This document shows, in pieces, positions 1 through 64,000 of a stretch of DNA of 64,000 nt; position 1 is the first letter of the stretch; each line of letters starts with the position of its first letter. A model generated the notes under the pieces. That model was not told the origin of the DNA. It did no database searches and saw nothing but the letters and a program-made list of their open reading frames with translations. A program made the position numbers and the translations under genes. Origin of the DNA: Crocinitomicaceae bacterium (GTDB lineage: Bacteria > Bacteroidota > Bacteroidia > Flavobacteriales_D > Crocinitomicaceae); NCBI GenBank assembly GCA_029238665.1, contig JAQWFQ010000030.1, forward strand, positions 124,001 through 188,000. Reading direction: 5' to 3'.

Positions 1-1
1 C

Positions 2-406
2 AACGTAATTCTATCTGACGAAGAAAACTGGAGGGTTAGACATTGGAGGTCAATAACTAGCGCCTATCAATCGGCCGCTTTTTTTGATTACTATAGTATT
101 GAAGTAGAAGAACTTTTATTTTCAAAAGAAACAAACCTGCTTCGCTTTAATACAGCCATAACCAAACGTGTTATAGAATGGTTAGACTTAAACACTGAAC
201 TACTGTTAACAGATGATTTTCAACCAATTATCGAACATGACTTAAGACTGAATCTAACTGGAAAAGAGCATTTTCAAGCACTTAAAAAAGCTCCTTACAT
301 TCAAGTATTTCCAGGAGAGTCGAATTACAAAGAAAGTTTATCCATTTTAGATGCCATTTTCTGTGAAGGACCCTTGGCGCGTAATCTACTTATGGAAAAA
401 CACTAA
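2..406 (+). CDS. WbqC-like family protein, C-terminal part
   Basis: An open frame enters from the left edge and stops with TAA at 404-406, leaving about 134 codons. The fragment contains an R-W-x-S-I-x-S-A-Y-x-x-A-x-F-F-D-Y-Y segment and a late P-Y-I-Q-V-F ... LSILDAIFCEGP segment. Both are typical of the WbqC-like family, whose members are often found near polysaccharide or signal-peptidase genes in Bacteroidota. The family is about 200-240 aa, so roughly the last 60 percent is present. No catalytic role is firmly established for the family. It lies 23 bases before the EEP-family gene on the same strand and may be its operon partner. Confidence 0.75.
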   Translation, partial: NVILSDEENWRVRHWRSITSAYQSAAFFDYYSIEVEELLFSKETNLLRFNTAITKRVIEWLDLNTELLLTDDFQPIIEHDLRLNLTGKEHFQALKKAPYIQVFPGESNYKESLSILDAIFCEGPLARNLLMEKH

Positions 407-429
407 TACTTAGTCCTAACCAATAGACA

Positions 430-1392
430 ATGAAAGCTTTAACATTATTCGCTCTTGCCCTAACATTATTATCACTCACTCCTACTTTTGGACAAACAAA
501 ATCTATCGTTGGGTTTTATAATGTTGAAAATTTATTTGATACTTTAGATACTGAAGGTAAAAACGACATCGAATTTCTTCCGGGTGCAGACCGCAAATGG
601 AACACTCAAAAGTATCAAGAAAAAATCACACACATCAATACGGTTATTGAGACCATGCGCTACCCATTAATACTTGGACTCTGTGAAATCGAAAATAAAG
701 CTGTTGTTCAAGACATCATTAAAGGAGGTAACTTGGCATACACACACGCTATTGTTCACTACGAGAGTCTCGATCGACGTGGAATTGATAACGCTATCAT
801 TTACGACAGCACAAAATTAAGTCTTGCTGAATCAGGAATAATTCGCTTCAGTATGCCGGACAAAAACCGCCCAAGTAGAGATATTACATGGGCAAAACTC
901 TACACTAAAAAGGATACCATTCTTACAATGGTAAACCACTGGCCAAGCAGATATGGAGGTCAAGTAGAAAGTGAACCAAAAAGACTAGTTGCAGCTTATG
1001 CAGCGAAATCATTCATAGATTCTATGACTGTTGTTAACCCCAAAATTAAGATTGTATTTATGGGAGACCTAAATGACTACCCAGATAATAGAGCACCTCT
1101 TTTAATCTCTGAATTATTACGCCCAATGATTACAGCTGAGTCTGGAGAGTTTGGAGGGACACATAACTATCGAGGTGAATGGAATGTGTTGGACCACATC
1201 ATGGTTTCAAATTCACTATTGAAAAAGAAAGGTATGCGTGTCGCTAAGAAATCAGGTAGAATCCATAGTGAAAAGTACCTTTTGGATACATATAAAGGTA
1301 ATATCGTTCCTTTTAGAACCTATGGAGGCAGAAAATATCTTGCGGGATATTCTGATCATTTACCTGTTACAATCAATTTCTCACTCAATTAA
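430..1392 (+). CDS. Secreted endonuclease/exonuclease/phosphatase (EEP) family protein
   Basis: A 320 aa protein with an N-terminal signal peptide (about residues 1-21, ending TFGQ). The EEP fold motifs appear in order: FYNVENLFD (30-37), a metal-binding Glu in LCEIENK (84-90), NHWPSRYGG, GDLNDYPDN and a closing YSDHLPV. These are the metal and phosphate ligands of the DNase I/exonuclease III-like superfamily. The NVENLFD opening is typical of exported Bacteroidota members. The substrate may be extracellular DNA or a phosphodiester lipid or sugar; the sequence does not decide. It follows the WbqC-like gene closely and ends before a strong promoter for the next gene. Confidence 0.85.
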   Translation: MKALTLFALALTLLSLTPTFGQTKSIVGFYNVENLFDTLDTEGKNDIEFLPGADRKWNTQKYQEKITHINTVIETMRYPLILGLCEIENKAVVQDIIKGGNLAYTHAIVHYESLDRRGIDNAIIYDSTKLSLAESGIIRFSMPDKNRPSRDITWAKLYTKKDTILTMVNHWPSRYGGQVESEPKRLVAAYAAKSFIDSMTVVNPKIKIVFMGDLNDYPDNRAPLLISELLRPMITAESGEFGGTHNYRGEWNVLDHIMVSNSLLKKKGMRVAKKSGRIHSEKYLLDTYKGNIVPFRTYGGRKYLAGYSDHLPVTINFSLN

Positions 1393-1419
1393 GGTGTTAA
1401 TAATTTCTTAACATTGAAC

Positions 1420-1452
1420 TTGGTGTTCAATTTCGTTGAATCAGTATTTTTG
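1420..1452 (+). promoter_or_regulatory. Bacteroidota-type promoter for the ChrA-family gene
   Basis: TATTTTTG at 1445-1452 matches the TANNTTTG -7 element. A TTG at 1420-1422 lies 22 bases upstream in the -33 position. The start codon is 16 bases downstream. Confidence 0.6.
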
Positions 1453-1468
1453 ACGGGAATTTTATACT

Positions 1469-2599
1469 ATGTCAAAGAAAGGGAATATTAAAGAAGTAGC
1501 ACAAGTTTTCTTTAAACTAGGTGTTATTGCATTCGGAGGTCCAGCAGCACATGTTGCGATGATGGAAGAAGAAATCGTTAACAAAAGAAAATGGATGGAT
1601 CGTCAACATTTTCTTGACTTAATGGGGATAACTAACCTGATCCCAGGCCCCAACTCTACAGAAATGACGATGCACTGTGGTCATGAGCGTGCAGGAATTC
1701 CAGGACTATTCGTAGCTGGTTTTGCATTCATTTTTCCTGCGGTAGTTATCACTGGTACTCTGGCATGGCTTTATTCTCTTTATGGTACCCTACCAAATGT
1801 TGAACCTTGGATAATTGGGATTAAACCTGCAGTCCTAGCAATCATTGCAGGAGCTGTTTTTAAACTTGGAAAAAAAGCCCTAAAAGGCTGGGAACTAGGT
1901 ACACTCGGACTTTTCGTTCTGGCAGCCAGCATTCTAGGCGTTAATGAAATACTTGCTCTATTAACTGCAGGAGTTGTTGGGGCGTTCTATTTCAGTGCAA
2001 AAAACAAAATGTTCGACAATCCTAAGTCAATCTTGCCTTTATTCTTATTACAACTTCCAACCGCTTCAGTTGCCGGTATTACATCGTTAAAAGTCTTTTG
2101 GACATTTCTAAAAGTTGGTTCAGTTTTATACGGATCTGGGTACGTTCTATTTGCTTATCTAGATGCTGAGCTTGTTACAACAGGATGGCTTACTCGTCAA
2201 CAATTAATGGATGCAGTTGCAGTTGGTCAGTTTACACCTGGTCCAGTCTTGTCTACAGCAACATTTGTCGGGTATCAATTAACAGGATTTTGGGGCGCTG
2301 TAGGTGCAACGCTTGGAATATTCCTACCTTCATTTCTATTCGTTTTAATTCTTAATCCACTTGTGCCTAGAATGAGAAAATCCAAAGTTCTTGGGTTTTT
2401 CTTAGACTCGGTAAATATTGCAGCTGTAGCAGTAATGGCTGGTGTATTATTTGAAATGGCAAAAATCTCGTTGGTAAATTGGCAAGGAATTGTAATTGCT
2501 GTAATTAGTTTTGCATTAATCTTTGGCTTTAAAAAAGTAAGTTCCATGTGGATTGTACTTGGTGGATCTTTATTGGGCTTCCTATTTAGCTTAATGTAA
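1469..2599 (+). CDS. chrA: Chromate transporter (CHR) family protein
   Basis: A 376 aa integral membrane protein of the CHR family, which exports chromate using the membrane potential; many members have unproved substrates. It is the long two-domain form. The first half has FGGPAAHVAMM (about 22-32) and IPGPNSTEM (about 58-66). The second half repeats the pattern with YGSGYVLFAYL and GQFTPGPVLSTATFVGY. Hydrophobic segments fill most of the chain, about ten helices. It has its own promoter at 1420-1452 and no adjacent chrB-like regulator. Family membership is clear; chromate as the physiological substrate is an inference. Confidence 0.88.
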   Translation: MSKKGNIKEVAQVFFKLGVIAFGGPAAHVAMMEEEIVNKRKWMDRQHFLDLMGITNLIPGPNSTEMTMHCGHERAGIPGLFVAGFAFIFPAVVITGTLAWLYSLYGTLPNVEPWIIGIKPAVLAIIAGAVFKLGKKALKGWELGTLGLFVLAASILGVNEILALLTAGVVGAFYFSAKNKMFDNPKSILPLFLLQLPTASVAGITSLKVFWTFLKVGSVLYGSGYVLFAYLDAELVTTGWLTRQQLMDAVAVGQFTPGPVLSTATFVGYQLTGFWGAVGATLGIFLPSFLFVLILNPLVPRMRKSKVLGFFLDSVNIAAVAVMAGVLFEMAKISLVNWQGIVIAVISFALIFGFKKVSSMWIVLGGSLLGFLFSLM

Positions 2600-2638
2600 T
2601 CAAACCTAGATATTTCGGGTATATTCAAAGTATTCAAC

Positions 2639-2646
2639 TACCTTTG
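2639..2646 (+). promoter_or_regulatory. -7 promoter element (TACCTTTG) for the DEAD-box helicase gene
   Basis: TACCTTTG fits TANNTTTG and sits 21 bases before the ATG at 2668. The -33 region is only a partial match. Confidence 0.5.
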
Positions 2647-2667
2647 TAGCAACATATATAACGTTGC

Positions 2668-3951
2668 ATGACATTTAAAGAACTCGGGATTGTTGATCCT
2701 ATACTAAAAGCCCTTGATGCTCAAGGCTATACTCACCCTACTCCAATTCAAGAGCAATCAATCCCAATCCTACTGAACGGTAAGGACTTATTGGGCTGTG
2801 CTCAAACAGGAACAGGTAAAACAGCTGCATTTGGAATTCCAATTATACAACATTTGTATAACAACAAAACAACTGAAAAGGGTCGTCGAAAAATAAAATC
2901 ACTCGTAGTTACTCCAACACGTGAGTTAGCTATCCAAATTAGTGAAAACTTTACTGCTTACGGTAAGTTTGCAAATGTTAGAAACACCGTTATTTTCGGT
3001 GGAGTAAAACAAGGTACTCAAGTAAACGCTTTAAAAGCTGGAGTTGATGTTTTGGTTGCTACGCCTGGTAGATTGTTAGACTTAATTCAGCAAGGATACA
3101 TTACCCTTAATCACATTGAATACTTTGTACTCGATGAGGCAGATCAAATGCTAGATATGGGCTTTATCCACGACATTAAAAAAATCATTGCCAAATTACC
3201 TTCAAAAAGGCAGTCACTTTTCTTTTCTGCAACCATGCCTCCAAACATTGTTGAGTTATCAACTCGAATTTTGGGTAATTATGACAAGGTAACTGTTCAA
3301 CCTGAACAAGCAACTGCTGAAAAAGTGGATCAAGCAGTTTACTTTGTACCGAAAAAAAGCAAGATTAAATTATTAGTTCAAATTCTTAACCAGAAAAGAG
3401 CCAACTCAACTTTGATCTTCGCTAGAACAAAACACGGAAGCGATAAAGTAGTTCGTTTATTAGAAAAGGCAGGAATTAAAGCAGCGGCAATTCATGGGAA
3501 CAAATCTCAAAATCAGCGGCAAAAAGCACTCGGAAACTTTAAAGAAGGACGAATTCAGGTTCTTATCGCAACTGACATTGCAGCGCGTGGAATTGATGTT
3601 TCAAAATTGGAATTGGTAATTAATTACGAACTGCCTAATGTTCCGGAGACTTATGTTCACAGAATCGGGAGAACAGGTAGAGCAAAAGAAAGTGGTACAG
3701 CATTGTCTTTCTGTGATATGGAGGAACGCGCTTACTTAAAAGACATTCAAAAATTAATTAATCAAAAAATACCTGTTATTGACGATCATGAATTTGCTGC
3801 TGAAGCAGAAGATGAAGTTGTAATTCCTAAATCGCAACGTCAACAGAGACCTCCTAGAAACAAAAACAGGAACAACTCTGGTGGAGGAAACAGAAATGGA
3901 GGAGGAAATAATCGAAAGTATGGTTCAAAGCGAAGAGACTCCTACTCTTAA
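2668..3951 (+). CDS. DEAD-box ATP-dependent RNA helicase, RhlE-like
   Basis: A 427 aa protein with the full set of DEAD-box motifs: Q motif (PTPIQEQSIP), Walker A AQTGTGKT, PTRELA, TPGR, DEAD, SAT, ARGID and HRIGRTGR. These form the two RecA-like domains (about residues 1-205 and 220-365). The tail (from about 385) is basic and rich in Gly, Asn and Arg, as in RhlE-type helicases that remodel ribosomal RNA or mRNA at low temperature. It acts in the cytoplasm on structured RNA. A small YcxB-like gene follows 18 bases later and may be cotranscribed. Confidence 0.93.
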   Translation: MTFKELGIVDPILKALDAQGYTHPTPIQEQSIPILLNGKDLLGCAQTGTGKTAAFGIPIIQHLYNNKTTEKGRRKIKSLVVTPTRELAIQISENFTAYGKFANVRNTVIFGGVKQGTQVNALKAGVDVLVATPGRLLDLIQQGYITLNHIEYFVLDEADQMLDMGFIHDIKKIIAKLPSKRQSLFFSATMPPNIVELSTRILGNYDKVTVQPEQATAEKVDQAVYFVPKKSKIKLLVQILNQKRANSTLIFARTKHGSDKVVRLLEKAGIKAAAIHGNKSQNQRQKALGNFKEGRIQVLIATDIAARGIDVSKLELVINYELPNVPETYVHRIGRTGRAKESGTALSFCDMEERAYLKDIQKLINQKIPVIDDHEFAAEAEDEVVIPKSQRQQRPPRNKNRNNSGGGNRNGGGNNRKYGSKRRDSYS

Positions 3952-3969
3952 TTACGGTACAATAACTGA

Positions 3970-4503
3970 ATGAATTACCAATATAAAATTAAAGAAGAGG
4001 ACTTACTGGAATTTCAGATTTATACAGCATCAAAATCTGAGCGTATTAATCGAAAAAAGAAAGCCGGTAGAATAACAATGACACTAATCTCATTATTCCT
4101 TCTATTCAACTTCTACACGGCCAACAATATTGGAATGAGCATCTATTTCTCTATTGTAACCCTTGCTGTGTGGATATTATACCCACGATACTTCAAGTGG
4201 AGGTACACAAAAATGTATCGAAATTTCATTCTTGAAAATTACGCGAACTTGCTTGATGAAATTGAATTTATTGAGATTCACCGGGAGTATGTACTTGTAA
4301 AAAACAAAACAGGAGAAGGTAAAATTAACATTTCTGAAATCAACAGTATTATTGAGGTTCAGAATCAGCTGTACATAAAACTTTCAGTAGGAACAGCGTT
4401 AATCACACCGAAAAATCAAGTTCCAAATCACTTAGAAATAATAAAACGATACAAGGAACTAAACATCCCTTATTTCAATGAATTAAACTGGAAGTGGATT
4501 TAA
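3970..4503 (+). CDS. YcxB-like membrane protein
   Basis: A 177 aa protein with two predicted membrane helices close together (about residues 35-52 and 55-73). They are followed by a cytoplasmic domain with the pattern EIEFIEIHREYVLVKN ... ISEINSIIEVQNQLYIK. That arrangement (two helices, then a small beta-rich domain) is the YcxB-like architecture; the function is unknown. It is 18 bases downstream of the helicase gene on the same strand and converges with the symporter gene, leaving only two bases between the stop codons. Confidence 0.65.
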   Translation: MNYQYKIKEEDLLEFQIYTASKSERINRKKKAGRITMTLISLFLLFNFYTANNIGMSIYFSIVTLAVWILYPRYFKWRYTKMYRNFILENYANLLDEIEFIEIHREYVLVKNKTGEGKINISEINSIIEVQNQLYIKLSVGTALITPKNQVPNHLEIIKRYKELNIPYFNELNWKWI

Positions 4504-4505
4504 AA

Positions 4506-6050
4506 TCATTCCAGCTCTCCAACGCTTGCATCAATTTCATTCAATGCATCGACAGCCTCTTTTCTTGGTGGATAAATTTTAGATACAAGCGCACCAAAAA
4601 CCATAGCTACAGCAAAAGATGGCACAAGAACATCCAACTCAACAAAATACGCTCCTACGCTATCTAACTTCTGTACAACAAACTTAAAAATGATTACAGA
4701 GACAAACCCTGTAACCATAGAGGCAATAGCTCCCTTCTCTGAATATCCTTTCCAGAATAGCGTCAATATAACTACAGGGCAAAATGTAGCGGCAATTCCT
4801 GACCAACCAAAGATCATAACCCAAAAAACCTGACGATCGGGCGAAACCCAATTAAGAATTATAGCTATAATCAAAGCAGAAATAGCCATAATAACGGTTG
4901 ACAATCTTGAAATTTTAGTTAAGTTTTCATCCTGGGTATCTGGCCTGAAAATCTTTTGATAAAAATCGCGTGTAATTGCACTAGACGCTAAGATTAACAA
5001 CGAATCTATAGTCGACATGATAGCAGACAATACAATAGCAACAAAAATAGCAACAACAACAATGGGTAAAAATTCTTCTGTAACCATGCTTAAAACATTC
5101 TTTCCTCCCACTCCAAGAACTTCCTCTGGATTCTGACCACTTTCAGTAAAAATAACACGCGCAAGAATACCTATTGTTACAGCGGCAGCATCTGTTAAAA
5201 GCGTAAAGATTAATGCTACTGATTTTCCTTTTTGAATTTCTTTTTCATTCTTAATGGACATAAAGCGAACATACACCTGAGGAGAACCTAAAAAACCAAG
5301 GCCAATCATAGAAAAGCCTAGTATTGTAAATAAATTCATCCAGCCATCATCACTCTTACCCCAAATACTCGTAAGAGCAGGATCTATTTGATTTAACCCT
5401 GCTGTAATTTCAGTTCCTCCATCCATTGAAAACCAAACAACGATTGGCAAGAGAATTAATCCAAAAAACATCAATAAACCTTGAAATAAATCAGACCATA
5501 CAGCAGCAACAAACCCGCCAATAAAAATGTAGCATAGAACTATCAAAAAACCTATTAAAGCGCCCAACCTGTAGTCAATTCCTAGCATAGAGTTAAAAGC
5601 TACGCCTGTAACATCAATTTGGGAGGCAACATAAATAACAACAAAAACAACAAGTATAGCCGCTGCAATTACACGCAAGGTATGGGATGTTGTCTTGAAG
5701 TGACTTTGGAGATAATCTGGAATGGTTATGGCTCTAAACGCATCTGAACGACGTTTAAACCGCTTGGCCATAAATTGCCAAGACAGAAAAACACCAAGAA
5801 CCTCCCCTGCAACAACCCAATAACCAGAATAACCAGCAATAGCTCCCATTCCAGTCAAACCAATTAATAACCAGCCAGATTCGCCGGTGGCTCGTGCAGA
5901 AAAGGCTACAGCCCAAAAACCCATGTTTTTACCGCCAACATAATAATCACTCATGCTTTTAATACGTCTTGAAGCTACTATCCCTATTAGAAATAGAATT
6001 CCAACATAAACACTTAAGACTATTACTTTTATCATTAACGCTTGATCCAT
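4506..6050 (-). CDS. putP: Sodium:solute symporter, sodium/proline type
   Basis: A 514 aa polytopic membrane protein of the SSS family, about 13 helices. The N-terminal stretch SDYYVGGKNMGFW, the helix with ARATGESGWLLIGLTG, the segment FVAAVWSDLFQG and the late FGWSGIAATFCPVVIL are typical of PutP-type Na+/proline symporters. It would bring proline, as nutrient or osmolyte, into the cell on the sodium gradient. There is no proline dehydrogenase gene nearby, so the substrate rests on sequence resemblance. The 135-base region upstream contains three ATTTAAAT boxes that may be regulatory. Confidence 0.85.
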   Translation of the reverse strand: MDQALMIKVIVLSVYVGILFLIGIVASRRIKSMSDYYVGGKNMGFWAVAFSARATGESGWLLIGLTGMGAIAGYSGYWVVAGEVLGVFLSWQFMAKRFKRRSDAFRAITIPDYLQSHFKTTSHTLRVIAAAILVVFVVIYVASQIDVTGVAFNSMLGIDYRLGALIGFLIVLCYIFIGGFVAAVWSDLFQGLLMFFGLILLPIVVWFSMDGGTEITAGLNQIDPALTSIWGKSDDGWMNLFTILGFSMIGLGFLGSPQVYVRFMSIKNEKEIQKGKSVALIFTLLTDAAAVTIGILARVIFTESGQNPEEVLGVGGKNVLSMVTEEFLPIVVVAIFVAIVLSAIMSTIDSLLILASSAITRDFYQKIFRPDTQDENLTKISRLSTVIMAISALIIAIILNWVSPDRQVFWVMIFGWSGIAATFCPVVILTLFWKGYSEKGAIASMVTGFVSVIIFKFVVQKLDSVGAYFVELDVLVPSFAVAMVFGALVSKIYPPRKEAVDALNEIDASVGELE

Positions 6051-6109
6051 CTTAACTCTTATTTAATAATTCACTCAAAAAACTAACGAAATCTAAGTTG
6101 CATAAAATA

Positions 6110-6141
6110 ATTTAAATCGTTCCATTTAAATGAATTTAAAT
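6110..6141. repeat. Three ATTTAAAT palindromes upstream of the symporter gene
   Basis: Identical 8-base palindromes lie at 6110-6117, 6124-6131 and 6134-6141, about 60-90 bases before the symporter start codon on the minus strand. The sequence is AT-rich, so chance cannot be excluded, but three copies within 32 bases suggest a binding-site cluster. Confidence 0.35.
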
Positions 6142-6185
6142 CTATTTACAAAAATTGTATGCCTTAGCTATATCAACTCTTTGTT

Positions 6186-7514
6186 CTAAAACGAATAGGG
6201 CAATCGTTCTTTATAAAGGTATTTTTTTTGAGCAGATTCAAACGGGCGATAGATGTAGTACACATGGTTATTATGAACCGTAATGTTGTGTGCATACCTA
6301 TACTCCAACTTAACCTGATTCCTGATTTCACCTGTCTTTGTGTTTACCCAGCCTAAATAACGATATCCAGCACGATCATAAGTAGCATACACTTGTCTGG
6401 TTGCACGATCTTGAATCAAATTACCGTCCCACCCTGTATGCTTTTTATCATAATGATGATAAATTGAAACACTATCTAGTCTAACACCATCTGCATCAAA
6501 TTTAAACAGCTTATCCTTGTAATAATCAAAGACAAGAAGTGTATCATTCCGATGAAACATTGGTGCATAAAGCGCTTTGTAATAAATCGAGTTCGTAAAA
6601 TAATTGGAGCCTACCCAAACTTCAGCATCCACTCCTGTTTGAAGTTCTTTATTTTTTGCCCAAAGTTTTGTCCGGACGTCTACCCACTTATATTCTGACC
6701 GATAGAGCTCCATCATTAAGTCATCTTGAACGTTCAATATTTTTGTATAACTAGAATCTAATTGGTCAAAGGCATAATAGTCGAAAGCAGGATAATTTGT
6801 GTTAAAGTTTGAGAAATACATTTTTGATTTAATCGTATCTAAAATTGGAGCTAAATACGTTAAGAAGTAAGATTTCTCTAAGGATGACAGTGCAATTTCA
6901 TTGCCAGAAATATGAACACCATAAACATGTTCTTTACAAATCACATGCGGATTTTCTCGGTAGTCACGCTGTAATTCTTCCGCTAATTCAGGGACCTCAA
7001 ACCTCCCTTTTATTTTCTGCCCATCCCAAATAAGCAACTCGCTTCCTTTTTTCAACCGCTTTGGATAGGTCAATAAAAGAACATCTCCATTTTTCATCAA
7101 CTCAAAATCGGAAACGTGTAACTTTGGAGAACCAAAATAAATCAAAGGAACTCCTGGCGCTGCAACAACAACTTCATCGAGGTTTTGAACACGTATATAA
7201 TCCATTTTATACGATAAAAACACCGTATCTTTAGCAGTGTACTTATTGCTTATTTTTTTACGTGTTGTGTACGTTTTATACTTTAAATGAGTAAACTCTA
7301 AATCTATAAGAACGCCTTTTGGAATTTTCACAGTAAATTCTCCCTTCGATTTTGTTTGACCAGAAAGAGTCGTGTCGGCATACTTAATTAAAACCGCTGC
7401 ATTACGAATTGCTTCACCCGATTCATTTTGACTAAGTTTAATTTGAATACAAGTTGAGTCTTGTGAAAACCCAACAAAACTTAGCATACTAAAAAAGAAA
7501 AGAAGTTGTTTCAT
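6186..7514 (-). CDS. Exported protein with N-terminal carboxypeptidase-regulatory-like domain
   Basis: I take the start at 7514 (MKQLLFFF), giving 442 aa with a signal peptide ending near GFSQ. A longer frame to 7565 would run through the terminator of the upstream mdh gene. Residues about 20-105 look like a CarboxypepD_reg-like beta-sandwich (ESGEAIRNAAVLIKYADTT ... TKSKGEFTVKIPKG), followed by LDEVVVAA. In TonB receptors that motif precedes the plug, but no barrel follows here. The rest has repeated short beta-strand patterns that suggest a beta-propeller, for example DTLLVFDYYKDKLFKFDADG. The precise function is unknown. It is probably periplasmic or on the cell surface. Confidence 0.6.
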   Translation of the reverse strand: MKQLLFFFSMLSFVGFSQDSTCIQIKLSQNESGEAIRNAAVLIKYADTTLSGQTKSKGEFTVKIPKGVLIDLEFTHLKYKTYTTRKKISNKYTAKDTVFLSYKMDYIRVQNLDEVVVAAPGVPLIYFGSPKLHVSDFELMKNGDVLLLTYPKRLKKGSELLIWDGQKIKGRFEVPELAEELQRDYRENPHVICKEHVYGVHISGNEIALSSLEKSYFLTYLAPILDTIKSKMYFSNFNTNYPAFDYYAFDQLDSSYTKILNVQDDLMMELYRSEYKWVDVRTKLWAKNKELQTGVDAEVWVGSNYFTNSIYYKALYAPMFHRNDTLLVFDYYKDKLFKFDADGVRLDSVSIYHHYDKKHTGWDGNLIQDRATRQVYATYDRAGYRYLGWVNTKTGEIRNQVKLEYRYAHNITVHNNHVYYIYRPFESAQKKYLYKERLPYSF

Positions 7515-7547
7515 ATTAACTAAGATGCTCAAAATTCTTTTTTCCAT

Positions 7548-7582
7548 AAAAAAACTCCCGCTCAATAAAGAACGGAAGTTTT
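7548..7582 (-). terminator. Rho-independent terminator of mdh
   Basis: Read on the minus strand, a stem of nine pairs with one mismatch (AAACTTCCG with CGGGAGTTT, arms about 7552-7560 and 7573-7581) is followed by a run of seven T. It begins about 20 bases after the mdh stop. Confidence 0.75.
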
Positions 7583-7601
7583 AAATATAATTGAATTACG
7601 C

Positions 7602-8540
7602 TTAAGCGTTTACATTCATGTTATCTAAAACAGTCATTACATTTCTTACCGCTTCTGCAGACTCATTAAGCATTGCTTTTTCTTCATCATTAAGATCTAA
7701 CTCAATAATTTTTTCAATACCATCTTTACCCAAAACAACAGGTACACCTAAGTAGATGTCTTTCATTCCATACTCACCATCTAACCATGCGCAAACAGGG
7801 AATACTCTTTTTTGGTCTCTAACAATTGCCTCTACCATTTGAGCAGCAGCTGCACCTGGTGCATACCAAGCAGATGTTCCTAGTAATTTAACGATTTCAC
7901 CACCACCAAACTTAGTTCGTTCAATGATTTCGTCTAATTTCTCTTTTGAGATCAATTCAGTAACTGGGATACCAGCAACAGTTGTGTAACGTGGAAGTGG
8001 AACCATTGTATCACCATGACCTCCCATAAGTACCGCTTGGATATCTTTTGGAGAAACATTTAACTCTAAGGCTAAAAATGAACGGTAACGTGCTGTATCT
8101 AACACACCAGCCATTCCAAATACTTTGCTACGGTCAACTTTTGCTGTTAAATAAGCACAGTATGTCATTACATCCAAAGGATTCGAAACACAAATTATTT
8201 TTGCGTCTGGAGAATACTTGATAATGTTTTCAGTAACCATCTTAACAATCCCAGCATTTGTTGCGATTAAATCATCGCGAGACATACCTGGTTTTCTTGG
8301 CAAACCTGAAGTAATAACCACTACATCAGAGTTAGCAGTTTTAGAATAATCATTCGTAGATCCAATCGTTCTTGAATCGTACAATGCAATTGGAGAAGTT
8401 TCCCAAATATCTAACGCCTTACCTTCTGCAAAACCTTCTTTGATATCTAACAATACAATCTCGTTAGCAATTTCTTTATGAGCTAATACATCAGCACAAG
8501 TAGCACCAACATTTCCAGCTCCAACAACAGTCACTTTCAT
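7602..8540 (-). CDS. mdh: Malate dehydrogenase
   Basis: A 312 aa NAD-dependent malate dehydrogenase of the lactate-dehydrogenase-like group usual in Bacteroidota. It oxidises malate to oxaloacetate in the TCA cycle. The Rossmann motif VVGAGNVGATCA is at the N-terminus and the NAD-adenosine Asp follows in VLLDIKEG. The substrate arginines lie in GLPRKPGMSRDDL and MAGVLDTARYR, and the catalytic His is in GGHGDTMVPLPRYT. The length is normal. It has its own promoter (8581-8588) and a terminator directly downstream, so it is probably a single-gene unit. It is divergent from the ECF sigma factor gene. Confidence 0.97.
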   Translation of the reverse strand: MKVTVVGAGNVGATCADVLAHKEIANEIVLLDIKEGFAEGKALDIWETSPIALYDSRTIGSTNDYSKTANSDVVVITSGLPRKPGMSRDDLIATNAGIVKMVTENIIKYSPDAKIICVSNPLDVMTYCAYLTAKVDRSKVFGMAGVLDTARYRSFLALELNVSPKDIQAVLMGGHGDTMVPLPRYTTVAGIPVTELISKEKLDEIIERTKFGGGEIVKLLGTSAWYAPGAAAAQMVEAIVRDQKRVFPVCAWLDGEYGMKDIYLGVPVVLGKDGIEKIIELDLNDEEKAMLNESAEAVRNVMTVLDNMNVNA

Positions 8541-8580
8541 TTTATTTGTTTTGATCTAGTTTAGAAAAAAAATCGTAACG

Positions 8581-8588
8581 CAAATTTA
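8581..8588 (-). promoter_or_regulatory. -7 promoter element of mdh
   Basis: On the minus strand the sequence TAAATTTG fits TANNTTTG and lies 40 bases before the mdh ATG. No clear -33 TTG is seen. Confidence 0.45.
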
Positions 8589-8701
8589 ACACAATTGTTA
8601 TTAAATTAAGTTATTTTACAGTCTTTTTTAATGGGGATTATTTAATTCATCATCATAAGGCAACCCCCAAATAAGAACAGCGTCTTACCAACGAAAACAG
8701 T

Positions 8702-9271
8702 GTGGAGAATAAAAACCAATTAAGGCATATAATCAATGGATGCTTGCAGAACAAAAGACGTTCTCAAGAACAGCTGTTTAAGCTTTATTATGGTAAAATG
8801 CTGAGTGTCTGTATGCGCTACACCAAAGACAGAGATTCAGCTGAAGAAGTTCTTCAAGAAGGTTTCATTAAGATCTTTGATAAATTAGAAGTATTTGATT
8901 ACAAAGGGTCCTTTGAAGGTTGGATACGTAGAATCATGTCGAACACGGCTATTGATAGTATACGTAAATCTAAAAAGAACCCGATATTAACCGATAATGA
9001 CAACGACTTCAAGATGGGAGCTGAAGACCCTATAGTTGAAGCAGAAGAATTGGAATCTATCGAAATCAAAGCTGAACTTGCACTAGAAGCGATAAGCCAG
9101 CTATCTCCAGCATACCGAACCGTTTTTAACCTGTATGTGATGGAAGAATACACACACAAAGAGATTGGAGAAATTCTAGGGATTAGTGAAGGCACTTCTA
9201 AATCTAATTTATCTAAAGCAAAAATGAACCTTCAACGAATTTTAAATGAACAATTCGTGAACATTAAATGA
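8702..9271 (+). CDS. ECF-type RNA polymerase sigma factor
   Basis: A 189 aa sigma-70 family protein of the extracytoplasmic-function type. Region 2 spans about residues 20-95 (LFKLYYGKMLSVCMRYT, AEEVLQEGFIKIFDKL, FEGWIRRIMSNTAIDSIR). Region 4 spans about 125-180 and contains the HTH (HKEIGEILGISEGTSKSNLSKAK). The start is GTG at 8702; no in-frame ATG precedes region 2. One base separates its stop from the next ATG, so the sigma factor and the membrane protein at 9273 are surely cotranscribed. That gene order (sigma then a single-pass membrane partner) is the usual sigma/anti-sigma arrangement. Confidence 0.93.
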   Translation: MENKNQLRHIINGCLQNKRRSQEQLFKLYYGKMLSVCMRYTKDRDSAEEVLQEGFIKIFDKLEVFDYKGSFEGWIRRIMSNTAIDSIRKSKKNPILTDNDNDFKMGAEDPIVEAEELESIEIKAELALEAISQLSPAYRTVFNLYVMEEYTHKEIGEILGISEGTSKSNLSKAKMNLQRILNEQFVNIK

Positions 9272-9272
9272 C

Positions 9273-10523
9273 ATGAAAAAAAGTATAGAACAGGGTATTA
9301 AGAATAGTTTAGAAAATCATGAGGTGCCTTATAATGGAGACGCATGGACTGCTATGCAGAAAAAGCTTGATGCAAAAAAACCAACACAGCCCAACTTTAA
9401 GGGATATGCTGCCGTCTTAGCTATACTGGCTGTAGTAATCACCTCTTTTATAGTAGTAGAGCGTTTAACAGACAAGCCTACTCAAAAAACACAAAATATT
9501 AAAACAAATGAGAATAATGAACCTAACAGCATTAAGCTCAAGGAGGTCATACAGAAAAATAGTATTGAGGCTCACTCAACTCAAAACAAAGTAATTGAAA
9601 CGAGCAACATCGGTAATGCTACTTTGCCACAAAACAAAACAAAAGTTTCAGTTGAAGCATCTCAGATAAGTCAACTTCCACAAGAAGTAATAAAACCACT
9701 GTTAATTGAAGAAACACCTATAAACCCACCCAGAACAATTCGTGAAACTGCTGTACCTAAAATAATTGTACTTCCTATTGTTTCTGACGTTTGTGAGGGA
9801 GAGGTAATACAAATAGAGAATCAAAACGATGAAGCAATTCTTATAGAAAATAATAGCCTACGTTTTATCATTCCCGCAAACACTAAGCGTTCAATTCGTA
9901 CTAAAGCAACTGGCAATTATTCAATAAGCCTTTTAAATACAACTGAAAACAGTAAGGTTAACACCTTTTTCGTCAAAGCAAATCCAGCTGTAGACTTTAC
10001 AATTGATTCAGATACAAAATTTGAAGAAGGGATTCCAAGCACCCACATCGAATGCCTTGTTCCGGGTCACGATTTTTCTTGGGCTTACACAAGTCAAACC
10101 AGCAAAGGAAGAAAAACAACGGCACACTTCTACAACAAAGGTGATCATGATGTTACACTAACCGTAACCGGCAGCAATGGATGCACGGCCTCCTTAACAA
10201 AATCGGTATATATTGATCAAACGTATAATTTAATGGCCGTAAACTCATTCATGCCAACATCTACCGATACACGAAAGAGTACGTTTATGCCTTACGCCTT
10301 AACTCAACGAAACAATCAATTTACATTGATAGTAATTGATCCTATTGACGGGCATATCGTTTATCAAACAAGTGATGCATCAGCTGGATGGGATGGTGTT
10401 GACAAGTCAACAGGAAGACTCGTTTCTTTTAAGTCGGCATATATCTGGAAGGTAATCATGGAGACTACTGAACCTCATGAAAAAAATGAATACCTTGGAA
10501 ACATCATACCCGTAGCGTGGTAA
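9273..10523 (+). CDS. Putative membrane anti-sigma factor with PKD domain and T9SS type-B-like tail
   Basis: A 416 aa protein with a short cytoplasmic N-terminus (about 1-44; NHEVPYNGDAWTAMQKKLD, the pattern seen in Bacteroidota anti-sigma-like proteins). One membrane helix follows (about 45-63), then a low-complexity linker to about 165 and beta-rich domains. A PKD-like domain lies at about 265-320 (FSWAYTSQTSKG ... HDVTLTVTGSNGC). The last 90 residues match the layout of the gliding/T9SS type B C-terminal domain: SFMP..STFMP, FTLIVIDPIDGHIVYQT, GWDG, AYIWKV, LGNIIPV. The asparagine/glycine-rich start of that domain is degraded. It probably holds the upstream sigma factor inactive and senses an envelope signal; that role is inferred from gene order and topology. 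Confidence 0.7.
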   Translation: MKKSIEQGIKNSLENHEVPYNGDAWTAMQKKLDAKKPTQPNFKGYAAVLAILAVVITSFIVVERLTDKPTQKTQNIKTNENNEPNSIKLKEVIQKNSIEAHSTQNKVIETSNIGNATLPQNKTKVSVEASQISQLPQEVIKPLLIEETPINPPRTIRETAVPKIIVLPIVSDVCEGEVIQIENQNDEAILIENNSLRFIIPANTKRSIRTKATGNYSISLLNTTENSKVNTFFVKANPAVDFTIDSDTKFEEGIPSTHIECLVPGHDFSWAYTSQTSKGRKTTAHFYNKGDHDVTLTVTGSNGCTASLTKSVYIDQTYNLMAVNSFMPTSTDTRKSTFMPYALTQRNNQFTLIVIDPIDGHIVYQTSDASAGWDGVDKSTGRLVSFKSAYIWKVIMETTEPHEKNEYLGNIIPVAW

Positions 10524-10535
10524 ATGACAAAATCA

Positions 10536-11474
10536 CTAAAAGTTAAGGTAAGGGTGTTTTTTTAGCAGTTCTCGTTTTGATTCTAAAACTTGAGCCTTCA
10601 TCTTTACATCTGCATTAGAGTTGAGATATAATGCCTTGTGAGATTCGGAAGCCTTAATTTTCTTAACCTCTTGACTTAAGGAAATCGTTTCTCCTGAACA
10701 ATGTGCTTGCTCAAACTTATCCCAAATAAAATCTACAGCGGCAGAACTAGGATGTACTAAGTCTTCTGAATAAAACCGGTAGTCTCTCAACTCGTCTACT
10801 AAAACCTCGTATGCTGGGAAATATTTCGCTGAAGTGGACTCTACCATTCGATGTACCAATTCAATGAGCCTAGCCTTACTCCTATTGTTCTCAATAAGCC
10901 CATCTTTTTTGTGTCGAACGGGGCTCACCGTAAAAATCAATTGCAACTCTGGGTTTAATTCTGTTAGTAACTGAATCAAACTTGACCACATTTTTTCCAT
11001 CTCAACAATAGAACTCAGTGACTTCGTAAACTTACCCTGATGCTCTTTATGACAATTACCAACCAACATTGATGAGTCGTTGTGAATATATCCCCACGCC
11101 GACCCAAATGTAATTATCATTGTTTTTGCAGACAGTAAAGACTGCTTAAGCTCCTTTCTACGTTTAACGATCTCATTCACCAATTCAGACTCCGACATTT
11201 TAAAAACACCTCCCGAGCTATCCCAAGAATGGAAAACATCATCCGAACGTTTAACCTCAACATCAATATCATCTGTAATTGCAGCATGAATAACATTGAA
11301 AATGGCTTCTGGATGGAACAATGTTCCAAATGGATTTGACACTACAGAAAAACCACTCCCACTAAGTTTAGCAGCAATTTCAGTAGAAAAACAACTTCCA
11401 ATCAGAACTGTTTTGTCCATGTGATTCAATTTCAAATCACTTTGTTCAATAAATAGGTTTAATTTAAACTTCAT
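10536..11474 (-). CDS. GSCFA domain-containing protein
   Basis: About 312 aa, named after the motif seen here as VLIGSCFSTEIAAKL (about 24-38). It is followed by NPFGTLFHPEAIFNVI, a later TFGSAWGY and a closing LVHPSSAAVDFIWDKF. The family is related to GDSL/SGNH hydrolases, and the serine in GSCFS and the His in VHPSS fit that idea. The substrate is unknown. I prefer the ATG at 11474 over the GTG one codon earlier; it overlaps the recN stop by one base (TGATG), implying coupled translation at the end of the long minus-strand cluster. Confidence 0.8.
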   Translation of the reverse strand: MKFKLNLFIEQSDLKLNHMDKTVLIGSCFSTEIAAKLSGSGFSVVSNPFGTLFHPEAIFNVIHAAITDDIDVEVKRSDDVFHSWDSSGGVFKMSESELVNEIVKRRKELKQSLLSAKTMIITFGSAWGYIHNDSSMLVGNCHKEHQGKFTKSLSSIVEMEKMWSSLIQLLTELNPELQLIFTVSPVRHKKDGLIENNRSKARLIELVHRMVESTSAKYFPAYEVLVDELRDYRFYSEDLVHPSSAAVDFIWDKFEQAHCSGETISLSQEVKKIKASESHKALYLNSNADVKMKAQVLESKRELLKKHPYLNF

Positions 11475-13123
11475 CACTTCATTAAGGCTCGTGCATTATC
11501 CAAGGCAGACACATTAATTTCATCACCACTCATAAGTCGTGCAGTTTCTTCTATACGCTCATCTCCCGTGAGTTCTTGAACAATTGTTTTTGTCTCCCCC
11601 TCCTCAATATCTTTAATTACTTTCAAATGCTGTCCGCCTTTTGCAGCTACTTGAGGCAAGTGAGTAATTGCTATAACTTGCATATCACCCCCCATCTTTT
11701 TTAACATCGACCCCATTTTTTGGGCAACATCACCAGACACTCCTGTATCAATTTCATCAAAAAGCATTGTTCTTAACTTAACCTTTGATGACATTACACT
11801 TTGCAACGCTAACATAACACGAGAAAGCTCTCCTCCACTTGCCGCTTGATGAATAGCCACAGGGTCAACCCCAACATTTGGACTGAAAAGAATTTCTAAA
11901 TGTGAATTCCCGTATGCATTAAACTCCGCTTCCTGATTCAAATCAAACCTTAAAATCGTGTTCTCTAACTTTAAATCAACCAGCTCTCGTGTCAACTCCG
12001 CTTCAATTCCAGGAATGGCCTGCTTTCTTTTTTCATGAAGTACATTGGCTAACTTCAACAACTCTGTTTCGGTCAACTTCAACTCTTGGTCCAAGCGTGT
12101 TATATCATTTTCCAATTGTGTACATTGAAATGATGATTCCGATAGTTCATCATAAAGCGCAACTAATTCTGCTTGTGATGTTTTGTTGTGTTTTTGAAGG
12201 GCTCTATTGTATCGGTTTAGTAAATCCGTTAGTTCTTCAATACGCCTTGGGTCAACATCAACTTGCGCAAGATGGTCTTCCGCCTCTGAAGTCAAATCCT
12301 TAGACTCTATCAAAATAGTATTAATCCGCTCTAGAATGTCATTTAAATTTTTATCAAACTCAGCTTTTCGAGAAACGATAACCTTTAAGGCACTCAACTT
12401 ATCATTGATTCCTTCTTCACTTTGAAAACTATCAACGACAGCTCCAAACCCAACACGTATATCATCCGCATTTTCAGCTTGATTTAACGCTTCTTGAATT
12501 TGGTCAAAATTATTTAAAGGTAAGTTTAACTCTTCCAGTTCATTTAATTGAAACTGGTTGTAATCGGCCTGCGACAACACTTCAGTAAATTCCTTCTTTA
12601 ACCTCAACAGCTGTTTTTTGCCTTCAGAAAACATTACTTTTCTTTCGTAAAACTCAGCTCGATCACTTAATGTTCCAGCAAGAACATCTACGATTTTCAA
12701 TTGAAAATCTGCCGATTTTAACTCCAGTGTATTGTATTGTGAATGAATGTGTATTAACTGCCCTGAAAACGCTTTTAAAACACTCAACTGAACAGGTGTA
12801 TCATTAATAAACGCACGTGAACGCCCCTGCTTCAAGATTTCCCTTCGCACAATGGTACGGTCAAAATAATCTAACTCATGCGCTTTAAAAAAAGACTCTA
12901 GCTCAAATCCTTTAATTAACAGCTCTGCTTCAACGGTAGATTTATCCCCCTTATTTCCGATAACAGTAAAATTAGCACGCTCACCTAAAATTAAACTTAA
13001 TGCATTTAATAAAATTGATTTTCCCGAGCCAGTCTCCCCTGTAACAACAGTAAAACCGCTATTAAAATTAATTAATGCGGTTTCAATTATTGCAAAATTC
13101 TCTATTCGTAAAGAGTCAATCAT
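11474..13123 (-). CDS. recN: DNA repair protein RecN
   Basis: A 549 aa SMC-like ATPase that acts in recombinational repair of double-strand breaks. The N-terminal Walker A is VTGETGSGKSILLNAL (about 27-42), followed by LGERANFTVIG. A coiled-coil middle follows (about 155-360). The C-terminal ABC signature is ASGGELSRVMLAL, and Walker B is MLFDEIDTGVSG with the following ITHLPQVAA. Length and motif order are normal. Its start codon overlaps the stop of porD by one base (TAATG), placing it in the bamD-rpoZ-coaBC-porD-recN cluster common in Bacteroidota. Confidence 0.96.
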   Translation of the reverse strand: MIDSLRIENFAIIETALINFNSGFTVVTGETGSGKSILLNALSLILGERANFTVIGNKGDKSTVEAELLIKGFELESFFKAHELDYFDRTIVRREILKQGRSRAFINDTPVQLSVLKAFSGQLIHIHSQYNTLELKSADFQLKIVDVLAGTLSDRAEFYERKVMFSEGKKQLLRLKKEFTEVLSQADYNQFQLNELEELNLPLNNFDQIQEALNQAENADDIRVGFGAVVDSFQSEEGINDKLSALKVIVSRKAEFDKNLNDILERINTILIESKDLTSEAEDHLAQVDVDPRRIEELTDLLNRYNRALQKHNKTSQAELVALYDELSESSFQCTQLENDITRLDQELKLTETELLKLANVLHEKRKQAIPGIEAELTRELVDLKLENTILRFDLNQEAEFNAYGNSHLEILFSPNVGVDPVAIHQAASGGELSRVMLALQSVMSSKVKLRTMLFDEIDTGVSGDVAQKMGSMLKKMGGDMQVIAITHLPQVAAKGGQHLKVIKDIEEGETKTIVQELTGDERIEETARLMSGDEINVSALDNARALMK

Positions 13124-14028
13124 TAGTTTAATATCTCTTGATATTTAGAGGAATTTGCTGGATCTATTCGTTTCAATAGATTTACAATCTTATTTTTCTC
13201 TTTCATCTCTGCCTCGGAATACATACTTTTTAACTCATTTGTCTTTGCTTGAACAAAGTTCAACACATTTAATGAATTTGGTCGTGTAGCTGTAACCTTA
13301 ACCAACTTACTTAAAGCCAACTCTATCTTGTTTCTTGCAATAGTTTTGTCTTCATAAAGCATATCAATCCCCTTACGATGATATTCATAATTACAATCTC
13401 TCAATGGAGAAAACAACTCATGAAGAGCATTGTCAACTAGCCAATACCTATTGTTTTTACCACGATCTGAGCTCTTCCATCCTGCTGCTCTTGATGATTG
13501 TGCGTTTGTTACAATTTCTTGTGCTGTTGTCAAAAATTCAGTTCCTCCTCTACTGCTATAAGAATCATAATCCATTCCAATAATATAATATGCATAAAAT
13601 GCTAAAACAGATGAGAGTTCCTCTCTATATTGGTTTGGTGCATATAACAATGCTGCGCCACGCGAATAAACAAATGCGATGTCATCGTCTTGAAAGTTGA
13701 ACAATGTTGTATTGTAACTTGAATTAAACGCTGGCCGTGAACTTTGAACCTGTAGTGATCCTGAAAAAGTACCAGAAACAGGAATTTCATTTATTTGCAA
13801 CTGTAAGTTACAGTTAATTCGTTCCTCTACTGTAAACTTATCTTTTGTCCACTGTGTGTTATTCATGAATTCATAAATCGTGTTTTCGAGTTCTGAAATC
13901 ATCTCTTGATCAACCGTTGTTAACTCTAAACGGGCATCTGATATAATACTGACTTGACAGTTTAATTCTTGTGCTCTCAGATTAAACACTGAAGCAATAA
14001 GTAAACAAACTAGTATAAAAAATTTCAT
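13123..14028 (-). CDS. porD: Type IX secretion system protein PorD (DUF4835)
   Basis: A 301 aa exported protein with a signal peptide (about 1-19, ending LRAQ) and the DUF4835 pattern. It begins ELNCQVSI, has a NCNLQLQINEIP strand, then SSRPAFNSSYNTTLFNFQDDDI, and ends in a helical segment with LSKLVKVTATRPNSLNVLNFV. This family is annotated as PorD in T9SS, but its molecular role is unclear. It lies between coaBC (4-base ATGA overlap) and recN (1-base overlap), the position it holds in many Bacteroidota. Confidence 0.82.
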   Translation of the reverse strand: MKFFILVCLLIASVFNLRAQELNCQVSIISDARLELTTVDQEMISELENTIYEFMNNTQWTKDKFTVEERINCNLQLQINEIPVSGTFSGSLQVQSSRPAFNSSYNTTLFNFQDDDIAFVYSRGAALLYAPNQYREELSSVLAFYAYYIIGMDYDSYSSRGGTEFLTTAQEIVTNAQSSRAAGWKSSDRGKNNRYWLVDNALHELFSPLRDCNYEYHRKGIDMLYEDKTIARNKIELALSKLVKVTATRPNSLNVLNFVQAKTNELKSMYSEAEMKEKNKIVNLLKRIDPANSSKYQEILN

Positions 14029-15227
14029 GAATTATATTTTTTCAAAAACAACAACACATCCTTTGCCACCTCTGCTTTAGACTTTAACTCAAAAGTTTCA
14101 AAATTATTGCGATTATCTAAAATACTAATTTTGTTTGTGTCAACACCAAAACCTGCACCAGAATCTGCAAGCGTGTTCATAACAATCATATTTAGATTTT
14201 TTCGCTCCAATTTTTTCGTTGCATTTTTTCTTAAATCAGTTGTTTCAAGTGCAAAACCAACTAAATACTGCTCGTCACTTTTATGCGCTCCTGCCCACAG
14301 TAAGATATCCGGGTTTTTAGTTAAAACAAGCTCCAGCTCAGCTTCTGATTTTTTAATCTTTTGCTCTACACGTTCTTTGGGCTTGTAGTCTGCTACTGCT
14401 GCTGCAAAAACACCAAAAGTGCATTCCGACCAAACTTTTTGAACTTCAAGCAACATCTCATCAGCAGATGTTATACGAATCAAGGTTAAATTCGGGTGTT
14501 CTAACGTTAAGTTTGAAGGCCCTGAAATTAACGTCACATGCGCGCCTTGCATTAGGAATTCATTTGCAATTGCGTATCCCATTTTTCCACTGGAATGATT
14601 TCCTATAAATCGGACAGGGTCAATTGCCTCATGAGTAGGTCCGGCAGTAATAACAACTTGCTTCCCCTTGTAAATTGGGTCTGTTTTTGAATCGAAATAA
14701 TGCGCAATAGCGTCCGCTATATGTTCAGGCTCAGCCATACGTCCATCACCAACTAAGCCACTAGCTAATTCACCAGATTCTACAGGAATAATTTCAACGC
14801 CATCTTCTGCTATTTTTGATAGGTTTCTTTGTGTTGATGGGTGCACATACATATCCAGGTCCATTGCTGGAGCAACCAATGTATTCGTTTTCATGGAAAG
14901 GTACGTTGCCAACAATAAATTGTCGCAGCTACCAACAGCCATTTTACTCAATGTATTTGTTGTAAGTGGTGCAATGACAAAAACATCTGCCCAAAGCCCA
15001 TATTCGACATGGTTATTCCAAGAACCATCATCCTTATTCCAGAACTCAATTCCAACAGGGTTACCTGAAAGTGTAGAGACCACTAGCGGGCTTATAAAAT
15101 CACAAGAGGCAGGGGTCATTATACATTTGACCTCTGCCTCAGCTTTTTTTAATATCCTAATAAGGAAAGCGATTTTATATGCCGCAATACCTCCGGTAAT
15201 TCCAAGAAGTATGCGTTTACCTCGCAT
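14025..15227 (-). CDS. coaBC: Bifunctional phosphopantothenoylcysteine decarboxylase / phosphopantothenate-cysteine ligase
   Basis: A 400 aa two-domain coenzyme A enzyme. The N-terminal flavin domain (about 1-185) has GITGGIAAYK, the catalytic His in NHVEYGLWADVF, and TTNTLSKMAVGSCDNLL. The C-terminal ligase domain (about 188-400) has TAGPTHEAIDPVRFIGNHSSGKMG and FAAAVADYKP. Two decarboxylase motifs differ from the textbook form: the PxMNxxMW motif reads PAMDLDMY (Asn to Asp), and the clamp loop reads LASGLVGDGRM, with Ser where many enzymes have Cys. This may be the normal Bacteroidota form. The gene follows rpoZ by five bases and overlaps porD. Confidence 0.93.
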   Translation of the reverse strand: MRGKRILLGITGGIAAYKIAFLIRILKKAEAEVKCIMTPASCDFISPLVVSTLSGNPVGIEFWNKDDGSWNNHVEYGLWADVFVIAPLTTNTLSKMAVGSCDNLLLATYLSMKTNTLVAPAMDLDMYVHPSTQRNLSKIAEDGVEIIPVESGELASGLVGDGRMAEPEHIADAIAHYFDSKTDPIYKGKQVVITAGPTHEAIDPVRFIGNHSSGKMGYAIANEFLMQGAHVTLISGPSNLTLEHPNLTLIRITSADEMLLEVQKVWSECTFGVFAAAVADYKPKERVEQKIKKSEAELELVLTKNPDILLWAGAHKSDEQYLVGFALETTDLRKNATKKLERKNLNMIVMNTLADSGAGFGVDTNKISILDNRNNFETFELKSKAEVAKDVLLFLKKYNS

Positions 15228-15232
15228 TTATT

Positions 15233-15562
15233 TTATTTTTCATCATTCGACTCAGGAATTCTAGCGTATATTTTGTCCGCTAGTAATTCTTGCATTGCCA
15301 TAGCAACAGTCTTAGGTAATCTTTCGTAAAAACGAGAAATTTCAATTTGTTCTCTGTTTTCAAAAATCTCTTCTAAGTTATCTGTAGTTGAAGCAAACTC
15401 TTGCAATTTCTGCGTAAGCTCTTCTTTCAACTCAACACTTAATTGATTTGATCTTTTCGACATCATTACAATTGACTCATAAATATTACCTGTATTCACC
15501 TCCATATCAGAAGTGTTACGTGTAATAGTCGTTTTTTCAGCAGTACTATTTTTAAAACTCAT
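15233..15562 (-). CDS. rpoZ: DNA-directed RNA polymerase omega subunit (Rpb6-like)
   Basis: A 109 aa protein resembling the RpoZ/Rpb6-like omega subunit of Bacteroidota. The conserved core is NIYESIVMMSKRSNQLS, followed by an acidic, helical insertion and AMQELLADKIYARIP. It supports assembly of the beta-prime subunit in RNA polymerase. Position between bamD (six bases) and coaBC (five bases) is the usual gene order in this phylum and supports the call, since the protein is short and divergent from the proteobacterial form. Confidence 0.85.
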   Translation of the reverse strand: MSFKNSTAEKTTITRNTSDMEVNTGNIYESIVMMSKRSNQLSVELKEELTQKLQEFASTTDNLEEIFENREQIEISRFYERLPKTVAMAMQELLADKIYARIPESNDEK

Positions 15563-15568
15563 AGTTAT

Positions 15569-16369
15569 TTATTTCTGATCTTTTAATTTCTCTAATTCCA
15601 TTTCCTTATAATACCCAGTAACTAAACCTATATTATCAGAATCAGGAAAGCTGGCTACAAAAGTACGATATCTTTCAATAGTTTGGTCAATTCGTTCCTT
15701 TTTTTTGATTTCTACGCTGTTTTTAGATAACAAATAGGAATTTAAAACCAATAAATAGGAAACATCTTCATTAAATTGAGACATTGGATAGTCTGCCATA
15801 AAGGTTAACGCTGCACTTGTTGCCGCCCTATAATTTGCTGTTTTCGAATACAACTTCACAACATTAAATTCCTTCTGCTCTAGTTTAAAGCGCAAACCAT
15901 CAATAATTGAATTGCATGAATCCAACAATGTAGATGCTGGAAACTTATCAATAAACTGCTGAAGATCATTGATGGCTAAATCCGTTTCATTTTGGTCCAA
16001 TGAAAATTCAGGTGAATTCTTAACCGAACACATTGCACTTAAAAATAACGCTTGCTCTGCTTGCTTACTCATTGAAAATCGCTGATGAAATTGCCCCAGG
16101 TAATAGCCAGCCATGTAATAATCTCCTGCTAAATAATACCCCTTACCGATTCTAAAGTAAGCCAACTCCCCTTCGCCTGTTTTAGGCATACGCTGATATA
16201 CTTGCTCATACAATGCTATAGACCTTAACTCCTGTCCATCATCGTATAGCTCATTGGCCATTTCAAACTTGGAAGTATAATCGTCTGACTTAAGCACCTT
16301 GTTATACCCCGTACAACCAACAATAGTTAAGGCAGAAATAACAAACACAAAAAATTTAATTTTTTTCAT
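15569..16369 (-). CDS. bamD: Outer membrane assembly lipoprotein BamD
   Basis: A 266 aa lipoprotein with a lipobox LTIVGC (Cys19). The protein is mostly helical with TPR-like repeats. It starts with the BamD pattern YNKVLKSDDYTSKFEMANELYDDGQ, followed by RIGKGYYLAGDYYMAGYYLGQF. BamD is the helical lipoprotein of the BAM complex, which inserts beta-barrel proteins into the outer membrane. The length is normal. A -7 promoter element lies only five bases before the ATG (16375-16382), so it may start a transcript with a very short leader. It is followed directly by rpoZ. Confidence 0.9.
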   Translation of the reverse strand: MKKIKFFVFVISALTIVGCTGYNKVLKSDDYTSKFEMANELYDDGQELRSIALYEQVYQRMPKTGEGELAYFRIGKGYYLAGDYYMAGYYLGQFHQRFSMSKQAEQALFLSAMCSVKNSPEFSLDQNETDLAINDLQQFIDKFPASTLLDSCNSIIDGLRFKLEQKEFNVVKLYSKTANYRAATSAALTFMADYPMSQFNEDVSYLLVLNSYLLSKNSVEIKKKERIDQTIERYRTFVASFPDSDNIGLVTGYYKEMELEKLKDQK

Positions 16370-16374
16370 TGAAA

Positions 16375-16382
16375 CAAAAATA
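16375..16382 (-). promoter_or_regulatory. Possible -7 promoter element before bamD
   Basis: TATTTTTG on the minus strand fits TANNTTTG, five bases before the ATG. The -33 region is poor. If used, the transcript would be almost leaderless. Confidence 0.35.
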
Positions 16383-16420
16383 AAACAAATAGTTATTAAC
16401 GGTTGATTTTTTAATATGAT

Positions 16421-17317
16421 TTAACGCACTCGAATTCGTTGACCAATCTGAAGAACAGTAGTTGAACGAATCCCATTCAATGAGCACAATCGTGAAACTG
16501 ACGTTCTATTTCTACGTGCAATTGCTCCCAGTGTATCTCCTGAACGCACCCGGTGATAAACCCTATTTCCACTTGACACACTCGAACCTGCCTTAAACAA
16601 GCCACGGTGGACAAACAAATTTTCATCTTTCACCGTCTTTTTCTTAAAGTCAATGATGTTTTCAGGGTTCATTGGAATGTCATAAAACCTCACTTCAAAA
16701 TGTAAATGCGAACCGTATGAATGTCCTGTATTCCCACCTAGACCAATAGGATCTCCTGCTTTAACCGTTTGGTTTGGAGTAACTAAAAGTTTACTTAGGT
16801 GTGCGTAAAAAGTTTCCAAACCATTGTGATGACGAATTACCACTAAATTACCAAAACCACCCGTATTAAACTTTGCATAGCGAACCTTACCACTCCATGC
16901 AGCAAGAACAGTGTCTCCCGTAGTTAAATCAATATCTGTTCCATTGTGATTACGTCCTTTTCTCCAACCGTAACGGGATGTAACCCTACCATCAAAAGGC
17001 ATAACAAACCCTGAATCAATATCTTCCTGAACACAGAGCCAAAATGTGTCTTTTAGACTGTTTACATTATTCTTTAGATCAGATGTATAACAGACATCTG
17101 AATCCCAGCCCTGAATATAATTTAAGTTTGAATCTGCTTCAACAAGATCATATAAACGGCGATTTAGCACCCCGTCAAAATCGCGATCTTCCATGTACTC
17201 CCATGTACGATTTGAGTAAATCAACATTGTACCTTCCTCCGTTTTAAGCGTATCAATAATTTGAGAAAACGAATAATTCGAAAGAAAAATGGTTAGAAAA
17301 ACAACGAGTAAACGCAT
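16421..17317 (-). CDS. Secreted M23 family metallopeptidase with LysM domain
   Basis: A 298 aa protein with a signal peptide (about 1-18). The M23 peptidase core has the metal ligands in NHNGTDIDL and SHLHFEVRFYD (HxH), at about residues 120-225. A C-terminal LysM domain (about 253-298; YHRVRSGDTLGAIARR ... LCSLNGI) binds peptidoglycan. It most likely cuts peptide cross-links in the periplasm during wall growth or division. A -7 promoter element is 53 bases upstream (17371-17378), so it may be transcribed separately from the FKBP genes. Confidence 0.9.
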   Translation of the reverse strand: MRLLVVFLTIFLSNYSFSQIIDTLKTEEGTMLIYSNRTWEYMEDRDFDGVLNRRLYDLVEADSNLNYIQGWDSDVCYTSDLKNNVNSLKDTFWLCVQEDIDSGFVMPFDGRVTSRYGWRKGRNHNGTDIDLTTGDTVLAAWSGKVRYAKFNTGGFGNLVVIRHHNGLETFYAHLSKLLVTPNQTVKAGDPIGLGGNTGHSYGSHLHFEVRFYDIPMNPENIIDFKKKTVKDENLFVHRGLFKAGSSVSSGNRVYHRVRSGDTLGAIARRNRTSVSRLCSLNGIRSTTVLQIGQRIRVR

Positions 17318-17370
17318 ATGTATTAAATAATTAAATGGATGGTAAATTAACGGACTATCTTAGCACACTT

Positions 17371-17378
17371 CAAAGTTA
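17371..17378 (-). promoter_or_regulatory. Possible -7 promoter element for the M23 peptidase gene
   Basis: TAACTTTG on the minus strand fits TANNTTTG, 53 bases before the ATG at 17317. A TTG lies about 23 bases further upstream, inside the end of the FKBP gene. Confidence 0.4.
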
Positions 17379-17390
17379 ATCATTTATATC

Positions 17391-18239
17391 TTACTCCTTA
17401 ACAACATCCATAACCAATATATTGTAAAATAAGTCTTCATTTGCCATTACAACATCTTGATAACCTTTATCACCATAAGCTTCTAGAGATGGAACATAAA
17501 CAAACATGCGGTCTGATTTTTTAGCATTAATTAACGCTTTCTTCAGCCCTGGAACAGCCCCCCCATCCTTTAAGCTTAATTTAAACGGATTATTTGATCG
17601 GAATGTATTAATATACATTGAATTAGAAGGAGTTGAAACCATACAATGAAATTCAATATTAGTACTATCGTTAAACGCTAAATTATGACGATCATTTTCT
17701 TCAAACACCCAAACTTTATTCCCATCCACCTCACGTGTCGGCTTTCTATTCTCAAGAATTTGAATCCGTAAAATATTATCTGAATTAGGTGGAATCAATC
17801 CTTTTATACCTTTAGTTCCCCTTGCCATTTTAGCCGGAATAAACACCTCGGCTACATCTCCTACCTTTAACGTTTTTAATGCAGTTTCCCACCCTGGAGT
17901 CTGCATGTTAAACCCAAGTAAGAAAGGGACACTTGCCTTGTTTAACAAGTGATTTCCATCTACAATTTTATTTCCTTTGATAGCAACCTTGTAATCAATC
18001 ATGGCGCAATCTCCATAGTTCAATTTTTCACCTGAACCATGCTTAAACCATTTAACTTTAACCCCATTGTCGAATGTAATCGTATCAACTACCTTTACTT
18101 GAGAATCGATAACACGAACAAGTGTATCTGTCATTTTCAAAGCAATTTTCTTATCTACAGACGGAACATCAACAATAGCTGTGTCGCATGAGGCTAAAAG
18201 AAGTACAAGACTCCACAGCAATAAAAACATCTTTTTCAT
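17391..18239 (-). CDS. FKBP-type peptidyl-prolyl isomerase lipoprotein with two FKBP domains
   Basis: A 282 aa lipoprotein (lipobox LLLASC, Cys18). There are two FKBP-like regions. The first (about 70-165) has GDCAMIDYKVAIKG, PGWETALKTLKVGD and IPAKMARGTKGIKGLIPPNSDN. The second (about 190-282) has IEFHCMVSTPSN, VPGLKKALINAKKSD and VPSLEAYGDKGYQD. Such proteins assist folding in the periplasm. It overlaps the preceding FKBP gene by four bases (ATGA), so the two are translated together. The second domain is more degenerate and may be a binding rather than a catalytic domain. Confidence 0.85.
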   Translation of the reverse strand: MKKMFLLLWSLVLLLASCDTAIVDVPSVDKKIALKMTDTLVRVIDSQVKVVDTITFDNGVKVKWFKHGSGEKLNYGDCAMIDYKVAIKGNKIVDGNHLLNKASVPFLLGFNMQTPGWETALKTLKVGDVAEVFIPAKMARGTKGIKGLIPPNSDNILRIQILENRKPTREVDGNKVWVFEENDRHNLAFNDSTNIEFHCMVSTPSNSMYINTFRSNNPFKLSLKDGGAVPGLKKALINAKKSDRMFVYVPSLEAYGDKGYQDVVMANEDLFYNILVMDVVKE

Positions 18240-18763
18240 AATTGAATTCCAATTAAATAAACATCAACAATAAGTGTATTTAACGGTGGTATTTTATCCA
18301 TATCACCGATTAAGCCATGTCCTAAATGGCTTGGTATAATTAATTTTGCACGATCTCCAATGTTCATTTTTTTTATACCTTCTTGCACTCCAGATTCTAT
18401 TTGTGAATTATCAACATTAAACTCCTCATACTCATCATCGGCAGTCTGGTAACACACTGTTCCATCTAAAAGACGAACAACATACTCTATCTCTGCAATA
18501 TCCCCTGGCTTGGGACTACACACTGCATCTACAGCCCCATGTTCGTAGATGTAATACTGTAGTCCACTACCGGTAGTCGTAAGTTCCCAATCTTTATGTT
18601 GCTCTAAAAAGAGCCTAATATCAAGCTGTTCTTCAATTGCCAATTCCTTATTTAAATTGGTTGAATCCTCTTGGCTCCAATCAAGCTCAGGTCGTACTTT
18701 AATAGGGTCATCTCCACATGAAGTGAAAAACAGGATTACAGCAAACAAAACAAAACATCTCAT
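18236..18763 (-). CDS. FKBP-type peptidyl-prolyl isomerase lipoprotein, GldI-like
   Basis: A 175 aa lipoprotein (lipobox LFFTSC, Cys16) with one FKBP domain (about 85-175). The domain shows GDIAEIEYVVRLLDGTVCYQT, ESGVQEGIKKMNIGDRAKLIIPSHLGHG and IPPLNTLIVDVYLI. Size and layout match GldI, the gliding-motility lipoprotein of Flavobacterium, and the neighbouring DHH phosphoesterase gene is a common partner of gldI. I cannot tell GldI from another FKBP lipoprotein by sequence alone, and no other gliding genes are adjacent. It abuts the DHH gene with no gap. Confidence 0.82.
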   Translation of the reverse strand: MRCFVLFAVILFFTSCGDDPIKVRPELDWSQEDSTNLNKELAIEEQLDIRLFLEQHKDWELTTTGSGLQYYIYEHGAVDAVCSPKPGDIAEIEYVVRLLDGTVCYQTADDEYEEFNVDNSQIESGVQEGIKKMNIGDRAKLIIPSHLGHGLIGDMDKIPPLNTLIVDVYLIGIQL

Positions 18764-19759
18764 TTAAAAGTATTTTGGTAGTAACGATTTAAATTTAGCA
18801 ATCGTATTTTCAACTGTATCATGATTTATACCACCAGCAGCATACTTATGCCCTCCTCCGTCAAAGTTTTCATTCGCAATTACATTAACCGCTAACTCTC
18901 CCTTAGACCTAAAAGACATTTTGACATCCTCTCCTTTCTCTGTAAAAAATGCAGCAACCTCTACACCTTCAATTGAAAGCGCTAGGTTAACCAAACCTTC
19001 GGTATCTCCTTTAATATAATTAAACGATTCCAAAATGTCTTCTGTCACAGATATAATTGCAACCTTATACTCAGCCAAAATCTCTAAACGCTCTGCAATA
19101 ATGTGGCCACGAAGCTTTAGTTTATCCAAACGATTATTATCAAATGTATCCTGATGTATAGCCGTATGATCTACACCTGCATCAATCAATTTTGCAATTA
19201 TTTCGTGCGTCCTTGAGCTTACAGAAGAAAAACGAAAAGAACCTGTATCTGTCATAATCCCTAAATAAATAGGAGTTCCAATAGCAGCAGTCATCAGATC
19301 TGAATTACCCGAATCATTCACCAGCTCATAAACAAGCTGAGCTGTTGAACATACCGAAGGCTCTGAAACAGAAACATCAACAAAATCATCCGGATTTAGA
19401 TGATGATCAATCATTACTTTTGTCCCCTTACAAGCTGTCAAGACCTCTCCCATAGCGTGCCCCAAACGATTGGCTCCATTATAGTCAAGGCAAAAAATTA
19501 AGTCTGCAGCTTGCATTTTCTCTACCACCTCTGTTTTCGATTCTTCAAAATCAATAATTACAGCATCATCTTTAACCCACTCTATAAACGACGGGCAAGG
19601 GTCTGGGTGGCAGATAGAAGCCGACTGCCCTAAAGCTTGAATAAAACGATATAAACCCAGGGAACTTCCAATGGAGTCTCCATCAGGGGACCTATGGCTT
19701 GTAATCACAATGTTTTTTGCTGCCTTTATTAATTCAACAATTTTATATGCCTCTTTCAT
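18764..19759 (-). CDS. DHH family phosphoesterase (NrnA-like oligoribonuclease / pAp phosphatase)
   Basis: A 331 aa cytoplasmic DHH/DHHA1 phosphoesterase. Motifs: ITSHRSPDGDSIGSSLGLYR (metal-binding DxD), the name-giving IDHH, DTGSFRFSSVS, and the DHHA1 glycine motif GGGHKYAAGG near the end. NrnA-type enzymes degrade very short RNA and dephosphorylate 3'-phosphoadenosine 5'-phosphate. It lies directly between dapA and the GldI-like gene, a gene order I know from Flavobacteriia. The assignment to NrnA activity is by family. Confidence 0.9.
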   Translation of the reverse strand: MKEAYKIVELIKAAKNIVITSHRSPDGDSIGSSLGLYRFIQALGQSASICHPDPCPSFIEWVKDDAVIIDFEESKTEVVEKMQAADLIFCLDYNGANRLGHAMGEVLTACKGTKVMIDHHLNPDDFVDVSVSEPSVCSTAQLVYELVNDSGNSDLMTAAIGTPIYLGIMTDTGSFRFSSVSSRTHEIIAKLIDAGVDHTAIHQDTFDNNRLDKLKLRGHIIAERLEILAEYKVAIISVTEDILESFNYIKGDTEGLVNLALSIEGVEVAAFFTEKGEDVKMSFRSKGELAVNVIANENFDGGGHKYAAGGINHDTVENTIAKFKSLLPKYF

Positions 19760-20638
19760 CTACGATAAAATCTTTTTAGTCTCTTTTTCAATTCTTACTT
19801 TCAACCCGTCAGATACAGGGTGTAATGGCCTTCTCATAAATGGCTTCATTATATTTTGCGCCGCAAGGGCAACTTTAACACCACCAGGATTACCCTCTTC
19901 AAACAACATGTTTGTAATTGAAAACAATGCATAATGATCTTTCTTGGCCAATTCTGTTTTTTGATCTATTGCATTATGAACCATTGAAGAAAATCGTTTT
20001 GGGAAAGCATTTGCAACCACAGAGATAACTCCCGCCACTCCTACAGTAATTAAGGGCATTGTAATTGCATCGTCCCCTGAAAGCACATCAAATCCTTCTG
20101 GTTTATTCTGAATGATTTCCATAATCTGTTCAAAACTCCCAGAAGCCTCTTTCATTGCTACAATGTTTTCAATTTCTGCCAACTCTAACGTTGTTTCCGC
20201 AGAAACATTTGACCCTGTTCTACCAGGAACATTATAAAGAATGATAGGCAGTGGCGTACATGCTGAAATGTACCTGTAATGCTCTACAATTCCTTTTTGG
20301 GTTGGTTTATTGTAATATGGTGAAACAGACAGGATACCATCAATACCAGAAGGCAATTGCTTTAAAATTTCTCCCACTGCAACAGTATCATTTCCTCCAA
20401 CACCGAAAACAACTTTCAATTGACCATCATTTTCTTCTTGGACTGTTTTTAAGACTTCTAACTTCTCAGCCATTGATAACACTGGAGACTCACCTGTTGT
20501 TCCTTGGACCACTAAAAAATCTGTTCCATTTTCGATTTGATACCTTACCAACTGTTTCAATGCAGTAAAGTCAATTGTTAAATCTTCATTAAATGGCGTC
20601 ACCAAAGCTACACCGGAACCTTTAAAAGGATTATTCAT
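19760..20638 (-). CDS. dapA: 4-hydroxy-tetrahydrodipicolinate synthase
   Basis: A 292 aa class I aldolase that condenses pyruvate with aspartate semialdehyde, the first step of the lysine/diaminopimelate branch. Motifs: GSGVALVTPF, GTTGESPVLS, the active-site Tyr in LYNVPGRTGSN and the Schiff-base Lys in IVAMKEASGS. The length is normal. It lies in the same minus-strand run as ligA and the DUF6913 gene, one base after the latter, so diaminopimelate supply is cotranscribed with replication and envelope genes. Confidence 0.97.
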   Translation of the reverse strand: MNNPFKGSGVALVTPFNEDLTIDFTALKQLVRYQIENGTDFLVVQGTTGESPVLSMAEKLEVLKTVQEENDGQLKVVFGVGGNDTVAVGEILKQLPSGIDGILSVSPYYNKPTQKGIVEHYRYISACTPLPIILYNVPGRTGSNVSAETTLELAEIENIVAMKEASGSFEQIMEIIQNKPEGFDVLSGDDAITMPLITVGVAGVISVVANAFPKRFSSMVHNAIDQKTELAKKDHYALFSITNMLFEEGNPGGVKVALAAQNIMKPFMRRPLHPVSDGLKVRIEKETKKILS

Positions 20639-20639
20639 A

Positions 20640-23988
<3,349 letters not shown>

Positions 23989-23989
<1 letters not shown>

Positions 23990-24633
23990 TAATTAGATGT
24001 ATTTCCAAAGTAGTGCGTATAACCAAATCCTACCACAAAATAGTTTGTCAAATTATCAAACTTTGCACTATCATATGCTGAATTTGAAGACAATCCAATT
24101 GTACCAGGCCTAAACCCATACCCCTGAATGCAATAACCAATATTCCACCGGTATGAATTTTGTTTATCTGTAAAAAGAACCAACCCAAGTGTAGGTTCAA
24201 CAAGAACAGACTCAAATACAACAGGATTTAATCCCAAGGCATTATTTAAATCAGTATCGGCATAGTTCCATGAATACCCTACTTTAACTCCAAAATCTGT
24301 AGCAAAACGATCTGTATGAAACAAACTATACCCCACATTAGTAAAAGCAGCCCCTAAATGAATTTGACCAATATTATCTTCAGAGATAGCAAACTCATCT
24401 ATTGTAAATAATGAATAGCGAACTCCCACACCAAGATTCAACTGAAAAGGGAAGGTATATTGTCCATAGACATTCGTACAAGCTAATCCTTGCATAATAT
24501 CCTGAAACGATTCATTTCCTACCGAAATAGGTAAACCGATATCCATATTAAAGGTATAACCTGAGTTTTGGTTCTGAGCATTCAACTGAACACTTAAAAA
24601 ACAACTTAAAACAATGACTAAAATAGGTCTCAT
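23989..24633 (-). CDS. Predicted outer-membrane beta-barrel protein
   Basis: A 214 aa exported protein with a signal peptide (about 1-19, ending QLNAQ). The rest alternates polar and hydrophobic residues in strands typical of small barrels (YTFNMDIGLPISVG, FQLNLGVGVRYSLF, TDFGVKVGYSWNYAD, YRWNIGYCIQGYGF) and ends with a strand and aromatic residues (YFVVGFGYTHYFG). I do not recognise a specific family. It is the first gene of the long minus-strand cluster and overlaps prmC by one base, though no functional link is apparent. Confidence 0.6.
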
Positions 24634-24698
24634 ATAAACTTATTAACGCTAATCTACCAATTAAATTTCATTCTTTAAACTACTCTCGATAACATCAT

Positions 24699-24706
24699 TA
24701 ATTTTG
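24699..24706 (+). promoter_or_regulatory. Possible -7 promoter element before the EamA gene
   Basis: TAATTTTG fits TANNTTTG and ends four bases before the ATG at 24711. The -33 region is weak. If used, the mRNA would be leaderless. Confidence 0.35.
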
Positions 24707-24710
24707 CGAT

Positions 24711-25601
24711 ATGAACAAAGGCATTCTTTACATTATTCTATCCGGATTCTGTTTTATTATTGTTAATTTTTTTGTCAAACTACTGGGTGCCGGAAACTCT
24801 CAAAACATCATAGAAGGTTTACAAAAATACCCCGGACACGAACTGGTTCTTGCACGATCTATCGTCTCCTTAGCGATTAGTTTAGCCGTCATTAAAAAAA
24901 GGAAAATACCCGTTTTTGGAAAAAACAAAAAATGGCTTATTATTAGAGGATTATCAGGAACAATAGCCCTCACCATTTTCTTTTACACCATTCACTACCT
25001 ACCACTCGCTATTGCAGCAACAGTTCAATACCTCGCACCTATTTTTACAATCATTATAGCCATGATACTCTTAAAGGAGCGTGTAAAATTACTTCAATGG
25101 TTATTCATTGGGGTCTCTTTTTCTGGAGTAGCATTAATTGCTCTAAACAAAATAAGCGGAATAGACTCTGAACCAGGAGGCATTTCTTTCCTCTGGATTG
25201 GACTCGGCCTTATTTCTGCAGTATTTTCAGGACTGGCATACACCGCTATTATTAAACTTAAATCTACCGATGCACCAATAACTATTGTGCTTTACTTCCC
25301 AATGATAGCAACTCCTATCATGATTCTACTTTGTTTCTACAGTTTTACAATGCCCCAGGGGATTGAATGGATCATCTTGTTATTAATTGGAATTTTCACC
25401 CAGTTTGCACAAATACTAATGACATACGCACTACACAACGGAAGCGCATCTACAATTACACCATTTCAATACCTAGGAGCTATTTACGCCTTCCTCCTTG
25501 GCTATTTTGTATTTGATGAAACCTTAAGCACCGTTGTAAACATTGGAATGTGCCTTGTAATTGGCGGTGTAATAGTAAACGTACTCATACGCAAGCGTTA
25601 A
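24711..25601 (+). CDS. EamA/DMT family transporter
   Basis: A 296 aa membrane protein with about ten helices in two repeated EamA halves (about 5-145 and 155-296). The first repeat has VQYLAPIFTIIIAMILLKERV and the second YLGAIYAFLLGYFVFDETL; these are the paired helices typical of the drug/metabolite transporter superfamily. The substrate is not predictable. It is divergent from the barrel-protein gene and 27 bases upstream of a DUF58 gene on the same strand. Confidence 0.88.
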   Translation: MNKGILYIILSGFCFIIVNFFVKLLGAGNSQNIIEGLQKYPGHELVLARSIVSLAISLAVIKKRKIPVFGKNKKWLIIRGLSGTIALTIFFYTIHYLPLAIAATVQYLAPIFTIIIAMILLKERVKLLQWLFIGVSFSGVALIALNKISGIDSEPGGISFLWIGLGLISAVFSGLAYTAIIKLKSTDAPITIVLYFPMIATPIMILLCFYSFTMPQGIEWIILLLIGIFTQFAQILMTYALHNGSASTITPFQYLGAIYAFLLGYFVFDETLSTVVNIGMCLVIGGVIVNVLIRKR

Positions 25602-25628
25602 TCGATAGAATTTCTTAATTTTAAAACG

Positions 25629-26546
25629 ATGAATCAAATAGACCGCAGCAAACTAGCCAAAACAGGAAACATTGAACTTTTAGCAAAACAAGTTGTTGAA
25701 GGGTTTATTACAGGGCTACACAAAAGTCCTTTCCATGGATTCTCTGTAGAGTTTGCAGAACACAGGCTATACAACAAAGGAGAATCTACACGGCATATTG
25801 ATTGGAAACTTTATGGAAAAACAGAAAAACTATTCACAAAAAAATACGAAGAAGAAACAAACCTACGATGTCAAATAGTAATCGACTGCTCAAGCTCAAT
25901 GCTCTTTCCTTTAGACGAGGAACAGTCAAAACTATCATTCTCAATATACACAGCCGCATCACTAATTGAACTATTAAAACGCCAGCGCGATGCTGTTGGC
26001 GTGTCATTATTTACAGACAAACTGGACCTGCAAACAAGTGCAAAATCATCTACACGTCACCACATGTACCTGTACAGTGAACTTGAAAAAAACCTAAACA
26101 AGTACACGCAAGCAACAAAGACAAGCACAGCAACAATCCAGGCACTACATGACATCGCAGAATTGACACACAAGCGCTCACTAATAATCATCTTCTCTGA
26201 CCTATTAGACGATCCGAAAAAACAAGATCATTTCTTTCAAGCGCTACAACATTTAAAACACAACAAACACGAGGTTATTGTTTTCCACACCATCGACAAA
26301 AAGAAAGAAGTAGATTTTGAACTTGAAAATCGTCCATACAAGCTTATTGACATGGAAACAGGTGAACACATAAAACTACAACCAACTCAACTTAAAGATC
26401 GCTACAAAAAAACAATCGAGGCCTACTTTAAAAAAATAGAATTAAAATGTGCGGACTACAAGATCGACTTTATGCCAGCTGACATCAACAACGGCTACCA
26501 TGATGTACTTTTAAGATACTTGCTAAAACGTCAAAAGCTTCACTAA
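25629..26546 (+). CDS. DUF58 domain-containing protein
   Basis: A 305 aa cytoplasmic protein of the DUF58 family. The signature GFSVEFAEHRLYNKGESTRHIDWKLY-like segment (about 37-62) precedes a von Willebrand A-like region with the metal site VIDCSSSM (about 85-92), and IIIFSDLLDD further on. DUF58 genes usually sit beside a MoxR AAA ATPase and vWA membrane proteins in the Bacteroides aerotolerance type of cluster; none is present here. Its stop codon overlaps by four bases with the stop of the convergent DUF4301 gene. Confidence 0.87.
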   Translation: MNQIDRSKLAKTGNIELLAKQVVEGFITGLHKSPFHGFSVEFAEHRLYNKGESTRHIDWKLYGKTEKLFTKKYEEETNLRCQIVIDCSSSMLFPLDEEQSKLSFSIYTAASLIELLKRQRDAVGVSLFTDKLDLQTSAKSSTRHHMYLYSELEKNLNKYTQATKTSTATIQALHDIAELTHKRSLIIIFSDLLDDPKKQDHFFQALQHLKHNKHEVIVFHTIDKKKEVDFELENRPYKLIDMETGEHIKLQPTQLKDRYKKTIEAYFKKIELKCADYKIDFMPADINNGYHDVLLRYLLKRQKLH

Positions 26547-27892
26547 GCTTTATGGGCAGGATTGTTTAGACCTAACACTGTTTTTACCGGGCTAAACACA
26601 GCCGATGGAATCTCAATAAAAATCGTATTCCAATTGCTCATGCCACCGTTCCACAACCCTGGTAACTCACGGTATTTCACAGAAACATTTTTATCCATCT
26701 TCTCAACGACAAAATAAGCCTGCTCATCTGTAAACCTTGTCAAATCAAGTCTATCCCCATGAACATCCGTTTTGCAAACAGCCATAAAAACAGGGTTAAA
26801 ATGCGAACTGTTTTGAGCAATACTCATCTGTTCAGGCGTTGATGAAATTTGAATTTTTTCGACAATTTGCTTTGTCACACCATGTTGATTTCTCATCCAA
26901 AAAGGACCACCACCAGGTCTACCTTCATTTTTAACCATTCCACACACCCGAGTCGGCCTACTCATTAAGACCTCAAACTTCAACTCATCAAACTCAGCCA
27001 ACTCTTGTTCAGATAAAAACTGGTATTTTAAATTTAAGTCCACCAACCCATCAAACGAATATGCCTCACCTAATAATTTTAAATCTTCCTGAAAATTCTT
27101 TAACGTTCCTATAGACACCTTCCAAACCTCTTCCGTTAACGCAGCTTTAGAATTGTGCTGTATGTTATCAATGTTCTTAATTAAAACTAAATCTGAATCA
27201 AGCTCATTTAAATTAGATAAAATAGAACCGTGTCCCGCAGGTCTTTTCAAACAAACCCCTTCACGCATCACAAGATCCTGATTATCATCAAAACAAAATG
27301 CATTTGAAGATACTTCCTGGTAAGAAAATGTACACACAACATCTTTATTGATCGCTGCTATATTTTCTATAATTCGTTTTTCAAATTTTTGCTGAATTGT
27401 AAAATGAATTTTCACATCTTTTTTTAACAACGACTTTGCTTGCCGAACATGCTCTTGAAACGCTGAATAAACCTTTCCATCTTCAATATGAAATGGAATC
27501 AATCCCTTTGGGATTTCACCATAATTTAACTCAGACTCACCCAAGAGCTCATTAGCAATACTAGCTCTATGATTTCGAGACTTAACATTTGAAGCAAAAG
27601 GAAATAATTCAAACTGGTTAAAAAAAGCGCTAATCATATCGCTATCCTCCCCATTCTCTAGCCATTCGTATAAAAAGTTAAACATTCTTGAGCCAGAACC
27701 AGAAGCAGGAATAAAAAAAGAAGGGGTTACACCCAAGGCATTAAAAGCTGAAATAGCCCTCTTTTTATTACTGTTTTCAACACGAATAATTCCAGACCCT
27801 ACAGTGCAAGCCGAATCCAATACAACTCGAAAATCACGGTCAAAAACCTGGCTTTTCTGTAGCAACACCTCTTCCTTATTCGCTGTATCCAT
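26543..27892 (-). CDS. DUF4301 family protein
   Basis: A 449 aa cytoplasmic protein of a Bacteroidota family of unknown function. The N-terminal part has FFIPASGSGSRMFNFLYEWLE, where the GSGSRM loop resembles a nucleotidyltransferase phosphate-binding loop. Later comes LKRPAGHGSILSNLNELDSDLVLIKNIDNIQHN, also reminiscent of sugar-nucleotide pyrophosphorylases. The C-terminal half has CGMVKNEGRPGGGPFWM. A nucleotidyltransferase-like fold is an inference. A 22-base inverted repeat lies upstream at 27987-28008. Confidence 0.75.
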   Translation of the reverse strand: MDTANKEEVLLQKSQVFDRDFRVVLDSACTVGSGIIRVENSNKKRAISAFNALGVTPSFFIPASGSGSRMFNFLYEWLENGEDSDMISAFFNQFELFPFASNVKSRNHRASIANELLGESELNYGEIPKGLIPFHIEDGKVYSAFQEHVRQAKSLLKKDVKIHFTIQQKFEKRIIENIAAINKDVVCTFSYQEVSSNAFCFDDNQDLVMREGVCLKRPAGHGSILSNLNELDSDLVLIKNIDNIQHNSKAALTEEVWKVSIGTLKNFQEDLKLLGEAYSFDGLVDLNLKYQFLSEQELAEFDELKFEVLMSRPTRVCGMVKNEGRPGGGPFWMRNQHGVTKQIVEKIQISSTPEQMSIAQNSSHFNPVFMAVCKTDVHGDRLDLTRFTDEQAYFVVEKMDKNVSVKYRELPGLWNGGMSNWNTIFIEIPSAVFSPVKTVLGLNNPAHKA

Positions 27893-27986
27893 TCCCTTAT
27901 TAAACGTTATTTCACCTTAAACGCTATACGTTCAGGACTCGAATATATAAAATATCAATGAAAGGCTAAAACAAGAATTCAAAATG

Positions 27987-28008
27987 ATTACAAAACAACA
28001 GTTGTAAT
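27987..28008. promoter_or_regulatory. Inverted repeat between the LuxR regulator and DUF4301 genes
   Basis: ATTACAA (27987-27993) and its reverse complement TTGTAAT (28002-28008) are separated by eight bases. This is the form of a dimeric regulator site, about 95 bases before the DUF4301 start. Confidence 0.35.
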
Positions 28009-28097
28009 TAAAGTCAAACCACTTATAATGAGACATTAAACACCGCTAATCTAAACAATTAGTTTTCTATTGTCTAGACCTAAAAAAGCTTTAAAAA

Positions 28098-28778
28098 CTA
28101 AGCGTTATTGGCCGCTGTAAACAAAAACTTATTTGGAGAGGTAAGGTTTGTCTTTATAGCATACATAACAATACCCGCTGTATTTTTAACACCAAGTTTT
28201 GCCATTATATTTTTCCTATGTGTACTTACCGTATGAGAACTTAAAAAGAGCTTTTCTGCAATTTGCGCATTTGTATTTCCTTCCGCTATGAAAGTTACAA
28301 TTTCACATTCTCGCTTAGAAATAACAACTGCCTCACAAGAAAGAGAATTCATATCTAGATCATCAACATCTAAGTTGGCACTTTGTATTGTTTCTAGAAT
28401 AGTGCCACAGAAAAACTTTTCTCCCTTTGATGTTTCTTTTACAGCATCTAATATCTCCGGAATTGAGCAGTCTTTCTTAACATAACTTGTAACACCTGAT
28501 CTAAGTGCATCAACTAAAACTTGAGCGGATTGCTCTGGCGTAATGGCCAGCAGCTTCACCTCTGGGTAAAAAGTCCTTATCTTAGGCAGTACATTAATAT
28601 CAAAGCCAACTGACGTATAATCAATAACAACTACATCAACATCAAAAGAAGACAATATTTCTAAAAGAGCCTCTGAATTCTGGGACTCCCCCACAATATC
28701 AACAGCTAACTCAGCATTCAATATAGAACGAATACCAATTCGAATTAAATCATTACTATCTGCTAATACAATGTTCAT
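28098..28778 (-). CDS. Response regulator, NarL/LuxR type
   Basis: A 226 aa two-domain regulator. The receiver domain (about 1-120) has the phosphoacceptor Asp in VVVIDYTS (about 54), Thr in LLAITPE and Lys in SYVKKDC. The usual acidic pair near the N-terminus is reduced to a single Asp (ADSND). The C-terminal LuxR HTH (about 150-210) reads ISKRECEIVTFIAEGNTNAQIAEKLFLSSHTVSTHRKNI with GVKNTAGIVMYAI. No histidine kinase gene is nearby, so it is an orphan here. It has its own promoter (28803-28810). Confidence 0.9.
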   Translation of the reverse strand: MNIVLADSNDLIRIGIRSILNAELAVDIVGESQNSEALLEILSSFDVDVVVIDYTSVGFDINVLPKIRTFYPEVKLLAITPEQSAQVLVDALRSGVTSYVKKDCSIPEILDAVKETSKGEKFFCGTILETIQSANLDVDDLDMNSLSCEAVVISKRECEIVTFIAEGNTNAQIAEKLFLSSHTVSTHRKNIMAKLGVKNTAGIVMYAIKTNLTSPNKFLFTAANNA

Positions 28779-28802
28779 TATTTAGAATAAATATAGATAA
28801 GG

Positions 28803-28810
28803 CAAATATA
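28803..28810 (-). promoter_or_regulatory. -7 promoter element of the response-regulator gene
   Basis: TATATTTG on the minus strand fits TANNTTTG, 24 bases before the ATG at 28778. Confidence 0.5.
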
Positions 28811-28831
28811 GCACAAAATAAACTTCTTTAA

Positions 28832-28862
28832 ATAAAAAATGCCCATCATTTTGACGAGCATT
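28832..28862 (-). terminator. Rho-independent terminator of ilvE
   Basis: On the minus strand an 11-pair stem (AATGCTCGTCA with TGATGGGCATT, two wobbles) with a short A loop is followed by a T run. It lies about 20 bases after the ilvE stop. Confidence 0.8.
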
Positions 28863-28882
28863 CTTTTGTTTTATTTAAAATC

Positions 28883-29953
28883 CTAAAAAGTAACTAGCCA
28901 ATTCATTTCATCCTCAGCCTTACCAAGCTTAAGGTTGGTTAAATACTCACTCACCCTGTTGGAAACTTCTCTCGTTTCTACTGCAGGAAGTTCATACACA
29001 TCACCCCTAAACCCTATTTTAGCAATAGGAGCTATTGTAGCTGCTGTGCCGGCACCAAACGCCTCAGACACTCTACCTTCCTTTAAGGCGGTAACAATCT
29101 CTTCAACTGTAATTTTTCGTTCTTCCACATCAAGCCCCCAGTGTTGAGTAATCTCAACCACAGACCTTTTTGTCACTCCTTTTAAAATCGTATCAGAGTC
29201 TTCTGATGGAGTAATCAACTTACCATCAACAACAAACATAATATTCATTGTACCCGATTCCTCAATATACTTATGCTCAACGCCATCCGTCCAAATCAAC
29301 TGATGAAAACCTTCTTCATTTCCTTTTTTAGCTGGATAAAGAGACGCCCCATAGTTACCGGCTGTTTTAGCTCTACCAACACCCCCTTGCGAAGCCCTTG
29401 TGTAAAACTCTTCAATTTTCACATTTACTGGATTGGAATAATAAACTCCAACCGGACACGTGAAAATCATAAAGGTATATGTATCTGAAGGCTTGATCCC
29501 AATAAAATCATCGGTAGCAAACATAAAAGGTCTAATGTATAATGAATACCCATCTTTTTCAGGAATCCAATCTCTATCAACATCAACAAGTCTCTTTACC
29601 AGTTCAGTAAAAACATCTTCATCAATCGTTGGCATGCACATACGTTCGCAAGACTCAACAAATCGCTTAGCATTCATATCTGGTCTAAACAAAAGCACAC
29701 TACCATCTTCTGACCTATTCGCCTTCATTCCTTCAAAAACAGATTGTCCGTAATGAATAGCAGATGTAGCTGGATGCATAGATAAATCTGCAAAAGGTTT
29801 AATTTCAGGAGACATCCAAGCTCCATCTTTATAATTCATGACCAACATGTGGTCTGAAAACACTTTCCCAAAAGGAAGGTTCTCCCAATCAACGCTTTCA
29901 ATTTTTGAATTTTGCGTTTTATTTATTTTAACTGATAAAGTCTCGTTTAACAT
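28883..29953 (-). CDS. ilvE: Branched-chain amino acid aminotransferase
   Basis: About 356 aa from the ATG at 29953 (MLNETLSVK). An upstream in-frame TTG at 29974 lies inside the promoter, so the shorter start is preferred. It is a fold-type IV PLP enzyme of the larger BCAT group that interconverts branched-chain amino acids and their keto acids. Motifs: HYGQSVFEGMKANR, FRPDMNAKRFVESCERM, the PLP lysine in GRAKTAGNYGASL, EESGTMNIMFV and EAFGAGTAATIAPI. It has a strong promoter and its own terminator. Confidence 0.95.
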   Translation of the reverse strand: MLNETLSVKINKTQNSKIESVDWENLPFGKVFSDHMLVMNYKDGAWMSPEIKPFADLSMHPATSAIHYGQSVFEGMKANRSEDGSVLLFRPDMNAKRFVESCERMCMPTIDEDVFTELVKRLVDVDRDWIPEKDGYSLYIRPFMFATDDFIGIKPSDTYTFMIFTCPVGVYYSNPVNVKIEEFYTRASQGGVGRAKTAGNYGASLYPAKKGNEEGFHQLIWTDGVEHKYIEESGTMNIMFVVDGKLITPSEDSDTILKGVTKRSVVEITQHWGLDVEERKITVEEIVTALKEGRVSEAFGAGTAATIAPIAKIGFRGDVYELPAVETREVSNRVSEYLTNLKLGKAEDEMNWLVTF

Positions 29954-29971
29954 ACATCTGTTTCTAAGTTG

Positions 29972-30001
29972 CAAAAGTACTCATAATGCGTGAATTTTCA
30001 A
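29972..30001 (-). promoter_or_regulatory. Promoter of ilvE
   Basis: On the minus strand TACTTTTG (29972-29979) fits the -7 element. A TTG (29999-30001, within a TTTTTG run) lies exactly 19 bases upstream. The ATG follows 18 bases later. This is one of the best promoter matches in the window. Confidence 0.7.
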
Positions 30002-30044
30002 AAAGCAATTTCAGAATAAGCAATAAATTATTTCAGTAGCTTTG

Positions 30045-31940
30045 ATGTTTGAAAACAAGTTGACTAAAAGTAAAGACATATTAACCAAATACTGGGGGTT
30101 CAAAGACTTCAGACCGCTGCAAGAAGAAATCATTGACAGTGTCATCTATGGTCGCGATACCCTCGCTGTACTACCAACAGGTGGAGGCAAATCCATTTGT
30201 TTTCAAATCCCAGGAATTGCTTTATCAGGGATAACGCTCGTTATTTCTCCACTAATAGCCCTAATGGAGGATCAAGTAAACAACTTAAACTCTAAAGGAA
30301 TAAATGCAAATTTACTTACTAGCTCTATGAGTTATAGAGAAATTGACATCACACTTGACAATGCACGGTTTGGCAACACAAAGTTCTTATACACCTCTCC
30401 CGAACGGTTAAAATCAGAGCTCTTTATAGAGCGATTTAAACAAATGGACATTGGGTTAATTGTGGTTGACGAGGCCCACTGTATCTCAGAATGGGGCCAT
30501 GACTTTCGTCCCGCCTATCGAGAAATAGCCGAACTGAAAAAACACCACCCAAACACTCCATTTATTGCCGTTACAGCCTCTGCTACCCAACGTGTAAAAG
30601 ACGACATCATAAAACAACTGGAGTTAAAAAATATAAATTGTTTTGAGGCAAGTTTAGAACGAGTCAATATTAGTTACAAAGTAATAGCAGCTCAAAACAA
30701 ATTAAACAGAATTACTGAACTTTTAAAGCTCAATAAAGAAAACTGCAGCATTATATACTGCCAAACAAGAAAGAGCGTAAAACACGTTGTAACTCACTTA
30801 CGAGCTCTAGGTATAAATGCAGGGTTTTATCATGGAGGACTAGCCCCCGAAGATCGTAAATACATGCTTGAACACTGGATGAAAGACAACATCAGGGTTA
30901 TGGTCGCTACAAATGCCTTTGGAATGGGGATAGACAAGCCGGATGTACGGCTTGTACTCCATCACGAAATACCCAACAACCTTGAGGCATACTACCAAGA
31001 AGCTGGTCGTGCCGGAAGAGATGGTCAAGAATCTCAAGCAGTTGCATACTGGGAACAAAAAGACCTGGACACAATGCAAGAGCATCACATCAAAAAATAC
31101 CCTGATTTAAGCCGTGTTAAACACATCTACAACTCCGTATGCAACTTCTTAAGTATAGCTATTGGTTCTGGCAATCAAGAAACTTATGAGTTTGATATAA
31201 AAAAATTCCATACAGCATTTGAAATACCCATAATAGAAACCTACAACTCACTTAAACTACTACAGCTTAACGGAACAATAAACCTAACCGAAAATGGGTT
31301 CCACCCTACCAGGTTAAAAATAGCAATTGGTAATTCAGCCCTGTACAATTTTCAAATTGGAAACAACAATATAGCTAGCCTAGTAACACTACTAACACGA
31401 AGCTACCCCGGTATTTTTGACCGATTTATCGCTATAGATGAAATTGAACTATCAAAACGATTGAAAATAAACAAGATTGAATTAACAAAAAAACTTCAAT
31501 TCCTTGAACAATACGGGGTAATCGATATAAACTACCAATCAAACCTACCCAAAATAACCCTGTTAATTGAACGCTTACCTGAGGGGCAACTCACAATTAG
31601 ACCCGACGTATATGCCAATCGAAAACAGGTAGAAGAAGAAAAACTAACATCCATCACCAACTACATCAAAGCAAATAAGTGCCGATCAATACAAATAAGC
31701 AGCTATTTTGGATCCGACTCTAAAGCGTGTGAAAAATGCGATGTATGTAGAGCTAACAAAAATGCTAATCACAGCTACGAAGAGTTACTCAAAATTATAC
31801 CTTCAAAACTCCCTTCAAGCCTCCATGAAATCGTAGAAAACCTTAATATAAATGAAGAGTTAGCTCAACGCGTACTAAGAGAATTAATACTGGGCCAACA
31901 CATAATTTACTCCGAACACAAATTCAAAATAAACAACTAG
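30045..31940 (+). CDS. recQ: ATP-dependent DNA helicase RecQ
   Basis: About 631 aa from the ATG at 30045; a TTG one codon earlier is less likely. It unwinds DNA in recombination and fork repair. Motifs: FRPLQEEII, Walker A LPTGGGKSICFQIP, DEAHCISEWGHDFRP, VTASAT, ATNAFGMGIDKPDVR and QEAGRAGRDG. The zinc-binding cysteines of the RQC region follow (KCRSIQ ... ACEKCDVC, about 545-570). No HRDC domain is recognisable at the C-terminus, so it is the shorter Bacteroidota form. Its stop shares the palindrome CTAG with the convergent XRE-S24 gene. Confidence 0.94.
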   Translation: MFENKLTKSKDILTKYWGFKDFRPLQEEIIDSVIYGRDTLAVLPTGGGKSICFQIPGIALSGITLVISPLIALMEDQVNNLNSKGINANLLTSSMSYREIDITLDNARFGNTKFLYTSPERLKSELFIERFKQMDIGLIVVDEAHCISEWGHDFRPAYREIAELKKHHPNTPFIAVTASATQRVKDDIIKQLELKNINCFEASLERVNISYKVIAAQNKLNRITELLKLNKENCSIIYCQTRKSVKHVVTHLRALGINAGFYHGGLAPEDRKYMLEHWMKDNIRVMVATNAFGMGIDKPDVRLVLHHEIPNNLEAYYQEAGRAGRDGQESQAVAYWEQKDLDTMQEHHIKKYPDLSRVKHIYNSVCNFLSIAIGSGNQETYEFDIKKFHTAFEIPIIETYNSLKLLQLNGTINLTENGFHPTRLKIAIGNSALYNFQIGNNNIASLVTLLTRSYPGIFDRFIAIDEIELSKRLKINKIELTKKLQFLEQYGVIDINYQSNLPKITLLIERLPEGQLTIRPDVYANRKQVEEEKLTSITNYIKANKCRSIQISSYFGSDSKACEKCDVCRANKNANHSYEELLKIIPSKLPSSLHEIVENLNINEELAQRVLRELILGQHIIYSEHKFKINN

Positions 31941-32737
31941 TTTTTCAACATCGATTTCAGTTCACTCACCTCTCTCTGAAGCGTATTTAACGACTTCGAA
32001 AGGTCATTGTCATCTAAACGAACATCAGGCAATTCTGGAGAAATATAATTTACAAACTTCCAAACCTCTAAAATATCATTAGCATGCACTAGGTAGGGCT
32101 GGTAAAATGTGTTTGTAGAAGACAACTGAAATGATTGCTCTGAGCTTAGCAGGTTATGCACCACCTTAAAAACAATCCCCTCATCTTTAGTAACAACAAT
32201 ACACGGAGTACCATTACGAATAGACATCCAATTTTGGACAAACTCCCCAACCACAAAAGAACCTTCAACAACAGGAGGCATTGAATCTCCTTTAATTGGA
32301 AAAGATCGATACTTCCTATCTTTTGACAAAAATGGTAAATGAAACGTTGGCAACACTTTTAAATAATCAGGGTCAGCATAACCAGAGGTGTATCCAGCAC
32401 TAGCTTTTACAGGAATCAATTCTATTAAATCCTCATTGTGCTGATCAACAATAGCGGTTAGCACACGGAGCTTACCTCCTTTTACATCAATATTAAGTCC
32501 TTTATCTATATTCTCCCACTCACTCGTCTTGTACTCCTCAAAATTTTTACGAACAAGGTCATCGATTGACACTTTAAAATAATCACTAAACAGGATCAAG
32601 CTCTCAAGGTTAGGTTGTGCAACATTGTTCTCGTAACCCGAATACGAACTACGTGTTAACCCTAACTCCTTAGCAATCTCCTCTTGAGATTTCCGAAGTC
32701 TATTTCTAAGTAATTTAAGATTCTGTCCTACTACCAT
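31937..32737 (-). CDS. XRE-family regulator with S24 (LexA-like) peptidase domain
   Basis: A 266 aa protein. The HTH_XRE domain covers about 5-62 (KSQEEIAKELGLTRSSYSGYENN). The C-terminal S24 domain covers about 108-230. It has a possible self-cleavage bond Ala114-Gly115 (KASAGY), Ser152 in KGDSMPP and Lys191 in IVFKVV; the spacings (38 and 39 residues) are close to those of LexA. A coiled-coil tail follows (about 245-266). It is probably a repressor inactivated by self-cleavage under DNA damage or a similar stress, which fits its place tail to tail with recQ, but the target genes are unknown. There are no phage genes nearby. Confidence 0.88.
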   Translation of the reverse strand: MVVGQNLKLLRNRLRKSQEEIAKELGLTRSSYSGYENNVAQPNLESLILFSDYFKVSIDDLVRKNFEEYKTSEWENIDKGLNIDVKGGKLRVLTAIVDQHNEDLIELIPVKASAGYTSGYADPDYLKVLPTFHLPFLSKDRKYRSFPIKGDSMPPVVEGSFVVGEFVQNWMSIRNGTPCIVVTKDEGIVFKVVHNLLSSEQSFQLSSTNTFYQPYLVHANDILEVWKFVNYISPELPDVRLDDNDLSKSLNTLQREVSELKSMLKN

Positions 32738-32748
32738 GTTTAAAATTT

Positions 32749-32804
32749 CGTCAATAAGCTGTCGGAAAACTAATCATTTCTTAGATTACAACCAAATATT
32801 GACA
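32749..32804. promoter_or_regulatory. Possible operator pair upstream of the XRE-S24 gene
   Basis: CGTCAATA (32749-32756) and TATTGACA (32797-32804) form an imperfect inverted repeat (7 of 8) that flanks the likely promoter area of the regulator gene. It could serve autoregulation. Confidence 0.25.
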
Positions 32805-32825
32805 GTATTTTAATCAAAAAATAGT

Positions 32826-33254
32826 TTAAACGTGCTTAATCAGTTCTTTTGGAAACGCTTGGGCTGAAATATAAATTCCCGGAACAGGGTTAGACATCGG
32901 CTCAAAATCTTTCAACAAAACATTGAGAACAAACTCACCATCATCTTTAAGCTCATAAGAATCCATAAGACTCGCAGAACAACCAACGTAAGTTGAACCA
33001 TCTTCTTTAGATTTTAACTCAAACAGGTTCATATCGCCAACATCATAAGAAAAAGCCCCTTCAGGCGTTTCACCCCTTAGCGGATAAACAGCACCTTGAT
33101 GAAAGATAACCTCATCAATATCTGTGGTTATATTCAACTCATCCTCCCATTCAAACTTACGATTCAATTCAGATTCATTCCCACCATAATTTGCTTCCGC
33201 ATGTTCTTTGGAAAAATGATCGTTCATTAAGTAAAAGTGTACACTACATTTCAT
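32826..33254 (-). CDS. Hypothetical acidic protein
   Basis: A 142 aa protein with no signal peptide or membrane helix. I do not recognise a family. It is acidic, with strands such as CSVHFYLMND, DEVIFHQGAVYPLRG, STYVGCSASLM and GEFVLNVLLKDF, suggesting a compact beta fold. Typical codon use and a well-placed -7 promoter element 17 bases upstream (33272-33279) support a real gene. It is divergent from the rRNA methyltransferase gene. Confidence 0.6.
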   Translation of the reverse strand: MKCSVHFYLMNDHFSKEHAEANYGGNESELNRKFEWEDELNITTDIDEVIFHQGAVYPLRGETPEGAFSYDVGDMNLFELKSKEDGSTYVGCSASLMDSYELKDDGEFVLNVLLKDFEPMSNPVPGIYISAQAFPKELIKHV

Positions 33255-33271
33255 AAAACAAGTTTATTCTA

Positions 33272-33279
33272 CAAAAATA
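33272..33279 (-). promoter_or_regulatory. -7 promoter element for the 142-aa hypothetical gene
   Basis: TATTTTTG on the minus strand fits TANNTTTG and lies 17 bases before the ATG at 33254. Confidence 0.45.
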
Positions 33280-33333
33280 CCAACTTTGTTCAGATTTAAC
33301 CTAAGAATATTCAGTGATGCTACTGGGTTTTAT

Positions 33334-33341
33334 TACATTTG
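33334..33341 (+). promoter_or_regulatory. -7 promoter element for the RlmI-type methyltransferase gene
   Basis: TACATTTG fits TANNTTTG, 27 bases before the ATG at 33369. It overlaps an upstream in-frame TTG, which argues against the longer reading frame. Confidence 0.5.
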
Positions 33342-33368
33342 ACTCCATTATCATCAATTTTAACACCT

Positions 33369-34532
33369 ATGAAAATTGAAATCCGTAAGAATAAAGTACA
33401 TTCAATAGAGCGTAAGCACCCTTGGATTTTTTCTGGCGCCATCAACTCTGATGTCTCAAAAATTCAAAATGGCGACATCGTTACTGCGGTTGATAAAAAA
33501 GGAGACTTTCTGGCAAGAGGTCATTTTCAGCACGCTACAATTTCGCTTCGTGTATTAACGTTTACAGACGAAGATATTAACCAAGACTTTTTCAATCAAA
33601 AAATAGCGAATGCTGTAGAGGTTCGAAAAAAACAAAACCTTTTCCGTGAAGACAATAACATTTGCCGACTCGTTCATGGCGAAGGCGATAACCTACCCGG
33701 TCTAATTATTGATTATTACGCCGGGGCAGCCGTAATTCAATGCCACAGTATCGGGATGTTTCATTCTGTTCATTTAATTGCAGAAGCGTTAAAAACTGTT
33801 CTTGGACACGAATTAATTGCCATCTATTCAAAATCATCTGACACTTTAAAAAAAGATGTTGACGATTGCTATCTGTTTGGCGACTGCAAAACACCTCATC
33901 TAGCTTTAGAGAATGGTGTAAAATTCAATATTGATTGGATCAACGGGCAAAAGACAGGTTTTTTTATTGACCAAAGGGAAAATCGTTTGCTACTCACCAA
34001 GTACGCTAAAAACAAAAAAGTATTAAATACCTTTTGCTATTCAGGAGGATTCAGTTTATTGGCATTAAAGAATGGTGCTAAAGAAGTCCATTCACTAGAC
34101 AGTTCAAAAAAAGCAATTGCCTTAACTGACGAAAACGTTAAACTGAATAACTCTGAAGACAAACACACCTCTATTGTAGCTGACGCAATGGAATACATGA
34201 AAGACCTCAAGAAAGAGGAGTACGATGTTATTATTCTAGACCCTCCAGCATTTGCAAAACATAGAGACAAAAGACATAAAGCTATTCAAGGCTACAAAAG
34301 ATTAAACGCTCACACAATTAGGCAAATAAAACCAGGGGGGATAATTTTCACGTTTTCTTGCTCGCAGGTTGTCGATAAATACTTGTTTACAAATACGATT
34401 ATAGCTGCTGCCATTGAAGCTGGTAGAAACGTAAGAATACTGGAACAATTACACCAACCATCAGACCACCCAATCAATGCCTTTCACCCAGAGGGAGAAT
34501 ACCTAAAAGGACTGGTAATTCAAGTAGATTAA
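33369..34532 (+). CDS. Class I rRNA large-subunit methyltransferase, RlmI-like
   Basis: About 387 aa from the ATG at 33369. An N-terminal PUA domain (MKIEIRKNKVHSIERKHPWIFSGAI, then DKKGDFLARGHF) is followed by a Rossmann methyltransferase domain. The domain has KTGFFIDQRENR, the SAM loop VLNTFCYSGGFSLLAL, and the motif IV segment VIILDPPAFAK. A Ser-Cys dipeptide (TFSCSQ) is at the motif VI position, as expected for RlmI/RlmK-type 5-methylcytosine enzymes. It overlaps the MATE gene start by one base (TAATG). Confidence 0.88.
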   Translation: MKIEIRKNKVHSIERKHPWIFSGAINSDVSKIQNGDIVTAVDKKGDFLARGHFQHATISLRVLTFTDEDINQDFFNQKIANAVEVRKKQNLFREDNNICRLVHGEGDNLPGLIIDYYAGAAVIQCHSIGMFHSVHLIAEALKTVLGHELIAIYSKSSDTLKKDVDDCYLFGDCKTPHLALENGVKFNIDWINGQKTGFFIDQRENRLLLTKYAKNKKVLNTFCYSGGFSLLALKNGAKEVHSLDSSKKAIALTDENVKLNNSEDKHTSIVADAMEYMKDLKKEEYDVIILDPPAFAKHRDKRHKAIQGYKRLNAHTIRQIKPGGIIFTFSCSQVVDKYLFTNTIIAAAIEAGRNVRILEQLHQPSDHPINAFHPEGEYLKGLVIQVD

Positions 34533-35851
34533 TGCTAGACTTAAAATATAGATCAATACTAGGAATGGCATTGCCTTTGATGGCCTCTACTCTTATTCAA
34601 TCTATCGTTTTAATTACAGACTCTTCATTTTTAAGTCGCTATGACACCATTGCTTTTGATGCCGTTGGAAATGGCGGCTTAATTTACATTACCTGCTTTA
34701 TGGCTCTCGTAGGACTAAGTGATGGAGCACAAATATTAATGGCTAGAAGGATTGGCGAAAACAAAGAAAATAGACTCGCTCGGATATTTGGGACCACGCT
34801 ATTTGCAAACGCAATTACCTCAATAGCATTAATTCTATTGATTATGTTCGTTATACCTAACATCATAACTAGCTGTGCAAAAAATCAAGAAATAGCAACA
34901 GGACAAATAGACTACTTAAACATACGGGCATTCGGTCTTTTATTTGCTGTAGTTTCACTTACAATAAATGCATACCTAATGGCTATAGGTAAAACGACCA
35001 TTGTTTTTATCAGTGCTATTTTTATTGCAATTTCAAACATTGGATTGGATTACCTTCTAATTTTTGGAACAGACACCATTACTCCAATGGGACTTAAAGG
35101 AGCATCCCTAGCTTCAACCATGTCCGATGGAATTGGTATGGTGTTCCTCTTAATAGCGTTAGCACTCAGCAAACATCAAAAGTTATTTACAGAACTAACG
35201 TATAACTCTGATTCATTAAAAGAACTTATTCGAATCGGATCTCCAATTGTACTCCAAGGTGTTGTTGCCTTATTCACTTGGACTATTTTCTTCACCTGGA
35301 TAGAACAGATTGGAGAGTATGAATTAACAATCTCTCAAACAATTCGCTCTTTGTACTTTTTAGCATTTGTTCCTGTATGGGGGTTTGGTGCCACCACAAA
35401 AACATACATAAGTCAATACCTTGGCAAGGGATACCTTACTCAAGTTAAAACAATTATTAAACGAATTCAATTACTATCATTGGTATTTCTATTCATTTTC
35501 TTTCATGGCGCTATCCTCTACCCCGAACAACTTATCTCGCTAATCAATCCAAACGAGCTATACATGAAAGACAGTGTTGAGGTATTGAAATTCACCACAG
35601 GGGCTGTTGCCCTATACTCCATTGGAAGCATATTTTTTCAAACCATCAACGGAAGTGGAAACACTAGAGTCACGTTCTATATTGAATTAATAGCCGTATT
35701 TATATATATAATATCTGCATACCTTTTAATAAAAGTATTTGAAGTGCGTATTTTTTGGGTTTGGTCCGTAGAATATATTTACTTTATATCCATAGGGCTA
35801 CTCTCTGTTATCTATTTAAAAAAATTCAAATGGCAAAAGATCAAAGTATAG
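34532..35851 (+). CDS. MATE family efflux transporter
   Basis: A 439 aa membrane protein with about 12 helices in two six-helix halves, typical of the MATE family of Na+- or H+-coupled drug and metabolite exporters. Landmarks are ALPLMASTLIQSIVLITDSSFL at the start, GDGAQ-like LVGLSDGAQILMARRIGE in helix 2, and the second-half equivalent RIGSPIVLQGVVALFTW. The substrate cannot be predicted. It is translationally coupled to the methyltransferase gene before it and overlaps fmt by 22 bases. Confidence 0.87.
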   Translation: MLDLKYRSILGMALPLMASTLIQSIVLITDSSFLSRYDTIAFDAVGNGGLIYITCFMALVGLSDGAQILMARRIGENKENRLARIFGTTLFANAITSIALILLIMFVIPNIITSCAKNQEIATGQIDYLNIRAFGLLFAVVSLTINAYLMAIGKTTIVFISAIFIAISNIGLDYLLIFGTDTITPMGLKGASLASTMSDGIGMVFLLIALALSKHQKLFTELTYNSDSLKELIRIGSPIVLQGVVALFTWTIFFTWIEQIGEYELTISQTIRSLYFLAFVPVWGFGATTKTYISQYLGKGYLTQVKTIIKRIQLLSLVFLFIFFHGAILYPEQLISLINPNELYMKDSVEVLKFTTGAVALYSIGSIFFQTINGSGNTRVTFYIELIAVFIYIISAYLLIKVFEVRIFWVWSVEYIYFISIGLLSVIYLKKFKWQKIKV

Positions 35852-36810
35852 CAAAAAATCAAAGTATTGTATTTATGGGGACTCCCGAATTTGCAGTACA
35901 AATACTCCAGTCACTTCATGAGAATGGGGTACAAATAGAAGCCGTTGTTACAGCTCCAGATAAACCAGCAGGAAGAGGTCGTAAGATTAATCAAAGCGCT
36001 GTTAAAGAATATGCTTTAGCGCATGGACTCAAAATAATGCAACCTACAAATCTAAAAGAAGCAGGTTTTCTTTCAGAATTAAAGAGTCTGCAAGCCGATC
36101 TATTTGTTGTTGTTGCTTTTAGAATGCTCCCTGAAGCTGTTTGGACAATGCCACAAAAAGGAACAATTAATCTTCACGCATCACTACTACCGAATTACCG
36201 AGGAGCTGCACCAATAAACTGGGCAATAATCAACGGCGAGCAAAAAACAGGAGTAAGCACATTTTTTATTGAAAAAGAAATAGACACAGGAAAAGTTATT
36301 GACCAAGAACCTTTAGACATTGGTGAAAATGAAAATGTTGGTAGTCTATACAACAGATTAATGACGCTAGGGTCAGAAGTAATGCTAAAGACAGTACGCT
36401 CCATCTTCAATAACAACACCCAATCAACTCCGCAAGATAACTTTACAGACTCGGACCAAAAACCAGCCCCTAAAATATTCAAACAAGATTGCAGGGTTGA
36501 CTTTAGTAAAACCGTAAAAACAACACACGATTTTTGCAGGGGACTCTCCCCTTACCCTGCAGCTTGGATTAGGTTAAACGATGACGCAAATGGGACAACT
36601 AAAACAATGAAACTATTCAACTCCAGAATTACGTCAATTAGAACAGATCAAAAGAAAGACATTAGAACAAGTGAAAATGGAATTCTATTCCCGTGTAACG
36701 ATTACTATTTAGAAGTTGATGAAATTCAGCCAGAAGGCAAACGAAGAATGAATTACAAAGACTTTTTAGCGGGAAACTCTATTAAAACCCTTTCTCTAAA
36801 TAACAGCTAA
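35830..36810 (+). CDS. fmt: Methionyl-tRNA formyltransferase
   Basis: About 326 aa from the ATG at 35830 (MAKDQ); the frame extends 25 codons further into the MATE gene without homology. It formylates initiator Met-tRNA. The N-terminal formyltransferase domain has VFMGTPEFAVQIL and the catalytic region INLHASLLPNYRGAAPINWAI, followed by EKEIDTGKVID. The C-terminal OB-like domain begins near CRVDFSKTVKTTHDFCRGLSP. The length is normal. It closes the methyltransferase-MATE-fmt run. Confidence 0.95.
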   Translation: MAKDQSIAKNQSIVFMGTPEFAVQILQSLHENGVQIEAVVTAPDKPAGRGRKINQSAVKEYALAHGLKIMQPTNLKEAGFLSELKSLQADLFVVVAFRMLPEAVWTMPQKGTINLHASLLPNYRGAAPINWAIINGEQKTGVSTFFIEKEIDTGKVIDQEPLDIGENENVGSLYNRLMTLGSEVMLKTVRSIFNNNTQSTPQDNFTDSDQKPAPKIFKQDCRVDFSKTVKTTHDFCRGLSPYPAAWIRLNDDANGTTKTMKLFNSRITSIRTDQKKDIRTSENGILFPCNDYYLEVDEIQPEGKRRMNYKDFLAGNSIKTLSLNNS

Positions 36811-36885
36811 AGTACCATAAACCCTATTCTCTATGTTCAAAAACTGAAGAAAAACCCTACTACACATGATTTATAGGGCATGTTA

Positions 36886-36917
36886 TCAACAAAAAACCAC
36901 TTTTCTCAACAAAAAAC
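36886..36917 (+). repeat. Two direct 12-base repeats upstream of the HU promoter
   Basis: TCAACAAAAAAC occurs at 36886-36897 and again at 36906-36917, a 20-base period (about two helical turns). They end about 22 bases before the -33 element of the HU gene. Several AAACCCT boxes also occur in this 195-base gap. Confidence 0.45.
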
Positions 36918-36938
36918 ATACTTTTTTAGCTAAAACCC

Positions 36939-36968
36939 TTGTGTGATTGGGATATTACAATATATTTG
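36939..36968 (+). promoter_or_regulatory. Promoter of the HU gene
   Basis: TTG (36939-36941), a 19-base spacer and TATATTTG (36961-36968) match the Bacteroidota promoter fully. The ATG is 37 bases downstream. Confidence 0.75.
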
Positions 36969-37005
36969 TTTAAGAATTATTAATAAACATTAAAAAAACC
37001 ACACT

Positions 37006-37278
37006 ATGAACAAAGCAGAATTAATTGATGCAATGGCAGCTGACGCTGGATTATCAAAAGCAGATGCAAAAAGAGCATTAGAAGGATTTGTAAACGCAAC
37101 TACTGGTGCGCTTAAGAAAGGAGACAGAATTTCTCTAGTAGGATTCGGATCTTTTTCTGTATCTAACCGTGCTGCAAGAACTGGACGTAACCCTCAAACA
37201 GGGAAAGAAATTCAAATCGCTGCTAAAAACGTTGTACGTTTCAAAGCTGGATCTGACTTACAGACTAAAGTAAACTAA
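37006..37278 (+). CDS. HU family DNA-binding protein
   Basis: A 90 aa nucleoid protein of the HU/IHF family. It has the helical base MNKAELIDAMAADAGLSKADAKRAL and the conserved VGFGSFSVSNRAARTGRNP, where the beta-arm inserts into the minor groove at GRNPQTG. The length is exactly that of HU. A near-perfect promoter and a strong terminator (37298-37326) make it a single-gene unit, probably expressed at a high level. A pair of direct repeats upstream may bind a regulator. Confidence 0.97.
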   Translation: MNKAELIDAMAADAGLSKADAKRALEGFVNATTGALKKGDRISLVGFGSFSVSNRAARTGRNPQTGKEIQIAAKNVVRFKAGSDLQTKVN

Positions 37279-37297
37279 GAATATTTTATTCTATTTT

Positions 37298-37326
37298 AAA
37301 AGGGAATCTTAGGGTTCCCTTTTTTT
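37298..37326 (+). terminator. Rho-independent terminator of the HU gene
   Basis: AAAGGGAA and TTCCCTTT form a stem around a nine-base loop, followed by a T run, starting 20 bases after the stop codon. Confidence 0.85.
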
Positions 37327-37342
37327 ATGCGCAAAACATCCT

Positions 37343-38023
37343 ATGACGACCGACCAAAAAGTGCTTGATGAATTCTATAATATTATCACAGATAATAAAA
37401 TTGAAAAATATGAACACATTGCATCTGAACGTACAAAGCATATAACCATTGTAATGGAAAACATTCAAAAGGACCACAACGCTTCGGCTGTTTTAAGAAC
37501 TTGTGATTGTTTTGGTATTCAAAACTTACACGCTATTGAAAAGTCTGTCAATTATGAGATTCAGCGCGACATTGCTTTAGGCGCAGGAAACTGGGTCGAC
37601 CTACACACCTATTCTGAAGGAGACTCACCAACAAAAGAGTGTCTTAAAAAGTTAAAGTCTGAAGGTTATCAGATTGTTGCAACCTCACCACACACCGACA
37701 AAAGCATTCAAGACCTAGATATAACAAAGCCCATTGCACTCGTTTTTGGAACAGAGAAAATAGGCGTTTCTTCTGTGGTTAACGAAGTTGCTGATCAGCT
37801 CGTTAAAATACCCATGTATGGTTTTACTGAAAGTTTTAACATAAGTGTATCTGCGGCAATAGCGCTTAATATCTTAAGGACAAAACTACAAGAAAGCAGT
37901 GTTGATTGGAAATTGTCAAAAGAAGAGCAAATACGATTAAAGATTAAATGGTGCACAAGAATACTACGGGAAGGAGAAAATATTGAGAAAGAGATTAGAG
38001 CACGATTAAATGAATCGGAATAA
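37343..38023 (+). CDS. TrmH/SpoU family RNA 2'-O-methyltransferase
   Basis: A 226 aa SPOUT-class methyltransferase, most likely tRNA (guanosine-18-2'-O)-methyltransferase TrmH. The three SpoU motifs are present: motif 1 MENIQKDHNASAVLRTCDCFG with the catalytic-site Asn and Arg, motif 2 PIALVFGTEKIGVS, and motif 3 IPMYGFTESFNISVSAAIAL. The C-terminal basic helix (EEQIRLKIKWCTRILR) fits TrmH. It starts 17 bases after the HU terminator. Confidence 0.9.
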   Translation: MTTDQKVLDEFYNIITDNKIEKYEHIASERTKHITIVMENIQKDHNASAVLRTCDCFGIQNLHAIEKSVNYEIQRDIALGAGNWVDLHTYSEGDSPTKECLKKLKSEGYQIVATSPHTDKSIQDLDITKPIALVFGTEKIGVSSVVNEVADQLVKIPMYGFTESFNISVSAAIALNILRTKLQESSVDWKLSKEEQIRLKIKWCTRILREGENIEKEIRARLNESE

Positions 38024-38026
38024 TAG

Positions 38027-38034
38027 TATATTTG
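38027..38034 (+). promoter_or_regulatory. -7 promoter element for the bTHX-like gene
   Basis: TATATTTG fits TANNTTTG and lies 40 bases before the ATG at 38075. No good -33 TTG is seen. Confidence 0.5.
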
Positions 38035-38074
38035 TATTAACTATTTATCTAATCAAATTTATTACTATCACATT

Positions 38075-38395
38075 ATGGGGAGAGGAGACAAAAAATCAAA
38101 GAAAGGAAAAAGAGCAATGGGATCATATGGAGTATCTCGTAAAAAGAAGAGTTCTTCTCCAATAGTTGAGGCAGCTCCTAAACCAAAAAAGAAAGCGGCT
38201 CCTAAGAAAAAAGCTGAAACAACTAAAGCTCCAGCCAAAAAGACCGCGGTAAAGAAGGCAGCTCCTAAGAAAAAAACCGAAACAGCTAAAGCTCCAGCTA
38301 AAAAGGCTGCGGTAAAAAAGGCAGCTCCTAAGAAAAAAGCTACGACGGCTAAAAAGACAACAACAAAGAAAGCCTCCGAGAAAAAAGAGGACTAA
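38075..38395 (+). CDS. 30S ribosomal protein bTHX with a lysine/alanine-rich histone-H1-like tail
   Basis: A 106 aa, extremely basic protein. Residues 1-25 (MGRGDKKSKKGKRAMGSYGV and following SRKKK) match the small ribosomal protein bTHX (THX), a peptide of about 26 residues in Thermus that sits in the head of the 30S subunit. The rest is a low-complexity tail of Lys, Ala, Pro and Thr, with a 21-residue unit (AAPKKK...KAPAKK.AVKK) repeated at 41-61, 62-82 and, in part, 83-99. That tail resembles bacterial histone-H1-like proteins. It may bind rRNA or DNA. The gene has its own promoter and terminator. Confidence 0.8.
   Translation: MGRGDKKSKKGKRAMGSYGVSRKKKSSSPIVEAAPKPKKKAAPKKKAETTKAPAKKTAVKKAAPKKKTETAKAPAKKAAVKKAAPKKKATTAKKTTTKKASEKKED
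38195..38371 (+). repeat. 63-base coding tandem repeat in the bTHX-like gene
   Basis: Two full units (38195-38257 and 38258-38320) and a partial third (38321-38371) encode the AAPKKK/KAPAKK tail. High nucleotide identity between units suggests recent duplication and possible length variation between strains. Confidence 0.8.
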
Positions 38396-38401
38396 TTATT
38401 T

Positions 38402-38428
38402 AGCTGCCTTTTAGGCAGCTTTTTTTTT
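38402..38428 (+). terminator. Rho-independent terminator after the bTHX-like gene
   Basis: AGCTGCC and GGCAGCT form a seven-pair stem with a five-base loop, followed by eight T, six bases after the stop codon. Confidence 0.92.
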
Positions 38429-38452
38429 ACTTAATTATATATATACAAATTG

Positions 38453-39520
38453 ATGAAACATAATTTTGGAGCCGGACCTTGTATTCTTCCACAAGATGTA
38501 TTTCAAGATGCTGCAAAAGCAGTATTAGATTTTAATGGGTTATCCCTTTTGGAAGTATCTCATAGAAGCAGTGATTTTGTCGCTGTAATGGAAGAAGCAC
38601 AGTCATTGGTTAAAAAAGCATTAAACGTCCCGAATGGCTATTCAGTATTGTTCTTGCAAGGTGGTGCATCTTTAGGCTTTACAATTTCAGCACTCAACAT
38701 GATGCGAAACACTAAGTCTGCAGGTTACATAAACACCGGAACTTGGGCAAAGGGAGCAATTAATGAAGCGAAGGCTGTTGGCATTGATGTAAACGTATTC
38801 GCTAGTTCTGAAGATCAAAACTTTAATTACATCCCAAAAAATAGCATTGTTCCTAACGGTGTTGACTTCATTCATTACACCTCAAACAATACTATTTTCG
38901 GTACTCAATTTCAAGAAATTATAAACACAGACTTACCGCTTGTTTGCGACATGTCTTCTGATATTTTCTCCAAACAAGTTGATGTAAGTAAATTTGATAT
39001 TATTTACGCAGGAGCGCAAAAGAATTTAGGACCAGCTGGAGCAACATTATTCATTGTTAAAGATGAAATATTAGGCAAATCCAGTTCCTCTTTTATGCCA
39101 AAGTACTTGAACCTAAAAAACCATGTTGATAAGGGTTCAATGTTAAACACACCTCCTGTGTTTTCAGTGTACACCTCAATGCTAAACCTTAGACATTTAA
39201 TTGAAAATGGAGGCGTTACTGCTGCTGCATCTCGCAACGAGGCAAAGGCAAAAGCACTTTACAACGAAATTGATTCAAATCCATTATTTAAATCTGCAGT
39301 TCAAGGGATTGACCGATCTAAAATGAACGCTACATTTCTGTTAACGAATGATACTTTAAAAGATCAATTTGACACCATGTGGAATGAAGCAGGAATTATT
39401 GGGTTAAAAGGACACAGGTCAGTTGGAGGCTACAGAGCATCTATGTACAACGCACTTACAATTGAAAGTGTAAATGTACTTACTGAAATTATGAAAGAAT
39501 TTACAAGAAAAAACGGATAA
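38453..39520 (+). CDS. serC: Phosphoserine aminotransferase
   Basis: About 355 aa from the ATG at 38453; the frame has an upstream TTG that is not needed. It is a class V PLP aminotransferase converting 3-phosphohydroxypyruvate to phosphoserine. Motifs: HNFGAGPCILP at the start, EVSHRS, LFLQGGASLGF, the PLP Lys in YAGAQKNLGPAGAT, and GHRSVGGYRASMYNA at the end. The length is normal. The next gene, a phosphoglycerate dehydrogenase, starts one base after its stop, so the first two steps of serine synthesis are cotranscribed. Confidence 0.96.
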   Translation: MKHNFGAGPCILPQDVFQDAAKAVLDFNGLSLLEVSHRSSDFVAVMEEAQSLVKKALNVPNGYSVLFLQGGASLGFTISALNMMRNTKSAGYINTGTWAKGAINEAKAVGIDVNVFASSEDQNFNYIPKNSIVPNGVDFIHYTSNNTIFGTQFQEIINTDLPLVCDMSSDIFSKQVDVSKFDIIYAGAQKNLGPAGATLFIVKDEILGKSSSSFMPKYLNLKNHVDKGSMLNTPPVFSVYTSMLNLRHLIENGGVTAAASRNEAKAKALYNEIDSNPLFKSAVQGIDRSKMNATFLLTNDTLKDQFDTMWNEAGIIGLKGHRSVGGYRASMYNALTIESVNVLTEIMKEFTRKNG

Positions 39521-39521
39521 A

Positions 39522-40478
39522 ATGAATGTATTAGCAAACGATGGCATTTCCAAAGCAGGAATTGATGCATTGACAAACGCTGGGTATAATGTAATCACCT
39601 CAAAAGTTGAACAAGAAAACTTGGTAGATTACATTAACGCTGAAAAAATTGAAGTTTTACTTGTAAGATCAGCCACAACTGCTCGAAAAAATTTGATAGA
39701 CGCCTGCCCACAATTAAAGTTAATTGGTCGTGGAGGGGTTGGTATGGACAACATTGATGTTGAATATGCCCGATCTATTGGCAGAACCATAATAAACACA
39801 CCTGCTGCATCATCACAATCTGTAGCAGAGCTTGTTTTAGGACACATGTGCGCCATTTCCAGGTCTTTGAACGATTCATATAAACAAATGGAATCAGGAG
39901 ACTTTAAGACACTTAAAAAGCAGTATGCAAAAGGTGTTGAATTACGCGGAAAGAAATTAGTTATTGTAGGATTTGGACGTATTGGCCAAAGCTTAGCTTC
40001 ATACGCACTTGGAATAGGCATGGATGTTTCTTCAGTAGATATGAATTCTAAACCTATTGAATTAAAGCTGAATCTTGGTAACGGTATTGAAACAAAAACT
40101 GTAATTACCCCTTCTTCTAACATGATGGAAGAATTAAAAGGTGCGGATTTCATATCATTACACATTCCTAAACAAGCAGACGGATCTGCTGTTTTGGGCG
40201 CTAAAGAATTTGCTCAAATGAAAGACGGCGTTCGAATTGTAAACGCTGCACGAGGTGGTGTAATTAACGAATCGGACTTGATTAATGCTTTAAACAGTGG
40301 TAAAATTGCTGGCGTTGCTTTGGATGTGTTTGAAAACGAACCTACACCAAACCAAGACCTATTAGCACACCCTTTAATTGCCTGTACTCCACACATTGGT
40401 GCAGCAACTTTAGAAGCTCAAAATCGAATTGGTACAGAATTAGCTGAAAAAATAGTAGCTGAATTTGGTCAAAAATAA
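39522..40478 (+). CDS. serA: D-3-phosphoglycerate dehydrogenase
   Basis: A 318 aa NAD-dependent D-2-hydroxyacid dehydrogenase. Motifs: LIGRGGVGMDNIDVEYA, the nucleotide-binding loop VIVGFGRIGQSLA, the catalytic Arg in VNAARGGVINES, the Glu in DVFENEP and the His in TPHIGAAT. It is the short form without a C-terminal ACT regulatory domain, so no direct serine feedback through that domain is expected. Its position directly after serC identifies it as the serine-pathway enzyme. Confidence 0.93.
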   Translation: MNVLANDGISKAGIDALTNAGYNVITSKVEQENLVDYINAEKIEVLLVRSATTARKNLIDACPQLKLIGRGGVGMDNIDVEYARSIGRTIINTPAASSQSVAELVLGHMCAISRSLNDSYKQMESGDFKTLKKQYAKGVELRGKKLVIVGFGRIGQSLASYALGIGMDVSSVDMNSKPIELKLNLGNGIETKTVITPSSNMMEELKGADFISLHIPKQADGSAVLGAKEFAQMKDGVRIVNAARGGVINESDLINALNSGKIAGVALDVFENEPTPNQDLLAHPLIACTPHIGAATLEAQNRIGTELAEKIVAEFGQK

Positions 40479-40499
40479 GTTTGTTTACCTGTTATCTGT

Positions 40500-41738
40500 A
40501 TGACTAAAATAAGTCCTTTTAGAGCAATTAGACCAACGAGAGATAAAGCACATTTAGTGCCTACTCGCCCGTATTATATATATAACAAACGTGTTTTAAA
40601 GTCAAAATTAAAACACAACCCGTATACATTTTTGCACATCATTAATCCTGAATTTAGGAATAAATCTTCTGTAGACCTTGATCCGAATGAGCGATTTAAT
40701 CTAATATCAGAGGCTTATGTTGATTTTATCGACAAAGGGGTTTTGATTCAAGACGAAAATCCACATTTCTACATTTACAGGCAAATAAAGGGAGAAAATG
40801 CGTATTTAGGTATTATTGCCGGGGCTAGTATTGAAGAATACAAAAACGGAGCCATCAAGAAACACGAAGCTACAATTAAAGCGCGTGAAACGATGTTTAC
40901 AAATTACTTAGATATTGTTGGCTATAATGCTGAACCCGTCCTCCTATCCTATCACGACCCAAAAGACGAAATTGAAGCTTTATTACAACAAAAGATTAAA
41001 GGTCGTCCTGAGTATGAATTTAGAACGACAGACGAAGTTAAGCATGAGCTATGGCTTTTTCATTCTTCGGAATCAGAACACCTAATAAACGCTTTTGACA
41101 CTATTCAATCTTCCTATATTGCTGATGGTCATCACCGTTCTGCTTCTTCTGCCCGACTGAAAGAATTTAGAGCTGAAAATGGCGCAAATAATTTTCCAAA
41201 CGAAGATTTTTTCTTGGCTTATTTCATCAATGAAGACCGACTTCAAATTATGGAATTCAATCGGTTGGTTAAGCAATTAAACGGTCTATCTGCGTCAGAT
41301 TTACTTACAGCTTTAGCGGTAAGCTTTACGGTTGAACCACTTGACTGTGCTCAAAAGCCGACCCAAGAACACGAATTCACCATGTTTATCGATAATCAGT
41401 GGTATAAACTAACATGTAAACCATCCATTATAGACAAAACACACCCGGTTAAATGTTTAGACTCTGAAATTCTTACCCGATCAGTTTTAGGACCTATTCT
41501 CAATATTCACAACCTAGAATCCGATTCAAACATAGAGTTCATAAGTGGAAAAGAAGACCTTTTAGTTACAGAGAGTAATATTCGAGAAGGGATGTATGAT
41601 GTTGGTTTTTTTCTATATCCAGTAACCATTGAACAAATAAAATGCGTTGCGGACAACAACATGACAATGCCGCCTAAATCTACCTGGATAGACCCTAAGT
41701 TAAGAAGCGGGCTTACTATTTATAACATCAACGAATGA
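40500..41738 (+). CDS. DUF1015 family protein
   Basis: A 412 aa cytoplasmic protein of the DUF1015 family. It starts with the family pattern FRAIRPTRDKAHLV and has FLHIINPE, FYIYRQ, IKKHEATIKARE, SYIADGHHRSASSAR (the most conserved block) and CLDSEILTRSVLGPIL. The HHRS and acidic residues suggest a phosphate- or nucleotide-related activity, but no function is established. It regularly follows serC-serA in Bacteroidota, as here (21 bases after serA), and overlaps yggS by four bases. Confidence 0.88.
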   Translation: MTKISPFRAIRPTRDKAHLVPTRPYYIYNKRVLKSKLKHNPYTFLHIINPEFRNKSSVDLDPNERFNLISEAYVDFIDKGVLIQDENPHFYIYRQIKGENAYLGIIAGASIEEYKNGAIKKHEATIKARETMFTNYLDIVGYNAEPVLLSYHDPKDEIEALLQQKIKGRPEYEFRTTDEVKHELWLFHSSESEHLINAFDTIQSSYIADGHHRSASSARLKEFRAENGANNFPNEDFFLAYFINEDRLQIMEFNRLVKQLNGLSASDLLTALAVSFTVEPLDCAQKPTQEHEFTMFIDNQWYKLTCKPSIIDKTHPVKCLDSEILTRSVLGPILNIHNLESDSNIEFISGKEDLLVTESNIREGMYDVGFFLYPVTIEQIKCVADNNMTMPPKSTWIDPKLRSGLTIYNINE

Positions 41739-42394
41739 TTACAAGTCAATTAGCAGCTGTTCAAAATAGCATTCCTGAAAATGTAACTTTAGTTGCTGTG
41801 TCTAAAACAAAACCCATTGCTATGCTTCAAGAAGCGTATGATTTAGGGCAGCGGGTTTTTGGTGAAAACAAAGTACAAGAGTTAGTCGAAAAACAAGAGG
41901 TACTACCCAAAGACATTAAATGGCATTTTATTGGCCACTTACAGTCAAACAAAGTAAAATACATTGCTCCTTTTGTTACGCTTATTCACGCTGTTGACTC
42001 CTTGAAACTGTTGAAGGAAATTAATAAACAAGCCTTAAAGAACAACCGAACAATCAACTGTTTACTTCAATTTCACATTGCTGAAGAAGATTCAAAATTT
42101 GGTTTAACCTTAGAATCAGCAAAAGAGCTTCTAGAAACAGAAGCATTTTCAGAAATGAGAAACGTTTCAATTGTTGGTTTAATGGGAATGGCCTCGTTTA
42201 CCAAAGATGAAGAACAAGTGCGCGAAGAATTCAGAACGCTTGAAAACTACTTTCATGTAATTCAGAGTCATTTTTTTAAATTTAACCCTAGCTTTGAACA
42301 CCTTTCAATAGGCATGAGTAACGATTATAAGATTGCTATAGAAGAAGGCAGTACAATGGTTCGGGTTGGAAGCTCTATATTTGGTTCGCGATGA
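41735..42394 (+). CDS. yggS: YggS family PLP-binding protein
   Basis: A 219 aa PLP homeostasis protein with the alanine-racemase-type barrel fold. The PLP Lys is in LVAVSKTKP, followed by GENKVQELVEK, WHFIGHLQSNKVKYI, GLMGMASF and LSIGMSNDYKIAIEEGSTMVRVGS. Family members carry PLP and affect amino-acid and keto-acid balance; they are not enzymes with a known reaction. It overlaps both neighbours by four bases (ATGA), so it is translated together with the DUF1015 and DUF1684 genes. Confidence 0.94.
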   Translation: MITSQLAAVQNSIPENVTLVAVSKTKPIAMLQEAYDLGQRVFGENKVQELVEKQEVLPKDIKWHFIGHLQSNKVKYIAPFVTLIHAVDSLKLLKEINKQALKNNRTINCLLQFHIAEEDSKFGLTLESAKELLETEAFSEMRNVSIVGLMGMASFTKDEEQVREEFRTLENYFHVIQSHFFKFNPSFEHLSIGMSNDYKIAIEEGSTMVRVGSSIFGSR

Positions 42395-42987
42395 AATTAA
42401 CACTCTTAATAGCACTTACTTTAATTAGTACGTTTGGTTTTGCTCAAAAAACTAAAAAAGAAATTCACACGGGGAGAAATTCACACCTTGAAGAATTACT
42501 TGATGCTAAAAAGGGGATTTTAACCCCCGAAGAAATAAGCGCATTTAAAGGTCTAGACTACTTTGAGTTTAATTCTGCATATCAAGTAACTGCTATTTTT
42601 AAGAAGGATAAAGGTCCTAAGTTTGAAATGGCCACATCAACTGATCGCAAACCTATTTATAGACGATTTGGTACACTTACGTTTAAGTTAGATGGAAAAA
42701 ACTTAGAGCTTGAAGTATATCAAAACATTCGGCTAAGCAAGTCGAAAGAATATCGAGACTACCTGTTTGTTCCATTCAGAGATAAAACGTGTGGAACTGA
42801 ATCTTATGGAGGAGGACGTTATCTAGACATCGAAAAGCAAAAGGGAAAATTGTGGCTAATCGATTTCAATTTAGCCTACAACCCTTATTGTGCCTATTCC
42901 TATCGGTACTCATGCCCTATTCCTCCCAAAGCAAACACCTTAAAAACAGCAATAAATGCTGGTGAAAAAGTTCCAAAAGGGCATTAA
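42391..42987 (+). CDS. DUF1684 domain-containing exported protein
   Basis: A 198 aa protein with a signal peptide (about 1-18, ending FGFAQ). The DUF1684 core has FEFNSAYQVTAIFKK, RRFGTLTFKLDGKNLELEVYQ, YLFVPFRDKTCGTESYGGGRYLD and LIDFNLAYNPYCAYSYRYSCPIPP. The conserved Cys and Tyr in the NPYCAYS block are the family's hallmark. The function is unknown. It is the last gene of the serC operon, and a gene-poor stretch of about 370 bases follows. Confidence 0.85.
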   Translation: MKLTLLIALTLISTFGFAQKTKKEIHTGRNSHLEELLDAKKGILTPEEISAFKGLDYFEFNSAYQVTAIFKKDKGPKFEMATSTDRKPIYRRFGTLTFKLDGKNLELEVYQNIRLSKSKEYRDYLFVPFRDKTCGTESYGGGRYLDIEKQKGKLWLIDFNLAYNPYCAYSYRYSCPIPPKANTLKTAINAGEKVPKGH

Positions 42988-43353
42988 TTCAGTATTACTT
43001 TTCCAAATAGTTTACATATTCATCTTTAGTTCCTCCGTGGAAACCTCTTTTTTATAATCAAGAGAGATTAGCTAGCCTTTTAACACACTTCGAGAAATAT
43101 ACTTCTTAAACACACCCGTTATTAATTTTACTCACTTTTTGTTCTAAAAAAATATGCTATACCAATATTAGCATTAAATATTTCATTTTTTGATAAATAA
43201 AGATATTGTGGATGACTTAGAACAGCATCCACTACAGTAAATAAACTGACTCGAAAGGGAACATAATTCACTTGGACATTTAATTCTATTCTTTCAAGGT
43301 AATAAACTGTTACTTAACTTTATCTCTTAAGTGGTAAACATTAGGCTGACATT
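42988..43353. other. Gene-free stretch after the serC operon
   Basis: I see no intact gene, RNA gene or clear terminator here. The only structure is the open fragment at 43128-43313 on the minus strand, listed as a remnant. The sequence is AT-rich with no repeats that would indicate an insertion element. Confidence 0.6.
43128..43313 (-). pseudogene. Remnant of an outer-membrane protein gene (C-terminal fragment)
   Basis: Between two stop codons lies an open stretch of 61 codons with no ATG start. It translates to protein-like sequence with amphipathic strands (YYLERIELNVQVNYVPFRVS, LFTVVDAVLSHPQYLYLS, IFNANIGIAYFF) and an aromatic end near the stop, like the last strands of a beta barrel. 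A GTG at codon 15 could start a 47-residue peptide, but the lack of a start, and the stop codons just upstream in all frames, point to a decayed gene. The call is an inference from composition and pattern only. Confidence 0.4.
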
Positions 43354-43593
43354 TTACAAATAAAGGTTTGCTTCAATCCTAACATCCCCCTCCATTCTTG
43401 CTTTTTTTTCAAAAATCACTGTGTCCATTACAATCAAACAAGAATCAATTTTTACCGTTCCATTAACATCTAATCTGGACGATGGATTAAGTGTTCCAAT
43501 ACCAACATTTCCCGCTGTCGGTATAGTATTATCTTGGGCATTTACCGTAAATACAAATGCTGAAATCAGAAAAAGAGTGGCTATTTTTTTCAT
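43354..43593 (-). CDS. Short exported protein with a tail-fibre-like N-terminus, probably truncated
   Basis: A 79 aa product from the ATG at 43593 (MKKIATLF), with a signal peptide ending VNAQ. The mature part, AGNVGIGTLNPSSRLDVNGT, is the opening repeat of long Bacteroidota surface proteins of the tail-fibre / S74-chaperone type, which normally run to several hundred residues. Here the frame stops after 79. It may be a truncated gene, since the next sequence downstream is a remnant, or a small secreted protein in its own right. Confidence 0.5.
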   Translation of the reverse strand: MKKIATLFLISAFVFTVNAQDNTIPTAGNVGIGTLNPSSRLDVNGTVKIDSCLIVMDTVIFEKKARMEGDVRIEANLYL

Positions 43594-43699
43594 ATCGTTT
43601 TTATTTAAAGCTAGCAAAAAAAAATGAAATAAACTTATATACCCACTCTATTATGCCCTATGTCATCTAATAGAAAACACCCTAAAAACAGCAACAAAT

Positions 43700-43712
43700 T
43701 TCGTTTCACGAA
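43700..43712 (-). terminator. Weak hairpin after the TPMT-like gene
   Basis: On the minus strand TTCGT-GAA-ACGAA directly follows the stop codon, then ATTTGTTGCTGTTTTT. The stem is short and the T run delayed. Confidence 0.3.
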
Positions 43713-44294
43713 TTAAACCTTGATCATCTTAATAAAAAACTCGCTATTCTTTCGAGGGCTTATTGAATTGTAACAATCTTCTATGGTTATCTGTTCAAAC
43801 TGGTTGGCGAAATAGGATAAATACTCTTGCTTGGTTCCTCCATACGGAGGTCCAGATTCAAATTCTCGGTTAAACAAAACACCGATCAATTTACCTTGAG
43901 GTTTTAATAGTTCATGTACTTTATCGGCATATTTCTGACGTAAATCAGGGGCTATCGCACAAAACAAGGTCTGCTCTACAACAAGGTCATACCTTCCAGT
44001 ATGTTTAAAAAAATCACCTTGATGAATTTGAGGTTTCGGAAAGCTTTTGTTCCGGGCTTTAAATTGAGTTAATGGTTCCTGCGCAAAGTCAAGAATAGTC
44101 ACATTTGTAAATCCTGCCTTAAACAAATACGCTGCCTCATATCCATTTCCACATCCTGGAATTAATATTTTTAACTCCTTATCTAGCACTTGATCAAAGT
44201 ACGCTTTAATTGGTGTGGATATTTCGCCTATATCCCACCCCGTATCGTTATGTTGATATCGACTGCTCCAAAACTCTTTTGATAAGCGTTCCAT
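43713..44294 (-). CDS. TPMT-like SAM-dependent methyltransferase
   Basis: A 193 aa methyltransferase of the thiopurine S-methyltransferase-like family. The N-terminal signature is FWSSRYQHNDTGWDIGEISTP, the SAM loop ILIPGCGNGYEAAYL, then DLVVEQTLFCAIAPDLR and GVLFNREFESGPPYGG. Relatives methylate thiols, halides or thiocyanate. It is the last gene of the riboswitch-controlled run; its ATG overlaps the stop of the T9SS-tailed gene by one base (TAATG), so it is translated with it. A role in B12-related metabolism is only a guess from that position. Confidence 0.82.
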   Translation of the reverse strand: MERLSKEFWSSRYQHNDTGWDIGEISTPIKAYFDQVLDKELKILIPGCGNGYEAAYLFKAGFTNVTILDFAQEPLTQFKARNKSFPKPQIHQGDFFKHTGRYDLVVEQTLFCAIAPDLRQKYADKVHELLKPQGKLIGVLFNREFESGPPYGGTKQEYLSYFANQFEQITIEDCYNSISPRKNSEFFIKMIKV

Positions 44295-45259
44295 TACTTT
44301 AAAATAAGTCGAATTGATGACATTGACAACTTGGAATTAAATCGTATAAAATAAATACCAGGCTCAAAACCCAACAGGTTTAATTTAGAAACTCCTGTCG
44401 TTGATCCTTCAAGAATAAATTGACCTTGTAAATCAACAATTGAATAATTTAATTGTTGATCTGTATTTATTGTAAACATTCCGTCTGACGGGTTTGGAGA
44501 AACATGAACATCAATGCCAGTCAATTCATTTAGAGATTCCGTTGCACTGTGAATAACAGCGACTGCATCAAGGTCAAACCCACCCGATTCAAACGCTGTT
44601 GGAAATGGGTCGTTAATCATATTCCCCTGACTATCTACGGTTCCTACAAGAGGACCGACACTCCCTATCACATCTATAATTTTTAGGTGCGTGATGTGAT
44701 TAACATCTAGCCCTACAACTCCTGACAATTCCTGTAAATCGAATGGTGTTCCATAACCAGACCTGTATTTACCTGCAAGGTTATGAATATATCGACAGTC
44801 TGTAAACGTCGCATTTGTAGATTGAACATCGGTAGGTGTTTCACTAATACCGGGAAATCGAATATAATTAATGCCATCAGAACTCACCTCAACAAAAGCT
44901 AGCTCAATATAGTTGTCAGTAAAACCATTTTCAAATATTGCAAAGTCAGGCCCTATCCCATTTGTAATAGCGTCATTGAATGTAACTATCGCATCACCTC
45001 CATCACCTAAAGAAACAACATCAACCCCGGTCGAAAAACCAATTGCGTCTGCTTCAACACCAAAATTTGCCAATCCTAAACCTGGATTCAATATGTTCAT
45101 TGGGCCGCGATTAACCAAGACGCCTGACGCCCAATCAATAATAATCGAAGAGTCAGAGTGAATTGCAGTTGTTCCTATATTTCCCGGAGCAGGAGCAAAT
45201 GATTGACTCCATGAACAAAAGGAAAATGTCAAGCTAAAAAAAAATAAATACCTATTCAT
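44294..45259 (-). CDS. T9SS-sorted surface protein in the cobalamin operon
   Basis: A 321 aa protein with a signal peptide (about 1-18) and a type A T9SS sorting domain (about 250-321; VHVSPNPSDGMFTI ... GFEPGIYFIRF). The main domain (about 20-240) has VVSLGDGGDAIVTF, GPDFAIFENGF, LAFVEVSSDGINYIRFPG, LAGKYRSGYGTPFDL and FESGGFDLDAVAV. This is a family of secreted beta-sandwich proteins that I know from other bacteria, often near TonB or cobalamin genes. Its place after the BtuG-like gene (8-base overlap) suggests a cobamide-related surface role. Confidence 0.75.
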   Translation of the reverse strand: MNRYLFFFSLTFSFCSWSQSFAPAPGNIGTTAIHSDSSIIIDWASGVLVNRGPMNILNPGLGLANFGVEADAIGFSTGVDVVSLGDGGDAIVTFNDAITNGIGPDFAIFENGFTDNYIELAFVEVSSDGINYIRFPGISETPTDVQSTNATFTDCRYIHNLAGKYRSGYGTPFDLQELSGVVGLDVNHITHLKIIDVIGSVGPLVGTVDSQGNMINDPFPTAFESGGFDLDAVAVIHSATESLNELTGIDVHVSPNPSDGMFTINTDQQLNYSIVDLQGQFILEGSTTGVSKLNLLGFEPGIYFIRFNSKLSMSSIRLILK

Positions 45260-46304
45260 AAAACAAGAATTTAGAAGGATTTAACCCAACGTGAGCGCTC
45301 GAAATCTGTGTGCCTAAACTGGAGTATTCATACACGTACCCTGAATTCGTAAACCCCATGGCATCGCTAATAAAGAGTGTGTTTGTGTACGGATTAAATC
45401 CAACACCATACAAGGTTGTAAACCCTGAAACATCTATATAAGAAGAATTGACAACAACATCTAACACTGGATCAAACAAAGCCAAACTCGATTGTCCCGA
45501 CGAAAAATCATAATTCGAAATCAAAAATTTATCATTCATTTTTGTAATTCCTGAAACCCCTAAATCAAAGCTATTTACTACATTGTCTGAAACAGTATTA
45601 ATTCGAATCATTTTAGAGCTAACACCAGCATAATCTCCCCTTGCAACCACATAAACATCTCCTTCATCATCCGTAATACATCTACCTGGGTTTAGCCCTA
45701 CAGTTATTTTCTGTATTTCTGTATTTGAATTTAAATCAATCACAGAAAGTGTAGAATCCATTACAGGAGTATTTAATCCACCTGAATTAGAAACATACAG
45801 CTTACTGCCTGAAACCGTTAAACCTTCAGGATTTAAACCAACAGGTATACGTTCTATAACAGCCAATGATACGGTATCAATAACGTCTACATAACCATCG
45901 TAACACGTAACGTAGGCTTTTCCATTGTAAAAATCAATACTTCTGGGTTGCTTTGGAACTCCTCCACTTTGCATCGAAATTTGTTTAATGGGATTAAACG
46001 TATTCGCATCAATAACTTCTACCGTACTTGAAACATTCACAACTACATAAACTTTAGCTCCATAGCGTTTAATGTCATTACCTGTATCGCCCAACTGACG
46101 ACCAGACTTAGTGGCAAACAAGGTGTTTGAAATACTTCCATCATTGCCAACCCAAGATAAAGAAGTATTGTTCTGTTGAAATAAACCCTCACACAAAACA
46201 ACGACTCCATTTGAAAGTACACCTGATAATGGTACAGGTTTTGGTTTGTCTTTTATACACGAGACGACTAAAATCAGTACAAATACTAAACTAATTAAAC
46301 GCAT
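45252..46304 (-). CDS. BtuG-like beta-propeller lipoprotein (DUF5074/YncE type)
   Basis: A 350 aa lipoprotein (lipobox LVVSC, Cys16) made of about seven YncE-like blades. Examples are YGAKVYVVVNVSSTVEVIDANTF-like strands, QPRSIDFYNGKAYVTCYDG, VGLNPEGLTVSGSKLYVSNSGG and VGLNPGRCITDDEGDVYVVARGD. This is the layout of BtuG, the surface propeller of Bacteroides that binds B12 very tightly and hands it to BtuB. Here it follows a BtuB-like receptor and a cobalamin riboswitch, which supports the same job. It overlaps the receptor gene by 14 bases. Confidence 0.82.
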   Translation of the reverse strand: MRLISLVFVLILVVSCIKDKPKPVPLSGVLSNGVVVLCEGLFQQNNTSLSWVGNDGSISNTLFATKSGRQLGDTGNDIKRYGAKVYVVVNVSSTVEVIDANTFNPIKQISMQSGGVPKQPRSIDFYNGKAYVTCYDGYVDVIDTVSLAVIERIPVGLNPEGLTVSGSKLYVSNSGGLNTPVMDSTLSVIDLNSNTEIQKITVGLNPGRCITDDEGDVYVVARGDYAGVSSKMIRINTVSDNVVNSFDLGVSGITKMNDKFLISNYDFSSGQSSLALFDPVLDVVVNSSYIDVSGFTTLYGVGFNPYTNTLFISDAMGFTNSGYVYEYSSLGTQISSAHVGLNPSKFLFYE

Positions 46305-48249
46305 AACTTAACGATATTGAATAATTTATACCTGGCATTATATAAGAACGAATGTAAGCATATGAGGAGTTTAATGCATTTTTCACGTTTCCTATTAATT
46401 TTAAACTCTGGCTAGAACCAACTCTGAATGTATGGAAAATACTGGCATCCATTAAGAAAAAACCTTCTAATTCATTTGCAAGAATGTTTTCATTCAACGC
46501 ATACCTCTTAGAAACAACGTAATTCGAAATACGGACACCCGTACGACGAAACATCAACGTTAAATCAGTATTTACGGTATGTTCTGGAATATAGGCTATT
46601 TGGTGGAGATACGTTGGTGAACTTGGATCTGTTACATCTACTGTTTTTTGATACGTATAATTTGTGTTCAAAACAAACGCCCAATGGTTCCTTGTCTTGT
46701 ACTTAGCTTCTAGTTTTAACTCTCCACCAAACGTATTTGTTCTACCCACATTTTGCATTGACCAAATAAATAAATTTTTGGTTGGAACCGCTACAATTTT
46801 ATTTTTCACATGATTAACAAAAATGTTTGACTTTAAATCAAAATTAAATTTATCACCTTGTAACAGCCATAAAAACCCCATATTTATTTGATGAGCGTCT
46901 TCAGGTAATAAATTGACATTACCTATATTGGTATAATACAACTCATTAAACGAAGGGACTCTAAATGAATTTCTATACCACAATTCAAGTTGTAAACCCT
47001 CCCCTAACTCTCTGGTTTTTAAGCTTAAAAACGGATTAAAGCGAACGCGTTCTTTTGAATCACCTCCATTTTTATCTTGCTCGTAAACATATTGTGACGA
47101 AGCCTGACCGGTTAAACAAAACAATGGATGGTTGTACCTTACACCAAGCATAGCATAAGTATGAAGTCGAATCGGTTTTGCAAAGAGTGAGTCATTTACA
47201 ACTAAATCGGAAACGGTTTCTTCAACACCTCCAAACATACTCCACTGTCTGAAGTAACGCATAAAAGAAACACCCCCATTCAAGTTTCGATTTGTATATG
47301 TATTGTCTATTTGCCCTGCAACGTTCAAATATGTAGGGTCAAAATAGCGTTGTTTTTCAATCGTACCATTAAAAAATACACGTGCGTATAACTTATTAGC
47401 TCGCCATTTGAAATCTGTAAACAACCGATCAGAATCCGTTTCCAGCTTCTCATCTGCTGTTTCATTATAATAAATAACCGCCCCAGGTAACTCTTGCCGA
47501 ATTGATTTACGATGGTACCCTATCTTCCAGGTACCCTTTTTAAGTTTAACACCTCCCGACACGCCATAGTTATGGTCCAGATAATTGTTGTTTTTTCTAG
47601 TTTCATTTAATGGAAAACAGCCGTTTACTATAGAATAATTATAATTCCCCTCTGCCTGTTGCCTTGATCCAAACGCACTAACAAAAAACTTATTTGGATT
47701 AAATTTTACTCCGATATACCCCTTTGTTTGACCAAATGAACCATAACCAAAGTTGGCACGAATGGTAAGTGTATCTGAAGAAAATGAATTCTCCATTGTC
47801 TTAATCATGAAGTTACTTCCGCTAATTTGAGCTGAAACTGGGATCAAAAAATTTGAATTCAATCCAATGGAACTCGTTAACTGTTCTACATTATCAACAA
47901 TCAGCTGGCCTAAATTTACCTGCCCCGTTTGTGAATTATTTAAAGGCACTCCATCAACAACCATTGAGGAGTGATTTGCTCCTAACCCGCGCATTGAAAT
48001 TGTTTTCAAGCCTCCTAAACCACCATATGATTTTAAATTGGCTCCAGGGGTTTTTCGCAATAAATCACCAATATCTGTTGGTTGCAATGTTTCTATGTCT
48101 TCCCTATCTATTACTAAGTTGTAAGACTTTTCCTTTAGTAAAGCCATAAACGTTGAAACATTTACTTGGCGAATAATTTGAATGGAATCGACCTGCCCCC
48201 GAACATGGAAGCAGAGCAGTACAATAAATATGTATAGACACTTTGCCAT
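46291..48249 (-). CDS. BtuB-like TonB-dependent receptor
   Basis: About 652 aa from the ATG at 48249 (MAKCLYIF), with a signal peptide. The plug has DLLRKTPGANLKSYGGLGGLKTISMRGLGANHSSMVVDGVPLNN-type motifs in the usual order (about 50-165). The barrel follows, with FNPFLSLKTRELGEGLQLELWYRNSFRVPSFNELYY in the region conserved in TonB receptors, and ends in an aromatic strand (YSISLSYAFN). There is no N-terminal carboxypeptidase-like domain, as in BtuB. The cobalamin riboswitch upstream and BtuG-like gene downstream point to B12 or cobamide uptake. Confidence 0.87.
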   Translation of the reverse strand: MAKCLYIFIVLLCFHVRGQVDSIQIIRQVNVSTFMALLKEKSYNLVIDREDIETLQPTDIGDLLRKTPGANLKSYGGLGGLKTISMRGLGANHSSMVVDGVPLNNSQTGQVNLGQLIVDNVEQLTSSIGLNSNFLIPVSAQISGSNFMIKTMENSFSSDTLTIRANFGYGSFGQTKGYIGVKFNPNKFFVSAFGSRQQAEGNYNYSIVNGCFPLNETRKNNNYLDHNYGVSGGVKLKKGTWKIGYHRKSIRQELPGAVIYYNETADEKLETDSDRLFTDFKWRANKLYARVFFNGTIEKQRYFDPTYLNVAGQIDNTYTNRNLNGGVSFMRYFRQWSMFGGVEETVSDLVVNDSLFAKPIRLHTYAMLGVRYNHPLFCLTGQASSQYVYEQDKNGGDSKERVRFNPFLSLKTRELGEGLQLELWYRNSFRVPSFNELYYTNIGNVNLLPEDAHQINMGFLWLLQGDKFNFDLKSNIFVNHVKNKIVAVPTKNLFIWSMQNVGRTNTFGGELKLEAKYKTRNHWAFVLNTNYTYQKTVDVTDPSSPTYLHQIAYIPEHTVNTDLTLMFRRTGVRISNYVVSKRYALNENILANELEGFFLMDASIFHTFRVGSSQSLKLIGNVKNALNSSYAYIRSYIMPGINYSISLSYAFN

Positions 48250-48259
48250 TCTATAAAAG

Positions 48260-48277
48260 CGGCGCATGAATACGCCG
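48260..48277 (-). promoter_or_regulatory. Intercistronic GC hairpin before the BtuB-like gene
   Basis: On the minus strand CGGCG and CGCCG form a five-pair stem with an eight-base loop, 10 bases before the receptor ATG and 12 bases after the DUF4465 gene's stop. The following T run is short. It may stabilise the upstream mRNA end or reduce read-through. Confidence 0.4.
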
Positions 48278-48289
48278 ATTTTTCTTTAT

Positions 48290-49264
48290 TTATTTGACGA
48301 TTTTTTCAGAAAACCTCCCACTGCTATTAGTTACACTCAAAATGTACACTCCGTTACTTAAATTCGAGAAATCGACCTTTGAAGTTCCAGTATGTTCTTG
48401 TGATAAAACGACACGGCCATTTAAGTTGGTCAAAGTCAGCATACCATTTTCACCTTCAATGTTCAAAAAGTTGTTTACAGGATTAGGATAAACAGAAACT
48501 GTTAGGGCTTCATTTTCAATCAATCCTACTGGAAAATCAGAAACAACATTATCAATAACATAGTATCCTGGAGTATTCATTCCAAAATCTCCAATATCAC
48601 TCGATTCCAATTCGAATTGAATTCGATTTACAGGAAATCCAACATTTTGAAAGTCAACATCCAACCATTCATCGACGATGTAATCTTGCGTACTGTCAGC
48701 AAAACGATAATCTGCCAATAAAACTTCGATCGTATCTTTATTTGCACCTGAATAATCTTCACAATAAACCCAAACACGGTAAAAATCTTCACCATTTGTT
48801 CCATCAGGAATTCCCATTGCATTATTCACAGACCCAAATTGTTTTGCATAAGCATCACCATCCCTCATAGAAATTGCAGTATACGTTGAGTTTGTAATTT
48901 TAAATGATGTTATGTATTGGTATTCATTTTCGCAAGAGATATTGCCACTACTACCATAGCCAACAGCATAGGCTGAAGAACTATCACAACCTGCTCCAGT
49001 AAATGCACTGTATTGATTTAAATAACCTGCAGTAACTGTATCTACCATGTTTGATATTGCATAACCTGTCCAAGAATCCCACGCTGAAGTATATGTGTTT
49101 GAGAAACGAATCGGACTTGACCCAAGTAAAAAATCACCATTTCCTGATGAGCCATTGTCATAAGAGTTTGGAGATAATACAACGGATTCAAAATCAACCG
49201 TTTGTTGTGCTTGTAATGATGCTCCAAGCAATAGAGCTGTTGCTAATACGTAAATTTTCTTCAT
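48290..49264 (-). CDS. DUF4465 protein with T9SS type A sorting domain
   Basis: A 324 aa protein with a signal peptide (about 1-20) and a C-terminal T9SS domain (about 253-324; VSVYPNPVNNFLNIEG ... LSNGVYILSVTN). The middle is a DUF4465 domain: FSNTYTSAWDSWTGYAISNMVD, SAYAVGYGS, YAKQFGS, DFYRVWVYCEDYSG, EVLLADYRF and FPVNRIQFELES. DUF4465 proteins occur in cobamide uptake loci of Bacteroidota, where I believe relatives bind B12 at the cell surface; I am not certain of that link. It is the first gene after the cobalamin riboswitch and so the most directly controlled. Confidence 0.83.
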   Translation of the reverse strand: MKKIYVLATALLLGASLQAQQTVDFESVVLSPNSYDNGSSGNGDFLLGSSPIRFSNTYTSAWDSWTGYAISNMVDTVTAGYLNQYSAFTGAGCDSSSAYAVGYGSSGNISCENEYQYITSFKITNSTYTAISMRDGDAYAKQFGSVNNAMGIPDGTNGEDFYRVWVYCEDYSGANKDTIEVLLADYRFADSTQDYIVDEWLDVDFQNVGFPVNRIQFELESSDIGDFGMNTPGYYVIDNVVSDFPVGLIENEALTVSVYPNPVNNFLNIEGENGMLTLTNLNGRVVLSQEHTGTSKVDFSNLSNGVYILSVTNSSGRFSEKIVK

Positions 49265-49374
49265 CGCAATTAAATTAAATAATGTAAAACGTTGAAAAAA
49301 TCAGTAAAGAGAAATGATATGAACCGTAGCACATACTAAATCCGACTTTATTCTGAAGCCTTCTTTATAATATG

Positions 49375-49530
49375 ACCTTGGCAAGTATTCTGACTCACAC
49401 CATATCAACTTAACCTTCCCACCCTAGCTATGAAGGTAGTGGTATACTAAGTTGACTTTAAGCGCTTACAGCTGCAGATACAGTTCTGGATTTACACCAG
49501 ATTCCTTATTGTTCACCCCGTGAACCAAAA
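49375..49530 (-). promoter_or_regulatory. Cobalamin riboswitch
   Basis: Read on the minus strand, the conserved blocks of the AdoCbl-class aptamer appear in order: GGTGTAAATCC (49488-49498), CTGTAAGC (49464-49471), ACCACTA near 49440, GGGTGGGAAGG (49414-49424) and the B12-box-like AGTCAGAATACTTGCC (about 49380-49395). The 5' hairpin GGTTCACGGGGTGAAC begins at about 49526. About 110 bases lie between the aptamer and the DUF4465 start codon; no obvious terminator was seen there, so control may act on translation. High B12 should reduce expression of the genes at 43713-49264. Confidence 0.92.
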
Positions 49531-49537
49531 GTCAAGA

Positions 49538-49545
49538 CAAATGTA
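49538..49545 (-). promoter_or_regulatory. -7 promoter element for the riboswitch operon
   Basis: TACATTTG on the minus strand fits TANNTTTG and lies about 8 bases before the aptamer. The -33 match is weak. It places the transcript start close to the aptamer's 5' end. Confidence 0.55.
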
Positions 49546-49573
49546 CGACATTTATTCAAATGAGAATGCGCAA

Positions 49574-51991
49574 CTAATTCTTATCCAACTTAAATGTGTA
49601 TTGCAACATAACTGTACGTGGCTGCTCTATTTTAAGTGGACGAAGAGAATATGTTCTATTTGCAATATTTGTGCTAATAATAGCCAGCTTATGCTTGTCA
49701 TTTATACCATATGACACCCGCGCATCAAAAACCCAATTCCCATGTCTGTGTGAATTATAAAAATCCATGTATTCAATTTTTTGAATAAATGCTAAATCTT
49801 GTGTTAGCTCCTCAAAGTCCTGAATAACAATATCCATGTTCTCAATTTTACTGAAGTATTTTACACTTATCCCGATTCCTAGTTTCTTCCAAAAGGTAAA
49901 TTCAACGTCCCCTTTAACATTATGTAAAAATCGATATTTTAAAATTTTATTAGAAGGGTCTAAAGAAGTTGAGTTATAACTGTATTCTTTATTGTAATAT
50001 ACAGAGTCAATAGCATAAACAAAATCGGGAGAGAGTGATGTAGGAACAATGTAGTTGTAGCCTGTCATAAATGTAACATCTGTTTTTCTTCCAATTTTAG
50101 CTTTTCCTGAAAAGGAGGCGTCAATACCTAAAACCCTTGACTGGCCCGTATTCATAAATCGGAATCCTGCAAAATTAGACGGGTCACTACCGTCCCCCCA
50201 AAAACCAAAGGTATATTCAATTGTATTTTGATACTCCTGCCAAAAACCAGCGACATCAATGTAGCCATAAATTTGCCCTAATTTAATGCCTTGTTTTACA
50301 CCAACCTCAGCGTTCCAACTGGTTTCTGGTTTTAAATCTGGGTTTGGAAACACACCAAAATTACCAACTCCTGTTCGTATAAAACGTTCTGTAATTGTTG
50401 GAAACCTGTACCCTTGACCATAAGATGCTCGTAAATACGTTTCTTGATAAATTTTAATGCTTGTTCCTGCTCTAAATATCGGCTTTAAAGCGGTAATGGA
50501 ATCATTCAGCTGAAAGTACTCTAACCTTCCGCCCACAGACAAATTAATTGCTTTTTTAATTTTATTTTCAAGCTGGGTATATCCAGATACGTTTATCATT
50601 TGATTATTAGGACTCCCCGACCCAACATACATGTTGGCAAATGAGTTTGTAAAGGTTCCTGTAATTCCACCAATAAAATCAAGGTTTCCTAAATTCTTAT
50701 AGCGCTTCTGAAACATATAGTCTCCATAGTAAGTTGTTGCTCTGTTCGATTGATTCGCTGTCATCTGGTTGTCAGAATGCAACAAACGGCCTCTCAATGC
50801 GTGCTTACCATTCGATTGTGTAAAAAAGTTAAGGTAAGGATCTAGGTTAAAAATAAATTGCTCTTGGAGAAAAACAGCTCCTGGATATGCACGAAATAAG
50901 TCTGTTGAGTCTCCCAGCCAAGCAAAAGCCATATTGGTATGTGATAGCATTACATTGCCATTTATACCATAGTTAAGGCCTTTATACTTCTTTGACCGAT
51001 AGCGTAAATTAAAATTAATTCGTGCGCGTTTAGATGCCATCTGCCTTTCATTAAAGTTTGAAACAGTGTCTGCATATGGAGATACTGATACAATCGAATC
51101 TTCTATTGGTGGACCAATATATCCGTGATCATAATTAAAATTACCCCCCACAACAACATCAAGGTTTTTGATCCTTCTTGAATGTAAAAAATTGACACCT
51201 GAAATTAATGGGTAGTTATCGTACCATGTAGCTCCATCTTGACTCGGCTTAGAATAGAATCCCGAATACAAATTCACTTTCGTTTTTGGTTTTGCTTTTG
51301 GGTAAGCTGTTCGAATATGGATAGAACCTGACAATGCTGAGCTACCTGACAATACCGATGCCGCACCTTTAACAACCTCAATGTGGTGGATATTCTCCAC
51401 AGGAATAAATCCCCATTCAGGCCTTCCTGCATCTCCAGATAGCATTGGCATATCGTCTACAATAACAGCAACTTTTGACCCTACACCAAAGGTAAAGCCT
51501 GACCCTCCCCTAATTTGTGGTTCGCCATCAAGAATATTTAGTCCCGGCGTTTGATCTAAAGCAGTCTCGATACTTCGTGTATTTTTATTTTCAATGAGTT
51601 CAGGTTTAATAATTTCCATTGACACTGTTTGGTCTTCTAGTGATTTATCAAATTTTCCAACCTTTACATCAACTCCTTTTATTTCCTGCACATAAGACCT
51701 TAAAACAATGTCATGAGCCACATCATTGTTTGTAAAAACAGTGATGTTAAATGTATCTGTTATCATTCCTGAATAGCGGCAAATTATTCTACAATTACCC
51801 GTAGGTATTTCCAGCTCATAATTACCCAAGTCATCTGAATACGCTCCAATAGTTACATCCTTACGATAAATTACTGAAGCTCCCATTACAGGCTCCCCTT
51901 GTTCATCTAAAACCTTCCCTACAACCCTTCCTTCTTGACTAAAAGAAAAACTTGAAAAGAACAACACTATTCCGATTAATAATTGCTTCAT
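49574..51991 (-). CDS. TonB-dependent receptor with N-terminal carboxypeptidase-regulatory-like domain
   Basis: About 805 aa from the ATG at 51991 (MKQLLIG); a start three codons earlier is possible. There is a signal peptide, then a CarboxypepD_reg-like domain (about 20-105; GRVVGKVLDEQGEPVMGASV). The plug follows (about 120-230; LDQTPGLNILDGEPQIRGGSGFTFG, VKGAASVLSGSSALSGSIHI), and then a 22-strand-size barrel with YLRASYGQGYRFPTITE. The substrate is unknown. It ends upstream of the riboswitch promoter, so it is not under that riboswitch. Its likely partner is the T9SS-tailed protein gene directly upstream. Confidence 0.9.
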   Translation of the reverse strand: MKQLLIGIVLFFSSFSFSQEGRVVGKVLDEQGEPVMGASVIYRKDVTIGAYSDDLGNYELEIPTGNCRIICRYSGMITDTFNITVFTNNDVAHDIVLRSYVQEIKGVDVKVGKFDKSLEDQTVSMEIIKPELIENKNTRSIETALDQTPGLNILDGEPQIRGGSGFTFGVGSKVAVIVDDMPMLSGDAGRPEWGFIPVENIHHIEVVKGAASVLSGSSALSGSIHIRTAYPKAKPKTKVNLYSGFYSKPSQDGATWYDNYPLISGVNFLHSRRIKNLDVVVGGNFNYDHGYIGPPIEDSIVSVSPYADTVSNFNERQMASKRARINFNLRYRSKKYKGLNYGINGNVMLSHTNMAFAWLGDSTDLFRAYPGAVFLQEQFIFNLDPYLNFFTQSNGKHALRGRLLHSDNQMTANQSNRATTYYGDYMFQKRYKNLGNLDFIGGITGTFTNSFANMYVGSGSPNNQMINVSGYTQLENKIKKAINLSVGGRLEYFQLNDSITALKPIFRAGTSIKIYQETYLRASYGQGYRFPTITERFIRTGVGNFGVFPNPDLKPETSWNAEVGVKQGIKLGQIYGYIDVAGFWQEYQNTIEYTFGFWGDGSDPSNFAGFRFMNTGQSRVLGIDASFSGKAKIGRKTDVTFMTGYNYIVPTSLSPDFVYAIDSVYYNKEYSYNSTSLDPSNKILKYRFLHNVKGDVEFTFWKKLGIGISVKYFSKIENMDIVIQDFEELTQDLAFIQKIEYMDFYNSHRHGNWVFDARVSYGINDKHKLAIISTNIANRTYSLRPLKIEQPRTVMLQYTFKLDKN

Positions 51992-52000
51992 GATATGCAT

Positions 52001-52032
52001 ATAAAAAGGGTCGCATTAAGAAAATACGACCC
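52001..52032 (-). terminator. Hairpin with T run between the T9SS-tailed gene and the TonB receptor gene
   Basis: On the minus strand GGGTCG and CGACCC (arms 52027-52032 and 52008-52013) enclose a 13-base loop and are followed by TTTTT. It lies in the 69-base gap and could terminate most transcripts from the upstream gene. Confidence 0.7.
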
Positions 52033-52060
52033 CAAAATAATTCTTTTTTTGTTCGGGTTC

Positions 52061-53002
52061 TTAGTTCTTTATAACTTCAAACGTATACACCCTTCCCTTT
52101 GTCTTTAGATGTACAAAATAGACACCCGGAACCGTTTCAAGGTAAACCTGGTTTGAAATATTTCCAGTTTGAACAGCTTGTCCCAACGTATTAAACACTG
52201 CATAGGTTCCCTTCAAATCATTCTCAGAATTGAAACAAACCTGATTTGTAGCATTGTTTATTGAAACAGAAATATGCTCATCCGTATTTTCAGCAATCGC
52301 GTTTGAGTTGTAAATTAACTCAACATCATCAATTAACACCACATCGTTACCATTTCCCTGCCCTCCAATTTCATTGGTTGTAAACGTGACTAAGATATAA
52401 GCGCTAAACAGGCCTGGATTCACAGTATAATCAAATGCAATAGCATGACGCTCCCATTCACCTTGTGTAGACGGGTAATTATCAACCGCAGTAGCCACAA
52501 CTTGGGCTGCAGATGCAGCATCCTCTGGATCTCTGTAATCATAATCTGCATGTAAAGTTGCCTTCATTCTAGCATTACCATTCCCTCCATTTGGCGTATA
52601 CTTAACCCAGTACACGATTGAATCAGGCGTATCCGTTAGCGATTCAGAAAAATCAACATCCCCTGTAATTGTTTTATTATGATTATCAGGACTTGTTGGG
52701 TTTGTACTTCCCATAACAATTTGTCCCAAGGTAACATTTCCATTTGCCACAGTACCTAAAATACTGTTTGAAAAAATCTTACAACTTGTAGTCCCCAAAG
52801 ACCCCGGTCTAACATCTGAAGATGCATCACATTGATCTGATGCAAAAGAAGACCACGTTCCTGTAGCCGTTAAAAAACTATTCCAATTGTCTGGTTCATC
52901 GTTATTTGCCCAAGACTCCATGTCCCCATTTCCTATTTGACCTTGTGCAAAAGAATAGGTTCCAATAAAAGTTAATACCGTAAGCAGTAATATTCTTTTC
53001 AT
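52061..53002 (-). CDS. T9SS-sorted protein with a PCMD/carbohydrate-binding-like domain
   Basis: A 313 aa protein with a signal peptide (about 1-19, ending SFAQ) and a T9SS type A domain (about 238-313; AVFNTLGQAVQTGNISN ... VPGVYFVHLKTKG). The mature N-terminal domain starts GDMESWANNDEPDNWNSF and ends VVLIDDVELIY, the layout of the PCMD-type beta-sandwich seen in Bacteroidota surface proteins. It probably sits on the cell surface beside the TonB receptor encoded next, as a capture protein for an unknown substrate. Confidence 0.75.
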   Translation of the reverse strand: MKRILLLTVLTFIGTYSFAQGQIGNGDMESWANNDEPDNWNSFLTATGTWSSFASDQCDASSDVRPGSLGTTSCKIFSNSILGTVANGNVTLGQIVMGSTNPTSPDNHNKTITGDVDFSESLTDTPDSIVYWVKYTPNGGNGNARMKATLHADYDYRDPEDAASAAQVVATAVDNYPSTQGEWERHAIAFDYTVNPGLFSAYILVTFTTNEIGGQGNGNDVVLIDDVELIYNSNAIAENTDEHISVSINNATNQVCFNSENDLKGTYAVFNTLGQAVQTGNISNQVYLETVPGVYFVHLKTKGRVYTFEVIKN

Positions 53003-53103
53003 ATTGAATTTTTTTAAGTTAGAATGTAAATATAGAAATTAATGGATTCAAGGAGAAACTATTAAATATTAATTAGAAACAATCGTTTATATCTTAAACC
53101 AAG

Positions 53104-53133
53104 TTGTATCCTTTGGATTAATGCTTACTTTTG
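53104..53133 (+). promoter_or_regulatory. Promoter of queE
   Basis: TTG (53104-53106), a 19-base spacer and TACTTTTG (53126-53133) match the Bacteroidota promoter. It covers the ATG at 53121, so translation must start further on. Confidence 0.65.
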
Positions 53134-53138
53134 AAACA

Positions 53139-53762
53139 ATGAAGCCTAATCAAATTAACACGACCGCCGAACTTCCAATTATGGAAGAGTTTTACACCAT
53201 TCAAGGAGAAGGCTTTCACTCAGGCCGGGCTGCGTATTTCATCCGAATTGCCGGCTGTGATGTGGGCTGCGTTTGGTGTGATGTAAAAGAGAGTTGGACT
53301 GCTGGAAATCATCAACTAACACCTTTAGATACACTCGTAGAAAATGTAGTTAACAGCGGTACTGAATTTTGTGTTATAACAGGAGGAGAACCTTGTATGT
53401 ATGACTTAACAAGCTTAACAAACAAGCTTAAATCGAAGAACATTGAATTGGCCATTGAAACTTCAGGTTGCTACACCTTAAAGGGAGAAATTGATTGGTA
53501 TTGCTTCTCTCCAAAGAAATTCAAAGCCCCAGTTGATGATGCTTATAAAAAAGCTGACGAGTTAAAGGTTGTGATTAATCACCCGTCTGATTTTGATTGG
53601 GCAGAGGTTCATGCAACAAAGGTTTCAGTCAATTGCAAATTATACCTGCAAACAGAGTGGTCAAAACAGGAAAGATTTTTGCCTTTAATCATTGATTACG
53701 TAAAGAATAATCCTCAATGGAAAATTTCTTTGCAGACACACAAAACAATGAACATACCATGA
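53139..53762 (+). CDS. queE: 7-carboxy-7-deazaguanine synthase (radical SAM)
   Basis: About 207 aa from the ATG at 53139; an ATG at 53121 lies inside the promoter, and a third at 53181 (MEEFYTIQGEG) is also possible. QueE makes the deazaguanine ring of queuosine. The radical SAM cluster cysteines are CDVGCVWC (Cx3Cx2C), preceded by TIQGEGFHSGRAAYFIR and followed by VITGGEPCMYDL and IETSGCY. The transcript may be nearly leaderless. Its stop overlaps the next ATG (ATGA), so the downstream OmpA-type gene depends on its translation. Confidence 0.94.
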   Translation: MKPNQINTTAELPIMEEFYTIQGEGFHSGRAAYFIRIAGCDVGCVWCDVKESWTAGNHQLTPLDTLVENVVNSGTEFCVITGGEPCMYDLTSLTNKLKSKNIELAIETSGCYTLKGEIDWYCFSPKKFKAPVDDAYKKADELKVVINHPSDFDWAEVHATKVSVNCKLYLQTEWSKQERFLPLIIDYVKNNPQWKISLQTHKTMNIP

Positions 53763-55780
53763 TTTTAAAGTGCTTTCTAATTGTTATTAGCCTTACGCTA
53801 GCGGTGTCATGCTCAACATCGCAATACTACTCAACAAAAAACAAAAAAGCCATTAAACTCTTTGAACAAGGAAAAGTTGCCCCTGCTCAATCAATAGATC
53901 AACAAACACGCACACCAAATTACAAGGAAGGCATTCGTTTAATGGAACGTGCTATAAAAAAAGCTCCGAACTTCTGGGAAGCACATATGTTTGCAGGAGA
54001 AATGAGTGAATTAATTCACGATTACCCTGCTGCAATTTATCATTTCAAAAAGGCGCTAAGTCTTAACCCAAAACCGAGTTCTACAGGAAGTACTTATTTT
54101 TATTTAGCAAACCTTCAATTGGCTGTTGGCGATTATGACGCTGCCATAAACAATATTGATCTGTTCCAAACATTTCGAAATGCCAACCCAAAATTGCTCA
54201 AAAACGCACAACAAATAAGAGCGAACTGTGTTTTTGCTAAACACGCGATGGAAAATCCTTCAAGTTTTAACCCGATTAATATTGGCCCTGGAATAAATAC
54301 AAAAGACCCCGAGTACTTTCCAACAATTACTGTAGATGGAAAAACAATTTTATTTACCCGACAAATTACTGACTCACGTGTTAACACTCCTAGCAAAACT
54401 CAAGAAGATTTTTTCATTTCCCACCTAACGAGTGATACCATTTGGCAAACAGCCATTGCGATGCCTTCTAATGTAAACACTGTAAACAACGAAGGAGCAC
54501 CATCCATATCTGCAGATGGCCGTTCATTGGTTTTTGTAGCCTGTCCTGATATTACAGGGGGAAATTATGGCACTGATAGAAATGGGCAAGGTAGCTGTGA
54601 TTTATTCTATTCTAAGAAACTAGGAAACACGTGGACCAATCCGATAAATTTGCCTGGAAAAGTAAATACCCCTGCGTGGGAGTCTCAACCCTCCCTCTCT
54701 GCTGACGGAAAAACAATGTACTTTATTCGTCGTGTTAGTCGTCGTGGTGAACCAAGAAACTCAGATATCTTTGTTACACACTTAGATCATAATGGAAAAT
54801 GGGGAGTAGCTAAACGCTTACCCAGCTACATTAACACTCCCGGACTTGAGGAATCGGTTTTAATTCACCCAGATGGAAAAACATTATACTTTGCCTCTCG
54901 CGGTCACATTGGAATGGGAGGACTAGATTTATTCTTGTGCCGTTTAAACAACGATGGAACGTGGTCAAAACCTGAAAATTTAGGCTATCCAATCAACACA
55001 AAATACGATGAAAACTCACTAATGGTCTCCCCTAATGGAGAAATTGCTTTTTTTGCATCTGATCGTGAAGGTGGTTTTGGAAATTTAGACATTTATTACT
55101 TCACAATGCCTGAATCCCTACGACCAACAAAGACACTCTATTTTGAAGGACTCGTATATAACATCAATACACGAAAACCTATCCCTGGAAAATTTGAACT
55201 GATAGACATTGCAACAGGGGAACTTGTTATTGTATCTGAAGCAGACCGCCTAACAGGTGAATTTATAGTCTCACTTCCAACAAATCGTGAATATGCACTA
55301 AACGTTTCTTACCCGGGCTATACCTTCTTCTCTAAAAATGTGAATATGAAGAGTCCTGAAAACCTTGACGCAATTCACATGGATGTGCCCATGATTCCAA
55401 TTGAAAAAAGCAATTCAGAGCCCATTATCTTAGCAAATATTTTCTTTGATTTAGCGCAATCAACATTGAGAGAAGAATCTTACGTTGAATTAACTAAACT
55501 ACTTGAGTTCTTAAAAGAGAACGCATCAATAAAAATTGAAATTGGTGGACATACCGACTCTAGAGGAGATGGCACCAAAAACAAAATTCTTTCAGAAAAT
55601 AGAGCGAAATCAGTAGAGGAATACCTAATTTCAAAGGGGATTGATAGAAACCGTTTAACATCTAAAGGCTACGCTTCTACAAAGCCCATTTACACCGATG
55701 CACAAATTAAAGCGATGAGCTCTGGACAAGAGAAAGCACACCAGTCAAATCGTAGAACAGAATATAAAATTATTAAATGA
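53759..55780 (+). CDS. PorE-like OmpA family lipoprotein of the T9SS
   Basis: About 673 aa from the ATG at 53759, with a lipobox LAVSC (Cys18). Domains in order: TPR repeats (about 25-145), a WD40-like/PD40 propeller (about 175-455; TITVDGKTILFTRQ, SISADGRSLVFVAC, SLSADGKTMYFIRR, LIHPDGKTLYFASRG, SPNGEIAFFASDREGGFG), a carboxypeptidase-regulatory-like domain (about 465-545) and a C-terminal OmpA peptidoglycan-binding domain (about 555-673; IEIGGHTDSRGDG, LSENRAKSVEEYL). This is the layout of PorE, which ties the type IX machine to the cell wall. Bacteroidota have paralogues with this layout, so PorE is likely but not certain. Confidence 0.8.
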   Translation: MILKCFLIVISLTLAVSCSTSQYYSTKNKKAIKLFEQGKVAPAQSIDQQTRTPNYKEGIRLMERAIKKAPNFWEAHMFAGEMSELIHDYPAAIYHFKKALSLNPKPSSTGSTYFYLANLQLAVGDYDAAINNIDLFQTFRNANPKLLKNAQQIRANCVFAKHAMENPSSFNPINIGPGINTKDPEYFPTITVDGKTILFTRQITDSRVNTPSKTQEDFFISHLTSDTIWQTAIAMPSNVNTVNNEGAPSISADGRSLVFVACPDITGGNYGTDRNGQGSCDLFYSKKLGNTWTNPINLPGKVNTPAWESQPSLSADGKTMYFIRRVSRRGEPRNSDIFVTHLDHNGKWGVAKRLPSYINTPGLEESVLIHPDGKTLYFASRGHIGMGGLDLFLCRLNNDGTWSKPENLGYPINTKYDENSLMVSPNGEIAFFASDREGGFGNLDIYYFTMPESLRPTKTLYFEGLVYNINTRKPIPGKFELIDIATGELVIVSEADRLTGEFIVSLPTNREYALNVSYPGYTFFSKNVNMKSPENLDAIHMDVPMIPIEKSNSEPIILANIFFDLAQSTLREESYVELTKLLEFLKENASIKIEIGGHTDSRGDGTKNKILSENRAKSVEEYLISKGIDRNRLTSKGYASTKPIYTDAQIKAMSSGQEKAHQSNRRTEYKIIK

Positions 55781-56718
55781 TACATTTCATTCAACTAATA
55801 AGACCAATCAACCTATTCATCATTGGACTAACAATGTATGGTCTTGGATGGTACCTAGAAGGTGTTTCTGACTACAGCGAAGGTGCTGGACTAATGTCTA
55901 TTGAGTTTGCTCTTCTTGTATTTTCTACAATAATGATTGCTGCTGCAGGAAATATCATCAATGATTACTTTGATGTTAAGGCTGACAGGATCAATAAGCC
56001 TGAACGTTTAATAATTGGAAAGTTTGTGAAGCGCAGGGTTGCCATTGCTGCACATTGGACTATCAACTTTTTCGCTTTTGGAATTGCGCTATACCTAAGC
56101 TGGAAGTTAGACACCTTCTGGTATTTGTTCATTCATTTATTCTCGATTAATTTACTGTGGTACCACTCTGTCTACCTGAAGCGAAAATTTCTAATCGGAA
56201 ATGTATTGATAGCGCTATTAACTGCGCTAGTTCCTATTATTGTCGGATTTTATTTTCATGACACCCAAAACATTTCTATTCAAAACCCCAAACCATTCCC
56301 CATTGAAGGAGACAACTTTATACTTTTACTTTCATTTGGCCTAGCCGGATTTGCATTTTTATTGAATTTAGCGAGAGAGATTATAAAAGACATCGAAGAC
56401 ATCAAAGGAGACATAAAGATAAACGCGAGGACACTCCCTATTGTTTTAGGTACCGCAAAGTCGAAAGTAATATCTGCACTTATTCTATCTACAGCTATTA
56501 TCAGTTCCGGTGTTTTGTTTTCATTTTTCACAGCCATTGAACCGAAGGTATTGTTCCCCATCCTAATTTCAGCTTTATTTATTCTAACCTGCCTACTACT
56601 ACTCCCAAAAGCACAGTCGAAATCGCAGTTAAAAATCATTAACAACGGCATAAAGCTGGCAATGATTGCAGGTTTAATTAGTCCATTATACTGGAAGTTA
56701 CTACTCATTTATGGATAA
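55777..56718 (+). CDS. UbiA family prenyltransferase
   Basis: A 313 aa membrane protein with about nine helices. The two Asp-rich motifs of the UbiA family are NDYFDVKADRINKPER (about 62-77) and REIIKDIEDIKGDIK (about 200-215). Close relatives in Bacteroidota are often annotated as geranylgeranylglycerol-phosphate geranylgeranyltransferase; the exact prenyl acceptor here is not known. It overlaps the PorE-like gene by four bases and the maf gene by eight, so the three are translated as one unit. Confidence 0.88.
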   Translation: MIHFIQLIRPINLFIIGLTMYGLGWYLEGVSDYSEGAGLMSIEFALLVFSTIMIAAAGNIINDYFDVKADRINKPERLIIGKFVKRRVAIAAHWTINFFAFGIALYLSWKLDTFWYLFIHLFSINLLWYHSVYLKRKFLIGNVLIALLTALVPIIVGFYFHDTQNISIQNPKPFPIEGDNFILLLSFGLAGFAFLLNLAREIIKDIEDIKGDIKINARTLPIVLGTAKSKVISALILSTAIISSGVLFSFFTAIEPKVLFPILISALFILTCLLLLPKAQSKSQLKIINNGIKLAMIAGLISPLYWKLLLIYG

Positions 56719-57286
56719 GTTGAAAATTGTACTTGCATCAAAATCGCCTCGTCGTCAAGCCTTAATCAAAGAACTTGGTTTTGACTTTGAGATTCGCACT
56801 AAAGAAGTGGAAGAAATTTATCCACCCGAATTGCCTCCTTACAAAGTACCTGAATTTTTAGCTGCTTTAAAGGCTGTCCCTATCGCACCTACACTGAATC
56901 ACAACGAAATTTTATTAACCTCTGACACGATTGTTTTGGCCGAAGGTAATATTCTTGGAAAACCAAAAGATAAACAAGAAGCATTTGAAATGATTCAAAC
57001 GCTTTCGGGGAAATCACATGAAGTTATTACGGGAGTTCAATTAAAAAGCGTTGATAAACTCATTTCATTCTCATCCATTACAACAGTTTATTTTTCACCC
57101 TTAACAACCGATGAAATTTCATTTTACATTGACAAATATAAACCTATGGACAAAGCTGGTTCGTACGGAATACAAGAGTGGATCGGTTATATCGGGGTAT
57201 CAAAAATAGAGGGCTGCTACTACAACGTAATGGGATTGCCAATACATGATGTATACCAAGCATTAAAAGAACACTTCAACGCATAG
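56711..57286 (+). CDS. Maf family nucleoside triphosphate pyrophosphatase
   Basis: A 191 aa Maf/HAM1-related enzyme. It has the start motif IVLASKSPRRQALIKELG, FEIRTKEVEEIYPP, LLTSDTIVL with the catalytic Asp, LGKPKDKQEAFEMIQTLSG and DKAGSYGIQEW. Such enzymes remove non-canonical or excess nucleotides (dTTP/UTP type) from the pool. The length is normal. It is the last gene of the queE operon. Confidence 0.93.
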   Translation: MDKLKIVLASKSPRRQALIKELGFDFEIRTKEVEEIYPPELPPYKVPEFLAALKAVPIAPTLNHNEILLTSDTIVLAEGNILGKPKDKQEAFEMIQTLSGKSHEVITGVQLKSVDKLISFSSITTVYFSPLTTDEISFYIDKYKPMDKAGSYGIQEWIGYIGVSKIEGCYYNVMGLPIHDVYQALKEHFNA

Positions 57287-57295
57287 CAATATTAT

Positions 57296-57303
57296 TAAAT
57301 TTG
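57296..57303 (+). promoter_or_regulatory. -7 promoter element for the flippase gene
   Basis: TAAATTTG fits TANNTTTG and lies 44 bases before the ATG at 57348. Confidence 0.4.
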
Positions 57304-57347
57304 TACGCTAATAAGCAGTAATCAACTTAAACTCCATTTAAATTCGG

Positions 57348-58808
57348 ATGAAAAAAAAATTCTTCACAAATCTTGTTTTAGTATTGATACTAAATGTATT
57401 AGTGAAGCCATTTTACATACTTGGAATTGATGCTGAAATATTAAAACAAGTTGAATCCCACAGCCCTGGTCAATATGGAGAATACTTCTCAATTTTAGGG
57501 TTTACATTCATTTTAAATGTCTTCTTGGACCTTGGGATCACAAACTATAACACCCGAAACATTGCACGAAACAAACAGTCTATTCAAGAACAATTTTCTG
57601 GAATCATTACACTGAGAGGTTTATTATCGGTTGGATACATGTTTTTAATATTGATTAGCGGTTACTTTTTAGGGTACAACGAACATCAGTTCAAACTGTT
57701 AGGATATCTAGCTTTCAATCAAATTCTAGTTGCCTTTATACTTTACTTTAGGTCAAACCTTTCAGGATTACTTTTATTTAAACAAGACAGCATCATCTCT
57801 ATTTTAGACCGTTTTTTATTGATCATTATCTGCACTACTTTACTGTGGGGTGGAGTCTCCAACGAACCGTTTCAAATAGAGTGGTTTGTGTGGGCTCAAA
57901 CAGCAGCCTACGGTATAACAGCACTAATAGCAGCTTGTTTCGTACTACAAAAAACGGGAAAGGTTAAAATGAGCTTTAACTGGAAGTTCTCCAAGGAGGT
58001 TATTCAAAAAAGCTTACCCTATGCCCTGTTAATTCTATTGATGACCATCTATTACCGATCGGATAGCGTCATGCTAGAACGTATGTTACCTGATGGCGCT
58101 AAAGAAGCTGCTATTTACGCTCGAGGCTACCGGTTTTTTGAGGCACTAAATATGGTTGGGTATCTCTTTGCAGGGTTACTCTTACCGATTTTTTCAAGAC
58201 TCCTAAAGCAAAAAGAGAGCGTACATGAACTTCTTTATTTTTCCTTCAAATTAATACTAAGTTACTCTATTGTACTAGGGTTAGGAGCCTTTTTTTATCG
58301 CGAACAAATTATGGGATGGAGGTTTGATTTGACCGGCCCAGAGCTTTTCAAAGCCGCGCGAACATTTGGGCTATTGATGTTGTGCTTCATCACCTTTACA
58401 TCTACCTACATTTTTGGGACCTTATTAACAGCTAACGGGAATTTAAAATCACTCAACATTCTAGCTGCAGGAGGTGTAATTTTAAACCTAATTTTAAACT
58501 ACATATTAATACCAAGTCAAGGGGCTGTTGGAGCTGCAGTTGCAAGCTTAATCACCCAAGTGATATCACTCCTCATTCAATTGGTTATTACCTTTATAGC
58601 GCTTAAGATCAATGTTGACTACAAAGAGTTTATACGAATAGGTATTTTCTCTTCTTGTATCATTGTGCTAGGTTATTTCTCAACGCAGCTAAGCGTCCAT
58701 TGGTCCATTCAGTTTATTACTGCTCTATCTGCCGGAGGATTCATTTCTTTATTGTCAGGCATGATAAGTGTTAAAAGCATCATACAACTGCTTCAGTCCG
58801 AGAAATAA
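57348..58808 (+). CDS. Polysaccharide flippase (Wzx/MOP family)
   Basis: A 486 aa membrane protein with about 14 helices. Landmarks of the oligosaccharide flippase family are the first helix region VLVKPFYILGIDAE, GEYFSILGFTFILNVFLDLGITNYNTRNIAR, YYRSDSVMLERM in helix 7 and the late LKSLNILAAGGVILNLILNYILIPSQGAVGAAVASLITQ. It moves lipid-linked saccharide across the inner membrane. No glycosyltransferase genes are adjacent. It converges with argS, 11 bases between the stops. Confidence 0.87.
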   Translation: MKKKFFTNLVLVLILNVLVKPFYILGIDAEILKQVESHSPGQYGEYFSILGFTFILNVFLDLGITNYNTRNIARNKQSIQEQFSGIITLRGLLSVGYMFLILISGYFLGYNEHQFKLLGYLAFNQILVAFILYFRSNLSGLLLFKQDSIISILDRFLLIIICTTLLWGGVSNEPFQIEWFVWAQTAAYGITALIAACFVLQKTGKVKMSFNWKFSKEVIQKSLPYALLILLMTIYYRSDSVMLERMLPDGAKEAAIYARGYRFFEALNMVGYLFAGLLLPIFSRLLKQKESVHELLYFSFKLILSYSIVLGLGAFFYREQIMGWRFDLTGPELFKAARTFGLLMLCFITFTSTYIFGTLLTANGNLKSLNILAAGGVILNLILNYILIPSQGAVGAAVASLITQVISLLIQLVITFIALKINVDYKEFIRIGIFSSCIIVLGYFSTQLSVHWSIQFITALSAGGFISLLSGMISVKSIIQLLQSEK

Positions 58809-58819
58809 CTTATACTGAA

Positions 58820-60715
58820 TTACATTTTTTCAGGAACATTAACCCCAAGCAATCGCATTGCTAAGTAAATCACCTTAGCCACATTTTCACTCAAAATCAA
58901 ACGCATGCTTTTCAATTCTTGATCCTCTTCAATTAGAATAGGTACGGCTTGATAAAAATGATTATACAACTTAACCAGTTCATAAGTATAGTTTGCAATT
59001 AAAGCTGGGGAATGGTTTTTTCCTGCCTCTGAAACTACCGATGAAAACTCAGTTAAGTGTTTCATTATTTCCTTTTCTTCAGCAGAAATTGAAACTAATT
59101 TTAATTCACCTAAATTTCCTGCTTTTCTTAACAACGACTTGATACGTGCATGTGTATATTGAATAAACGGCCCTGTATTTCCATTCAATTCAATCGATTC
59201 TTCCGGGTTAAACATCATTCGTTTCTTTGGGTCAACCTTTAGCAGGTAATATTTCAACCCTCCCATTCCAATCAAGTTGAACAACTCCTCCTTCTCCTTG
59301 TCTGTCATGCCATCGATATGACCACGCTCCTGTGTCATTTCTTTTGCGCTATTCACAACATCTGCCATCAAGTCATCTGCATCAACAACAGTTCCTTCAC
59401 GAGATTTCATTTTACCCGTTGGTAAATCGACCATGCCATACGATAAATGGTAACAGTTTTTGGCCCATGCATACCCCAACTTATCTAGAATCAAAAACAA
59501 TACCTTGAAATGATAGTCTTGTTCATTTCCAACGGTATAAATAATTCCATCTAAATCTGAGTAATCTTTAAACCGGTCTACAGCTGTTCCAACATCTTGA
59601 GTCATATAAACAGCTGTTCCGTCAGAGCGCAACACCAACTTCTCATCCAAGCCATCTTCTGATAAATCAATCCAAACTGACCCATCCTCTTTTTTAAAGA
59701 AAACACCTTTATCAAGGCCTTCAGTAACTAAATCTTTACCTAAAACAAATGTGTCTGATTCATAATAAAGCTTATCGAAGTCAACACCCATGGCATTATA
59801 TGTAGATTCAAAACCTGCATACACCCAACCGTTCATTGTGGTCCACAATAAATAGACTTGAGGATCTCTCCCTTCCCACTTTACAAGCATCTGTTTAGCC
59901 TCAAGCAATAGTGCTGTTTGATTTTTTGCTAAGTCTTTAATTTTAGCATCTATTCCAGTAATCGCCTTCGGTTCTTTCCCTTCTTTTGAAGAATCTAAAC
60001 GGTTAAACTCGGCAATAATCGCATCATCAAAACCTGAAAAACTTCCAGATTCCCATAAATCAATAATAGATTTTGCCTCAGCATTAAACTGCTTATCAAA
60101 CTCTACATAATACTTACCAACAAGTTTATCTCCTTTCAAACCTGTATTTTCAGGGGTTTCTCTTTCACCTTTTTCATTCAACGGTGAAAATTTCTCCCAA
60201 GCCAACATGCTTTTACAAATGTGAATACCTCTATCATTAATGATTTGAGTTTTTACCACATTATGCCCATTTGCCTTAAGTATCTCTGCAACAGAGTATC
60301 CTAAAAAATTGTTTCTTAAATGTCCTAGGTGTAATGGCTTATTCGTATTTGGTGAAGAATACTCCACCATTATTGTTGATTTTGAATTTTTAACTGCGTA
60401 ACCAAAACTTGAGTCTGCAGCAATTACCTTCAACTTGTTAAGCCAATATGACCCATTAATGGTAAAGTTTAGGAAACCACTTACTACATTAAACTCTTGT
60501 ATGAAAGATAAACGGTCTTGTAGAAAGGTTCCAATCTTCTCTCCAGCATCCAGAGGTGAAACTTTAAGCAGTTTAACGAATGGAAAAATAACCAGTGTCA
60601 GGTCGCCTTCAACATCTTTTCTTGTTTTTTGGAATTGAATTAACTTCTCTTCAATTTGAAACCCAAAAAGAGCTTCAGAATTGGCTATTAAAACTTCTTT
60701 TATTTCTTTCTCCAT
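58820..60715 (-). CDS. argS: Arginine--tRNA ligase
   Basis: A 631 aa class I synthetase. The HIGH motif is HLGH in KPLHLGHLRNNFLG, preceded by VEYSSPNTNKP. The second signature is the KMSK-equivalent TGKMKSREGTVV, and the anticodon-binding helical domain closes the chain (ALIANYTYELVKLYNHFYQ ... LAMRLLGVNVPEKM). The length is a little above the usual 550-600. One base separates it from the arginase gene upstream, so arginine use and breakdown genes are cotranscribed. Confidence 0.96.
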   Translation of the reverse strand: MEKEIKEVLIANSEALFGFQIEEKLIQFQKTRKDVEGDLTLVIFPFVKLLKVSPLDAGEKIGTFLQDRLSFIQEFNVVSGFLNFTINGSYWLNKLKVIAADSSFGYAVKNSKSTIMVEYSSPNTNKPLHLGHLRNNFLGYSVAEILKANGHNVVKTQIINDRGIHICKSMLAWEKFSPLNEKGERETPENTGLKGDKLVGKYYVEFDKQFNAEAKSIIDLWESGSFSGFDDAIIAEFNRLDSSKEGKEPKAITGIDAKIKDLAKNQTALLLEAKQMLVKWEGRDPQVYLLWTTMNGWVYAGFESTYNAMGVDFDKLYYESDTFVLGKDLVTEGLDKGVFFKKEDGSVWIDLSEDGLDEKLVLRSDGTAVYMTQDVGTAVDRFKDYSDLDGIIYTVGNEQDYHFKVLFLILDKLGYAWAKNCYHLSYGMVDLPTGKMKSREGTVVDADDLMADVVNSAKEMTQERGHIDGMTDKEKEELFNLIGMGGLKYYLLKVDPKKRMMFNPEESIELNGNTGPFIQYTHARIKSLLRKAGNLGELKLVSISAEEKEIMKHLTEFSSVVSEAGKNHSPALIANYTYELVKLYNHFYQAVPILIEEDQELKSMRLILSENVAKVIYLAMRLLGVNVPEKM

Positions 60716-60716
60716 C

Positions 60717-61673
60717 TTATGCGTTCTCTAGAATTCGAGTTGTTTTTTCAAGTAAATCAAATGTTACCTCGGCCATCTTATTTGTTTTTTCATCCAAACA
60801 AGGATTTACCTCAACAAATTCAACACAAACTGTTTTTTCGTTTTTTGCCAATTCACCTAAAAAGAATTCTGCTTCTTCTGGCTTTAATCCATTATCTACT
60901 GGTGTACCTGTTCCGTGAGAAGTAAATGCAGGGTCCATTGAATCTACATCAAATGAAACATAAACAATATCACATTCCTTTAATTGATTATTTACTTCAT
61001 TCATGATCACAGCCATTCCTTTTTCTCGAATATCTGCCACCGTATGGTTCTTAATACCTAAACGGTTCATAATCGCATCTTCTTGGGGCTCAGTGTCACG
61101 AACAGCAATAAAAACAAGATCTTCAGGGTTTAATTTAGCACCTTTTATACCTGTCGACTTCAACTCCTCCCACATAGATTCAGCCTCATTAGAAAGCGCA
61201 TTGATTCCAACCTCTCTATTGTCATCATTTAACGCCGTAGATAATGGCATTCCATGCATATTTCCAGAAGGTGTTGTGTAGGGAGTATGTAAATCTCCAT
61301 GTGCATCAATCCAAACAACTCCGAGTCGTTTTGTAGGATACGATGCCTTTATTCCAGCTATCGTCCCTCCTGCCGAACCATGATCAGCAGCTATAACTAA
61401 AGGAAATTTACCTTCAGAAACAATTCCTTGAACAGCATTTGAAACAGACTTAAAAACCTTAACCAACCCTTCTATTCGTTTAGAAAACGGGTGCTTAACA
61501 TCATGATCCAACATAAAATTAAACTCATCAACATGCTTTGTTGGGTAATTTCCAAAATAGCCACTACCCACATTTCTTGCGGCAGTCATAACAGCTTCAG
61601 GACCTAGAGATGAACCTGGTGTACCAGCAGTAATCTCAGATTTATTAATTAATAACGTTATGTCTCGTTTCAT
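60717..61673 (-). CDS. Arginase family protein
   Basis: About 318 aa from the ATG at 61673 (MKRDITLL); an upstream TTG lies within the promoter. The binuclear manganese site is complete: AADHGSAGG (the first His), VWIDAHGDLHTP (DxHxD) and VSFDVDSMDPAF (DxDxxDP). SNMHGMP-like GNMHGMPLS and HGTGTPVDNG are typical of true arginases, which split arginine to ornithine and urea. Agmatinase or formimidoylglutamase cannot be fully excluded. It is cotranscribed with argS. Confidence 0.9.
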   Translation of the reverse strand: MKRDITLLINKSEITAGTPGSSLGPEAVMTAARNVGSGYFGNYPTKHVDEFNFMLDHDVKHPFSKRIEGLVKVFKSVSNAVQGIVSEGKFPLVIAADHGSAGGTIAGIKASYPTKRLGVVWIDAHGDLHTPYTTPSGNMHGMPLSTALNDDNREVGINALSNEAESMWEELKSTGIKGAKLNPEDLVFIAVRDTEPQEDAIMNRLGIKNHTVADIREKGMAVIMNEVNNQLKECDIVYVSFDVDSMDPAFTSHGTGTPVDNGLKPEEAEFFLGELAKNEKTVCVEFVEVNPCLDEKTNKMAEVTFDLLEKTTRILENA

Positions 61674-61691
61674 ATCATAATTTAAGTGAAA

Positions 61692-61699
61692 CAAAAATA
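61692..61699 (-). promoter_or_regulatory. -7 promoter element of the arginase-argS operon
   Basis: TATTTTTG on the minus strand fits TANNTTTG, 18 bases before the ATG at 61673. Confidence 0.45.
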
Positions 61700-61804
61700 C
61701 TATAATATAGAAAGATATGAATCATCCATCAAGGTGATATTTCATCATTTTTACATTAATTTAGTCTCAAAGTAACTTTCACAAAAAAAACAGTTGAATA
61801 ATAT

Positions 61805-62497
61805 ATGATTCACTTTAAACAAAATTTATTGGCATTACTAGCCTTATACTTGACTTCGCTTTTAGGTTCAAACATGAGTTACGCTCAAAAACAAATTCCT
61901 TTTACAGGCATGCTGGAGTACAGAATTACTTCAACTGACACCTCAAACAACACCACTGCACCTGTAAATAAAATGTTCGTATACACCAATGACACGATAA
62001 CACGTACAGAAAACTTTACCCGTCAACTGGGGCAACAAGTAGCAATTAGGCACATAGAAAAACAAAAATCATACCTACTATTGGTTACCGACTTAGGAAA
62101 ATTTGCCATTCAAACCGACCATTCTAAGAGCGATACCATTCAAAAAGAGCCCCTATATGTTTTCCAAAGAAAATGGTTTAAACGAAAAATAGCTGGACAA
62201 AAGGCCAACAGAATACTTGTTTCTCACCCAGGATTTCAAGAACCAATTGAATTTCTATACCTAAAAAACAGGTCCAACAAATACTTAAACATACATACAG
62301 AAATACCTGGATTACTCTTAAAATATAGTATTCAAACAACAAACGGAACATTAAACTACGAGCTTGTAACATTTCAAGAATACACACCTAACAACGATCT
62401 GTTTGGCATACCTTCCGATTTTGATAAAATTTCCTTTGATGATTTCTTAACTCAGTTAATTAAAGCGAAAAAAGAAGCTCAATCTACACCACAATAG
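61805..62497 (+). CDS. Secreted hypothetical protein
   Basis: A 230 aa exported protein with a signal peptide (about 1-27, ending SYAQ). The mature part is beta-rich (FTGMLEYRITST, NKMFVYTNDTITRTENF, SYLLLVTDLGKFAIQT) and shows a GMLEYRIT start similar to DUF4412-like periplasmic proteins. I do not assign a family. It lies 90 bases before ftsK, in the place where a LolA-type gene is often found nearby in Flavobacteriia, but no LolA signature is seen. Confidence 0.55.
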   Translation: MIHFKQNLLALLALYLTSLLGSNMSYAQKQIPFTGMLEYRITSTDTSNNTTAPVNKMFVYTNDTITRTENFTRQLGQQVAIRHIEKQKSYLLLVTDLGKFAIQTDHSKSDTIQKEPLYVFQRKWFKRKIAGQKANRILVSHPGFQEPIEFLYLKNRSNKYLNIHTEIPGLLLKYSIQTTNGTLNYELVTFQEYTPNNDLFGIPSDFDKISFDDFLTQLIKAKKEAQSTPQ

Positions 62498-62587
62498 CAG
62501 TACTAACAAGTCGCTGTTTAAACTTCCATACACCCTTCATTATTCAGGCCTTAGAACTTTGTATCTTCGTTAGATACACATAGACGG

Positions 62588-64000
62588 ATGGCAGAGAACG
62601 AATTTACAGCAAAATCAACGAAGGGAAATAAAGCAAAGTCAACGAAATCGACTTCAAAATCGAAATCAGTAAAGAAACAGCTTAGGTCTTCACCGTTAAA
62701 TTTATTGAAAGATAGGTTCAATAAAAAGAAAGTGAAATCCACCCTTGGAATTTCATTCATATTACTTGCGTTCTATTTACTGATTGCAAATTTCTCCTAC
62801 CTATCTACATGGCAGATTGATCAAAATCGTGTAATAAACAAAGGCCTTATAGAACTTCTATTTGACGGAAACACTGAACCTTTAGCAAACTGGTTTGGAA
62901 AATTTGGGGCATGGACTTCTCACCTGCTTATCTACAAATGGTTTGGCTTATCCTCTTTTGCCATTCCGTTTGCTTTATTCATTATTGGTTTTAAAGCGCT
63001 TTTTAATATTACACTTCTTCCATTAAGCAAAAGCCTTTCTGCAGCAGCCCTCTCCTTGGTTTGGTTTAGCTTGTTTTTAGGCTTTTTCTCTAGCTCTATT
63101 AGTTTTCTTGGTGGTACTTTTGGGTATCAAGTAAATAGTTGGTTAGGATTAGCGCTTGGTCGGTTTGGCTCCTTGGCATTCATACTTGTTATTGGTTACG
63201 TGTTCTCACTGCTCATCTTTAACATCAACATAAAGAAAATACTAGGTTTCATTGGATTTTCACGTTTTCAAAGCAAGGATTTATCTGAAACCTTACCCGA
63301 AGTTGAGTCTGAAGAAGATTTAGACGTAAACAACACGATCGATCCAACCAAAACAACAGAAGACCTTATTGCTAAAACTGTTTTATTTTCAGAAGAAGAA
63401 GAAGAAGAAATATCATCCGTTGTACTAGACCAACACAGCAAAGACATTGAACCAACTCCACAAACAAACAGCAACAGCGAGGAAAAAATAGTCGAACTAG
63501 GAGAAATTAGCACCTTAAATTCAACTAAAAAAAATACTGAAGACTCAACCGAGACATCAGATGAATTTTCTGTTGAAGTTGCCAAAGAGTCGGAAGAAGA
63601 CAAATCCCTTTCTGAAGATGAAGTTGATAAAAACCGCTCTGAATATGGAGAATATGACCCTACTCTAGACCTATCCAAATATATGCTCCCTCCTATTGAG
63701 CTGTTAAAAGATTACGGATCAAATTCAGAAACAGCTGTTGACACAAGCGAACTTGAGGAAAACAAGAATAAAATTGTAACTACGCTTCAGAATTACAAAA
63801 TTGAAATTTCTAAAATTAGAGCCACCGTTGGCCCAACCGTTACACTATATGAAATTATACCTGCTCCAGGCGTGCGTATTTCAAAAATAAAAAACTTAGA
63901 AGATGATATCGCCTTAAGCTTAGCCGCACTAGGCATTCGAATCATTGCCCCTATTCCAGGGAAAGGAACCATTGGTATTGAAGTCCCAAACAGCAAACCA
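62588..64000 (+). CDS. ftsK: DNA translocase FtsK, N-terminal part (runs off the window)
   Basis: An open frame of 471 codons from the ATG at 62588 to the right edge with no stop. A basic N-terminus (about 1-55) is followed by four membrane helices (about 58-78, 112-140, 150-185, 195-215) and an acidic linker (about 235-365). The start of the FtsK alpha domain then has YMLPPIELLKDYGSNSE, YKIEISKIRATVGPTVTLYEIIPAPGVRISKI and LAAAL-like LSLAALGIRIIAPIPGKGTIGIEVPN. FtsK pumps DNA at the division septum for chromosome dimer resolution. The motor and gamma domains lie beyond the window. Confidence 0.93.
   Translation, partial: MAENEFTAKSTKGNKAKSTKSTSKSKSVKKQLRSSPLNLLKDRFNKKKVKSTLGISFILLAFYLLIANFSYLSTWQIDQNRVINKGLIELLFDGNTEPLANWFGKFGAWTSHLLIYKWFGLSSFAIPFALFIIGFKALFNITLLPLSKSLSAAALSLVWFSLFLGFFSSSISFLGGTFGYQVNSWLGLALGRFGSLAFILVIGYVFSLLIFNINIKKILGFIGFSRFQSKDLSETLPEVESEEDLDVNNTIDPTKTTEDLIAKTVLFSEEEEEEISSVVLDQHSKDIEPTPQTNSNSEEKIVELGEISTLNSTKKNTEDSTETSDEFSVEVAKESEEDKSLSEDEVDKNRSEYGEYDPTLDLSKYMLPPIELLKDYGSNSETAVDTSELEENKNKIVTTLQNYKIEISKIRATVGPTVTLYEIIPAPGVRISKIKNLEDDIALSLAALGIRIIAPIPGKGTIGIEVPNSKP

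Follow-up and report, generated by a model that had tools for sequence, protein, structure and literature searches.

The sigma/putative anti-sigma locus

The window, i.e., the whole stretch of 64,000 nucleotides that was analysed, belongs to a draft genome of 2.2 Mb (34 contigs), whose nearest named relatives are Crocinitomicaceae MAGs. It harbors two adjacent genes (Table 1) separated by just one base. The product of the first one is, judging from its sequence, an ECF sigma factor, since regions 2 and 4 (Pfam Sigma70_r2, E 2.1e-16, and r4_2, E 8.4e-16) and the ECF superfamily model of NCBIfam (sigma70-ECF, 112 bits) are all matched. The second one encodes a membrane-anchored putative anti-sigma factor, hereinafter referred to as the partner. 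The next gene (10536-11477) lies on the opposite strand, so that the pair stands alone in the window.

The sigma gene is preceded by a divergent gene (7602-8540, minus strand) that by eye is malate dehydrogenase-like. A gene of this kind is located before the sigma gene also in other families (L375, 165-1100; the start of L376; L378, 18648-19568), and this recurrence suggests that the order of the locus is old.

Table 1. Features of the sigma/partner operon and small ORFs of related loci; positions are those of the window, except where a locus (L) is named.
Feature	Position	Strand	Remarks
ECF-type promoter GGCAAC-N16-CGTCT of the sigma/anti-sigma operon	8659-8685	+	ends 16 nt before GTG
ECF sigma factor gene	8702-9271	+	189 aa, GTG start
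Partner gene (membrane-anchored putative anti-sigma factor)	9273-10523	+	416 aa
N-terminal domain, residues 1-40, putative sigma-binding part	9273-9392	+	two helices, invariant W25; homology to barrel-type N-termini
Predicted membrane helix, residues 48-65	9414-9467	+	AlphaFold; hydropathy of relatives
Low-complexity linker, probably disordered, residues 66-165	9468-9767	+	low pLDDT
First Ig/PKD-like domain, residues 166-236	9768-9980	+	AlphaFold
Second PKD domain, residues 237-315	9981-10217	+	PKD_4 E 0.0039; PDB 4tn9
T9SS type B-like C-terminal domain, residues 317-416	10221-10520	+	homology of relatives, AlphaFold, fold comparison
Small secreted-looking ORF	L374 11831-12247
Small secreted-looking ORF	L375 15472-15849
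Small secreted-looking ORF	L376 2647-3033
Small secreted-looking ORF	L376 13564-14010
Small secreted-looking ORF	L379 10887-11339

Domain organization of the partner protein

Searched alone, the partner gave a single Pfam match, PKD_4, under the cut-off of that model, with no CHU_C, and no NCBIfam match. Its AlphaFold model, run with 43 relatives (mean pLDDT 79), predicts two helices (residues 2-14 and 22-33), a membrane helix behind a 47-residue head, a stretch of low confidence up to about residue 165 and then, from about 168 to 414, a region folded with confidence and composed of two Ig/PKD-like domains and the C-terminal domain (CTD). The second PKD domain resembles those of collagenases (4tn9, Z 9.8, rmsd 2.1, 79 aligned). 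The mean identity of the 43 members to the window protein is 35% in the N-terminal domain and 36% in the CTD, against 16% in the membrane helix, 11% in the linker, and 18% and 23% in the two PKD domains, whereas the length of the linker ranges from 70 to 146 residues (median 102). The N-terminal domain and the CTD are thus the best conserved parts, which indicates that selection maintains both ends of the protein.

The first-pass annotation had described an ECF sigma factor with a single-pass membrane partner bearing a short anti-sigma-like N-terminus and a PKD domain. The ORFs, the Pfam and NCBIfam matches of the sigma factor, the predicted helix, the AlphaFold model and the homology of the N-terminus (see below) bear out this description, except that AlphaFold gives two Ig/PKD-like domains rather than one.

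The N-terminal sigma-side motif is tandemly duplicated in some members, and several Chitinophagaceae partners with short tails show the same duplication (L014, L028, L032, L042, L044 and L102).

Assignment of the CTD to type B

The window partner itself matches neither CHU_C (PF13585) nor TIGR04131 at E <= 1, though CHU_C is matched at E <= 0.01 by 14/28 and 25/43 of its aligned relatives. In a profile-profile comparison, the CTDs of 24 same-genus members aligned with 31 cargo CTDs over 95 columns (Prob 98.34, E 1.2e-14), whereas five column shuffles did not exceed Prob 6.64 and the family's own PKD2 reached 19.8. On the grounds of this homology, the type B assignment is real at the family level, even though the window protein misses the curated models.

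Modelled alone, the CTD is predicted with a mean pLDDT of 94.4 to contain four main strands and a less regular N-terminal stretch. Foldseek placed PorZ (5m11) first, at E 0.037, with no row at E 0.001. Among the 50 rows shown by VIA-align, eight are T9SS cargo or T9SS component entries aligned in their C-terminal domains, the best being 8glk_D (NucA complex; Z 8.0, rmsd 2.2, 73 aligned) and the others having Z 6.0-7.1, where Z < 8 is common for such folds; a streptococcal protease occupies the top three rows (Z 8.8-9.2), and further Ig-like domains are scattered through the list. The comparison of the modelled fold with T9SS domains is supportive, not decisive. From the letters alone, the domain had been predicted to be type B-like and to be kept outside the cytoplasm by the membrane helix, and it is this that the profile homology, the CHU_C matches of the relatives and AlphaFold support; no unrelated domain emerged from the profile comparison, AlphaFold or VIA-align.

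The FTPNGDGxND loop (the motif as it occurs in the cargo proteins studied here) has degenerated in the window partner as in the rest of its genus (SFMPTSTDTRKSTF) and is kept in many distant relatives. It has been reported that the secretion of SprB required all five motifs of its type B CTD (PMC12618676). Taken together with the loss of the loop in the genus, this might suggest that the CTD binds without being exported, or that it does not bind.

Kinship of the N-terminal domain

Related sigma loci were found with the sigma alignment, and the best 80 were used. In the nearest sigma loci outside the order, the partners share the N-terminal domain and differ in their C-termini. Of the 80 partners, 41 match the CTD model, which was partly built from the same sequences; 14 look by eye as if they end in a barrel, while the tails of most others are short or of a different kind. 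The OMP_b-brl_2 threshold was passed by eight of the nine barrel-type proteins scanned, the ninth reaching 26.7 of 27 bits. When 34 N-termini of the window's type were compared by hhalign with 12 barrel-type ones, Prob 96.85 and E 2e-10 were obtained (five shuffles, Prob <= 0.59). The N-terminal domain is, according to this profile comparison, homologous to that of Dma-like barrel-ended anti-sigma-type proteins of Bacteroidota, and in the predicted architecture of the window partner the T9SS tag occupies the place of the barrel. In a sigma tree the types of partner cluster (10 changes, whereas shuffling gave 32.5 on average), the tree having been built by a quick method, with 42/94 inner branches below 80; it was too weak for counting C-terminal exchanges.

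The window's genome contains two other related pairs. The first, a second CTD-type pair on contig C9 (L166, 969-1502 and 1492-2310), has a partner of 272 residues with the same N-terminal motif, a helix, a linker and CHU_C over the cut-off, without PKD, and is preceded by a variant promoter, GAAGCAACC-N17-AGTCTA. The second, on contig C32 (L402), has a partner of about 145 residues with a similar N-terminal motif; GAGGCAACC is found upstream of it, and CGTCT is absent. In a different family, L392 (G054) contains a 397-aa CHU_C frame with another anti-sigma-like N-terminus, which suggests that anti-sigma/CHU_C fusions recur.

Distribution of the gene pair

The pair is deeply conserved. Relatives of the partner were found at E <= 0.001 in 59/60 related genomes, many of the weaker matches being only to CTD/PKD parts of cargo, and the sigma gene adjoins the partner on the same strand in 44/46 loci of the best matches, the other two lying at contig ends. 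Within the order, 231/249 genomes match the 43-member partner profile at E <= 1e-40, although the weakest genome-level matches may be cargo; among the matches listed (about 150), nearly all cover the whole profile. Across the phylum, 259/392 genomes match at E <= 0.001, and among the matches listed only those of the window's order are full-length, the others being PKD/CTD parts of cargo.

The T9SS marker SprA_N is present in 244/249 genomes of the order and in 17 of the 18 that lack a partner match. Four of the five genomes without SprA_N match the partner; since they are drafts of 120-290 contigs, this does not demonstrate a loss of T9SS. The link between the pair and T9SS that had been anticipated is upheld to the extent that the survey did not find the pair to be common in T9SS-less species, as far as these are visible. 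However, T9SS being nearly universal in the order, co-occurrence says little in favor of a decoy function, and it was dropped as a deciding argument.

The pairs in two records titled Glaciecola amylolytica (L096, CP034120) and Candidatus Kuenenia (L089) group with Crocinitomicaceae (in the case of L096, with a MAG of Fluviicola), and either wrong titles or mixed assemblies may account for this.

Promoter of the operon

The sequence AAGGCAAC-N16-CGTCT precedes the window sigma gene. The motif is kept at 28/29 same-genus sigma genes (27 with N16 and one with N17), where the flanking sequence drifts. A matrix trained solely on sigma-gene promoters gave scores above 9.1, the maximum of the control genes (see below), at 12/15 other-genus loci and at 18/19 named-record loci; the low-scoring loci retain GGCAAC and deviate at -10. 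It is known that ECF factors often control themselves; given this, GGCAAC-N16-CGTCT was taken as the sigma factor's own promoter. In the window's genome, where 7 of the 11 sigma-type genes were parsed, a passing score was obtained only for the window sigma gene (26.9) and for the second CTD-type pair (13.0). The -35 element GGCAACC is common to related pairs, and some cargo may hence belong to another sigma factor.

Putative type B cargo regulon

The motif is not enriched genome-wide, either as exact GGCAAC-N15-17-CGTCT (19 sites against 28 reversed controls, seven genomes) or as a looser pattern (47 sites against 45, nine genomes). Since the exact search gave fewer sites than its controls, raw counts alone mean nothing; genome-wide enrichment was rejected, and it is solely the placement of the sites before sigma and cargo genes that constitutes the signal. 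Thirty sites of the loose pattern were inspected: nine lie within genes, five before the sigma gene, 13 before secreted-looking genes (whose CTDs were checked in part of them), and three elsewhere.

The matrix was applied to the 180 bp upstream of CHU_C genes taken in list order (19/23 in the window's genome, 39/50 in G010 and 30/44 in G027), with the exclusion of fragments, of genes truncated at the end of a contig and of a second anti-sigma. As controls, 92 genes (93 minus the sigma gene itself) from the window and three 20-kb stretches were used. The score exceeded 9.1 at 23/88 CHU_C genes and at 0/92 control genes (Fisher p 1.3e-8, the threshold being the control maximum), while the full score distributions differ more weakly (Mann-Whitney p 0.004). 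Dinucleotide shuffles of 80 upstream regions yielded a mean of 0.56 passing sequences (maximum 3), and the opposite strand 0/80. The sites end 10-56 bp ahead of the ATG in 18 of the 23 passing genes. Seven of these genes belong to the window's genome, and three of the seven deviate at -10; two of the three have GAGTCT and thereby come closer to the variant promoter of the C9 pair. In a distant complete genome, 4/34 CHU_C genes exceeded 9.1, one of the 34 being another anti-sigma-like protein.

The similarity of the cargo CTD to the anti-sigma CTD does not correlate with the promoter score (Spearman 0.17, p 0.12). A cut in CTD similarity chosen post hoc separates 11/24 genes with the promoter from 12/64 (p 0.012); the idea that the cargo with the most anti-sigma-like CTDs carries the promoter was rejected, because it is not significant overall and only this cut gives such a value.

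One type B cargo gene could be followed through its orthologues, which are present in 27/34 relatives (in the window's genome, an 893-codon CHU_C frame at C15). In 20/21 same-genus genomes the 150 bp before this gene contain the motif with no more than one mismatch, the exception having four mismatches; outside the genus this is so at 1/6 loci.

Synteny with cargo genes

Outside the genus, a large, mostly secreted-looking ORF follows the partner gene on the same strand, directly or past a small ORF, at 12/15 loci; outside the family, a large same-strand ORF lies behind the partner at 10/12 loci. In six 20-kb neighbourhoods, which had been picked for CTDs nearby in earlier matches, the genes after the pair encode type B cargo proteins whose lengths range from about 1150 to 4640 residues, and four of the six contain a second small gene with a motif scoring 10.2-13.6. 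CHU_C was confirmed by Pfam in the followers at L105, L109, L112, L374 and L379. At L098 (6811-9024) and L103 (6774-8984), in a close family, the pair is instead followed by the gene of a C25 peptidase whose CTD is of type A.

Small secreted-looking proteins of 110-150 residues are encoded between the pair and the giant cargo or among the cargo genes (Table 1), several of them behind a sigma-type promoter; three of those located between pair and cargo gave no Pfam match at E <= 0.01.

A possible sensor of type B export

We propose that the partner might be a tethered mimic of a T9SS substrate, coupling the type B export route to the transcription of type B cargo with a logic similar to that of FlgM, and we assign to this reading a probability of about 0.45. 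The putative anti-sigma would span the inner membrane, its disordered tether would cross the periplasm to the outer membrane, and the CTD at its end would mimic a type IX substrate, its most likely counterparts being SprA, the translocon, and a shuttle of the PorP/SprF type. The targets of the sigma factor, which is presumably bound by the N-terminal domain, would be the operon itself together with a group of genes for type B CTD cargo. With spare type B capacity, the CTD would be engaged or pulled and the anti-sigma disabled, probably by proteolysis, allowing the sigma factor to make cargo; once cargo saturates the shuttles, the CTD would be left free and the sigma factor held, which is the sign of the response that we infer. 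It has been reported that type B CTDs need cognate PorP/SprF shuttles, low in amount and apparently not recycled (PMC12618676), and that type B proteins remain bound to PorP-like proteins in the outer membrane (PMC9143113). Such scarce shuttles would suit a titration sensor, and a tethered CTD would be well placed to read whether the type B route is free.

The coupling to export is favored by the type B homology of the CTD, by the conservation of the CTD and N-terminal domain on either side of a linker that varies in sequence but little in length, by the positions of the cargo promoters (23/88 against 0/92), by the cargo synteny, and by the N-terminal domain held in common with barrel-ended partners. 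It is weakened by the unenriched raw counts, by the weaker Mann-Whitney result (p 0.004), by the 4/34 of the distant genome, by the missing correlation between CTD similarity and promoter, by the -35 element shared with related pairs and by the loss of the loop.

The chief rival, which we regard as possible though rather doubtful, is that the T9SS tag only exports and anchors the protein, replacing the beta-barrel of the Dma type, so that the PKD/CTD end, at or outside the outer membrane, would sense a ligand or contact, to which the sigma factor would answer with adhesin-like cargo. The cargo promoter data fit this surface receptor too, and the swap of C-termini agrees with it, as the same N-terminal domain carries outer-membrane barrels elsewhere. 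PorP-like proteins of the outer membrane can serve as anchoring points for proteins with type B CTDs (PMC9143113), and Dma2 has been hypothesised to sense glycan at the surface (PMC13088901). However, the degenerate loop speaks against export in the window's genus, and the PKD domains, i.e., the would-be receptor, are less conserved than the CTD (18-23% vs. 36%).

The first-pass annotation had itself suggested that the periplasmic CTD could be a decoy reporting a blocked T9SS. This is unlikely: the CTD and the topology are as it predicted, and ECF control of T9SS components is known elsewhere, from SigP (PMC4800418) and from F. psychrophilum, where gldN and porU have SM6 promoters (PMC9723704), but the regulon evidence, drawn from the inspected motif sites, the sigma and CHU_C upstream regions and the synteny, points to type B cargo and the pair itself and not to chaperones or machinery. 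Since cargo switched on during a jam would worsen matters, feedback on cargo supply or sensing at the surface fits better than an alarm. Least probable of all is a general envelope-stress anti-sigma with a relic CTD, whose overlap with cargo promoters would reflect a motif common to several ECF factors, since the degenerate loop, the unenriched whole-genome counts and the -35 shared with a related pair of the same genome, which agree with it, are countered by a CTD as conserved as the sigma-side domain and by the promoter enrichment and synteny of the cargo.

As regards matching the production of very large T9SS cargo to export capacity, the regulators described so far (PorXY-SigP, SM6) have machinery genes as their targets. 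If the proposed coupling is true, one gene pair would report type B export to transcription, its defined promoter could be used as an in vivo read-out, the Dma-type anti-sigma plan would be shown to be modular, and the pair would help to assign the individual type B cargo proteins to their shuttles.

Comparison with known systems

FlgM, which acts on sigma-28 in flagella, is both an anti-sigma factor and a substrate of flagellar export. The likeness lies in the logic, as an anti-sigma would bear the export signal of the system whose substrates its sigma factor controls; FlgM, however, is soluble, leaves the cell and is unrelated in sequence, whereas the window partner has a predicted membrane helix. 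With T9SS type B cargo (CHU_C PF13585/TIGR04131; SprB and similar) the partner shares a homologous C-terminal domain, but it is short, lies beside a sigma gene, has a predicted membrane helix where cargo has a signal peptide that is cleaved, misses the curated model and, in its genus, has a degenerate canonical loop.

The plan of the Dma family comprises a sigma gene, an N-terminal domain, a helix, a disordered tether and an outer-membrane barrel (PMC13088901). The window partner likewise adjoins an ECF sigma gene, has an N-terminal sigma-side domain of the same kind (by comparison with Dma-like proteins) and is predicted to have a single membrane helix and a long disordered tether; it differs in having two PKD-like domains and a type B CTD instead of the C-terminal beta-barrel.

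In Porphyromonas gingivalis, a T9SS CTD protein, PorA, influences through PorXY the ECF factor SigP, which controls T9SS genes (PMC7712824). According to that account, the CTD protein, the sensor kinase and the sigma factor are separate and the sigma factor controls machinery genes, while in the window a single polypeptide combines the CTD with the putative anti-sigma, and it is cargo genes that bear the motif. In Flavobacterium psychrophilum, an ECF/anti-sigma pair shares the SM6 promoter class, with a CGT box at -10, with T9SS genes; these are gldN and porU rather than type B cargo, and the account of these promoters mentions no CTD on the anti-sigma (PMC9723704). A literature search, with most subscription papers beyond its reach, found no fusion of an anti-sigma with a T9SS type B CTD, the nearest published cases being PorA-PorXY-SigP and the SM6 promoters.

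A Dma-like putative anti-sigma with a T9SS end and a candidate cargo regulon is, within the reach of that search, a new combination. It might represent, although we would put the odds somewhat short of even, the type IX counterpart of FlgM, i.e., an anti-sigma bearing a substrate signal, whose engagement by the type B route would switch cargo transcription; its N-terminal module, which in other Bacteroidota carries barrels, would then define a modular class of envelope-spanning proteins with exchangeable outer-membrane ends.
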